Notes under the pieces: generated by a model
Database searches by the model: none
What the model saw: the letters and a program-made list of their open reading frames with translations, nothing else
What the model was told of the DNA's origin: nothing
Shown: in pieces, positions 1 to 41,906 of the stretch
Layout of the letters: every line of letters starts with the position of its first letter
Position numbering within the stretch: position 1 is the stretch's first letter
Translations under genes and position numbers: made by a program
Origin: an uncultured Desulfobulbaceae bacterium
Lineage (GTDB): Bacteria > Desulfobacterota > Desulfobulbia > Desulfobulbales > Desulfocapsaceae
Assembly (NCBI GenBank): GCA_903887485.1
Contig: CAISPV010000048.1
Span: 1-41,906, forward strand
Direction: 5' to 3'
DNA length: 41,906 nt

Positions 1-3000
1 TCGTTGGTGCTACACTCGGTGCTACACTATCAAAGGACCAAGTGTAATGCGTGCTTCCCGCGGTAGTCACACCTGTCACGGGATCCACATGGTAACATGC
101 TGATTTAGAACCATCAAGATTCACCTTGAAGTTCGTATCGATTGCATGCTGGGTACTGATTCTGGCAGTTGCAACATCGGTAGGTAATGTCGCTAAAGCA
201 ACATTATGACATGCAGTTGCACATGTTGCGGTTCCAGTGTCTGGACGAATTGTGAAGGTAAACTGCTGAGCAGCAGGCAGTTGGGGATCAGAGACAAGAC
301 TATAATTCGCATTCCTTCCACCAACAGGCGCAACACCATCTGAATGGCAAACAGAACAATCATACGACGCATGTTCCTTATGGACTGCTGGTCGGTAATT
401 ATCGAGTCCATTCAGATAGCTAACCCATGCTGTACGAGTTGTATAGTTAACTCCGTTAGTACCTTTAATGGTACCGTTATATGTGCCTGTAACAAAACTT
501 GCTTCCCACAGTCCTTCCGAACGATCCATTACCCGGATGGTATCAGAAGCACCGCTGGCAGATGTAATTGCAATACTACGTCCAGGCTGCCCCTTGGCCC
601 AAGTGGTGGGATGGTAGTCACTGAACTGATAATCCGCCTTGATCTTGCCAAGAGCATACAGAGTCCAAGTACCACTGGTACCACCTTCACTACAAGCCTG
701 GCCAATTTGCAATGTCGTGCCCATAGTCGGAGGCGCAGGTCGCGGATTAGGTCCGTAATAGGTACTACAAAGAGGCAGATTAACATCACGACCGGAATAG
801 TTGTCCATATTCACAGTAGTAAAAGGTACGACATAATTCCAACCAGGTTTTCCACCCTCAACTGCGCTCCAGTCAGTAGCACCTGTGTTGGTCCAACTAG
901 CTTGCAGGTCACGAGGTTTCTGGTCGTAGGGACCATTATAAAAGCCCTTATTCGCGCCATGACAATCTTTACAACCACCGGCACCCCAGGCATTAGCTGC
1001 AGGTGTAGTACCATGGTTTACCTTAAAGAAAACACCCATAAGGGCGAGTTTAAGCTTAGGCGTCCTACCTAAATAGTCAACACCGACAGTTGGCAGATAA
1101 TTCTGAAGGGCTGTTTTCTGAGCAGCAATTTCAGTGCCGGTAATTACACCGTCATGGGTCAACACGTTAAGGGCTGCGGCTTTCATGGCATTACGGACAT
1201 GTGATGCGTTAACCGCATCCATTCCACCATCCTGACCATCAGCATTGATATCAATATACGTACCCTTATTACCAGTACCGAATTCCTCGTCTTTATCAAC
1301 CCAGAACATGCTGAGCAGGGCATTTCTCGTGCTTATTTTGTTCCCCTGCCAGGCTACGGTCAGATTATTTTCCATGGTCCGCTCTACATAGAGATTCTCA
1401 TGGTCAGTTAAACGACCTTCAGCATCCGCTCCGGTGGAATCAACAAGGGCGCCACCTGTACCCCATTCGTACAAGGATTCAGTAGCAGCTGGGCCGTGGC
1501 CCAACTTCCTGGTATGACACGCTTCACAGGTAATGACATCAAGATGGTTGCCGTCGGCAACACCAGTCATTTTGCCCATACCACCAGTCTGAATCAATGT
1601 CGAAGTCAGACCCATGAAATCATGCTTGTTTGTCGGATCAGGTGCACCGCCAAAACCGTAGTAGGTCTTACCGGCAGCTTTTGTATGGCATCCTGCACAT
1701 GTCCTTACCGTATTGTCGGTGTTGTTCCACAGGGAACTGTAAGGAGCATCCCCCTTGGATGGATCATGACCGAGGGTGGTTGCAGCAGCAGTATTGGTGG
1801 CGTTACCGGTCCAGTCTGGATTGTCCCCAGTCCCGGCTAATGCGTTATTGGGATCCATTTCCTTTCCATCATCTCTGGTATGGCATCCTATACATCCGAT
1901 ACTTTTGTGAACCTCTGTTTGATAGGCCATATTTTCAGCCCAGGTATCACCGCGTTTCTTCCAGTCAACTTTGTGGAGATCCATGTGACAGGCAGAACAG
2001 TTGGCACTTTCAGGTTTAGCCTGGATGGCATTCAGAGCAAGTGGGCCAAGGGTAGCATTGCCAGCATTATTTGCCACCATAAGCGCATCATAGGTTACTT
2101 TTTTACCATAACCAGTTCCCGCACCAGCACCATTCAAGTTCAGACTTCCGTCAGCATTATCAGCAACACCAAGTCCGGCGCCGGCAACACGTGAGGCATC
2201 AAAATTACCCTTACGGATTGCTTCCGTCCTCTTATCCCAGGAGTAACCCGCCATATGGCACACCAGACAATCCATTTCCAGAACACCGGTATCAGCGTAA
2301 TTCTGCGGAAGTACTTCGCCTAAGACTCCATTACCATTATCATCATACTGATCGATAAAATAGTTATAGGTATTAACGCCAGTAGTTACGATTGCTGGAT
2401 TAGCACGCAGTTCTGGTCTGACTCCAGGAGCCAGCGTTGTACCCTGAGCTACCGGAACATATTCAAAAGCACCGCCACCAACATGACACTCGCCACAGTC
2501 ACGCATCTGACCGGCCATGGAATTGTCTACCTTCTTTTTAAAAGTAGTTGCATCTGTGAAACTATACAACGCACTGAAATTCACAGGTTTTTGAACCTGG
2601 GGTTTTACAAGGAGCTTATCTGCATCGCTGAGTGCGGTGTATTTGCCCTTCAGATTACCCTCGGCATAATTATTCCAGGTATCGACATAACACTCATCGG
2701 TTGTACTGGTAGTACAGGTACCATTTTTCACACCATCAGAATTTCTATCAATAAAATACTTCCCGTAATTAACATTGCCTGTACCAGGATCACCTACTGT
2801 TGTTGGATTATCAAACATACGCGCCAACTGGCGCGCGGAAGGAGGTCACCACTTTCCTGCATGGCCGGTTGACTGAACCCATGGCTTACTCTGGGCGTCG
2901 GTGGAGTTCCAATTTCCAAATTTCCAGGGATCAAAGCCCTTATGTTCATTTGCTCCCAGTTGAGCATGGAAAGAATGACGTTCAATTTTATTGTAATCGT

Positions 3001-3190
3001 GACAAGCGCCACAGGTTTTTTTGGTGCTGTAGGCAACATTACTGTTTCCGCCAGCAATCGTGACAGGATTACCTGCCGCGTCAAGCAACGGGATAGGCTG
3101 AGTATGCAGCGCAAAGGCTGAACTGCCTATCAATAAGGCCGCAGTAGTCACCAGTGATCCGACTATGCAGCTTTTATAACTTTTCTTCAT
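1..3190 (-). CDS. Large multiheme c-type cytochrome, probable selenoprotein (UGA = Sec at codon 115), 3' end outside the window
   Basis: Exported multiheme cytochrome, presumably a periplasmic or outer-surface electron carrier; its redox partner is unknown. Residues 1-27 form a Sec-type signal peptide (MKKS start, hydrophobic core, SSAFA cleavage site). The first haem site is C60-GA-C63-H64. The ATG at 3190 has a strong upstream AGGAGGG. A UGA lies at 2848-2846 (codon 115, context GKW-UGA-PPSARQ). I then read every triplet in that frame down to base 2 and found no other stop, giving 948 further codons. These carry CGECH, CLVCH, CSACH, CIGCH, CAGCH, CEACH, CKDCH and CSVCH, plus one CX3CH. The coding part after the UGA has no signal peptide or ribosome binding site of its own near the UGA, and a SECIS-like hairpin follows the UGA. 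I therefore annotate one selenoprotein. The alternative is a nonsense-mutated pseudogene. The exact family was not recognised. Confidence 0.85.
2819..2836 (-). promoter_or_regulatory. SECIS-like hairpin directing selenocysteine at the UGA 2848-2846
   Basis: Reading the minus strand, the ten bases after UGA are followed by CGCGCC-AGTT-GGCGCG, a perfect 6-bp GC stem (2835-2830 with 2825-2820), extendable by one G-U pair. The AGUU loop begins 17 nt after the UGA, with G as its second base. As I recall them, bacterial SECIS rules ask for a short stem, a small apical loop with G in the first two positions, and a loop about 16-37 nt from the UGA; this hairpin fits. No selA, selB, selC or selD gene lies in the window, so the decoding machinery cannot be confirmed here. 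Confidence 0.7.
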
Positions 3191-3642
3191 ATTGTCCCTC
3201 CTAGAGAACTATACGTTTTGCTTATCTCTGCAAACTGTTCAAGGCGATTGGGGGGAACCGCTGTTTAGTCCAGACTGCAAAAATCTTATGAACAATCACA
3301 GCAATTACAAATTGAGTGATCTTGCTCGAACGTATAGCTTGCAAACAATAGGCCAACAAGCCTAATAGGAAAAAATATTTGCAAAAAAATACTTTACCCA
3401 AAACAAAACCTTTTAAAACAGAATATTACAAGAATTGATTTCGACGATTTGATACAACAGGTATACACTCAAGGGATAAAGCATGTGAAGACATCGGCAG
3501 AAAAGATGGGGCAAAACCCCCAATCCATAGCGGAGATAGGGTGAATACACCAACATGCAGGCGAGCAAAAATAGGCCGAAAACACCAACGCCGGCAACTA
3601 GAATCAGCCATCAGAAACAACAGTGACTACCAAAAATTCTTT
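3191..3642. other. Non-coding gap upstream of the large cytochrome
   Basis: This 452-base AT-rich gap separates the histidine kinase stop from the cytochrome start. It holds the cytochrome ribosome binding site next to 3190, the possible sigma-54 promoter, and a small TAGGC/GCCTA inverted repeat at about 3349-3364. A 64-codon open frame at 3426-3620 has no ribosome binding site or recognisable sequence and is not called. Confidence 0.6.
3341..3358 (-). promoter_or_regulatory. Possible sigma-54 (-24/-12) promoter of the large cytochrome
   Basis: The minus strand reads TTGGCCTATTGTTTGC. It has the obligatory GG and GC spaced by exactly 10 nt and keeps TTGGC and TTGC, but it departs from consensus at two positions after TGGC. 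Transcription would start near 3329, leaving a leader of about 140 nt before the ATG at 3190. The match is weaker than that of the 8576-8591 promoter and is tentative. Confidence 0.35.
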
Positions 3643-5163
3643 TCATATGGGTATGATCTCCCCAGGCGCAACAGGGGGAAAACAGTCAATGACCACCTCA
3701 ACAGTGGTGCCTTTATCGGAAGCTGAATCAATGGTTAAAACGCCATTTATGGATGCGACCCTTTCGGCCATGCCCACAAGGCCCCATCCCGGCCGCGAAA
3801 GTTGGACACCGCTGGACTCAAAACCCTTACCCTTATCGCTGATACGCAAGACAACACGCTGTTGGGAGCTAAAATCAAGTTCAACAAGGGCCTTATCCGT
3901 TTCTGCATGGCGGATTACATTTGTCAAGGCTTCCTGCACAACACGAAAGATAATAGTCTCAACAAAGGGCTCCAGGCGCTTCACAGAACCAATCGTATTA
4001 AACGTTGCCTTTACTCCTGTGCCGCGCTGGGCTTCATCGGTCAGATAACGTAATGCCGCAACCAGACCGAGATCATCAAGTTGCGCTGGCCGCAGATCAT
4101 GTACCAGCCGATACAGATCCTTATTCATCTGTCGACAAAGTCCCTGCAGCCTGTCCACCACATCGGCAACCTCAGTATTCCCGGCAAGCATCTTCCCTAG
4201 AGTACAGAAATTAAGAGAGGCTGCAGTGAGAGTTTGCGCTGTTTCATCATGCAATTCCCTGGCAATTCGAGCACGTTCTTCTTCCTGGGCCTGGACCAAA
4301 TGACGCAGGAACTCTATGCGCAGCTTTTCCCTTTTGACCAACTCCTCTTTTACCTGATTCTGCGCTTCAAGGCGTGCCTTTTGCTCTTCCTCCAATTCCA
4401 ACTGCCTCTTTTGACCCTGGGCAACAAGGGCCGTCAACTCCCTGTTCTTTTGCTCAAGTTCCAGAGATTTCTGACTAAGACTTGTTTCCGCCTCAATACG
4501 TTTATTCAGGGATTTATTGGCCTTGCGACAACTTATAACAACAGAACTGAACAGAATCAGGACTATGGGGGAAAGAGCGAGATTAAATAACCGCAAAAGA
4601 GACGCGAGTCGTTCTCTATCGGCAGTAACATCATGATAAATCTCAAAACCGCCAATAAAGGTTTTATCCCGAATAATAGGAGCATAGGTTTCAACGATGT
4701 CACAGCACGAAATATCACCCTCAATATCCAGTGACCCTTTTTCTGTGAATTTCGTGTAGATATTGCGGCTGATGTGTTTCAACTCTTCAGGATCCTGGTG
4801 TATATTTTTCCCTACCTCACTCTCATCTGTTGAAAACAGGATTTCGCCGTCTGGAAGAAGAATCCTTGCCTTTAATAAATTAAAATCCCGACAGGTTCCC
4901 TTTAATCTTTTAATTATTTCTTCTGTTAAAATCGACGGAATCAGCTTCTGATTTTTATCCGGAATCAGTTTTGACTCCATGTGAATAGCAAGAGCAACGG
5001 CTTCCTCTTCTTTGAGGGTCGAGATATAATTAACCAGCGATGGTGACACAAAAAAGAATATATAGAGCGGCAGGCTTATAATTGCCAAAAGGGAGATAAA
5101 AACAATACCATGGAACATGGAGAAAGGGCGAAGGCAGCATTTGGCGAGTGTGCTTGTTATCAT
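3643..5163 (-). CDS. Membrane sensor histidine kinase, NarX/DesK type (HisKA_3)
   Basis: Autophosphorylating sensor of a two-component system, paired with the NarL-type regulator encoded just upstream. Numbered from the ATG at 5163, a membrane segment (about residues 16-38) leads into a periplasmic sensor of some 150 residues. A second membrane segment (about 190-212) is followed by a Gln/Glu-rich coiled coil (about 220-295). The phosphoacceptor is His305 in RIARELHDETAQ, the HisKA_3 signature. The ATPase domain shows the N box (EALTNVIRHAE), G1 (DKGKGF) and G2 (GWGLVGMAER). The frame extends upstream to 5277, but that stretch is made of an intergenic inverted repeat, so I prefer 5163. No clear ribosome binding site decides between 5163 and 5118. 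The signal sensed is unknown; the nearby cytochromes suggest a respiratory or redox cue. Confidence 0.88.
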   Translation of the reverse strand: MITSTLAKCCLRPFSMFHGIVFISLLAIISLPLYIFFFVSPSLVNYISTLKEEEAVALAIHMESKLIPDKNQKLIPSILTEEIIKRLKGTCRDFNLLKARILLPDGEILFSTDESEVGKNIHQDPEELKHISRNIYTKFTEKGSLDIEGDISCCDIVETYAPIIRDKTFIGGFEIYHDVTADRERLASLLRLFNLALSPIVLILFSSVVISCRKANKSLNKRIEAETSLSQKSLELEQKNRELTALVAQGQKRQLELEEEQKARLEAQNQVKEELVKREKLRIEFLRHLVQAQEEERARIARELHDETAQTLTAASLNFCTLGKMLAGNTEVADVVDRLQGLCRQMNKDLYRLVHDLRPAQLDDLGLVAALRYLTDEAQRGTGVKATFNTIGSVKRLEPFVETIIFRVVQEALTNVIRHAETDKALVELDFSSQQRVVLRISDKGKGFESSGVQLSRPGWGLVGMAERVASINGVLTIDSASDKGTTVEVVIDCFPPVAPGEIIPI

Positions 5164-5170
5164 AACAGAT

Positions 5171-5326
5171 CGGTTTGCAGTTTGAGGTGTGTGGATAACA
5201 ACAGAGTGTAGTATGGGGAATGGGGATAAAAAGGGTATTCGGTTTGCGGTATGAAGTTTTCGGTAAAAAATAAACAAGCCAAAAACCCCGCCCTTGCCGC
5301 AAACCGAATACCGTACACCTCAAACC
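5171..5326. repeat. Inverted-repeat cluster between response regulator and kinase genes
   Basis: A perfect 16-bp inverted repeat, GGTATTCGGTTTGCGG at 5234-5249 and its complement at 5297-5312, encloses 47 nt. A second imperfect pair (5180-5194 against about 5312-5326, 13 of 15 matching) nests outside it. On the minus transcript the long stem is followed by CTTTTTAT, so it could act as a terminator or attenuator between regulator and kinase. The CGGTTTG word also recurs as a direct repeat. It could instead be a member of a dispersed intergenic repeat family. Confidence 0.6.
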
Positions 5327-5332
5327 GACCTC

Positions 5333-6010
5333 TCACCCCATTTCAATCAATCCAGTTCGAAGAGCGAACTTAACAAGTTCAGTAATAGAGTGAAGGTTCA
5401 GCTTTTTCATAATCCGTTCACGATGCCTGGAAATAGTATTCGGACTCAGCTCCAAGCGTTTGGCAATGACTGGGGTTGTCAGACCATCAGCAATAAGTTC
5501 AAGCACTTCCCTTTCCCGCTCACTGAGAATAGCCAGCTCTCCGGGAGCAACTGCGGTTAAAGGGGTACTATCCTCCCGCTCTACAACCCGCTGGTAATCT
5601 TCAAGCAGCCACCGCGCAAGGGCCGGCTGCAGGTATACATGTCCTGCCGCCACTGAACGAATGGCTGAGATCAGTTCTTCACTGGCAGCCTGCTTGGTTA
5701 TATAGCCCTTTGCTCCTGCGGCAAGCATTTCGAAAAAATACTCTTTGTCTTCATGGGCTGTCAGAGCAAGAACAAGACAATCGGGATATTTCTTGCTGAT
5801 TATCCTGGTCGCCTCAAGACCATTCATCACAGGCATGGTCAAATCCATGAGCACAACATCAGGCCGAATATCGCGTAGGGCCTCAATTGCCTCAAGCCCG
5901 TTCGAGGCCTCTCCAATCACTTCCAGATCAGATTCTGTCCTTAAAAGCTCCCGAAGGCCTGTGCGGACAACATCATGATCATCCACCAGCATTACTCGCG
6001 TAGTTACCAT
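5333..6010 (-). CDS. Two-component response regulator, NarL/FixJ family
   Basis: Transcription regulator activated by phosphorylation, presumably by the adjacent kinase. Residues 1-120 are a receiver domain: acidic pair D10-D11, phosphoacceptor D56 in VVLMDLTMP, and the conserved K in AKGYITK. Residues about 155-220 are a LuxR-type helix-turn-helix (LSEREREVLELIADG and SPNTISRHRERI). The length of 225 residues is normal. Its ATG overlaps the stop of the upstream isomerase gene by one base (TGATG), implying translational coupling. NarL-type regulators act with sigma-70 RNA polymerase, so it is unlikely to be the direct activator of the sigma-54-like promoters nearby. Confidence 0.93.
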   Translation of the reverse strand: MVTTRVMLVDDHDVVRTGLRELLRTESDLEVIGEASNGLEAIEALRDIRPDVVLMDLTMPVMNGLEATRIISKKYPDCLVLALTAHEDKEYFFEMLAAGAKGYITKQAASEELISAIRSVAAGHVYLQPALARWLLEDYQRVVEREDSTPLTAVAPGELAILSEREREVLELIADGLTTPVIAKRLELSPNTISRHRERIMKKLNLHSITELVKFALRTGLIEMG

Positions 6011-7104
6011 CAGATCTTTATTTCAACCTTCGCATTCTTGCGGATATCTTCACTATACTGACTCTGAGCCTGCTCAAGCCACCTTTGAGAGAGGAACTGG
6101 CTAATTTTACCTTCCACCTCTGCAAAAGGGATCACACCAGCAGCCCTTCGTTCTGTTACTTTGATAATATTATAACCTAACTCTGTCTTCACTACTTTAC
6201 TGATCTCATTTGGCTGCAAAGCAAAAGCTGCCTCCTCAATGGTTTTTAGAATCTCTCCTTTTGCAAAAAAACCCAGATCTCCACCCTTGATATTATTTGC
6301 GCCTTGGGAGTACTTTTTGGCAAGTTCAGCGAAATCCTCTCCGGCGATCACCTTTTTCCTTACATCCTCAATGGTTGACAGGGCCTGTTTGACAGCGGCC
6401 TCATCTGCTTTCTGTTCTACTTTAATCAGAATAAGGCTGGCTTTAACTTGGTCGGGATGGTTAAATTTATCTTGATTTGCATCATAAAAGGCTTTGCTGT
6501 CCTTCTCGGTTACATGAATTTTCTCCTTCATTTCCTGGAGCAATTTGCCTTGAAGCTGTTTCAGTGTCATCTCTTTGGTGATCTGTTTTTTGACAATATC
6601 AAGAGTGATATTATTTTCCTTCATGTAGTCTGTGAATTCTTTTTCTGTTTTAAAGGAATTCCTGAAACCGGCCATTTGACCATTTACAGCGACATCGTCC
6701 ACAGTTATGCCCCGTTTCTTGGCATCCTGAAGCATCAGTTCAATGCTGATAAGTCTTTCTATCACTTCTTTTTCAACATTCACTGAGCTTGGGATCTCTC
6801 CCTTTTTTGCACCAATGGAGGCAAACTGCTTTTTTGCCACCTTAAGTGTATTATCAAAATCAACACGACTGATTTTAACACCATTGACCATGGCGGCAAC
6901 AGTATCTTGGGAGGCCCCGTTCTTACTTTCAGTACTTCTGGGTGTATTACCAGAATCAGAACGACTGATTCCAGAATCATTTGCCTTCGCAGCTACAGTC
7001 TCTGGAGATGTGTCATTTTTACTTTCAACATTTTTACAAACTGCAAAGAAAACAACAAGCACAAGAGAGAAAAAAATTCCGATTTTAAGGTTTGATTTAT
7101 ACAT
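6010..7104 (-). CDS. Exported parvulin-type peptidyl-prolyl cis-trans isomerase (SurA/PrsA-like)
   Basis: Periplasmic folding helper. Residues 1-22 are a hydrophobic export signal; C23 follows, but the residue before it is Val, so a lipoprotein is doubtful. Residues about 70-200 form a SurA-N-like helical region (MVNGVKISRVDFDNT onward). Residues about 212-315 are the PpiC rotamase domain (VKASLILIKV, GEDFAELAKKYSQG, GGDLGFF, ELGYNIIKV). Residues 27-58 are a degenerate copy of 59-90, an internal 96-bp duplication. The start at 7104 has only a weak ribosome binding site. It leads the regulator and kinase genes and lies behind the octaheme cytochrome, so a role in maturing exported cytochromes is plausible but inferred. 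Confidence 0.88.
   Translation of the reverse strand: MYKSNLKIGIFFSLVLVVFFAVCKNVESKNDTSPETVAAKANDSGISRSDSGNTPRSTESKNGASQDTVAAMVNGVKISRVDFDNTLKVAKKQFASIGAKKGEIPSSVNVEKEVIERLISIELMLQDAKKRGITVDDVAVNGQMAGFRNSFKTEKEFTDYMKENNITLDIVKKQITKEMTLKQLQGKLLQEMKEKIHVTEKDSKAFYDANQDKFNHPDQVKASLILIKVEQKADEAAVKQALSTIEDVRKKVIAGEDFAELAKKYSQGANNIKGGDLGFFAKGEILKTIEEAAFALQPNEISKVVKTELGYNIIKVTERRAAGVIPFAEVEGKISQFLSQRWLEQAQSQYSEDIRKNAKVEIKI
6835..7026 (-). repeat. 96-bp imperfect tandem duplication inside the isomerase gene
   Basis: Two adjacent 96-bp units (7026-6931 and 6930-6835) encode residues 27-58 and 59-90. Both begin ESKN, continue with a [PQ][ED]TVAA segment, and carry SGISRSDSGNT or VKISRVDFDNT. The second copy fits the start of the SurA-like fold. 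The first has drifted to a Ser/Asn-rich, probably disordered linker. Confidence 0.75.
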
Positions 7105-7131
7105 AATGGATCTCGTAAAGTTTAAAGAGAA

Positions 7132-7162
7132 TAATTTCGAAATTCGAATATCGAAATCCGAG
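7132..7162. repeat. Short palindromic TTCGAA-rich intergenic repeat
   Basis: Just upstream of the isomerase start, the sequence is a run of overlapping palindromes (ATTTCGAAAT, ATTCGAAT and near copies). The pattern is not coding. It looks like a dispersed intergenic repeat, but other genomic copies cannot be checked from this window. Confidence 0.4.
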
Positions 7163-7175
7163 ATAAATACAAAAA

Positions 7176-7214
7176 GAAAGGGTTCAGGGGTTCACGGTTA
7201 GTGAACACCTGAAC
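7176..7214 (-). terminator. Probable intrinsic terminator of the octaheme cytochrome gene
   Basis: On the minus strand GGTTCAGG-T-GTTCAC is followed by TAACC and by GTGAAC-C-CCTGAACC (7214-7181), a 14-bp stem with one mismatch. The U-rich CTTTCTTTTT follows. It lies about 45 nt after the cytochrome stop, so the isomerase, regulator and kinase genes may be only partly cotranscribed with it. Confidence 0.6.
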
Positions 7215-7258
7215 CGTGAATCATTTTTAACCTAAAGCATCGTGAACCTTTAGCCTCC

Positions 7259-8521
7259 TCAGCGTTGAACCCTGCCATGCCTGCCCATATACAGATTCAT
7301 TCTGTATCGTTTGGCCTCTGCAAGAAACTTCGAATACTCCTTGAGGGTTTGCTTTCGTTTTTCCCCTGTAAGCGTTGAAAGTTTCTTCAGAAATACTGCA
7401 AGTTGCGGTTCAACACTCTTTTTCTGATACTCTTTCAGCTGGTTATCAGCGTCACTGAAAAAACGCTCCGTGAAACTTTCACCATGACACTGGTGACAGA
7501 CAGATTTCATGTTATTGCGTAAATTTTCTGAACGGCCAAGCAATGGCGCATTTGGAGAGGTGAGGTCATGGGGGAGCCTCCATGCCTGATCATGGCTGTT
7601 CACAAGACCTTTTCCGGCACCGTTCATATGGCAATAGGCACATGTGGGAGCGACCATATCCTTTCCTTTCAGAAACAGGCCGGGACGATCCGGGACTTCT
7701 CCTTTTGCAAGAGTTTCAAAAAGAACACTGTGCGGAGAATGCTGATATATATCGCCTTCAGGATAATTCTCACCATCGTGACAACGCAGACAGGTTCCCG
7801 GCTGACGAGCGGCCTGCAAAGAAAAACGATGCCCTAAATGACAACTACTACAGGTACCATGACTTCTGTCAGGATTAATACGACCGGCACCATTATTTGG
7901 CCAGGAGGCAGAATCCGGTCTTTTTTCTGCATCAACTCCGACCGTCACCCCATGACATCCTCCGCACTGGGCAAAACCATCATCTTTGAACTGGGCAACA
8001 ACAGGATATCGGGGATCATCCTCTTTCATATTCTTCAGGAATTCAAGTCCATGTGCATGCCCACTGCTGGTATAATCACGTATCTGATCCTTATGACACT
8101 TGGCACAATCGAAAGGAGTTACAATTGTTGAAATATAAAACCGCTCTGCATGTTTAACAGAATCCGGATTTCCTTGTGGACTGGCATGACAATCCACACA
8201 CCCTACACCCGCCCTTGCATGGGGTGATTTAACCCACTCGTCAAAAATTGCAGGAGTTTCATCCTCATGACAATTGATACAAAACCCATTGTCTCCAAAA
8301 CTTTTCATTGGATCCTTAAGCTTTAATCTTTGTTGAATAGCCTCTTGTTTTTCGTTGCGTTTTTCAAGTTTTTCACTATTAGCTAAAAGCTTATCCCCTA
8401 CAGTTTCTACAGAAGATTGAGAAGATACCGCCAGTGTTCCTTCTGCCTGCACCTCCGCAAGACTAAAAGACGTAGCCAAAAACATCACCCCCAGACAAAA
8501 GAAACGCACATATCCTCTCAT
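7259..8521 (-). CDS. Octaheme c-type cytochrome, hydroxylamine oxidoreductase (HAO)-like
   Basis: Exported cytochrome with eight CXXCH sites at about residues 81 (CINCH), 108 (CVDCH), 139 (CAKCH), 186 (CGGCH), 224 (CSSCH), 244 (CLRCH), 294 (CAYCH) and 342 (CHQCH), after a signal peptide ending near residue 26. The haem spacing, the CHMNG...HDQAWRLPHD stretch and the MKSVCHQCHGESF segment resemble the HAO/octaheme family. That family oxidises hydroxylamine or reduces nitrite and related nitrogen compounds. At 420 residues it is shorter than classical HAO (about 550-570), and no long C-terminal segment with the crosslinking Tyr is evident, so a reductive or electron-transfer role is likelier. 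I chose ATG 8521 over TTG 8533 because GGAG sits about 8 nt before the ATG and overlaps the TTG. The substrate is not determined. Confidence 0.88.
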   Translation of the reverse strand: MRGYVRFFCLGVMFLATSFSLAEVQAEGTLAVSSQSSVETVGDKLLANSEKLEKRNEKQEAIQQRLKLKDPMKSFGDNGFCINCHEDETPAIFDEWVKSPHARAGVGCVDCHASPQGNPDSVKHAERFYISTIVTPFDCAKCHKDQIRDYTSSGHAHGLEFLKNMKEDDPRYPVVAQFKDDGFAQCGGCHGVTVGVDAEKRPDSASWPNNGAGRINPDRSHGTCSSCHLGHRFSLQAARQPGTCLRCHDGENYPEGDIYQHSPHSVLFETLAKGEVPDRPGLFLKGKDMVAPTCAYCHMNGAGKGLVNSHDQAWRLPHDLTSPNAPLLGRSENLRNNMKSVCHQCHGESFTERFFSDADNQLKEYQKKSVEPQLAVFLKKLSTLTGEKRKQTLKEYSKFLAEAKRYRMNLYMGRHGRVQR

Positions 8522-8575
8522 TTTTTTCTCCAAGATAAATTTACAGTCACATCAAAAAATACCCAATAAATTCAT

Positions 8576-8591
8576 GCAAATAACGTGCCGA
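8576..8591 (-). promoter_or_regulatory. Sigma-54 (-24/-12) promoter of the octaheme cytochrome
   Basis: The minus strand reads TCGGCACGTTATTTGC. GGCACG and TTGC match the sigma-54 consensus with the required 10 nt between GG and GC; only the T before GG is changed. Transcription would start near 8564, giving a leader of about 43 nt before the ATG at 8521. Activation would need a sigma-54 enhancer-binding protein, and none is encoded in this window. Confidence 0.65.
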
Positions 8592-8682
8592 ACAAACCAG
8601 CCACATCAATAAATAGAGGTGGTAAGAAATTTAATTTTCACAAGTATTGCCAAACACAAAAAAAGTTTGGATTTCAAGATAA

Positions 8683-8936
8683 TTATTTGGTAGCGGCAAG
8701 AAACACTTGATTTCGATCTTTACCACATTGATGATGCAGACATGGATTTTTGATCAGGTTCAGCAGATGTGCTGTCCGTTTTTCCAGGGCCAGAAAGAAA
8801 ATGCGGAGCAACCCTCAACTATGAAGGGGGACGAGTTCGTGGTTACTTCCACAGGTTGGTAGCACCCTTCATGGAGATGATTCTTCGCTTGATTGTCCAA
8901 AAAACTGAAAAACAGGTGTACCCTGCGTTTCTATAG
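8683..8936 (+). pseudogene. Transposase C-terminal relic, frameshifted
   Basis: In the frame starting at 8683 the plus strand reads LFGSGKKHLISIF, then TLMMQTWIFDQVQQMCCPFF, ending at a TAG at 8860. A second frame from 8820 continues with YEGGRVRGYFHRLV and then MEMILRL to a TAG at 8934. Both halves look like the C-terminus of a DDE transposase split by a frameshift. There is no start codon, catalytic region or terminal repeat, so this is an old remnant. The family assignment is from memory and unchecked. Confidence 0.5.
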
Positions 8937-9194
8937 AACAGGGTTAAAAAGCAGGCTTCCTAGCCAGCATCACGCAAAGGGATGAACAGGATAACTTTAT
9001 CCAGATTACAAGATATTTTTCTGTTTTACTCCCCAAGTAAGACTGTCGGCGCATATAAATTATGCTCAAGTCGATTCAAAGAAAAATAGTACAGGATATT
9101 ATACAGTTTCAAAAGGTTGGGATTGGGTCATATCGAGAATCGCTTGTTTATAATCCACCAGACGACCATTCAAGATGCCTGAGGGTTGTTGTTT
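8937..9194. other. Non-coding stretch after the transposase relic
   Basis: Nothing coding was recognised. A small perfect hairpin, GGATAA-CT-TTATCC, lies near 8990. No tRNA or terminator with a clear U-run is visible. Confidence 0.4.
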
Positions 9195-10613
9195 TTATCC
9201 ATCCAACTCGCAGAGAAATTGCCGCTCGGTCATCAGGTCCTGTCCGTTAAGAAAACGTTCAATAGATTCTGCAGCGACCTTGCCTTGATACACGGCCTTG
9301 GCCGCTGTCTGCGGGCCCAGAACATTATCCCCACCAGCAAAAATCCAATCAACAGAAGTCTGAAGTGTTAAGGGATTAGTTTCGTAAGTACCCCAGCTGG
9401 TAAGCTTAAACTCTAATCCATGGTCAGCGGTATGATCTACATTCTGACTGATGGCAGGAACGATGGAATCTGCTTTGATGATAAAATTAGACGAATTCTG
9501 CACTACAGGCCTTCTTCTTCCAGAGGAATCAGGTTCACCAAGCTCCATACGGACGCACTCAACACCAACAAGTCTTCCGTTCTCGGAAAGAATCTTCACC
9601 GGCGCTGCCAGCATCTCAATGCGAACCCCCTCTTCCTCAAGATGGTGTACCTCGGCCCGTGATGCGGGCATCTCATCTTTAGACCGGCGATAGAGGATAA
9701 ACACATCAGACGAACCAAGTCGCAGTGCGGTGCGGGCCACATCAATGGCCACATTGCCACCACCAACCACCACAACCTTCTTGCCAAGATCTATTTTCTC
9801 CCCGAGATTGATGCGACGCAGATAATCAACCCCATGCATGACCCCTTCGGTATCCTCCTCATTTTCCAGACCCAATTTACGACTGGAATGGGCCCCAACG
9901 CCAAGAAAAACCGCATCGAAGCCATCCTTCTTCAGATCAGCCAAGCTCTTATCCTTGCCAATGGTAACGCTTTTAACTATATCCACCCCACAACTTTTCA
10001 GGGCGGCAAATTCGGCATGAATAATATCACGGGGCAACCGGAAGGCAGGAATGCCAACTGCCAACATTCCTCCAAATTCAGAGAGACTTTCAAAGACCGT
10101 GCAGGCAATTCCCTTATGGGATAGATAATAGGCAACAGACATCCCGGCTGGACCAGAACCAACAATAGCGACCTTCTTGCCAACCGGCAGGGCACAGGAT
10201 GTGAACAAATTCTTGTTATTTACTACCATCCAGTCGACAACAAAACGTTCGAGCATCCCAATAGCCACGGCCTGCCCTTTCCCTTTACCACGGATACAAG
10301 AACCTTCACACTGGAACTCATGCGGACAGACTCGTGAACAGACAGCAGGCATGGAAGAGGTTTCCCTGATCTTCCAATATGCCTTCTCAAACTCACCTGC
10401 ACGCAGAAGAGCTATAAAACCTGGGATATCATTATGAATGGGACATCCATCCCGACATGCTGGTTTTTTACATTGAAGACATCGATTGGCTTCCAGAATT
10501 GCCGTTTCCGTGGAGTAACCGGCCACTATTTCATCAAAATTGTGAATACGCTCAGATACGGGCAACTCTACAGGCATCTGTCGGGCAATCGCCATACGCT
10601 CTTGTGGTTTCAT
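9195..10613 (-). CDS. NADPH-dependent glutamate synthase small-chain-like oxidoreductase (GltD/NfnB family)
   Basis: Flavoprotein that moves electrons between NADPH and iron-sulfur clusters. Residues about 20-130 are the Fer4_20 domain with two cysteine sets: C45, C48, C53 and C57, then C92, C96, C102 and C106. FAD binding is at GSGPAG (about 152-157) in a Rossmann fold. NADPH binding follows at VVVVGGGNVAIDVA, and the second FAD motif is near WIFAGGDN. I chose ATG 10613 because AGGGGAG precedes it; the in-frame ATG at 10658 has no ribosome binding site. At 472 residues it matches stand-alone (homotetrameric) GltD-like proteins. No large glutamate synthase or NfnA partner lies beside it, so glutamate synthesis, NADPH:ferredoxin chemistry and sulfide dehydrogenase-type roles all remain possible. 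Confidence 0.85.
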   Translation of the reverse strand: MKPQERMAIARQMPVELPVSERIHNFDEIVAGYSTETAILEANRCLQCKKPACRDGCPIHNDIPGFIALLRAGEFEKAYWKIRETSSMPAVCSRVCPHEFQCEGSCIRGKGKGQAVAIGMLERFVVDWMVVNNKNLFTSCALPVGKKVAIVGSGPAGMSVAYYLSHKGIACTVFESLSEFGGMLAVGIPAFRLPRDIIHAEFAALKSCGVDIVKSVTIGKDKSLADLKKDGFDAVFLGVGAHSSRKLGLENEEDTEGVMHGVDYLRRINLGEKIDLGKKVVVVGGGNVAIDVARTALRLGSSDVFILYRRSKDEMPASRAEVHHLEEEGVRIEMLAAPVKILSENGRLVGVECVRMELGEPDSSGRRRPVVQNSSNFIIKADSIVPAISQNVDHTADHGLEFKLTSWGTYETNPLTLQTSVDWIFAGGDNVLGPQTAAKAVYQGKVAAESIERFLNGQDLMTERQFLCELDG

Positions 10614-10661
10614 ATCTCCCCTTGATATTTTGGATATTAGGTTTGGTTGTAGCTGCATAAA

Positions 10662-10696
10662 AAAAAAGGTCGCTCCTGAGAGGAACGACCTTTTTT
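10662..10696 (-). terminator. Intrinsic terminator of the atp operon
   Basis: AAAAAAGGTCG at 10664-10674 pairs with CGACCTTTTTT at about 10686-10696, with TCCT/AGGA extending the stem inward across a mismatch. The run of U on either side makes it potentially bidirectional. It lies 20 nt downstream of the atpC stop. Confidence 0.85.
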
Positions 10697-10716
10697 ATCA
10701 CTTATCATGTGAGGAA

Positions 10717-11130
10717 TCAAGACATTTTAGAGACCTTCATTCGCGCAAGTGCTCGCTGTAATGCTGCCTCAGCTCGCGTTCTATTTATTAAGTCATCATG
10801 CTGAGTTGCCTTGGCAAGACGTTGCTCGGCACGCTCTTTAGCCTTCATGGCCCGATCCACGTCAATCTGTCGCCCAAACTCAGCGCTTTCCACCAGAAAC
10901 GTAATCTTGTTATTGGAACACTCACAAAATCCGCCACTGATCATAAGATTCTCACGTTTCTTTCCCTGCTCATAGGTCAGGGAACCAGTCCTGATAGTGG
11001 CAAGAAAGGGTGCATGGTTGGCGAGCACACCAAAATCGCCACCATATCCGGGTGCATTGACGATATCGACATCTTCACTGACGACAGCGCCATTAGGGGT
11101 AACCACTTCAAGTCGTATTTGTTGAGCCAT
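10717..11130 (-). CDS. atpC: ATP synthase F1 subunit epsilon
   Basis: Central-stalk subunit that couples rotation to catalysis and can inhibit ATP hydrolysis. The N-terminal beta-sandwich is recognisable from [14 protein letters not shown], the [11 protein letters not shown] segment and [14 protein letters not shown]. The C-terminal two helices run from about residue 88 ([13 protein letters not shown]) to the end. The length of 137 residues is normal. The ATG at 11130 has AGAGGTC upstream. It is the last gene of the operon and is separated from atpD by an unusual 194-bp structured gap. Confidence 0.96.
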
Positions 11131-11177
11131 TAATTTGACCTCTTAAGCCGTTGTTCTAAAATAACTGTAACAGTTTG

Positions 11178-11308
11178 ATGCCGAGATCGGCAGTCGCTCT
11201 TCACACCCCAAGGGGTTCCTTCGGACGTCCACCACTGGAGCATGCATGCTCTGCGGAAGAAGCCGTAACGAAAAGGTTAAAGGTAATGGTTACTCTTTCG
11301 TTACGGCT
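11178..11308 (-). repeat. Chain of palindromes between atpD and atpC
   Basis: Four self-complementary elements lie in a row. They are GCCGA-GA-TCGGC near 11180-11191, ACCCC-AA-GGGGT near 11204-11215, GAGCATGCATGCTC near 11238-11251, and a perfect 13-bp stem AGCCGTAACGAAA (11261-11273) with its complement at 11296-11308. The long stem begins just after the atpD stop and has no U-run behind it. RNA processing or stability control is plausible, as is a REP-like repeat. Confidence 0.6.
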
Positions 11309-11324
11309 CTTAATCAGGATAAGA

Positions 11325-12743
<1,419 letters not shown>

Positions 12744-12781
12744 TCACCCCTCCTCAAAGTCTTAAAATTGGTAATGGTCTA

Positions 12782-13657
12782 TTATCCCTTAAGGGCTTCA
12801 GCGCCACCAACGATATCCATCAACTCACCGGTAACTGCAGCCTGACGCGCCTTGTTATAAATCAGGGTCAGGTTATTTACTATATCACGACAGGCGGATG
12901 TCGCATTCTCCATGGCCGTCATCCGCGCGGCATGCTCACTGGCACCAACCTCGAGCATGGCGTGATACAAAATAACATTCAGATACAATGGCTGCATCAC
13001 ATCCATGATCTCCTCAGTGGAGGGCTCATAGATATAGTCACCACTTATCGCTTTCTTGCTAGCACCTGGGGCCGCAGCGACTGGCTGCACCGGCAGCATT
13101 TCCTGAACGGCCGGCTGCTGTACTGCCACTGACTTGAAATGACCATACAGCACCTCAACCCTATCGGACCCGCCCTTTACGAAATTGTCAGCAACATCCT
13201 GGGCAATTTCACGAGCATGAAACATCTGAAAAGATGCCATAATATTGGTATACGCCTTGCGTACCTTGCCGGTCTTTTTAAAATACTGGTTGGCCTTCTT
13301 GCCCACACAGACGATGCTGACTTTTTTTCCTTCAGCTTCGTAGGCCTTCATCTTCTTCTCTGCAAGTTTATTGATATTTGCATTGAAAGAGCCACACAGG
13401 CCACGATCGGAGGTCACAATCACTAATTCCACAGTGGAAACATTTCTGACCTCCATCAAGGGAAAAGCCGCTGTATTGGCCCCCCCGGACAGGTTGGACA
13501 TCGCCTCATCAAACTTGGAAGTGTAGGGCCGGAAGGCCTCCATCTTCGACTGGGCACCGCGAAGTCTGGCAGACGCGACCATATTCATGGCCTTTGTTAT
13601 CTGCGCTGTCTTCTTAACACCTGCAATCTTGTTCTTAATGTCTTTTAAGCTCGCCAT
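12782..13657 (-). CDS. atpG: ATP synthase F1 subunit gamma
   Basis: Rotor shaft of F1. The N-terminal coiled-coil helix (MASLKDIKNKIAGVKKTAQITKAMNMVA) and the C-terminal helix (ENATSACRDIVNNLTLIYNKARQAAVT) are characteristic. TSDRGLCGSFN marks the Rossmann-like middle domain. The length of 291 residues is normal. A short Pro/Ala/Gln-rich stretch around residues 175-200 is a variable insertion. AGAGGAT precedes the ATG at 13657. Confidence 0.97.
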   Translation of the reverse strand: MASLKDIKNKIAGVKKTAQITKAMNMVASARLRGAQSKMEAFRPYTSKFDEAMSNLSGGANTAAFPLMEVRNVSTVELVIVTSDRGLCGSFNANINKLAEKKMKAYEAEGKKVSIVCVGKKANQYFKKTGKVRKAYTNIMASFQMFHAREIAQDVADNFVKGGSDRVEVLYGHFKSVAVQQPAVQEMLPVQPVAAAPGASKKAISGDYIYEPSTEEIMDVMQPLYLNVILYHAMLEVGASEHAARMTAMENATSACRDIVNNLTLIYNKARQAAVTGELMDIVGGAEALKG

Positions 13658-13689
13658 GGCAGAACTCTATCCTCTCTTGGTTGATACCA

Positions 13690-15213
13690 TTAATTGATAC
13701 CCTTGGTTGCTTTGAAGGTCGCACCGAAACTGGTCAGAGCTTTATTAAGCTTGGCTTTGATCTCGTCAGTAAAGACTTCCTGCGCCTTCAGATCGGCAAA
13801 GATTGAAGGATCATTGGACTCAATATAGTTAAACAACTCGGCTTCATAATCCTTGAGGGTATTGACTGGCAGGGTATCAAGGTATCCATTGGCGCCGGCA
13901 TAGAGAATGGTCACCTGTTTCTGCATGGGCAGTGGCTGATACTGAGGCTGCTTAAGGATCTCAACCAGACGCTCACCACGGGTTAACTGGGCCTGGGTGG
14001 CGGCATCAAGGTCAGAACCAAAGGCGGCAAAGGCGGCGAGCTCACGATATTGGGCAAGATCAAGACGCAGTGTACCTGCCACCTGTTTCATGGCCTTCAC
14101 CTGGGCAGAACCACCAACGCGGGAAACTGAAAGTCCAACATTGATTGCCGGGCGAACGCCAGCAAAAAAGAGATCCGGCTGCAGGTAAACCTGTCCATCG
14201 GTAATGGAAATAACGTTGGTAGGAATAAAGGCAGAAACATCACCGGCCTGGGTCTCAATGATGGGCAGGGCGGTCAAAGAGCCAGCTCCAAGTTCATCAC
14301 TGAGTTTGGCTGAACGCTCAAGCAAACGAGAATGGTTAAAGAAAATATCGCCAGGATACGCCTCACGTCCTGGTGGACGTCTGAGCAACAGAGAAAGTTC
14401 ACGATAGGCAACGGCCTGTTTTGAGAGATCATCATAAATAATCAGCGCGTGCTCACCTTTATCCCGATAATACTCACCCATGGAGGTGCCGGCAAAGGGG
14501 GCGACATACTGCATTGGCGCAGGGTCAGAGGCACAGGCGGCAACAACGGTGGTATAAGACATGGCGCCATGTTTTCTCAAGGCCTCAACAACCAGAGCTA
14601 CAGTTGATTTTTTCTGGCCAACGGCAACATAGATACAATGGACACCGGTCTCTTTCTGGGCAATGATGGCATCAACACAGAGGGCAGTTTTACCAATCTG
14701 GCGATCACCGATCACCAGCTCACGCTGTCCCTTACCAACCGGGGTCATCGCATCGACGGCCTTGGCACCGGTGTAGCAGGGTTGATGCACACCCTTACGG
14801 GCGATAACGCCTGGGGCAATAACCTCAATCTTGGAGGTCTCAGTGGTATTAATCGGCCCCTGACCATCAATAGGGAAACCAATACCATCAACAACACGTC
14901 CTTCCATGGCCGGGCCTACAGGAACCTCAGCAATCTTGCCGGTACGCTTGACAAGATCGCCCTCCTTGATCCCCCTGACACTGCCAAGGACGGCGCAACC
15001 GACATTGTCTTCCTCAAGGTTCAAGGCCAGTCCCATAATGCCACCGGGGAACTCAAGGAGTTCCATGGCCATACAGTTCTGCACACCGTAAACACGGGCG
15101 ATACCGTCACCAACGGAGATAACAGTTCCGGTCTCATTCAAATCAATACTGGTCTCATATTCACCAATCTGATCTTTAATAATTTGACTGATTTCTTCTG
15201 CTCTGATTTGCAT
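13690..15213 (-). CDS. atpA: ATP synthase F1 subunit alpha
   Basis: Non-catalytic nucleotide-binding subunit alternating with beta in F1. The P-loop GDRQIGKT lies at residues 169-176, and the family signature [17 protein letters not shown] is present. The 507-residue length is typical. The ATG at 15213 lies 2 bp after the atpH stop with GGGGAGAGAG upstream. Confidence 0.98.
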
Positions 15214-15215
15214 TT

Positions 15216-15761
15216 CTACTCTCTCCCCTTTATGGAATCTTTTAAACTTGCAAGTTGTGTCCTGATACTGCCATCCAGTTCCAAATCCCCGACCTTGGCA
15301 ATGATGCCACCTATAATTGAAGGATCGACACTAGTGGTCAGCTCCACCTTCTTGCCAGTAAGCTTTTCTAATGTTGCCCGAACCTTGACCTGCAATGCTT
15401 CACTTAATTCTATAGCCGAAACGACACTGCCGTGACTGACATTTTTTTCATTGTCAACCATGGCCTGATACTCTTCCGCTATCTCAGGAAGAACCCCGGC
15501 TCGTTTTTTTTCAACCAGCAGGTTCAGAAAATTAGCCATGATCTTTTCAACGCCCATGGACGCAATCATACCAGCCATTACCTTCTGGCGGATATCCAAG
15601 GGATAAAGCGGATTGGTCAGAGCATCGGCCACTTCTAAGTGCGAGACATACAGCCCTGCGACTCCTTGAAGTGCCTCATTATACTCTTCAAACTTTCCCT
15701 CTTCTATGCCAACAGCAAAAAGTGCCTTGGCATATCTTCGTGCTAAGATTGTCTGTTTCAC
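15216..15761 (-). CDS. atpH: ATP synthase F1 subunit delta
   Basis: Peripheral-stalk subunit joining b subunits to the top of F1. The N-terminal segment [19 protein letters not shown] and the C-terminal beta region ending [16 protein letters not shown] match the OSCP/delta family. It is 181 residues long. The start codon is GTG at 15761, overlapping the atpF stop as GTGA, so the two genes are translationally coupled. Confidence 0.95.
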
Positions 15762-16486
15762 TGGATGGCCCCTACTTTGTCTAAGTAATCTTCCACAATC
15801 TTGACCTGATCATCCTCGGTCAGATTCTTCAGGATTAACGCCTCAGCCATGATCGCCGCCTTGTCCGCGATCTCATTCTTCAGCATCCGCCGGGCAGCAA
15901 TTATCTCATTGGCAACTGTCATCTGTGCTTGACGCTTGATATCTTCCGCCGCCTTTTCAGCCCGCTCAATAATCTTGACCTTTTCAATCTCGGCTTGGGC
16001 TATCGCTTTCTCCACGATCAAATCGACATCCTTCTCAACAGAGGCAAGTTTTGCCGAAAATTCCTTATATGAACGTTCCGCCTCTATTTTTTTAGCCTCA
16101 AGAGCATCTAGATCTTCCTTTACCTGCCTGCGCCGCCCTGACAGAGCAGCACCAACTGGTTTGGCACCAAATTTAATCAGGATGATCATCAAGGCAACAA
16201 AATTCATTACCCGAAAACCCAAGTCTTTCAACTTGGCTGGCGAGAGACTGTCATGATGAGCACCGGCATGTCCCGCAGCAGCCCCATGCGCTTCAGCAGT
16301 TGCTCCTTCGTGAACCGCCCCAGCATCCGCACCATGCTCAACAACTGAAGCAGCATGACCTGTTTCGGCCTGCGCCCTTTCGCCCTGAACGACATCAGAC
16401 GCCCAGACACTGCCCACAGCCAAGGTGAACCAAAGCGCTGCTGTGACCAGAGCACTTTTTTTGGCTATTTGCGTCACCTTTTTCAT
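15758..16486 (-). CDS. atpF: ATP synthase Fo subunit b with N-terminal signal-like and Ala/His-rich extension
   Basis: Peripheral-stalk subunit anchored in the inner membrane. From the ATG at 16486 (GGAGTTT upstream) the protein has 242 residues. Residues 1-30 form a signal-peptide-like segment ending GSVWAS. Residues about 33-80 are Ala/Gly/His-rich. The usual b-subunit membrane helix is at about 88-112 (VMNFVALMIILIKFGAKPVG), and a long charged coiled coil runs to the C-terminus. A longer upstream frame exists to 16573 but overlaps atpF' and lacks a ribosome binding site. Ordinary b subunits are about 150-170 residues, so the extension is lineage-specific. Confidence 0.92.
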   Translation of the reverse strand: MKKVTQIAKKSALVTAALWFTLAVGSVWASDVVQGERAQAETGHAASVVEHGADAGAVHEGATAEAHGAAAGHAGAHHDSLSPAKLKDLGFRVMNFVALMIILIKFGAKPVGAALSGRRRQVKEDLDALEAKKIEAERSYKEFSAKLASVEKDVDLIVEKAIAQAEIEKVKIIERAEKAAEDIKRQAQMTVANEIIAARRMLKNEIADKAAIMAEALILKNLTEDDQVKIVEDYLDKVGAIQ

Positions 16487-16487
16487 C

Positions 16488-16913
16488 TCAGAAACTCCTT
16501 CCCAGAATTTTACTCGCCATGGCAGTTGCAAAACCATCCAGATTAGCCTGAAGCTCTTTGCCAGCAGCCACAATCTGCACCTTCACCTCTGCCAACTGTA
16601 TATCTTTTTCAGCACCAGCCTCAGCCTTGATCGCCGCAAGCTTTTCATCACCAGCCGCCTGAGCCCCGGCCCTGGCCGAATCCAATGCGGCCTTCGCCCT
16701 TCCAGATGCCACTGTCATTTTCTTGTTCACATCTTCCTGACGTCGACGAGCATTTTCCTGCAACTTGGCCACATCATCGTGCATGCCCAGCATCTTCGCG
16801 GCACGATCATGTAATATTTTACGCACCGGCTTATAAATAATTGCATTCAGCAGAAACATTAAAACAAACATGTTTACTATCTGAATCACGAGGGTGATAT
16901 CCATTGTAATCAT
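16488..16913 (-). CDS. atpF': ATP synthase Fo subunit b' (second b-type subunit)
   Basis: First gene of the operon. A single N-terminal membrane helix (residues about 5-25, DITLVIQIVNMFVLMFLLNAI) is followed by a charged Ala/Lys/Glu coiled coil. It forms a heterodimeric stalk with AtpF, as in other bacteria with paired b and b' genes. I chose ATG 16913 (141 residues) because GGGAGCG precedes it; the longer frame to 16955 has no good ribosome binding site. The stop lies one base before the atpF start. Confidence 0.9.
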   Translation of the reverse strand: MITMDITLVIQIVNMFVLMFLLNAIIYKPVRKILHDRAAKMLGMHDDVAKLQENARRRQEDVNKKMTVASGRAKAALDSARAGAQAAGDEKLAAIKAEAGAEKDIQLAEVKVQIVAAGKELQANLDGFATAMASKILGRSF

Positions 16914-16990
16914 TTTTATACGCTCCCGTTCAGCTAAGATACCTGAAAATTTCATTCAAAATGAATGATGATTCATCAATACGGAGATCG

Positions 16991-17019
16991 GTTGTACATC
17001 ATAAAATAAGGCATGTCAA
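16991..17019 (-). promoter_or_regulatory. Sigma-70-like promoter of the atp operon
   Basis: The minus strand carries a perfect TTGACA (17019-17014), a 17-bp spacer and TACAAC (16996-16991) as a 4/6 match to the -10 element. Transcription would start near 16984, about 70 nt before the atpF' ATG. Confidence 0.6.
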
Positions 17020-17121
17020 CTTTTTTTATGGTGTATATTGACGCCTTATTTCTCAACAATAATCAGCTCTTTTAGTCTTTTTTCCTTTTTCTCCCACCCA
17101 AAAAAAATCCCAAGCAATCCC

Positions 17122-19770
17122 TTATCCTGCCACAATTTTCCGCACACATTCAGGCACAGCACTGATCGCCCCACTCAATTGATCGATCATTGGCCCCCCA
17201 GCCTGAGCCATGTCCGCCCTTCCTCCGCCCTTGCCACCAACCATGGCGGCAACCTTGCCTACCAATACCCCTGCCGAAATCTTGTCGGTAAGATCATGGG
17301 AGACAATGGCCAAGAGGGCAACCTTCTCCTTAAGAACACCACCAAGCACTGCCACTCCGGACCCCATCTGATCCCGCACCCGATCACCTACTTCCCGCAA
17401 GGTTTGAGGACTTTCCAAAGCAATCTTTGCAGCTATCACCTTGATCCCATTCACCTCGACTGGCGAACGAAACAGATCTTCAAGACTAGTGGAAGCAAGC
17501 CGGGCGGCAAGTTCAGCCACCTGTTTTTCCAACTGTTTCTGGGTCATAACCAGGGATTTAAATTTATCATGAATCCCTTCTGGTCTGACATTGAGGGTCA
17601 GGCAAAGTTCATGCTCACGCTGGCCCATTTCCTGAATAGAGATAAAGGCCACCCGTCCGGTTACGGCCTCAATGCGCCTGACCCCTGAGGCAATGCCATT
17701 TTCCGACAGAATCTTGAATAGACCAATAGCCCCGGTTGCCGGCACATGGGTTCCGCCACAAAGCTCCTTACTGAAATCTCCAGCCGAAACCACCCGAACC
17801 TGGTCACCATATTTTTCACCAAAAAGAGCGGTAGCCCCCTGCCGAATGGCCTCATCCCGCAACAGAACCTGCGTATCAACGGAAAGATTCTCCCGGATCT
17901 TCTCATTGACTCGCTGTTCAATCCTCCTGATTTCTTCCTGACTGAGTGGCGTGAAATGGGTAAAATCAAAACGTAACCTTTCAGGAGTAACCAGTGATCC
18001 CGACTGCTTTATATGTTCTCCCAGGATCTCACGCATGGCCGCCTGCAGCAGATGGGTGCTTGTATGATTGGCAGCAGTATCACCACGCTCAACCTGAGAC
18101 ACCACAAGTTCTATCTCTTGTCCGATACGTAACACCCCTTCTTCCACCCGCAGCTGATGGAGGATAATTCCATCAGCCCCGATAACAGTGCCAAGAACAA
18201 GTCCATGACCGCCAGGCCATCGCACAAGCCCCACATCACCTGCCTGCCCGCCAGATTCCGCGTAAAAAGGCGTCTTCAAAACAAAGAGTCGACCTTCAGC
18301 GCCGCAGGCAATCTCCGAGACCTCCAAACCATCTGCACTCAACAAGGCCTGGACCCGGACCTTGACATCCAACTGTTCATAACCAACAAATTCCGCCTTT
18401 GCCCCGGATTCAACCAGATCTTTCACCCCCTGCTCCCGGAGTTTAACACCATCCCCCTTCCACGAGGCCCGGGACTTGGCGCGCTGCAGTTCCATGGCCA
18501 CATGAAATCCCGCCTCATCAAAACCGATCTTTTTCTCCAGCGAGATATCACGGACAATATCCATGGGAAACCCATAAGTGTCATACAAGCGGAAAATAAA
18601 ATCACCAGCAATCATGGGATCACTGTCCTGACCAATCCGCTCGATCTCCTCATCCAAGAGGAGAAGACCATTCTCCAGGGTCTCACGAAAACGCTCCTCT
18701 TCATTGACAACCACTTTCTTCAATAATTCGACAGCATCAAGCAGGTGCGGATAGGCATGGGCCATGGTTACGACAACCGTTGACGTCACCTCATCCATAA
18801 AGGGTTTGTCAAGCCCGAGGTTCCGACCAAAACGCACGGCCCGGCGCATAATCCGCCGCAAGACATATCCCCGTCCCTCATTGGCAGGGAGTACCCCATC
18901 TGCCACCAGAAAGGTGGTGGCCCGGGCATGATCGGCAATGACCCGCATAGCAGTAGTATCAGCCGAATCCTGCCCATAGACGCGTCCCGAGATCCCTTCC
19001 AGCCTGTTAATAATCGGACGGAAAAGATCGGAATCATAGTTGTTGAATTTCCCCTGAAGCACCGCCGCTACCCGTTCCAGCCCCATCCCAGTATCGATAC
19101 TGGGTTTGGGCAAGCGAGTCATGACCCCATCTGCCGTGCGATTAAACTGCATAAAGACCAGATTCCATAACTCAAGAAAACGATCACAATCACAGCCCAA
19201 GGCGCAGTCAGGACGACCGCATCCGGCCGCCGCCCCTTGATCAATATGGATCTCTGAGCAGGGGCCGCAGGGACCGGTATCGCCCATGGCCCAGAAATTA
19301 TCCTTTTCTCCCATGCGGACAATGCGACCAGGCAGCAACCCCTCAACCTTTTCCCACAACGCAAACGCCTCGTCATCCTCTTCATAGACCGAGACCCAGA
19401 GCTGCTCAGGGGACACACCAAGCTCGCTTGTAAGAAATTCCCAGGCATAACGGATGGCATCTTCCTTGAAATAATCTCCAAAGGAAAAATTCCCCAGCAT
19501 CTCAAAAAAAGTATGATGCCGCGCCGTGTAGCCGACATTTTCAAGATCGTTGTGCTTGCCGCCGGCCCGCACACAGCGCTGGCTGGTAGTGGCCCGCACA
19601 TAATCACGCCGGTCTTCACCCATGAAGACCGTTTTAAACTGGACCATGCCGGCATTGGTAAAGAGCAGGGTTGGATCATCCTTGGGCACGAGAGAAGAAC
19701 TTTCCACCACGGTATGGTCATGTTTGGCGAAATAGTCTAAAAATTTCTGACGAATTATGTTTCCGTTCAT
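17122..19770 (-). CDS. alaS: Alanyl-tRNA synthetase
   Basis: Charges tRNA-Ala with alanine in the cytosol. Class II catalytic core at residues 1-245 (IRQKFLDYFAKHDH, LLFTNAGMVQFK, TSQRCVRAGGKHNDLENVG, HHTFFEMLGNFSFGDYFKE). The editing domain shows the zinc-ligand motif HTSTH and, further on, CGGTH. The C-terminal C-Ala domain ends with the GGKGGGRADMAQAGG segment. The 882-residue length is typical. The ribosome binding site before the ATG at 19770 is weak. It is encoded alone, 36 bp after an isochorismatase-family gene on the same strand. Confidence 0.98.
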   Translation of the reverse strand: MNGNIIRQKFLDYFAKHDHTVVESSSLVPKDDPTLLFTNAGMVQFKTVFMGEDRRDYVRATTSQRCVRAGGKHNDLENVGYTARHHTFFEMLGNFSFGDYFKEDAIRYAWEFLTSELGVSPEQLWVSVYEEDDEAFALWEKVEGLLPGRIVRMGEKDNFWAMGDTGPCGPCSEIHIDQGAAAGCGRPDCALGCDCDRFLELWNLVFMQFNRTADGVMTRLPKPSIDTGMGLERVAAVLQGKFNNYDSDLFRPIINRLEGISGRVYGQDSADTTAMRVIADHARATTFLVADGVLPANEGRGYVLRRIMRRAVRFGRNLGLDKPFMDEVTSTVVVTMAHAYPHLLDAVELLKKVVVNEEERFRETLENGLLLLDEEIERIGQDSDPMIAGDFIFRLYDTYGFPMDIVRDISLEKKIGFDEAGFHVAMELQRAKSRASWKGDGVKLREQGVKDLVESGAKAEFVGYEQLDVKVRVQALLSADGLEVSEIACGAEGRLFVLKTPFYAESGGQAGDVGLVRWPGGHGLVLGTVIGADGIILHQLRVEEGVLRIGQEIELVVSQVERGDTAANHTSTHLLQAAMREILGEHIKQSGSLVTPERLRFDFTHFTPLSQEEIRRIEQRVNEKIRENLSVDTQVLLRDEAIRQGATALFGEKYGDQVRVVSAGDFSKELCGGTHVPATGAIGLFKILSENGIASGVRRIEAVTGRVAFISIQEMGQREHELCLTLNVRPEGIHDKFKSLVMTQKQLEKQVAELAARLASTSLEDLFRSPVEVNGIKVIAAKIALESPQTLREVGDRVRDQMGSGVAVLGGVLKEKVALLAIVSHDLTDKISAGVLVGKVAAMVGGKGGGRADMAQAGGPMIDQLSGAISAVPECVRKIVAG

Positions 19771-19806
19771 AATAAAAGAAAAAAGTTAAGTGTTAAGGAG
19801 AAAAAA

Positions 19807-20364
19807 CTACACGACATAAGGGAGCATGGCCTTGAACTCTGAAGTTCCAGCCCGGCCCAGCAACTCATAAATAATCATCTCGGCAGGTCCGACAATCGCC
19901 CCAACCGCCGTCAAGCGGGCAAGACCCAGTTCATGATTGACCCTGGTACGTGAAGAAACCGCATCCGCCACCACCCAGGGGATCAGTCCTCGTTCAAGCG
20001 CGCCCATGGCCGTCTGATAGATACAGATATGAGTCTCCACCCCGGCCAGAATCAGCGTGGTCACCGAATCCGGCAAATTATTGACCTGAGCCCGTGTCTC
20101 CATATTGGCCAAGGCATTAAATTCGGTTTTATCGGGACGAGGAATACCCGCCATCATCTCTTCGAGTTCAGGCACATATGGCCCCAATCCTTTTTTATAT
20201 TGCGTGTTAGCAAGGATGGGCATCTTCAAGATTCTGGCGCATTCAATCAGACGGACAATGTTGGCAATGACCCGATCAGCCTCATGAATATGGCTCATCA
20301 GGCTCTGCTGTGGATCGATAACATGAAGACAACACTGTTCAGGTCGTAAAAGCGAGGTAGTCAT
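19807..20364 (-). CDS. Isochorismatase-family cysteine hydrolase (YcaC/nicotinamidase-like)
   Basis: Small cytosolic alpha/beta hydrolase. The catalytic triad of the family is visible as Asp17 (HVIDPQQSL), Lys79 (PRPDKTEFNA) and Cys114 (GVETHICIYQTA). The length of 185 residues suits the YcaC-like subgroup. The substrate cannot be assigned; family members hydrolyse nicotinamide, isochorismate, ureidoacrylate or unknown amides. It lies directly upstream of alaS, probably in the same transcript. Confidence 0.88.
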   Translation of the reverse strand: MTTSLLRPEQCCLHVIDPQQSLMSHIHEADRVIANIVRLIECARILKMPILANTQYKKGLGPYVPELEEMMAGIPRPDKTEFNALANMETRAQVNNLPDSVTTLILAGVETHICIYQTAMGALERGLIPWVVADAVSSRTRVNHELGLARLTAVGAIVGPAEMIIYELLGRAGTSEFKAMLPYVV

Positions 20365-20496
20365 ATTTTTATCAACCCAAAAAAGTAAGAAAGATAAACT
20401 TCATAGAGAAAAAACGGAATAGTATAAACTTTATAACGCTCTCGCCACCCTTTTTTCTTCTCCCCTCTTTGCTCTTTTCATAAAATGTCAAAAAAA

Positions 20497-20524
20497 AAGC
20501 CCCTTGACTCTCGCCAAGGGGCTT
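20497..20524 (-). terminator. Intrinsic terminator after the acetate symporter gene
   Basis: AAGCCCCTTG at 20497-20506 and CAAGGGGCTT at 20515-20524 form a 10-bp stem with an 8-nt loop. On the minus strand it is followed by a run of nine T. It lies 19 nt after the symporter stop. Confidence 0.9.
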
Positions 20525-20543
20525 CGGATAATACAATTACCGA

Positions 20544-22559
20544 TCAATGCACATTCGCACCTTCGGCATTAATACCAGTATTCTGACGCACATACAATTC
20601 GTCCCACATCTCTTCCGCCCGCTTGTCGCGGGTCACCAGAGAGAACAGGATTACACACAGAAAACCAAGCGGAATGGAAAGCAGGCCGGGATTTTTCAAC
20701 AGGAAGAAAGGTTTTTCAAGGCCCATCATACTTGTGGTCTGACCGGCAAACTTCTTCAAATCATCCTCCGCCTTGGTAATTGTCTTATCCAGTCCGGCAA
20801 TATCCTTCTCGATCTTCGCCTTTTCGGCAGCATCAGTGGCAATCGCCAGCTTGGCCTGAAGTCCAGCCTTCTTCTCCGGGGCACCAGGTTTGGCCGCCTG
20901 TGCTAGCTTGGCAGGCTCAGCCTTTGGACAAACAGCAAACAACTCACACTTCAAACCCTCTCCTGGGATGGCAGCCTTGGCCTCAACAGCAGGCTCACCC
21001 TCCATTACCTTCTTGGCCGCACTCAGTACAGCCTTTGGATAAGTCATATTGGGGGAGATCATTACCAGTCCGATGGCAGCGACAGAACCAATCAACATGC
21101 CCGCGATAATACCCGTGGTATTACACTTCTTCCAATAAAGCGTCAAAAAGACTGCCGGCAGGTTCGACGATGCGGCAACGGCAAAGGCCAGCGCCACCAG
21201 GTGAGCAACATTCTGGCCTTTTGCCAGAATGCCAACGGTGATGGCCATAAGTCCGACAATCAGTGAAGAGACACGGGCCGCCACAACCTGTTCCTTCTGG
21301 GAAGCACGATCGCCCTTGATAACACCAACATAGATGTCATGCGCCATGGCCGAAGCAGAGGCCAACACCAGACCAGCTACCACCGCAACAATCGTGGCGA
21401 AGGCCACGGCTGCAACAAAGGCCAGGAAAAAATTCCCGAGCAGTGATTGAGCACCGCCACCAAGATATTGTGCCAGCAATGGACCGGCCATATTGCCACC
21501 AGGATCAATACCGGCAATCTTGGCCGGACCAACCAGCATTGCAGCGCCGGTGCCAAGAAACAGGGTCAACACATAAAAACCACCGATAATAGCCATCGCC
21601 CAAATCACCGAAGTACGCGCGGCTTGAGCAGAAGGGACCGTAAAAAAACGCATCAGTATATGGGGCATCCCGGCAGTACCAAGCACCAAAGCCATACCGA
21701 GCGAGATCTGATCAATCGGATTTTTCAGGAAAAGGCCAGGTTCAAGGAAACGCTGCCCCAGTTCTTCCTTGCTCATGGTGGCAGCCGCACTACCCAGCAG
21801 CTTGGCAACCTGGGCAATAACCTTGTCATCACCAATCACGGCCTTCAAATACGCCGGCAGGCTGAAACCATACGGTGACCACACCAGAAACACCAACAAA
21901 AGGGATGCCATAACCAGCAACACCGCCTTGGTGATCTGAACCCAGGTGGTGGCCTTCATGCCGCCGAACACCACGTAGGCCAGCATCAGGAGTCCCACAC
22001 CGATCACGGAAATTTCATAATCGATACCAATAAGGGTCTTAATCAAAACCCCACCACCGACCATCTGTGCCGTCAGATAAAAAGTAGACACAGTAATGGT
22101 GGACAGCGCCGCCACGACCTTCGTCTTCTTGGGATCGTTACGGAAGGCCAAGATATCACCCATGGTATATTTACCGATGTTCCGGCACGGCTCAGCAATC
22201 ACCAACAATACGGTAATATAGGCCACCAGCCAGCCCACCGAATACATGAATCCATCAAATCCATAGAGTGAAATCAAACCGGCAATGCCCAGAAAAGACG
22301 CTGCAGACAGGTAATCACCGGCAATCGCCCAACCATTCTGAATCCCGCTTACCGAACGACCAGCAGCGTAAAACTCAGAAGTAGTATGGGTCGTTCGGGC
22401 CGCCCAGAAGGTAATGGCCATAGTGATGGCAATGATGACGCCAAATACCGCAAAGGTCATCCATTTAAATTCGTCGGCAACAGCACCGCCAGCGGCAAAA
22501 GCCGAACTGCTGGACAAGAGTGCCGCCGCAAAAAATGCAACAGTATTAAGGATTCTCAT
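20544..22559 (-). CDS. Sodium:solute symporter, ActP-like (acetate/short-chain carboxylate)
   Basis: Inner-membrane cotransporter of the solute:sodium symporter family, most like ActP/VC_2705 permeases. From ATG 22559 (GGGAGT upstream, overlapping the end of the DUF485 gene) it has 671 residues: a signal-like first segment (SSSSAFAAGG), then about 13 membrane helices with SSS motifs (TTSEFYAAGRSVSGIQNGWAIAGDYLSAASFLG). Usual ActP proteins have about 550-590 residues. The excess is a hydrophilic Ala/Lys/Glu-rich insert at about residues 509-610 before the last membrane segment. The longer frame to 22754 overlaps the DUF485 gene and is rejected. The DUF485 partner and nearby acs support acetate uptake, though the substrate is inferred. 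Confidence 0.9.
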   Translation of the reverse strand: MRILNTVAFFAAALLSSSSAFAAGGAVADEFKWMTFAVFGVIIAITMAITFWAARTTHTTSEFYAAGRSVSGIQNGWAIAGDYLSAASFLGIAGLISLYGFDGFMYSVGWLVAYITVLLVIAEPCRNIGKYTMGDILAFRNDPKKTKVVAALSTITVSTFYLTAQMVGGGVLIKTLIGIDYEISVIGVGLLMLAYVVFGGMKATTWVQITKAVLLVMASLLLVFLVWSPYGFSLPAYLKAVIGDDKVIAQVAKLLGSAAATMSKEELGQRFLEPGLFLKNPIDQISLGMALVLGTAGMPHILMRFFTVPSAQAARTSVIWAMAIIGGFYVLTLFLGTGAAMLVGPAKIAGIDPGGNMAGPLLAQYLGGGAQSLLGNFFLAFVAAVAFATIVAVVAGLVLASASAMAHDIYVGVIKGDRASQKEQVVAARVSSLIVGLMAITVGILAKGQNVAHLVALAFAVAASSNLPAVFLTLYWKKCNTTGIIAGMLIGSVAAIGLVMISPNMTYPKAVLSAAKKVMEGEPAVEAKAAIPGEGLKCELFAVCPKAEPAKLAQAAKPGAPEKKAGLQAKLAIATDAAEKAKIEKDIAGLDKTITKAEDDLKKFAGQTTSMMGLEKPFFLLKNPGLLSIPLGFLCVILFSLVTRDKRAEEMWDELYVRQNTGINAEGANVH

Positions 22560-22563
22560 TATT

Positions 22564-22884
22564 TTAAACTCCCAGTTTATGCGCATCAGCAATAATTGCC
22601 TGTGCCATGACGTCAAATTCAGTGTTCGCTTTCTTCGAATAGACAAAGGCAATTGTCCAAGCCACGACGAACTCTGACAGAGCAAACAAGATACCCACAT
22701 TGACCACACCCCAGACCTTGATCTTAAACAAATCCTGGAAATAAGCGGCGCCAATTGGCAACATAAAATAATAAACCGTCGACAGGAGCATTAACCCCCA
22801 CAAAAAAGATGTCTTCTTCCGGTGCAACTCCTGAAACCGGGGATCCGTATCAATAGCAGCCCAGTTCATCTCGCGTTTTGACAT
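22564..22884 (-). CDS. DUF485 membrane protein, small partner of the symporter
   Basis: Two-helix inner-membrane protein of 106 residues, the YjcH-like partner regularly encoded just before ActP-type symporters. Helices lie at about residues 25-50 (SFLWGLMLLSTVYYFMLPIG) and 58-80 (VVNVGILFALSEFVVAWTI), followed by the family's YSKKANTEFD stretch. I chose ATG 22884 because GGAGGAG sits right before it; the earlier in-frame start at 22917 does not have one. The end of the gene carries the ribosome binding site of the symporter. Confidence 0.9.
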   Translation of the reverse strand: MSKREMNWAAIDTDPRFQELHRKKTSFLWGLMLLSTVYYFMLPIGAAYFQDLFKIKVWGVVNVGILFALSEFVVAWTIAFVYSKKANTEFDVMAQAIIADAHKLGV

Positions 22885-22985
22885 TCCATCTCCTCCCATG
22901 AATTGATAAACAACCATCTTGTTGGCTCACACCCGAATCAATCTTCTCCTTATCCTTTCAGCAAACAACAGCTCACTTAAAAACC

Positions 22986-24458
22986 TTACAGAATGGATTT
23001 CATCGCCCCCATGTACGAACGCAGCTCCTCACCGATCATCTCAACACCGGTGAAACGGATCGCCTCGTTGACGGCAATGAGCTTGACGTTATCAACACCG
23101 TTATCCCGCGAGGCAAGCCCCTTGCCGATCACATCAGTGTCAATATTCTTCATGAAATCAGCCAGCATGGGCACCGCCGCATGGGCAAAAAGGTAGCAAC
23201 CATATTCCGCAGTATCCGAGATAACCACATTCATCTCATACAACTTCTTACGGGCAATGGTATTGGCAATGAGCGGCACCTCGTGCAGGGACTCATAATA
23301 GGCGGATTCCTCCTTGATACCGGCGGCGACCATGGTGTCAAAGGCCAGCTCCACTCCGGCCTTGACCATGGCGATCATCAGGATACCGTGATCAAAGTAC
23401 TCCTGCTCCGGGATGACCGCCGTAGTGGAAGCCGCCTTTTCAAAGGCGGACTTGGCTGTTTGCGCCCGCCATTTCAGAAGGTTGACATCATCTTTAGCCC
23501 AGTCCTTCATCATCGTCTTGGAAAAGGAACCGGACATGATGTCATCCATATGTTTTTCAAAGAGAGCCCGCAGGATATCCTTTAACTCCTCAGAGAGGGC
23601 AAAGGCCATGATCTTGGCCGGATTTGTCAAACGATCCATCATATTGGTGATCCCGCCATGCTTCAGGGCCTCAGTGATGGTCTCCCAGCCATGCTGGATC
23701 AACTTGGAGGCATAACCAGCCTCGATCCCTTTTTCGATCATCTTGTTGAAGCAGAGGAGAGAACCGGCTTGGAGCATGCCGCAAAGGATGGTCTGCTCGC
23801 CCATGAGATCAGATTTTACCTCGGCCACAAAAGAAGACTGGAGAACACCGGCACGATCGGCCCCGGTACCGCAGGCATAGGCCTTGGCCAGCTCCCAACC
23901 TTTTCCCTGCGGATCATTTTCGCGATGCACCGCGATCAGGGTGGGCACCCCGAAACCACGCTTGTACTCTTCCCGCACCTCGGTCCCAGGAGATTTTGGG
24001 GCCACCATGATAACGGTGAGATCCTCGCGGATCTGCATCCCTTCTTCCACAATATTGAAACCGTGCGAATAGGACAGACAGGCACCCTTTTTCATCAGCG
24101 GCATGATGGCCGTGACCACCTTGGTATGCTGTTTATCCGGGGTCAGATTGATGACCAAATCAGCCTTAGGGATAAGCTTCTCAAAGGTGCCCACGGTAAA
24201 GCCATTAGTGCTGGCATTCTTGAAAGACTGCCGTTTCTCACTGATGGCCGCCTCGCGCAGAGCGTACGAGATATCAAGACCGCTGTCCCGAAGGTTTAGC
24301 CCTTGATGCAGCCCCTGAGCGCCGCAACCGACAATCACGATCTTCTTGCCACGCAAGGCCTCAACCCCGTCGAACTCAGAAGAGTCCATAAACCGGCACT
24401 GCCCAAGTTCCTGAAGCTGCAGGCGCAACGACAGACTGTTGAAATAATTTTGTCCCAT
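22986..24458 (-). CDS. ilvC: Ketol-acid reductoisomerase, class II (long form)
   Basis: NADPH-dependent enzyme of branched-chain amino acid synthesis that converts acetolactate or acetohydroxybutyrate to the dihydroxy acid. The N-terminal Rossmann fold shows [21 protein letters not shown] at about residues 42-61. The 490-residue length with a duplicated knotted C-terminal domain identifies the class II enzyme, as in E. coli. Acidic Mg2+-binding positions lie in [16 protein letters not shown]. The ATG at 24458 follows GAAGGAGAAA. It stands between the acetate symporter pair and the exonuclease with no other ilv genes. Confidence 0.97.
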
Positions 24459-24553
24459 TATTTTCTCCTTCTCTTTATAAAAGTTGATTTATTTATTTTT
24501 AAAACGACCACATAAAAACATACCAGACACCTTGAAAAGGTAAAGGATTTTAT

Positions 24554-24581
24554 AGCATAGTCTTATTTTGCATGGCGTCAA
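24554..24581 (-). promoter_or_regulatory. Possible sigma-70 promoter of ilvC
   Basis: TTGACG (24581-24576), a 16-bp spacer and TATGCT (24559-24554) on the minus strand resemble -35 and -10 elements. The leader to the ATG at 24458 would be about 90 nt. Confidence 0.4.
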
Positions 24582-24627
24582 GTGCATTATCGCCGCTTCC
24601 ACGTAAAGCTGGACAATCTTATGAGAA

Positions 24628-25341
24628 TCAATACCACATGTTTCCGACTTTTCCGGCCTGATAGATATCCTTTAAGGTCAACAACCCGCCTTTCCTGAAT
24701 TTCTTGAGGAGAAAGAGAAAAAGATAGGCCGTCTGCATCGCATCCTCAAAGGCGTCATGGGCCTTGAACATGGGCAGATGATACTCTTTGGCCAGATCTT
24801 CAAGGACGTAACTGCAGGAGCGGTCTTCCTCGTCCTGAAAATGGCCGTTGAGTACCCGCCGATAACCCTGGGCCAAACGCATGGTGTCAATCCCGGGATT
24901 GGACAGGGTGCCGCCAAGAACCTTACGGGCCGCCCTGTTCAAAAAATCCATGTCAAGGGGCAGAAAATGACCCACCATGAGACTGTTTCCTGCAAACTCC
25001 ACAAAGGCAGGCAGCACCTCCGCCAGGGGCGGCGCTTGGGCCAACTGTTGCGGGGTAATCCTGTGGATCAGGGTGGCCTGGGTATGCTCGATATTCCGTG
25101 GTCGGATATACTGATGAAACGTAGTACCCAGATCGATCTGCAGATCTCTGATCAGAACAGCGCCAATAGAGATGATCTCGTCACGTTTCCGGTCAAAACC
25201 AGTCAGCTCGGTATCACAGACGACAAAGGTGTACTCGGTAAGCGGCTTCGACTGATCAAATTTGGCAAAAGCCTCCCGATTCTGGACAATAAGCGGATGG
25301 GGAGGGGCAAACCAGGTCTTTGGTTTGAAGAAATTCACCAT
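24628..25341 (-). CDS. DnaQ-like 3'-5' exonuclease (DEDDh)
   Basis: Exonuclease of the DNA polymerase III epsilon/RNase T superfamily. Exo I is DTE at residues 43-45 (VVCDTELTGFD), Exo II is GHFLPLDMDFL (124-134), and Exo III is H195-D196 with D200 (KAHDAFEDA), the DEDDh set. Its 237 residues are shorter than a GIY-YIG-fused form, and no polymerase domain is present. The ATG at 25341 shares one base with the stop of the DUF294 gene (TGATG), so the two are coupled. The pairing with a DUF294/CBS protein near acs and an ActP-like gene is a familiar neighbourhood; a role in regulating that module is inferred. Confidence 0.9.
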   Translation of the reverse strand: MVNFFKPKTWFAPPHPLIVQNREAFAKFDQSKPLTEYTFVVCDTELTGFDRKRDEIISIGAVLIRDLQIDLGTTFHQYIRPRNIEHTQATLIHRITPQQLAQAPPLAEVLPAFVEFAGNSLMVGHFLPLDMDFLNRAARKVLGGTLSNPGIDTMRLAQGYRRVLNGHFQDEEDRSCSYVLEDLAKEYHLPMFKAHDAFEDAMQTAYLFLFLLKKFRKGGLLTLKDIYQAGKVGNMWY

Positions 25342-27275
25342 CACATCACCGGATACATCCGCTCCAGCACACCATACAGCCTTTCTATCACCGCAAAGGC
25401 ATCCTTAAGCATCCTTCGTTCCAGATCAGAGAGATCCGCCGGATCGATATGGTTGTCAGGAAGGATTCCGGCCTCAATCTGCCGCAATTGATGCACCAGA
25501 CGCTGCTGCATCTGCAGTTCATAGGCCTCGCTCGCCGCTGACCATAACTCCCCCTGAATCTGTTCTCCTTCCATCAGAGCCTTTAGACGGGCCAGGGTAT
25601 TGGTCTCTTTCACCCCGAATTTCAATGCCAGCACCCGGGAAAAATTAACAAAAGGGGTCAACCCCTGCCGCTTGATATCCAGCCGGTTTTTATGCTCTCC
25701 ATCTTTTTCCACAATAAAATTTTTGAAAAAAGAGAGCGGAACACGGGTCTCCATACAGTGACGGGCCAGATGGAACAGGAAAAGATCCCGCCCTGCTATC
25801 TGCCGGTTCAGATACGCTCGCAGCTCCTCAGCAAGCATGGTCTCGCCGAATCCGGCACGAAAGTCAAAAAAGATAATGGAATTGAGCAATTCCTGCGGTT
25901 CAGGTGCAGCAATCCAATGGTCAAAATAGTGCGTCCATACCGCAAAAGGTTGACACCAGAGCGGATTAGTGGCCATAATCTCGCCAGGACAGAGCGGATA
26001 GCCACAGTTGACCAGATGATCAATGGCCTTGGCAGCAAATACCGCAAAATAAGCCTCCGCTGCCTGTTTCTGGGCCTCATCCCCCGGATCGGCATAGAGG
26101 ATGGCATTATCCTGATCAGTCTTGAAGGTCTGCTCGCGCCGCCCTTCGCTGCCAAGAAGCAGCCAGCAGTAGGGCACCGGCGGCGGCCCCATCTCTTTTT
26201 CAAGCAGGGTCAACATCTGTCCCAGAATATGATCGTTGAGGATGGCGATCATCTGGGTGATATTGCCGGCCTTGGCCCCTTCGCCGATCAATCCCCGAAT
26301 CACCTCCGGAATCTTCTGGGCCAACGGATAAAGCCCGGCAATCTGCTGCTGGGCGCGAATCTCCCGGAACAGATAATAGGGTGAGTGCCCCTGCAGGAGC
26401 ATGATATCATGGGAGGTAATCACCCCGATGACCCGTCCGCCGCGCTCTACCGCCAGATGATGAATCCCGGTGGCCATCATCTTCAACAACACATCAAAAC
26501 AGAGGGATTGGGACAGCACCGTCTGCACCGGGCTGTTCATAATGGTCGCAACCGGCTCGTTATAATCCAGCCCGGCCGCCACCACCTTGCCTCGGAGATC
26601 ACGGTCGGTAATAATGCCGACAATCTCTTCCTCATCAATCGTGTCATGGACCAGCAGGCACCCCACCCGATACTCAGACATGAAGGCGGCGGCCTCCTGA
26701 ATGGTGGCACTGGCCGCGATCTTGCGCAAGGTCTTCACCAGATCGCCAACTCTGATCGAGAATAGATACAGATCCTCGTTGCTGCGCGGCGCCACCTTGT
26801 GATGACGGAGCTCACTATAAGCGGTGATGACGATCTTTTCGGAAAAACTCTTCAGATAATAATGGGCAAAACCTGCCTGTTTTTCAATAAGATCAAGAAA
26901 GATCTCCCGGGGCAGGAGGAAACAAAAGGTATCCTCCACGGTTTCGATATTGAGATTGGCACGAGTACCGCGGATGATGGCCAGGGCCCCGACAGAGGCG
27001 CCTTCCCCGCGAAAATCCTTCAGGGTCACCTCGCCGTTGTCGTCTTCGAGAAAGGCCTTGACCCCGCCGCGCTGGATCAGATAGAGATGGGTCAACTCGG
27101 TGGAATCAGCAGTGAGGACCCTGGTTCCTTTGGGGAAAAAATCAATGCGGCAATGACGGGCAAGATCACTCAGCGTTTCTGCATCCAGAGTGTTAAAGGG
27201 CATGATCCCCTTGAAAAATGAGATTGCCACATCCGGGGCAACCACATGGACATCATTCCCTTTGAAGATTGCCAT
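25341..27275 (-). CDS. Cyclic-nucleotide-binding/CBS/DUF294 nucleotidyltransferase-like signalling protein
   Basis: Cytosolic multidomain regulator. Residues about 15-150 form a cyclic-nucleotide-binding-type sensor. About 175-300 form a CBS pair (RKIAASATIQEAAAFM and VIGVITSHDIML), which in other proteins bind adenylates. About 340-490 is a GlnD-like nucleotidyltransferase fold (DUF294) with GSEGRRE at 375-381 and the metal-binding pair D387 and D389 in KTDQDNA. About 500-640 is the DUF294 C-terminal helical domain. At 644 residues it has the usual architecture. The ATG at 27275 follows GGGAGAG. It probably senses energy status and modifies or binds a partner; the target is not known. Confidence 0.9.
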   Translation of the reverse strand: MAIFKGNDVHVVAPDVAISFFKGIMPFNTLDAETLSDLARHCRIDFFPKGTRVLTADSTELTHLYLIQRGGVKAFLEDDNGEVTLKDFRGEGASVGALAIIRGTRANLNIETVEDTFCFLLPREIFLDLIEKQAGFAHYYLKSFSEKIVITAYSELRHHKVAPRSNEDLYLFSIRVGDLVKTLRKIAASATIQEAAAFMSEYRVGCLLVHDTIDEEEIVGIITDRDLRGKVVAAGLDYNEPVATIMNSPVQTVLSQSLCFDVLLKMMATGIHHLAVERGGRVIGVITSHDIMLLQGHSPYYLFREIRAQQQIAGLYPLAQKIPEVIRGLIGEGAKAGNITQMIAILNDHILGQMLTLLEKEMGPPPVPYCWLLLGSEGRREQTFKTDQDNAILYADPGDEAQKQAAEAYFAVFAAKAIDHLVNCGYPLCPGEIMATNPLWCQPFAVWTHYFDHWIAAPEPQELLNSIIFFDFRAGFGETMLAEELRAYLNRQIAGRDLFLFHLARHCMETRVPLSFFKNFIVEKDGEHKNRLDIKRQGLTPFVNFSRVLALKFGVKETNTLARLKALMEGEQIQGELWSAASEAYELQMQQRLVHQLRQIEAGILPDNHIDPADLSDLERRMLKDAFAVIERLYGVLERMYPVM

Positions 27276-27314
27276 TCACTCACTCTCCCTGCCCTTTAAT
27301 AGCTGCAAAACAAC

Positions 27315-27348
27315 AAGGCGGGGCTTCCTTGCCAGAAAGCCCCGCCTT
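27315..27348 (-). terminator. Hairpin terminator after acs
   Basis: AAGGCGGGGCTT (27315-27326) and AAGCCCCGCCTT (27337-27348) form a perfect 12-bp stem, 26 nt after the acs stop. There is only a weak U-run. Confidence 0.75.
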
Positions 27349-27373
27349 ATCTCATCGATCACGAAAGATCAGA

Positions 27374-29365
27374 CTATTTTTTGGCCAGGGCCTTCTTGCC
27401 ATTGATCAGATCCTCAACCACTGACGGATCAGCCAGGGTCGAGGTGTCGCCAAAGTTTTCAAAATCATTGGCGGCGATCTTTCGCAAGACCCGGCGCATG
27501 ATCTTGCCACTGCGGGTCTTAGGCAATCCTGGTGCGTACTGGATGGCATCGGGCGAGGCAATCGGGCCGATCTCGGTGCGCACATGGGCCCGCAATTCAA
27601 CCAGCAGCTCAGGGGTCTGTTCCACATTGGACTTCACCGTGACAAAGGCATAAATGGCCTGACCCTTGATCGGATGCGGCATCCCGACAACTGCGGCCTC
27701 GGCAACCGAATGATGAGCCACCAGGGCCGACTCGATCTCGGCGGTGCCCAAACGGTGACCGGAAACATTAATAACATCATCAAGACGTCCCATGATCCAG
27801 AAATAGCCGTCCTTATCGCGGCGAGCCCCGTCTTCAGGGTCATAGATGTTTGCATACCGACTAAAATAGGCCTTCTTGAATCGCTCCGGATCGCCAAACA
27901 CCCCGCGCAGCATGCCCGGCCAGGGTTTGCGGATAACCAGATGTCCGCCCTCATTGGGACCGGCCTCATGGCCTTCTTCCGTATAGATAGCCGCATCAAT
28001 ACCCGGCAGAGGCAGGGTGGCGGAACCAGGTTTTAAGGGCGTGGCATACGGAAGCGGAGAGATCATGATTCCACCGGTCTCAGTCTGCCACCAGGTATCA
28101 ACAATGGGCAGTTTTCCCTTGCCGATATTGGCATGATACCACATCCAGGCCTCAGGATTAATCGGTTCGCCAACGGAACCAAGGATCCGCAGGCTGGAGA
28201 GATCATAGCGCTTTGTTGGCTCCTCGCCATCCCGCATCAGAGCCCGGATAACAGTAGGGGCAGTATAGAAGATGTTGACCTGGAACTTCTCGACAATCTT
28301 CCAGAAACGGTCCGGCCCCGGATAGGAAGGCACGCCCTCAAACATCAAGGAAGTGGCGCCCATCCCCAGAGGGCCATAGAGGATATAGGAATGGCCGGTA
28401 ACCCAGCCGATATCGGCGGTACACCAGTACACATCATTATCCTTCAGGTCAAATACCCACTGACAGGTGTGCATCACATAGGTGAGATAGCCGCCGGTGG
28501 TGTGGACCACGCCCTTGGGTTTGCCGGTGGAGCCGGAGGTGTAGAGGATAAAAAGGACATCCTCGGCATCCATGGACTCAGGCGTACAGGTACTGGCGAT
28601 ATCAGCACCAGTCACCTCATCATGCCACCAGGTGTCCCGGCCAGCCAGCATCTGGATCTCGTTGCCGGCCCGTCTGACCACAATGACATCCTTAATGCTG
28701 TCGCACTCTTCCAGCGCCTGATCAGCATTAGGTTTCAGGGGAATCGTCTTACCCGCGCGCAGCACAGCATCGGCGGTAATCAACACCTTGGCCTCACAGT
28801 CCTGAACCCGACTCTTGAGGGCAATCGCCGAGAAACCGGCAAAGACCACTGAATGGATGGCGCCAATGCGGGCACAGGCCAAGAGAGAGATAGCCAGCTC
28901 CGGGATCATGGGTAGATAGATGGCAACCCGGTCGCCCTTTTTCACCCCTTTTTTCTTCAGGACATTGGCCATCCGGCAGACCTCAGTATAGAGCATCTGA
29001 TAGGTATAAACCCGGACATCCTCTTCCGGTTCTCCCTGCCAGATGATGGCGGCCTTGTTACGCCGTCCATTCGTCAGATGGCGATCAAGACAGTTAGAGG
29101 AGATATTCAGTTTGCCGCCTTGAAACCATTTAATTTCGGGCTTGTTATAATCATACTCAAGAACCTTGTCCCATTTCTTGTCCCAGGTAACCAGCTCTCC
29201 GGCACGTTCCGCCCAGAACCCTTCAGGATCCTCCATGGAACGTTGATAGGCTGCCTTATAGGCCTCCATACTTCCCACATGGGCGGCATCCCGTCCTTCC
29301 TGCGGGGGCTCAAAGGTACGGCCTTCACTCAATAGACTGGTAATCTTATCTTCATCGACACTCAT
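27374..29365 (-). CDS. acs: Acetyl-CoA synthetase (AMP-forming)
   Basis: Activates acetate to acetyl-CoA through acetyl-AMP in the cytosol. The AMP-binding motif [19 protein letters not shown] is present, as are WWQTETGG and the adenylation segment [15 protein letters not shown]. The C-terminal acetylatable lysine motif [11 protein letters not shown] completes the set. It is 663 residues long, typical of Acs. The ATG at 29365 follows GGAGAGGAGAG. It lies upstream of the DUF294 and exonuclease genes and of the ActP-like symporter on the same strand, supporting an acetate-use module. Confidence 0.97.
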
Positions 29366-29924
29366 TGCGCTCTCCTCTCCACTCTTGTTAAAAAACGTAT
29401 GGCAATCCTGAAAGACAGATTGAACTTACCAGAAAACAAACGATTTCTGTAATAAATGCCCCCTCAGCTTCACAGGCCTGCCCTCAAGACATGACACAAT
29501 ACTCAATAAATACAAAGCATTCAGGCAGGATCAACAGTCTCAAAATGATTTAATCATACCTTAAACCTTACTCGTTTTTCAAATAAAAAAATGAACACCA
29601 TCATTACGTGCCGCTGTAATGATGCTTACTCATGGTAAAAATCCGGATAAAAGATGATAATAGTTTTCTGTTCCATGTCAGATAAAATATGGTAAAATAA
29701 GAAAACTTGCCTTTACCTGACTTCCATCTGAAAGCAACGATAGCGGGGAACTACTCAGATGTTAAGGCTGAAGGCTCATGGTTATTCGATAAAATAATTG
29801 CGCTCCTTTTTCACTCAATGCAAATATCTTGAGCTTGATGGTCATGTACGGTTTTTTCTCACAGCCCCTTCAACCTGCCAACCTGAATCGTTACAAAAAA
29901 ATATGGTTTTTCTATAGGAATAGA
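29366..29924. other. Intergenic region between divergent acs and efflux operon
   Basis: These 559 bases separate acs (minus) from the TolC-family gene (plus) and must hold both promoters. No convincing -35/-10 or -24/-12 element was found for either. A GGTAAA/TTTACC inverted repeat lies near 29690-29718. The open frame running into the TolC gene from 29829 is not considered coding. Confidence 0.45.
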
Positions 29925-31343
29925 ATGATTATGCACAAAATATATCTTGTTTTATCTTTTTTTCTGATCAGTTGCGTTTCTCCTGTTTTTGCAGTTGGAG
30001 GAGATGCTCAATCAGCCCAGCCGCCTGGTATGGACACGCAGGCAAGCAAGCCGGAAGCGATACTGCAAGCGCCGCTCGCGACAGGGATCTCCCCGACCGA
30101 AACCCAGCCGGCCATCTGGACCGCCCGTCAGGCCGTGCATTTCGCACTGACCCATAGCCCGGACAGCCAGGTGGCAACCCAAAGAATCGAGGCGGCTAAG
30201 GCCATAATGAATCAGGTCAAGGCCAGCTTTTATCCGCAGATTGGCCTCAGCGCCGAGTATGCTCAGACCAATAATCCCATGTATTCCTTTGGAAATATCC
30301 TCAATCAGGGGCAGTTTAATCAGTCCATTGATTTTAACGACCCAGGCCGTACCGATAATCTGAACCTGCGTGCGGGCCTGCAATACCGACTTTATAATGG
30401 CGGCCGTGATCAGGCCGGAGTAAAGGCGGCGGAGGCCGGAATTGCAGTATCGGAGATGCAGCAAATCGCGGTATCCGCCCAGCTTGGCTTTGAAGTGGTA
30501 CGCACCTTTCATACCATTGCCCAGGCCATGGACATGCTGGAAGCTCATCAGGCATCAATCAAGGCGATAGACTCCTCTCTGGTCGTTGCCAGGGCACGTT
30601 TTGAGGCAGGCGATCTGCTCAAGGCTGATCTGCTGAATATCGAGGTACAGGAATCGATGGCCAAGGAAAATATGATCCTGGCGGAACATAGTCTGGAGCT
30701 TGCCCGCAAGGCCTTTCTCAATCTTCTCGGTCTGCGCGAGGGACAGGTTTTGATTGATACGGTCCAGGAAAGTGAGCAGGAACTGCCGGAAGATCGCAAT
30801 TATGTGAAACGTCCGGAGCTCAAGGGCATTGAGGGACAGATTGAAGCGGCAGAGGCAGAATTGCGTGTGGCCGAAGGAGGACGGTATCCTACAATCGATG
30901 GTCTGGCCCATTATCAGTATGATCGCGGTTTTGTCCTGAATGGTTCGGGAGACTCCTGGATGGGTGGGGTACGGGTTAATTATCCTCTCTTTACCGGGGG
31001 AAAAACAGAGGCGGATATTGCCAGTGCGAAAGCTAAACTTGCCAGATTGGCGGCGGAAAAGCAGAAACTCGAGCTGGCCATGGATTTTGAGGTGCAGCAG
31101 GCGGATCTTGCCTACAAGCAGGCGGAACAGCGTTTGCAGGTTACTGAAAAGATGTTTGAACAAGCACTGGAAAGCGCTCGTCTGAGCCGGATTCGTTTCA
31201 AGGAGGGAGTGATTCTCGCTTCCGATCTTATGAATATTGAAACACGGCTGACCGAGGCCCAGGTGCGACAGACTGTTGCCAAGGCTGCCATTCGTGTGGC
31301 TGTTGCCGATTTACGCCGAGCTACAGGGCTGTCACAGTTTTAA
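29925..31343 (+). CDS. TolC-family outer-membrane efflux protein
   Basis: Outer-membrane channel of a tripartite efflux pump. From ATG 29925 (TAGGAA upstream) it has 472 residues: a signal peptide (HKIYLVLSFFLISCVSPVFA), a Gln/Ala/Pro-rich linker, then the two outer-membrane-efflux repeats of the TolC fold (TARQAVHFALTHSPDSQVA and GGVRVNYPLFTGGKTEAD). Long helical segments rich in Ala, Glu and Gln make the periplasmic barrel. It heads a plus-strand operon with the membrane-fusion protein and RND permease. The longer frame from 29829 would precede the signal peptide and has no ribosome binding site. Confidence 0.93.
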   Translation: MIMHKIYLVLSFFLISCVSPVFAVGGDAQSAQPPGMDTQASKPEAILQAPLATGISPTETQPAIWTARQAVHFALTHSPDSQVATQRIEAAKAIMNQVKASFYPQIGLSAEYAQTNNPMYSFGNILNQGQFNQSIDFNDPGRTDNLNLRAGLQYRLYNGGRDQAGVKAAEAGIAVSEMQQIAVSAQLGFEVVRTFHTIAQAMDMLEAHQASIKAIDSSLVVARARFEAGDLLKADLLNIEVQESMAKENMILAEHSLELARKAFLNLLGLREGQVLIDTVQESEQELPEDRNYVKRPELKGIEGQIEAAEAELRVAEGGRYPTIDGLAHYQYDRGFVLNGSGDSWMGGVRVNYPLFTGGKTEADIASAKAKLARLAAEKQKLELAMDFEVQQADLAYKQAEQRLQVTEKMFEQALESARLSRIRFKEGVILASDLMNIETRLTEAQVRQTVAKAAIRVAVADLRRATGLSQF

Positions 31344-31387
31344 GGATATCATCCAAGGTTTACAGTTACGCTTTCTGCCATCAGCTC

Positions 31388-31443
31388 AAGATACTATGGT
31401 GCGCCGAGTATCTTCACAATATATCTTTCCGGGTGCGCACCAT
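31388..31443 (+). other. Possible RNA pseudoknot between TolC and adaptor genes
   Basis: AAGATAC (31388-31394) pairs with GTATCTT (31408-31414). ATGGTGCGC, inside that loop (31396-31404), pairs with GCGCACCAT (31435-31443). The two perfect stems of 7 and 9 bp interlock as an H-type pseudoknot or are alternatives. It lies 63 nt before the adaptor start, and its significance is unproven. Confidence 0.35.
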
Positions 31444-31506
31444 GAACGCTAACATAATAAATTACATATTTTTTTATTTTAATAAGTAGATAAGGGAAGA
31501 CAAGCA

Positions 31507-32634
31507 ATGAGATTAGAGAAGCAATTAATCGGATATCTATTGGTGGCAGGGGTTCTTACGCTTGCAGGCTGCAAAGGGGAGCATGAAGGTAAGCCCGCGC
31601 CCAAGCTGCCGGTGGCGCAGGTGAGTGTGCAGGAGGTGGTGGCGGAGACCGTTAGATCACAAATTGAGGTGGTGGGAACGGTACATGCTGTTGAGCACGC
31701 GTCCATTGCTCCCAGGGTGAGCGGACAGATTGTCGCGATGCCGGTGGACCTCGGTTCACAGGTGCACAAGGGTGATCTCCTGGTCAAGATAAGTACCGGT
31801 GAGATCTTGGCCCAACTCCTCCAGGCCCAGGCCCGGGTTGAACAGGCCAGGCGGAATCTTGCCAGGGAAGAAAGGTTGCAGAAACAAGAGGCCTCCACCC
31901 TTGAAACCGTAAAGTCTCTGCGGGAGCAGGCCAGGATCGCTGCGGCCGCCCATGAAGAGGTAAAAACCATGCTGGAGTATGCGACCATCACCGCCCCTTT
32001 TGCCGGGATCGTAACCCGCAAGATCGCAAGTGTTGGTGATCTTGCATCGCCCGGTGTCGCCTTGCTGGAACTGGAAAATGAAAAGGCGTTGCAGGTGGTG
32101 GCCCAGGTGCCTGAAGGGTTGATTCTCAAGGTACGCAAGGGAGATGTCCTCCCGGTCTCTGTTCCGGCCGCCGGGGTGACCTTGAACGGAGAGGTGGCAG
32201 AGGTGGCCCCGGCGGCAGACCCTTCCTCACGTACTGCATCGGTGAAGATTAATATAACGGCTGCTGCTGATCTCAGGCCTGGCCAGTTTGCCAGGGTGAC
32301 CCTGACCAATGAAGGAGAGAAGTCTCTGGTAATCAGCGAGAAGGCGATATTGTCTTTTGGCCAGATGGAGCGGGTATTTCTGGTTGAAGACGCAGGCCAA
32401 GGAAGGCCCAGTGTCGCAAGCGCCAAGGATGGCGCAGGGGCGACCAACATTGCCCATCTGCATCTGGTGCGGACGGGCGCACGCTACAACGGGCAGGTTG
32501 AGATCCTGGCTGGCCTTATTCCCGGAGATCGAGTAGTTGTCAGTGGAGCAGACAAACTGCAGGACGGACAGCCTCTGGATGTGAAACCGCAGGCCATGGA
32601 TCTGCCTTCAGGGAAGGAGAAAGAGCGGCCATGA
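31507..32634 (+). CDS. RND efflux periplasmic adaptor (membrane fusion protein), lipoprotein
   Basis: Links the inner-membrane RND pump to the TolC channel. The lipoprotein signal ends TLAGC with Cys22 as lipid anchor. The biotinyl-lipoyl-like hairpin domain is shown by [35 protein letters not shown] and by [15 protein letters not shown] after the coiled coil. A beta-barrel domain follows, with a C-terminal membrane-proximal domain ending near [16 protein letters not shown]. It is 375 residues long. The stop overlaps the permease start as ATGA. Confidence 0.95.
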
Positions 32635-35600
32635 GCAGTCAGAATCTTCTTGAAAAACCTGGTTTTGCCGGCCGGGTAGCCGCAATCTTTGTCAATTCCC
32701 GGTTAACCCCGGTTGGGATCCTCGCTTCATTGCTGTTGGGCCTGATCGCCATTGTCATGCTGCCCAGAGAGGAAGAGCCGCAGATCAAGGTGCCCATGAT
32801 TGATGTCATGGTGTCCATGCCCGGGGCCACCCCGAAGGAGGTGGAGGAGCGGCTTTCCATTCCCATGGAAAAGCTGCTCTATGAGCTGCCCGGGGTGGAA
32901 TATATCTACTCCACTTCCCAGTCAGGTCAGTCTATGCTGGTGGTGCGTTTTTATGTGGGTGAGGATCTGGAGACCTCCATTGTCCGCTTGAACCAGAAGC
33001 TGGCTACCAATTTTGATCGTATCCCGCACGGAGTTTCCCCGCCACTGGTCAAACCGCATATCATTGATGATGTGCCTGTCCTGGCCCTGACCTTTCACAG
33101 TAACACCTATGACCATTATACCCTGCGTCGGATTGCGGCCCAGGTGAACGATGCGATCAAGAGCGTCCACAAGGTAGCGGAGACCACCTTGATTGGCGGG
33201 ACCAGACGTCAAGTCAGAATCCTTTTTGATCCTCTGCTCCTAGCCGCACGTAATCTGACGGTAGCCGAGTTGGTGCCGAAGATCCAGCAGGCCAACCGTC
33301 AGGATTATTCCGGCCGGCTGGAGACGCGAAATCAGGAGTTCCTGCTGCAGACCGGGGAATTTTTAAACAGCGCCAAGGAGGTTGGCCGACTGGTGGTGGG
33401 TCTCTATGACGGCGGCCCCGTCTATCTTGATGAAGTGGCCCAGATCCTTGACGGCCCTGAAGAGCCCGACAATTACGTCCTTTTCGGTGCCGCTGGCGTC
33501 CATGGCCAGGAGGCGGCGGTGACCCTCTCCGTTGCCAAGCGTCCAGGGGCCAATGCCGTGAGCGTGGTAAGCGAGGTTCTGAGCAAGGTGGAGAGCCTGA
33601 AAGGGACCTTGATCCCGGCTGATCTTGAGGTAACGGTGACCCGTAATTACGGGGCCACAGCTGCGGAAAAGTCCAATGAGCTGCTGCTCCATATGGGGAT
33701 CGCGGTCTTTGGCGTGGCTGTGCTCATCCTCTTTTTCCTGGGCTGGCGGGAATCGATGATCGTCATGCTGGCCATCCCCTCCACTCTGGGCCTGACCCTG
33801 CTCGTCTTTTATCTCTACGGCTATACCTTGAACCGCATCACCCTCTTCGCCCTGATCTTTTCCATCGGCATTCTGGTCGATGACGCCATTGTGGTGGTGG
33901 AAAATATTGTCCGTCACATGCGTCTGCCTGCCAGCCGTGCCCGGTCGCTCGTTGATGTGGCAGTGGAGGCGGTGATTGAGGTGGGAAATCCCACCATTCT
34001 TGCCACCTGGGCGGTGATTGCCGCCATTCTGCCCATGGCCTTTGTCGGCGGGCTCATGGGTCCCTATATGCGACCTATTCCCATTGGCTCATCAGCGGCC
34101 ATGATCTTTTCGCTGATCATTGCCTTTACCGTAACCCCCTGGGCCGCCACCCATATCCTGAAGAAGAAGTGCCGTCCCAGTGAGTGTGCGGTCGATGATG
34201 GGCATACCGAAGATCATGCCCCGGATGATTTTTTCACCAGACTCTATCACCGGATCATGGACCCCTTGTTGGCCAGTGGTTCCTGGCGTCTGCTCTTTTT
34301 TGCGGTCATTATCTCCCTGCTGCTCGGGACCTGTTCCATGGTCTATTTCGGCCTGGTCAAGGTGAAGATGCTGCCCTTTGACAACAAGAGTGAATTTCAG
34401 GTGATTCTCAATATGCCCGAGGGCTCAACTCTGGAGCAGACCAGCCGGGTAGCCCTTGAGATGGCTGAGGTGATCAAGAAAGATCCGGCCGTGGTCAATT
34501 ATCAGGTCTATACCGGTACGGCCTCGCCGTATAACTTCAATGGCCTGGTCCGCCATTATTTTCTTCGTAGTGGGCCGACGGTGGCCGATATCCAGGTGAA
34601 CCTGCGGCCCAAAGATGAGCGGGATGTCCAGAGCCATGCCATTGCCGTGCGGGTGCGTCCGGAGGTTGCCCTCATTGCCAAAAAATACGGGGCAGCGGTG
34701 GCAGTGGCTGAGGTGCCACCCGGCCCTCCTGTGCTTCAGACCCTGGTGGCTGAGATCTACGGCCCCACGGAGGCTGACCGGGTGCGGCTGGCCGAATCGG
34801 TCAAGGGAATATTTGAGAGCTCCGAGGGTGTGGTCGATGTGGACTGGTACCGGGAGACCGAGCGCAAGCGAATGGTGCTGACCATCGACAAGGAAAAGGC
34901 GGCCTTGAACGGAATCTCCGAGGGTGAGATCACCCGCACCGTCCATCTGGCCATGCAGGGGATGTCCATTGATCTCTTTCATCAGCCCGCTGACAAGGAA
35001 GAGATCGATATGGTGCTGGAGCTGCCCCGCGAACTCAGGGCGCACGTCGATGGACTCCTGAATATCTCCCTGCGCTCATCCACAAATCCGCAGGCACCGC
35101 TGGTGCCGCTCCGGGAACTGGTGCGGGTGACCGAGGCCGCAGTTGATCAACCCATCTTCCGGAAAAATCTCAAACCGGTGATCTATGTCACCGGCGATGT
35201 GGCCGGCACCGTCGAGAGTCCGGTCTATGCCATCCTTGATATGAACAAGAAACTGGCAGCGCTCAAGGGCGGGGAGTATGGCGGACTTGAGGACAAGGTG
35301 CGGATCTACAATCTGAACCAGCCCTTTATGGATGCCGAACCCTCCATCAAATGGGACGGCGAGTGGCATATCACCCTGGAGGTCTTTCGCGACCTGGGTC
35401 TGGCCTTCTGCGTGGTCATGATCCTGATCTACATGCTGATGGTCGGCTGGTTCAAGGATTATTTCACGCCCCTGGTGGTCATGGCAGCCATCCCTTTTTC
35501 CCTGATCGGCATCCTGCCGGCCCATTGGGGATTCGGCGCCTTTTTCACCGCCACCTCCATGATCGGGTTCATGGCCGGCGCCGGCATTGTGGTGCGGAAC

Positions 35601-35873
35601 TCCATCATCCTGGTGGACTTTATCGAGCTGCGGATCAGTCATGGCCTGCCCCTGGCTGAAGCGGTGGTTGAGGCCGGGGCCATCCGCTTCCGGCCCATGC
35701 TGCTCACCGCCCTGGCGGTGGTGGTTGGCGCCTCGGTGATTCTGGCTGATCCAATCTTTCAGGGACTGGCCATCTCGCTGATGTTTGGTGAGATTGCTTC
35801 TCTGCTGATCAGTCGCATGGCGGTGCCGGTACTCTATTTTATGCTGAAAAATAAAAAGAAGGTGTCTGTTTGA
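32631..35873 (+). CDS. RND-family efflux permease (AcrB/CusA superfamily)
   Basis: Proton-driven inner-membrane pump of 1080 residues with 12 predicted membrane segments and two large periplasmic loops, the usual RND layout. The proton-relay Asp pair is visible in [18 protein letters not shown] (membrane segment 4). Sequence such as [32 protein letters not shown] is typical of hydrophobe-type pumps, and no Met-rich metal site was noticed. The substrate is unknown. It begins inside the adaptor stop codon and ends 61 bp before rlmKL. Confidence 0.95.
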
Positions 35874-35934
35874 ACATCAGAAAAGCAGGTGAGTATTGTG
35901 GGGCAATCTTTGGTTGTGTTGCCGTGTATTCATT

Positions 35935-38088
35935 ATGAACTCTCAACAGAACTATACCCTGGTTGCCACCTGTGCCGCCGGTCTGGAATCACTGGTTCAG
36001 GACGAGATTACGTCATTCGGCGGCCAGGAGATCGTCCGGGCCAAGGGGGTTGTCACCTGGCAGGGAGATCTGACCAGCGGCTATCGAGCCTGTCTCTGGT
36101 CCCGTTTCGCCTCGCGCGTCCTGCTGCAGCTGGCCGAATTTCCGGCGGCCGATGACACCGAGCTCTACAACCAGTGCGGCACCATCAACTGGCAGGAGCA
36201 CATGGATAACAGCTCTACCTTTGCCATTGACTGCACCCTGAGCGATTCTGCCATTACCCACAGCCAATATGCCGCCCTCCGGGTCAAAGACGCGCTGGTG
36301 GACCAGTTTCGGGAGCGGAGCGGCGAACGCCCTTCGGTCCAGGTTGAACGGCCGGATCTGCAAATCCGGCTTCATATCCACAGCGACCAGGCAACTCTGT
36401 CCCTTGATCTTTCCGGTGAAAGCCTGCATCGTCGGGGCTACCGGGTGGAGGGTGCCATTGCCCCGTTGAAGGAAAGCCTGGCCGCAGGCATTGTGGCCCT
36501 GGCCGGGTGGACCAGGGATGTGGCGATTGATAGCATGTTTCTTGATCCCATGTGCGGTTCCGGTACCCTGCTCATTGAAGCGGCCCTGCTCTATGGTGAT
36601 TCCGCACCCGGCCTCTGGCGCAGCTATTTTGGTTTCATGGGCTGGAAGGGTCATGATGAAGAGCTCTGGTCCCGGCTTGTTGACGAGGCGGTCGCCCGGG
36701 AAGATGCGGGGCTGGATCGGCCATGGCCGATGATTCTTGGCTATGATGCCGATCCGGTAGTGGTGGCGGCGGCCCGCAAGAATATTGAGAAGGCGGGGCT
36801 GACGGAAAAGATCCGGGTCAAACAGGGTCAGCTTGCCAACCTGAAACGTCCGGCGAACAAGGGGTTTCTGGTCTGTAATCCGCCCTATGGTGAGCGCCTC
36901 AATGAAGTGGATGAGGCAGTCCAGCTCTATCGGGCCTTGGGCCGGGTAGCACGGCAGGAGTTTGTCGGCTGGCAGGTAGGGTTCTTTATTGCCGGCCCTG
37001 ATTTTGCCGATCGCTTTGGTCTGCCATGGCAGGCCAGCCATCGACTCTTTAACGGGCCGCTCGCCTGTCGCCTGTTTTGTGCGGAGGTGGCAGAACAGGT
37101 CCCGGAGCCGGAGTTCCGGTGGCAGGTTTCCCCTGAGTTGTTTCAGGGGGAGGGTTCGGAATTTGCCAACCGGTTAGCCAAGAATCTGAAGAAGATGCTC
37201 AAATGGGCGGAACGAGAGAAGATTACCTGCTTCCGCGTTTATGACCGCGATCTTCCTGAATATAATGTGACCATTGATCTTTATGGCAAGTGGATTCATG
37301 TGCAGGAGTATGCCCCGCCCGTCACCATCGACCCGGAGCTGGCCGCGACGCGATTCAGCCTGGCCCTGGCCATGATACGTGAGGTCCTCGGGGTGCGCCG
37401 GGACCGGATCTTCATCAAGACCCGCAAGAAACAGAAAGGGAAGGAGCAGTACCAGAAACAGGGCAGCCGCAGCAAGATGGTTGAGGTGCGGGAAGGAAGC
37501 TGTTTTTTCCTGGTCAATTTCACCGATTACCTGGACACCGGCCTCTTTCTCGATCATCGGATCACCAGGAATCGTATTGGCCAGCTTGCGGCCGGCAAGC
37601 GGTTTCTCAACCTGTTTGGGTATACCGGAACGGCAACCATCCATGCGGCCAGAGGCGGGGCGGAGTCAACAACTACCGTTGACCTGTCAGCCACCTATCT
37701 CAGCTGGGCCAGGATGAATCTGGCCCTGAACGGCTATGGCGGCCCGGCCCACCAAACCATCCAGGAGGATTGTCTGCGCTGGCTGGAAGATCCACGAGGT
37801 CAGTATGATCTGATCTTTGTTGATCCGCCCACCTTTTCCAATACCAAAAAAGAAAATCGGGTCTTTGATGTGCAGCGGGATCACACACGGCTGCTGGAGC
37901 TTGCCATGCGTCATCTGGCCCCCGGCGGTCTGTTGATCTTTTCCACTAATTTCCGCAAGTTTGTCCTTGATGAAGCCTTGGGCCAGCGTTTTGCCGTCCG
38001 TGATATCAGCCGTGAGACCATTCCTCTGGACTTTGAACGGCACAGCCGGATTCATCAGTGCTGGGAGTTTCGAAGCCAGGAATCTTAA
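35935..38088 (+). CDS. rlmKL: Bifunctional 23S rRNA methyltransferase RlmK/RlmL
   Basis: Methylates G2445 and G2069 of 23S rRNA in enterobacteria. It has an N-terminal THUMP domain (residues about 45-155), an RlmL-type methyltransferase (DPMCGSGTLLIEAAL and the catalytic NPPYGER), then an RlmK-type methyltransferase (LNLFGYTGTATIHAARGGA and FVDPPTFSNTKK). At 717 residues from ATG 35935 it is close to the 700-residue E. coli protein. The upstream frame from 35896 adds residues with no match, so I prefer 35935, though its ribosome binding site is weak. It follows the efflux operon but is functionally separate. Confidence 0.95.
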   Translation: MNSQQNYTLVATCAAGLESLVQDEITSFGGQEIVRAKGVVTWQGDLTSGYRACLWSRFASRVLLQLAEFPAADDTELYNQCGTINWQEHMDNSSTFAIDCTLSDSAITHSQYAALRVKDALVDQFRERSGERPSVQVERPDLQIRLHIHSDQATLSLDLSGESLHRRGYRVEGAIAPLKESLAAGIVALAGWTRDVAIDSMFLDPMCGSGTLLIEAALLYGDSAPGLWRSYFGFMGWKGHDEELWSRLVDEAVAREDAGLDRPWPMILGYDADPVVVAAARKNIEKAGLTEKIRVKQGQLANLKRPANKGFLVCNPPYGERLNEVDEAVQLYRALGRVARQEFVGWQVGFFIAGPDFADRFGLPWQASHRLFNGPLACRLFCAEVAEQVPEPEFRWQVSPELFQGEGSEFANRLAKNLKKMLKWAEREKITCFRVYDRDLPEYNVTIDLYGKWIHVQEYAPPVTIDPELAATRFSLALAMIREVLGVRRDRIFIKTRKKQKGKEQYQKQGSRSKMVEVREGSCFFLVNFTDYLDTGLFLDHRITRNRIGQLAAGKRFLNLFGYTGTATIHAARGGAESTTTVDLSATYLSWARMNLALNGYGGPAHQTIQEDCLRWLEDPRGQYDLIFVDPPTFSNTKKENRVFDVQRDHTRLLELAMRHLAPGGLLIFSTNFRKFVLDEALGQRFAVRDISRETIPLDFERHSRIHQCWEFRSQES

Positions 38089-38346
38089 ACAATGACCTGT
38101 TTGGCAACCTGCCGCAACCTGTTTTCCTGTCTCTGCCCTTATTTATTGACGACGGTTTAATGAAAAGAAGCCGAACATAAGAAGGCCGACTTCACAGAGA
38201 ATGGATGGCGTTGTTGAAAATATCCACTGGACAAACAACCATCGTGATCATATTTTTGTATAATTACAAATGGCGCCTGGACCAAATCACTTACAACACA
38301 ATACAATCACCTCTTTTTTAACCAAATACTCATAAAGGAAACCTCC

Positions 38347-38559
38347 ATGATCATCACCGACTGGGTTCACACCATCGCCGGATTTCTCATCCTCCTCTCA
38401 TTGGCCTTGGGAGTTTTTCTCCATCCTTACTGGCTCTTTGTCGCCGCCTTTGTGGGGGCCAATCTCTTCCAATACGGGATCACCAAATTCTGCCCTCTGG
38501 CCATGATCCTGAAGGCCCTGGGAGTGGCCGAAACACGCTGCTGCAGCTCTGCAAAATAA
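38347..38559 (+). CDS. DUF2892 (YgaP-like transmembrane) protein
   Basis: A 70-residue membrane protein with two helices (about 8-27 and 29-45) and the family's FCPLAMILKALGV motif. A good AAAGGAAACCTCC precedes the ATG at 38347. Such domains are often fused to rhodanese domains or stand alone; their function is not established. A 258-bp gap separates it from rlmKL. Confidence 0.88.
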   Translation: MIITDWVHTIAGFLILLSLALGVFLHPYWLFVAAFVGANLFQYGITKFCPLAMILKALGVAETRCCSSAK

Positions 38560-38572
38560 TCTCAACAAACAA

Positions 38573-38607
38573 TGTTCGTGTGGACTCTTGATTGCTCCAC
38601 ACGAACA
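38573..38607. terminator. Inverted repeat between convergent genes
   Basis: TGTTCGTGTGG (38573-38583) and CCACACGAACA (38597-38607) form an 11-bp stem with a 13-nt loop between the convergent DUF2892 and hydrogenase genes. There is no U-run on either side, so a bidirectional stop or 3'-end stabiliser is likely rather than certain. Confidence 0.55.
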
Positions 38608-38617
38608 TCCCGCATGC

Positions 38618-39892
38618 TCAGTGCACTGAACAGGAGATACACGGGTCATAAGCCCGCACCAGCATCTCCGCCAACAGCTCAATCTCTTTGTCGCTTTTGC
38701 CCTGCCCCACACAGAACACGGCAAGCGCCTCAATATCATGACGGATATTGGCATGATTCTGGCTGGTAGGGATCACACAATCAGCCTTGACAATCCTGCC
38801 CGCGGCGTCAAGATGCAGGCAGTGATAGAGGATTCCCCGGGGAACCTCCACTGCCGCCACTCCGATCCCTGCCCTGACCGCAACCACCTGCCGTGGATCC
38901 TGCCAGGGCTCGGCCAGCAGATCATCAATCAACTGCATTGACTCCAGCACGACCTGCACACATTCCACCAGTTGGGCCATCACATTCATAAAGGGATTAT
39001 GAGTCACCGGCACAAGCCCAACCTCCTCGGCAATAGCCCTGGCCTCCGGCAGCAGACCTGCGAAGTTATTATTGATCCGGGCCAGGGCGCCAACGGCCAG
39101 AGATTTTCGCGACAGGCGGCTCAGTTTTGAGGTAGACCACTCCGCCATATACTCATTGGTCATGGCCGCATATTCCTGCTCCTGTTTCACCACCCCGTCT
39201 GTGGAGATGAGATCGCCGCCAATAAAGGGATAATCCCCCTTACCCTGCAGGGATACGAACTCGGTCTCCCGCTGGAAATCAGGGATGGAAAAAGACCTGA
39301 ACAGCTCAACACTGACCCCAAGATCAACAAGAGATGCCTGCAGGCGCTGCCGGAACTGGCCCAGCCGATACCGGTCCGGCAACATGGTAAAACCACCGAC
39401 CACGGTGCGGGTAGGGTGCAGCCTGCGCCCCCCCACCTCGTCACAGATATCATTGGCCAGAAGCTTGAGGCGGAGGGCCTGCTGCACCACCGCTGGATGA
39501 CTCTGGGTCAGGGGCAGGACGCTGCCGACTCCCAGATAATCAGGGGCCGCCAGAAAATAGATATGAAGGATATGGCTCTGCAGAGTCTCCATGTGTTTGA
39601 GCAGCAACCGCAACCGACTGGTCTGCACAGTGGGCGTAATCCCGAAACCGTTTTCCACGGCCCGGATCGAGGCCAAGGTATGACCAATGGAGCAGATCCC
39701 GCAGATCCGCCCGCAGAGATAGGGCGCATTCTCAAAATGTTTCCCCACCAGGATGGCCTCAAAAAAACGCGGGGTCTCCACCACCTCCCAGCGGGCCTCC
39801 TGTACCTGCCCGTCCTGAATGACTATGCGAATGTTTCCATGCCCTTCCACCCTGGTCAGGTGTTTGATATCGATATCACAGGAGATCTTCAT
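38618..39892 (-). CDS. [NiFe] hydrogenase large subunit (group 3-like)
   Basis: Holds the NiFe active site. The N-terminal ligand motif is RICGICSIGHT (C64, C67, H71). The C-terminal motif is DPCISCSVH (C418, C421, H424). The protein stops at that His, so there is no C-terminal extension for a maturation protease to remove. All four ligand positions are Cys. It is 424 residues long. The ATG at 39892 follows GGAGGAACC and overlaps the small-subunit stop (ATGA). Together with the FAD subunit this fits a cytosolic group 3b-type enzyme linked to NAD(P); 3c (Mvh) is the alternative. Confidence 0.94.
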   Translation of the reverse strand: MKISCDIDIKHLTRVEGHGNIRIVIQDGQVQEARWEVVETPRFFEAILVGKHFENAPYLCGRICGICSIGHTLASIRAVENGFGITPTVQTSRLRLLLKHMETLQSHILHIYFLAAPDYLGVGSVLPLTQSHPAVVQQALRLKLLANDICDEVGGRRLHPTRTVVGGFTMLPDRYRLGQFRQRLQASLVDLGVSVELFRSFSIPDFQRETEFVSLQGKGDYPFIGGDLISTDGVVKQEQEYAAMTNEYMAEWSTSKLSRLSRKSLAVGALARINNNFAGLLPEARAIAEEVGLVPVTHNPFMNVMAQLVECVQVVLESMQLIDDLLAEPWQDPRQVVAVRAGIGVAAVEVPRGILYHCLHLDAAGRIVKADCVIPTSQNHANIRHDIEALAVFCVGQGKSDKEIELLAEMLVRAYDPCISCSVH

Positions 39893-40689
39893 TTTGGTTC
39901 CTCCTTCTTGGCCCTGATATCAGCAACAAAGCCGGCAAAGCCGCCAAAACACTCAAGCCGATCGATCATCCGCTCCTGGGAGATCCCCCTTTCCGCCATA
40001 ATGATCTGCAACCGAGCAAGATTGGCCTCGGGCGCCGGCCCGCGGCAGCCCCAGCAGCCCAGGCGGTTGGAAGGGCACCAGGCATCGCAGCCGGCCCGTG
40101 TCACCGGGCCAAGACAGGGCTCGCCCAGATCAAAGAGACAAATATTCTCTCGGGCCTTGCACTCCATGCACACCGGGTATTGAGGATGACGGATCTCCTC
40201 ACCCAGGACCAGAGCGGTGACAATCCGTTCCACCTCTTCCTTCTTGATCGGACAGCCATAGATCTCGAGATCCACCTTAATGACTGCGGAAAGAGGTTTT
40301 ACCTCCTGAGTCTCGATGGGAAAGGAGCCATAGACCTCTTTCTTCACCCACTCCAGATCGTTGAAACGATTTTTCAACTGGTTGACCCCGCCAAAGCAGG
40401 CACAACTGCCAAGCGCCACCACAACCCTGGCCTGCCTGCGGATGTGCTTAAGCCGTTCTTCCTCATCAGCCCGGGTCACGGAGCCCTCGACAAAGGCGAT
40501 CTCATAATCATCTCCCGCCTCCTTCATCCCCTCCCGAAAACGGACAATCTCGACCAGGGAGAGAAAATCAAGCAGGGTCGCCTCGTTATTGAGCAGTTGC
40601 AACTGGCATCCCTCACAGGAACTCAACTCAAAAAATCCCACCTTGGGCCTGGCCACCGGGACCCCCAGAAATGTCTTGTTCATCGTCAT
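39889..40689 (-). CDS. [NiFe] hydrogenase small subunit (group 3-like)
   Basis: Iron-sulfur subunit passing electrons from the NiFe site. The proximal cluster motif ELSSCEGCQLQ lies near the N-terminus (C25, C28), with further ligands in GSCACFGG and YGCPIKK. A Cys-rich C-terminal region (CMECKARENIC, CLGPVTRAGCDAWC, LGCWGC) supplies additional [4Fe-4S] clusters. There is no export signal, so the enzyme is cytosolic. I chose ATG 40689 (266 residues), preceded by AGGTG, over a GTG at 40698. Confidence 0.93.
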   Translation of the reverse strand: MTMNKTFLGVPVARPKVGFFELSSCEGCQLQLLNNEATLLDFLSLVEIVRFREGMKEAGDDYEIAFVEGSVTRADEEERLKHIRRQARVVVALGSCACFGGVNQLKNRFNDLEWVKKEVYGSFPIETQEVKPLSAVIKVDLEIYGCPIKKEEVERIVTALVLGEEIRHPQYPVCMECKARENICLFDLGEPCLGPVTRAGCDAWCPSNRLGCWGCRGPAPEANLARLQIIMAERGISQERMIDRLECFGGFAGFVADIRAKKEEPK

Positions 40690-40756
40690 TTCAGACACCT
40701 GTTCGAAAATAATTTAACAGCGTTGTCAATAAAAGACCTGTTGTAATCCGCCAGAG

Positions 40757-40864
40757 GCCTCTCCCAGAAACCGCCGGAAGAGACTGGCTGTTTCTGGGAA
40801 GAGGCATAAGGTGCCGTAAGCTCAAAGAGCAAAAAAAAGCCCTTGCTCTTTGAGCAACGGCACC
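40757..40864 (-). promoter_or_regulatory. Two large hairpins between hydrogenase FAD and small subunit genes, possible attenuator
   Basis: GCCTCTCCCAGAAAC (40757-40771) pairs with 40790-40805 apart from one bulge. CTCAAAGAGCAA (40821-40832) pairs with 40843-40854, extended by GGTGCCGT (40810-40817) with ACGGCACC (40857-40864), right up to the stop of the upstream gene. On the minus transcript TTGCTC-AAA-GAGCAA can alternatively form a short hairpin ahead of eight U, a terminator-like shape that excludes the long stem. Confidence 0.5.
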
Positions 40865-41745
40865 TAAATAGCCTCCTTCAGATTCAGCACCGACCAGTAA
40901 TCAAAGACCGGGCCATCAAGACAGGTATAGGTGGAGCCGATATTACAACGGCAACACTTGCCCCGGCCGCAGTGCATGCGCCGCTCCAGAGAGACAAAGA
41001 TCTTCTCCACCGGCAGCCCGGCCTGGGTCAACAGGTCACAGACAAAAGGAAACATGACCGGTGGGCCACAGACAATGGCGCTGGTTCGCTCCCGAAAACG
41101 ATCAGGGGCACTGCCGGCAATACGCTGTTTCAGGATCTCGGTGATCAACCCCACCGGCCCCTGCCAGCCTGATTCCGTCTGATCAACGATGATGTCGAGC
41201 CCCACATCAAACTGCCGCCACATAGCGTACTCATAGCCAAAAAGCAACTCAGAAGGCCGACGCGCCCCATAGATGATATCCACCTGACCATAACGACTCC
41301 GTTTTTCCAGCACCGCCAGAATGGGAGAGCGCAGCGGCGCAATCCCCAGGCCGCCGGCAATAAGGAGGATATCCTCACCCTCCATCTTCTCCACCGGAAA
41401 ATGGGTGCCAAAGGGGCCGCTGATCCCGACTCTCGTTCCCCGTTCCACCCGATCCAAAAACCTGGTCATATTACCGACAGCCCGAATGCACAGTTCAAGA
41501 TCACCATGGCGGACAGGAGATGAGGAGATGGAGAAAGGAGCCTCGCCTATACCCGGCAGTTCCAGCATGACAAACTGCCCCGGCCTGAAGATAAACTGTT
41601 CTCGTTCCACTGGGTCAACAAGTTGGATCTGGTAAAGCTTTTCCATCCTGGTCAAGGGATAGACATTGGTGATCTCAGCCTTGTAGGAGTACTCAAACTG
41701 CTCGCCGGTAACAGGCTGGATAAACTCAAGTTCCGTCTTCATCAT
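40864..41745 (-). CDS. Hydrogenase FAD/NAD(P)-binding subunit with 2Fe-2S cluster (HydG/DHODH-B family)
   Basis: Diaphorase-type subunit that hands electrons between the hydrogenase clusters and NAD(P). The FAD-binding barrel shows RPGQFVMLELPG and FSISSSP (about 54-77). The NAD(P) domain shows ILLIAGGLGIAPLRSPI (126-142) and CGPPVMFPFVCDLL. The C-terminal [2Fe-2S] ligands are C259, C264, C267 and C275. It is 293 residues long and has AGGAGT before the ATG at 41745. It is the first gene of the operon. The usual group 3b 4Fe-4S beta subunit gene is not beside it, since the next gene (41847) is divergent. Confidence 0.92.
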   Translation of the reverse strand: MMKTELEFIQPVTGEQFEYSYKAEITNVYPLTRMEKLYQIQLVDPVEREQFIFRPGQFVMLELPGIGEAPFSISSSPVRHGDLELCIRAVGNMTRFLDRVERGTRVGISGPFGTHFPVEKMEGEDILLIAGGLGIAPLRSPILAVLEKRSRYGQVDIIYGARRPSELLFGYEYAMWRQFDVGLDIIVDQTESGWQGPVGLITEILKQRIAGSAPDRFRERTSAIVCGPPVMFPFVCDLLTQAGLPVEKIFVSLERRMHCGRGKCCRCNIGSTYTCLDGPVFDYWSVLNLKEAI

Positions 41746-41846
41746 TTTACTCCTGATGGTCTAATAAAAAGGCTCTGTTCCCGTTAAGTGTTGAAAAATA
41801 AGCAATGGTTCTTATCTTTTTGATATATCACAAGAAGGAGGGAACC

Positions 41847-41906
41847 ATGGAGAACGAGTCCTTTTCTAAATTGTTAGTTCAAATCACCGAGATGGATCAT
41901 CGGCAA
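41847..41906 (+). CDS. Unknown protein, N-terminal 20 codons only
   Basis: An ATG at 41847 preceded by AAGGAGGG opens a frame reading MENESFSKLL to the window edge. It is divergent from the hydrogenase operon. Too little is visible for a functional call. Confidence 0.6.
   Translation, partial: MENESFSKLLVQITEMDHRQ

Follow-up and report, generated by a model that had tools for sequence, protein, structure and literature searches.

Gene organization at the contig end

The window, i.e., the whole stretch of DNA analysed, is a contig of an uncultured Desulfobulbaceae bacterium (CAISPV010000048.1; assembly GCA_903887485.1). Base 1 of the window is the end of this 41,906-base contig, so the cytochrome gene located there (positions 2..3190, minus strand) is cut at its 3′ end. 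The gene is predicted to encode a selenocysteine-containing cytochrome with an octaheme core. From the ATG at 3190, the frame runs for 1063 codons to the edge, and its sole stop is a UGA at codon 115 (2846-2848, minus strand) in the context GKW-U-PPSARQ; translation bore out the description of this frame given in an earlier note on the same DNA. A ribosome-binding-site-like hexamer, AGGAGG, is present in the sequence at 3197-3202 (minus strand), and the N-terminus of the cytochrome looked signal-peptide-like by eye. The closest relative (L019) is complete and consists of 1198 aa. The alternative frames of the 1062-codon cytochrome stretch contain 43 and 111 stops, which, together with the recurrence of UGA at the exact column in relatives, argues that the open frame is not due to chance. 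The mechanically produced ORF list divides the gene into a 114-aa piece and a 942-aa TTG-started piece, so that the locus might be annotated as two genes or as one broken gene. The 114-residue fragment had been anticipated in the earlier note; the remainder, which it expected gene finders to miss, was listed as the 942-aa ORF.

Several genes follow upstream on the minus strand. A histidine kinase gene (3643..5277; Pfam HisKA_3/HATPase_c) belongs to a cluster found in 11 of the 19 loci compared. It is followed by the genes for a LuxR-type response regulator (5333..6010; Pfam Response_reg/GerE; cluster of 11 proteins over 19 loci), a SurA-like peptidyl-prolyl isomerase (6010..7104; cluster of 6 proteins over 19 loci), and a 424-aa multiheme cytochrome with 8 CXXCH motifs (7259..8533). 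The latter also adjoins the gene in loci L032 and L037. The distribution of the cytochrome gene is patchy: within the genus, 3/17 genomes had a match, and within the family, 5/93.

Heme-binding motifs

The cytochrome contains nine CXXCH motifs and one CX3CH motif at residue 990. As the earlier note had it, the UGA lies between heme 1 and the other eight CXXCH motifs. The heme 1 motif, CGACH (residue 60; 2999..3013, minus strand), was present in 68/68 aligned rows. The heme 2 motif, CGECH (residue 232; 2483..2497, minus strand), was kept in all aligned rows, which had been selected for seven motifs after the site. The motifs of hemes 3-7 start at residues 308, 398, 433, 498, and 555 on the same strand, and heme 8 (CKDCH, residue 740; 959..973, minus strand) ends the conserved octaheme core. 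Two extra C-terminal motifs, CSVCH at residue 945 and CATACH at residue 990 (206..358, minus strand), also occur in L019, L033, L034, L035, and L037.

The codon at position 115 in related loci

In the nearest relative (75% identical), UGA occupies the same codon. Of 132 related loci, 80 were kept. Rows left out of the comparisons were loci from already-seen genomes, chance regex matches, and L127 (wrong frame). The site codon was UGA in 47 of the loci kept, Cys in 20, and another sense codon in 13 (Tyr 4, Ser 3, Gln 2, Phe 2, Trp 1, and Thr 1), so that 67/80 loci had UGA or Cys at this column; UAA or UAG was found in none. On locus L043 of Malonomonas rubra, the Sec version is present in three tandem copies. 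Cys was the commonest sense residue (20/33), with search patterns that favoured Cys. The regex set comprised 72 rows, without L041, L049, L051, and the second paralogs, all of which the 80-locus count includes. Profile A2 was built from 68 rows, four rows of the regex set being excluded because they had under seven motifs beyond the site; the heme count of A2 is therefore partly a matter of choice. A pair of paralogs within the genome of the window differed at the site (UGA vs. UGC) while being 87.5% identical over 774 columns. The dN/dS ratio was 0.49 upstream of the UGA and 0.38 and 0.51 in two long segments downstream.

These data bear on the reading of the UGA as a nonsense mutation or an assembly error in a decaying gene. 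A single stop in a long frame, at the end of a contig in an assembly of 124 contigs, would fit such a reading, but 47/80 loci have UGA at the same column and no locus has UAA or UAG, the sequence before and after the codon is under purifying selection, and paralogs have Cys. This left it a negligible probability, and it was rejected.

Decoding machinery

The genome encodes SelA (540.9 bits) and SelB (389.3 bits) and contains a tRNA-Sec (68.3 bits; gathering score 47). SelA was found in 27/30 genomes with Sec versions of the cytochrome vs. 9/20 genomes with other versions (Fisher p 0.0009). SelA was scored as absent where its match was weaker than 1e-9, a threshold of our choosing that applied to three genomes. 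Reassignment of UGA to another amino acid, e.g., Trp, would leave the frame equally open, and locus L084 has Trp (TGG) at the site. However, UGA terminates 13 of the 23 other window genes checked, which argues that the codon is not reassigned; with Cys more frequent there than any other sense residue (given the bias of the patterns noted above) and with tRNA-Sec, SelA, and SelB present, reassignment was also rejected as extremely improbable.

The hairpin downstream of the UGA

Folding revealed a hairpin shortly after the UGA (2819..2836, minus strand) with a stem of 7 bp and an AGUU loop, a candidate bacterial SECIS. A 45-nt segment had a folding energy of −13.6 kcal/mol (z −2.34), by itself a modest signal, as 6/200 shuffled sequences folded as well. 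Over 28 sequences, 85.2% of stem positions were paired. Compared to 500 shuffles, the hairpin was better than all on three of five measures and did not exceed them on pairs with changes on both sides (216/500 as high) and on further pair types (421/500 as high). A control slid by +2 had a higher covariation (0.302 vs. 0.184) but a lower pairing (58.7% vs. 85.2%), and the covariation term of RNAalifold was near nil (−0.03). For the window, Rfam yielded nothing above its gathering scores; with the threshold relaxed to E 10, two matches were obtained around the UGA, both at chance level.

Codon usage was more informative. In the Gln-Leu pair after the site, the Leu codon was TTG in 37/38 Sec rows, with 4.6 expected from their own codon usage, and in 3/13 non-Sec rows, with 1.5 expected. 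The hairpin codons are thus fixed far beyond the codon-usage expectation. Non-Sec rows can fold too, since the hairpin follows partly from the RQLA codons. The codon-usage test is better evidence for the hairpin than folding, and covariation by itself is weak.

The earlier note had read the UGA as selenocysteine and had named homologs with Cys or UGA at this column, a hairpin after the UGA, and selenocysteine genes as support to be sought. The analysis yielded a Cys/UGA column that includes the UGA/UGC pair of paralogs in the same genome, the paired 7 bp stem, and, of the genes, selA, selB, and tRNA-Sec. The prediction that UGA 115 encodes selenocysteine (Sec115) is strongly supported by these comparisons.

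Relation to octaheme tetrathionate reductase

Structural models indicate that the eight-heme core folds like the octaheme tetrathionate reductase (OTR; PDB 1SP3, TIGR04315) of Shewanella. The models were heme-free, and that of the window protein was of middling confidence (pLDDT 70.7). For the window core, OTR ranked first among PDB folds in VIA-align, with Z 8.6 over 327 residues (146 chains), a value near the usual best Z of the tool (7 to 8) for models without a clear match. For the confident model of a relative, OTR was likewise first, with Z 12.5 over 341 of 436 residues (212 chains). 1SP3 was the sole multiheme structure reported by VIA-align for both models. Foldseek placed 1SP3 on top for the window model (E 3.7e-4); for the better model of the relative, neither OTR nor any other multiheme protein was listed.

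Profile comparison with hhalign gave probabilities of 98.8% and 99.4% over 135 and 128 columns, covering hemes 4 to 7 only. Lys412 (1955..1957, minus strand) was aligned there with OTR Lys153; in 66/68 rows this residue is Lys and in two it is Arg. Lys412 is, by this alignment, the counterpart of the heme-ligating lysine of OTR and a predicted ligand. In a forced global alignment with OTR, the eight hemes follow in the same order, and the heme 2 motif matches the catalytic heme 2. In this alignment, Sec115 does not fall on Cys64 of OTR, the stretch being mostly gaps; both residues lie between hemes 1 and 2. The OTR motif NNFC is absent from the window protein, which has its Sec in GKW-U-PPSxRQ. 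The Cys64 column itself contained UGA in 13 of 29 OTR proteins examined.

Searches by primary sequence were less specific. With the window protein as query, phmmer found no PDB sequence up to E 1. Profile A2, searched up to E 0.1, retrieved 26 distinct PDB sequences, the best with 3.8e-6; most were nitrite reductases or reaction-centre cytochromes, matched across hemes 4-7. The family scored below the NCBIfam cut-offs. Under TIGR04315 (cut-off 375 bits), the window protein was not listed at E up to 1, and the relatives scanned reached at most 50.1 bits. The best NCBIfam match of the window protein was TIGR04314 (MmcA) with 29.9 bits, below the cut-off of 250, and the NF040886 (ExtKL) model gave no match to it at E up to 1.

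The window protein and OTR thus share heme order, fold, the aligned Lys, and a Cys or Sec between hemes 1 and 2. Unlike OTR, the clade of the window protein has large insertions and extra C-terminal hemes, and three other scanned members (L057, L058, and L059) carry a tail similar to the formate dehydrogenase gamma cytochrome b. Compact members with Cys or Sec, of the L089 or L083 type, are also known in the family.

Proposed function

Computation established the octaheme core with its OTR-like fold and lysine match, the Sec/Cys column, the hairpin, and the decoding machinery, whereas export, the placement of Sec at the heme, and catalysis are inferred. Sec is most likely an active-site residue of an exported reductase. 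The gene product would be an exported selenoprotein related to OTR, an octaheme cytochrome enlarged by long insertions, two more hemes, and, in the nearest relative, a PKD-like C-terminal part. SelB and tRNA-Sec would decode UGA 115 as Sec, helped by the downstream hairpin. Sequence order and the modelled fold point to a location of the Sec near heme 2 of an OTR-like enzyme. Sec115 most probably occupies the distal pocket of this heme, with Lys412 nearby, a position that Cys64 has in OTR. It may be redox-active there, attack as a nucleophile, or weakly ligate the heme; a role either as ligand or as redox-active residue is plausible on these predictions. The remaining hemes would carry electrons. 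The adjoining cytochromes, NHL proteins, and sensor kinases suggest a reductase at the cell surface that takes part in respiration of extracellular acceptors or of sulfur/metalloid compounds. Taken as a whole, i.e., an exported OTR-related Sec enzyme with UGA 115 decoded via SelB, tRNA-Sec, and the hairpin, Sec at heme 2, and reductase activity at the cell surface, we consider this reading probable; the restriction of the hhalign support to hemes 4-7 and the partly selected heme count temper our confidence in it.

A real but non-catalytic Sec, which protects, binds metal, or tunes the adjacent heme in a pure electron-transfer cytochrome, has perhaps a minor share of the probability. The neighbourhoods are rich in cytochromes, 13/80 members have neither Sec nor Cys, and the OTR relative MmcA, according to PMC11024163, is an electron conduit that lacks the second heme motif. 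In the present family, by contrast, heme 2 is kept in all aligned rows (selected for seven motifs), and Lys is found in 66/68. In addition, selenocysteine is costly to the cell and as a rule catalytic, which also argues against a non-catalytic role.

An enzyme active on arsenic or organoarsenicals, in which the metalloid is attacked by the Sec or Cys residue, is unlikely for the window protein. Relatives with GG[RNT][WY]-U/C at the site adjoin genes for an ArsR-type regulator, an ArsP permease, ACR3, ArsF, ArsG, and an RND pump. However, a Pfam scan of 16 other genes of the window revealed no ars gene, and the relatives with arsenic neighbours form a different clade, whose substrate may not be that of the window protein. 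Both this reading and that of a non-catalytic Sec accept selenocysteine at codon 115, as does the reductase reading.

Comparison with known multiheme cytochromes

The earlier note called selenocysteine in c-type cytochromes rare; it has precedent and recurs widely within this family. PMC6148476 and PMC5877670 describe ExtKL of Geobacter as a multiheme c-type cytochrome with a predicted Sec, and one Sec-containing TIGR04315 protein is listed in PMC13188914. The 2022 review PMC9312934 lists a "cytochrome c family protein" among selenoproteins, a label that PMC13188914 uses for ExtKL. ExtKL (NF040886) is pentaheme and described as periplasmic; it shares the predicted Sec with the window cytochrome. 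MmcA, linked to extracellular electron transfer in PMC11024163, is archaeal and adjoins Rnf genes, unlike the window protein. The latter has the second heme motif with the corresponding Lys, whereas MmcA has neither. Sec in multiheme cytochromes thus has precedent, but the octaheme family is below the NCBIfam cut-offs. The words "cytochrome" and "heme" do not occur in the main text of the deep-Sep paper, and among the matches listed from the open-access literature there was no description of this octaheme Sec family.

The sequences could tentatively be viewed as a widespread, undescribed clade of Sec-dependent octaheme enzymes with Sec at heme 2, the catalytic heme ligated by Lys, where it might be a distal iron ligand that can switch, and, in the clade of the window protein, with the active site on the cell surface acting on extracellular or metalloid acceptors; we regard this broader picture as possible, with the odds somewhat against it. 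It would make a large heme-protein group in which selenium and iron may share one active site.

Few examples of selenium-iron chemistry in a single active site are known. With Sec, Cys, Tyr, or Ser at the same position, the family offers a natural experiment on the contribution of selenium at a heme. Such cytochromes are probably often mis-annotated, since a plain ORF reading truncates the genes at the UGA. According to record titles, members occur in the cultured bacteria Malonomonas rubra, several Geomonas species, and Desulfoprunum benzoelyticum, which makes direct testing possible.

Open reading frame and probable selenocysteine decoding

The frame of the multiheme cytochrome gene started at ATG 3190 on the minus strand, was preceded by AGGAGG (3197-3202, minus strand) and remained open to window base 1, the contig end, with a single stop, UGA at codon 115. 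The two alternative frames across this stretch contained 43 and 111 stops, so the open frame is not a matter of chance. Nine CXXCH motifs and one CX3CH motif were detected in the product, heme motif 1 before the UGA and all the remaining ones after it. Both the frame and the placing of the UGA agree with the earlier note, which had also proposed a search for selA, selB and selC. All three were found in the genome (3.19 Mb, 124 contigs, 97.7% complete) as SelA (540.9 bits), SelB (389.3 bits, above the cut-off) and tRNA-Sec (68.3 bits, above the gathering score). UGA remains a normal stop codon in this genome, terminating 13 of 23 other window genes checked. In a hand-picked sample of 50 of 78 loci, SelA was present in 27 of 30 genomes whose version of the gene has Sec vs. 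9 of 20 whose version lacks it (Fisher p 0.0009).

Codon at the predicted selenocysteine site among relatives

The distribution of the gene is patchy, as matches were obtained in 5 of 93 genomes of the family (own genome included) and in 3 of the 17 genomes from the genus. An ortholog from one family genome was 75% identical to the window protein and had UGA at the same codon. Another family genome contained two UGA paralogs plus one in which TGT encodes the Cys of GKW-C-PPSARQ, and two more distant ones had UGA within GKH-U-PPSFRQ. Relatives were collected by a scan of named genomes, and the best 80 of 132 were read at the site by aligning the family profile with loci translated with every stop as X, which favours no stop codon. 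At the best place per locus, UGA was found in 47, Cys in 20 and another sense codon in 13, and neither UAA nor UAG in any of the 80. Homologs with Cys at this column, or with UGA and a hairpin, had been named in the earlier note as support for Sec. The 80 loci are not independent cases, some being near-copies or from one genome, and the Cys share is possibly inflated by one of the two search patterns, which carried Cys at the site. When every site in those loci was counted, 59 of 96 had UGA. The clade of the window gene comprised 21 rows, 20 with Sec and one with Cys, and on a quick tree (68 rows, site columns excluded) the three site states required 8 changes.

Paralogs of the window's own genome (the L143, L144 pair) had UGA on contig G000:C7 vs. 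UGC (TGC) on G000:C107 and were 87.5% identical over 774 aligned residues. They represent a ready natural Sec/Cys pair; as both contigs are short (4999 and 3205 bases), there is a small probability that the pair stems from a mixed assembly.

In L041, L042, L045, L046, L047, L049, L051, L053, L054 and L092, a second type of paralog was observed whose UGA is embedded in GKW-U-[STV]PSLRQ, and the members that were folded had hairpin-forming CAGGTGGCG after the UGA. In Malonomonas rubra (L043, 1-17777), three tandem Sec copies were followed by a gene for a 23-CXXCH cytochrome and then by a fourth copy, which has Asp in place of Sec. The gene of Desulfothermus okinawensis (L073) was frameshifted immediately upstream of the UGA in that assembly.

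Post-UGA hairpin and selection

A hairpin of 7 bp with the loop AGUU follows the UGA at 2819-2836 (minus strand); 6 of 200 shuffled sequences folded equally well (z -2.34). Across 28 Sec genes sharing this spacing, pairing of the stem reached 85.2%, more than in all 500 shuffles and every slid control (maximum 63.8%). Covariation was weak: both-sided changes occurred at three pairs, a number reached by 216 of 500 shuffles, the RNAalifold covariation term was -0.03, and the slid control +2 exceeded the stem in covariation score. The conserved RQLA is encoded within the stem as well, which makes codon choice the more telling test. In these genes, the Leu codon was TTG in 24 of 24 cases vs. 2.5 expected from each gene's own codon usage, and the Ala codon was GCG in 26 of 28 vs. 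4.4 expected on the same basis. With other spacings included, the Leu codon behind Gln was TTG in 37 of 38 Sec rows vs. 4.6 expected, and in only 3 of 13 non-Sec rows vs. 1.5 expected. Thus, selection maintains the RNA at this stem besides the protein. For the window gene compared with its ortholog, dN/dS was 0.49 upstream of the UGA, 0.38 from the UGA to residue 760 and 0.51 beyond, with 0.69 in the first 100 codons past the UGA.

Octaheme core and relation to octaheme tetrathionate reductase

All eight heme motifs were present in each of 68 core sequences, a count partly due to preselection for seven motifs after the site. Additional His residues were conserved at positions 75, 428 and 726 (68/68), 549 (66) and 475 (57), and Lys412 in 66 of 68. 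The window protein scored below both NCBIfam cut-offs, TIGR04315 (octaheme tetrathionate reductase, OTR) and TIGR04314 (MmcA), and in a Pfam scan it matched only generic multiheme models. AlphaFold models of the window core (pLDDT 70.7, pTM 0.79) and of the compact relative L096 (pLDDT 90.5, pTM 0.88) were compared by VIA-align, and the only multiheme structure reported for either was 1SP3, OTR of Shewanella oneidensis. The window core gave Z 8.6 (rmsd 4.8, 327 aligned), barely above the 7 to 8 usual for unmatched models, and L096 gave Z 12.5 (rmsd 4.3, 341/436 aligned), clearly above it. When profiles were compared with that of 29 OTR-family proteins, the core profile A2 gave 98.8% (135 columns) and profile A5 gave 99.4% (128 columns), each over hemes 4 to 7. 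In the profile alignment, K412 in WKKRGD pairs with OTR Lys153 in VKHGD (numbered from the 1SP3 sequence). We take Lys153 to be the heme 2 ligand of OTR, with Cys64 within the pocket. A paper on MmcA describes heme 2 of OTR as the catalytic heme with a conserved Lys as ligand (PMC11024163).

Sec115 is located after heme 1 and before heme 2, in the interval that also holds Cys64 (NNF-C) in OTR. Among the 30 best-scoring OTR loci from 395 genomes of the phylum, 29 were readable at the Cys64 column; 16 had Cys and 13 had UGA (L114, L118, L119, L124, L125, L128, L130, L132, L135, L137, L138, L139 and L141). From these codons and Sec115, selenium is predicted to be recurrent between hemes 1 and 2 in both of the related families. 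A forced global alignment kept all eight hemes in the same order as in OTR and did not bring Sec115 and Cys64 onto one column; the suggested equivalence of the two residues thus draws on heme order and fold. An OTR-like protein was also encoded in the window's own genome (G000:C4:15617-16867; 244.1 bits vs. the TIGR04315 cut-off of 375, no internal stop).

Among known types, Geobacter ExtKL is treated in two papers as a predicted Sec-containing pentaheme cytochrome (PMC6148476, PMC5877670), and a table of a 2026 review includes one Sec-containing TIGR04315 protein as GenBank-annotated (PMC13188914). Among the matches listed from the open-access literature, no description of the window gene's family was found, and we therefore read it as a clade of OTR-like octaheme cytochromes that is broad, has no name and carries Sec or Cys.

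Gene neighborhoods and possible function

Upstream genes common to the window and the ortholog encode an 8-heme cytochrome, a SurA-like isomerase, a response regulator and a histidine kinase. In four Geobacteraceae loci (L045, L047, L054, L056; names taken from L045), genes for a 5-heme cytochrome, a protein of ~680 aa, an NHL-repeat protein and a 10-/11-heme cytochrome precede the Sec cytochrome; no family was found for the 681-aa protein of L045. This arrangement is reminiscent of an outer-membrane electron conduit. Some members of other clades have a formate dehydrogenase gamma-like membrane domain. In another large clade (L083, L089 and L104 among its loci), Sec/Cys octaheme cytochromes are located near arsenic genes and an RND pump; the neighboring clusters, typed from one member each, were ArsR (11 loci), ArsP (10), ACR3 (5), ArsF (4) and ArsG (3).

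In the most likely scheme, the heme chain would serve as the entry route for electrons and heme 2 with Lys412 as the reaction site. Sec115, at or near the open side of heme 2, would cycle as selenol/selenolate or form a selenyl intermediate with an acceptor that contains sulfur or a metalloid. The scheme is favored by the fold shared with OTR, by the Lys, by the repeated occurrence of Sec in OTR itself and by the arsenic neighborhoods of relatives, and weakened by Tyr, Ser, Gln, Phe, Trp or Thr at the site in 13 of the best 80 of 132 relatives.

The 8-CXXCH cytochrome next to the Sec cytochrome (7259-8533, minus strand) weakly resembled the hydrazine dehydrogenase model (68 bits vs. a cut-off of 900). 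The frame of a NiFe hydrogenase large subunit (38618-39892, minus strand) ended with DPCISCSVH right at a UGA, which is probably its natural end without the usual tail.
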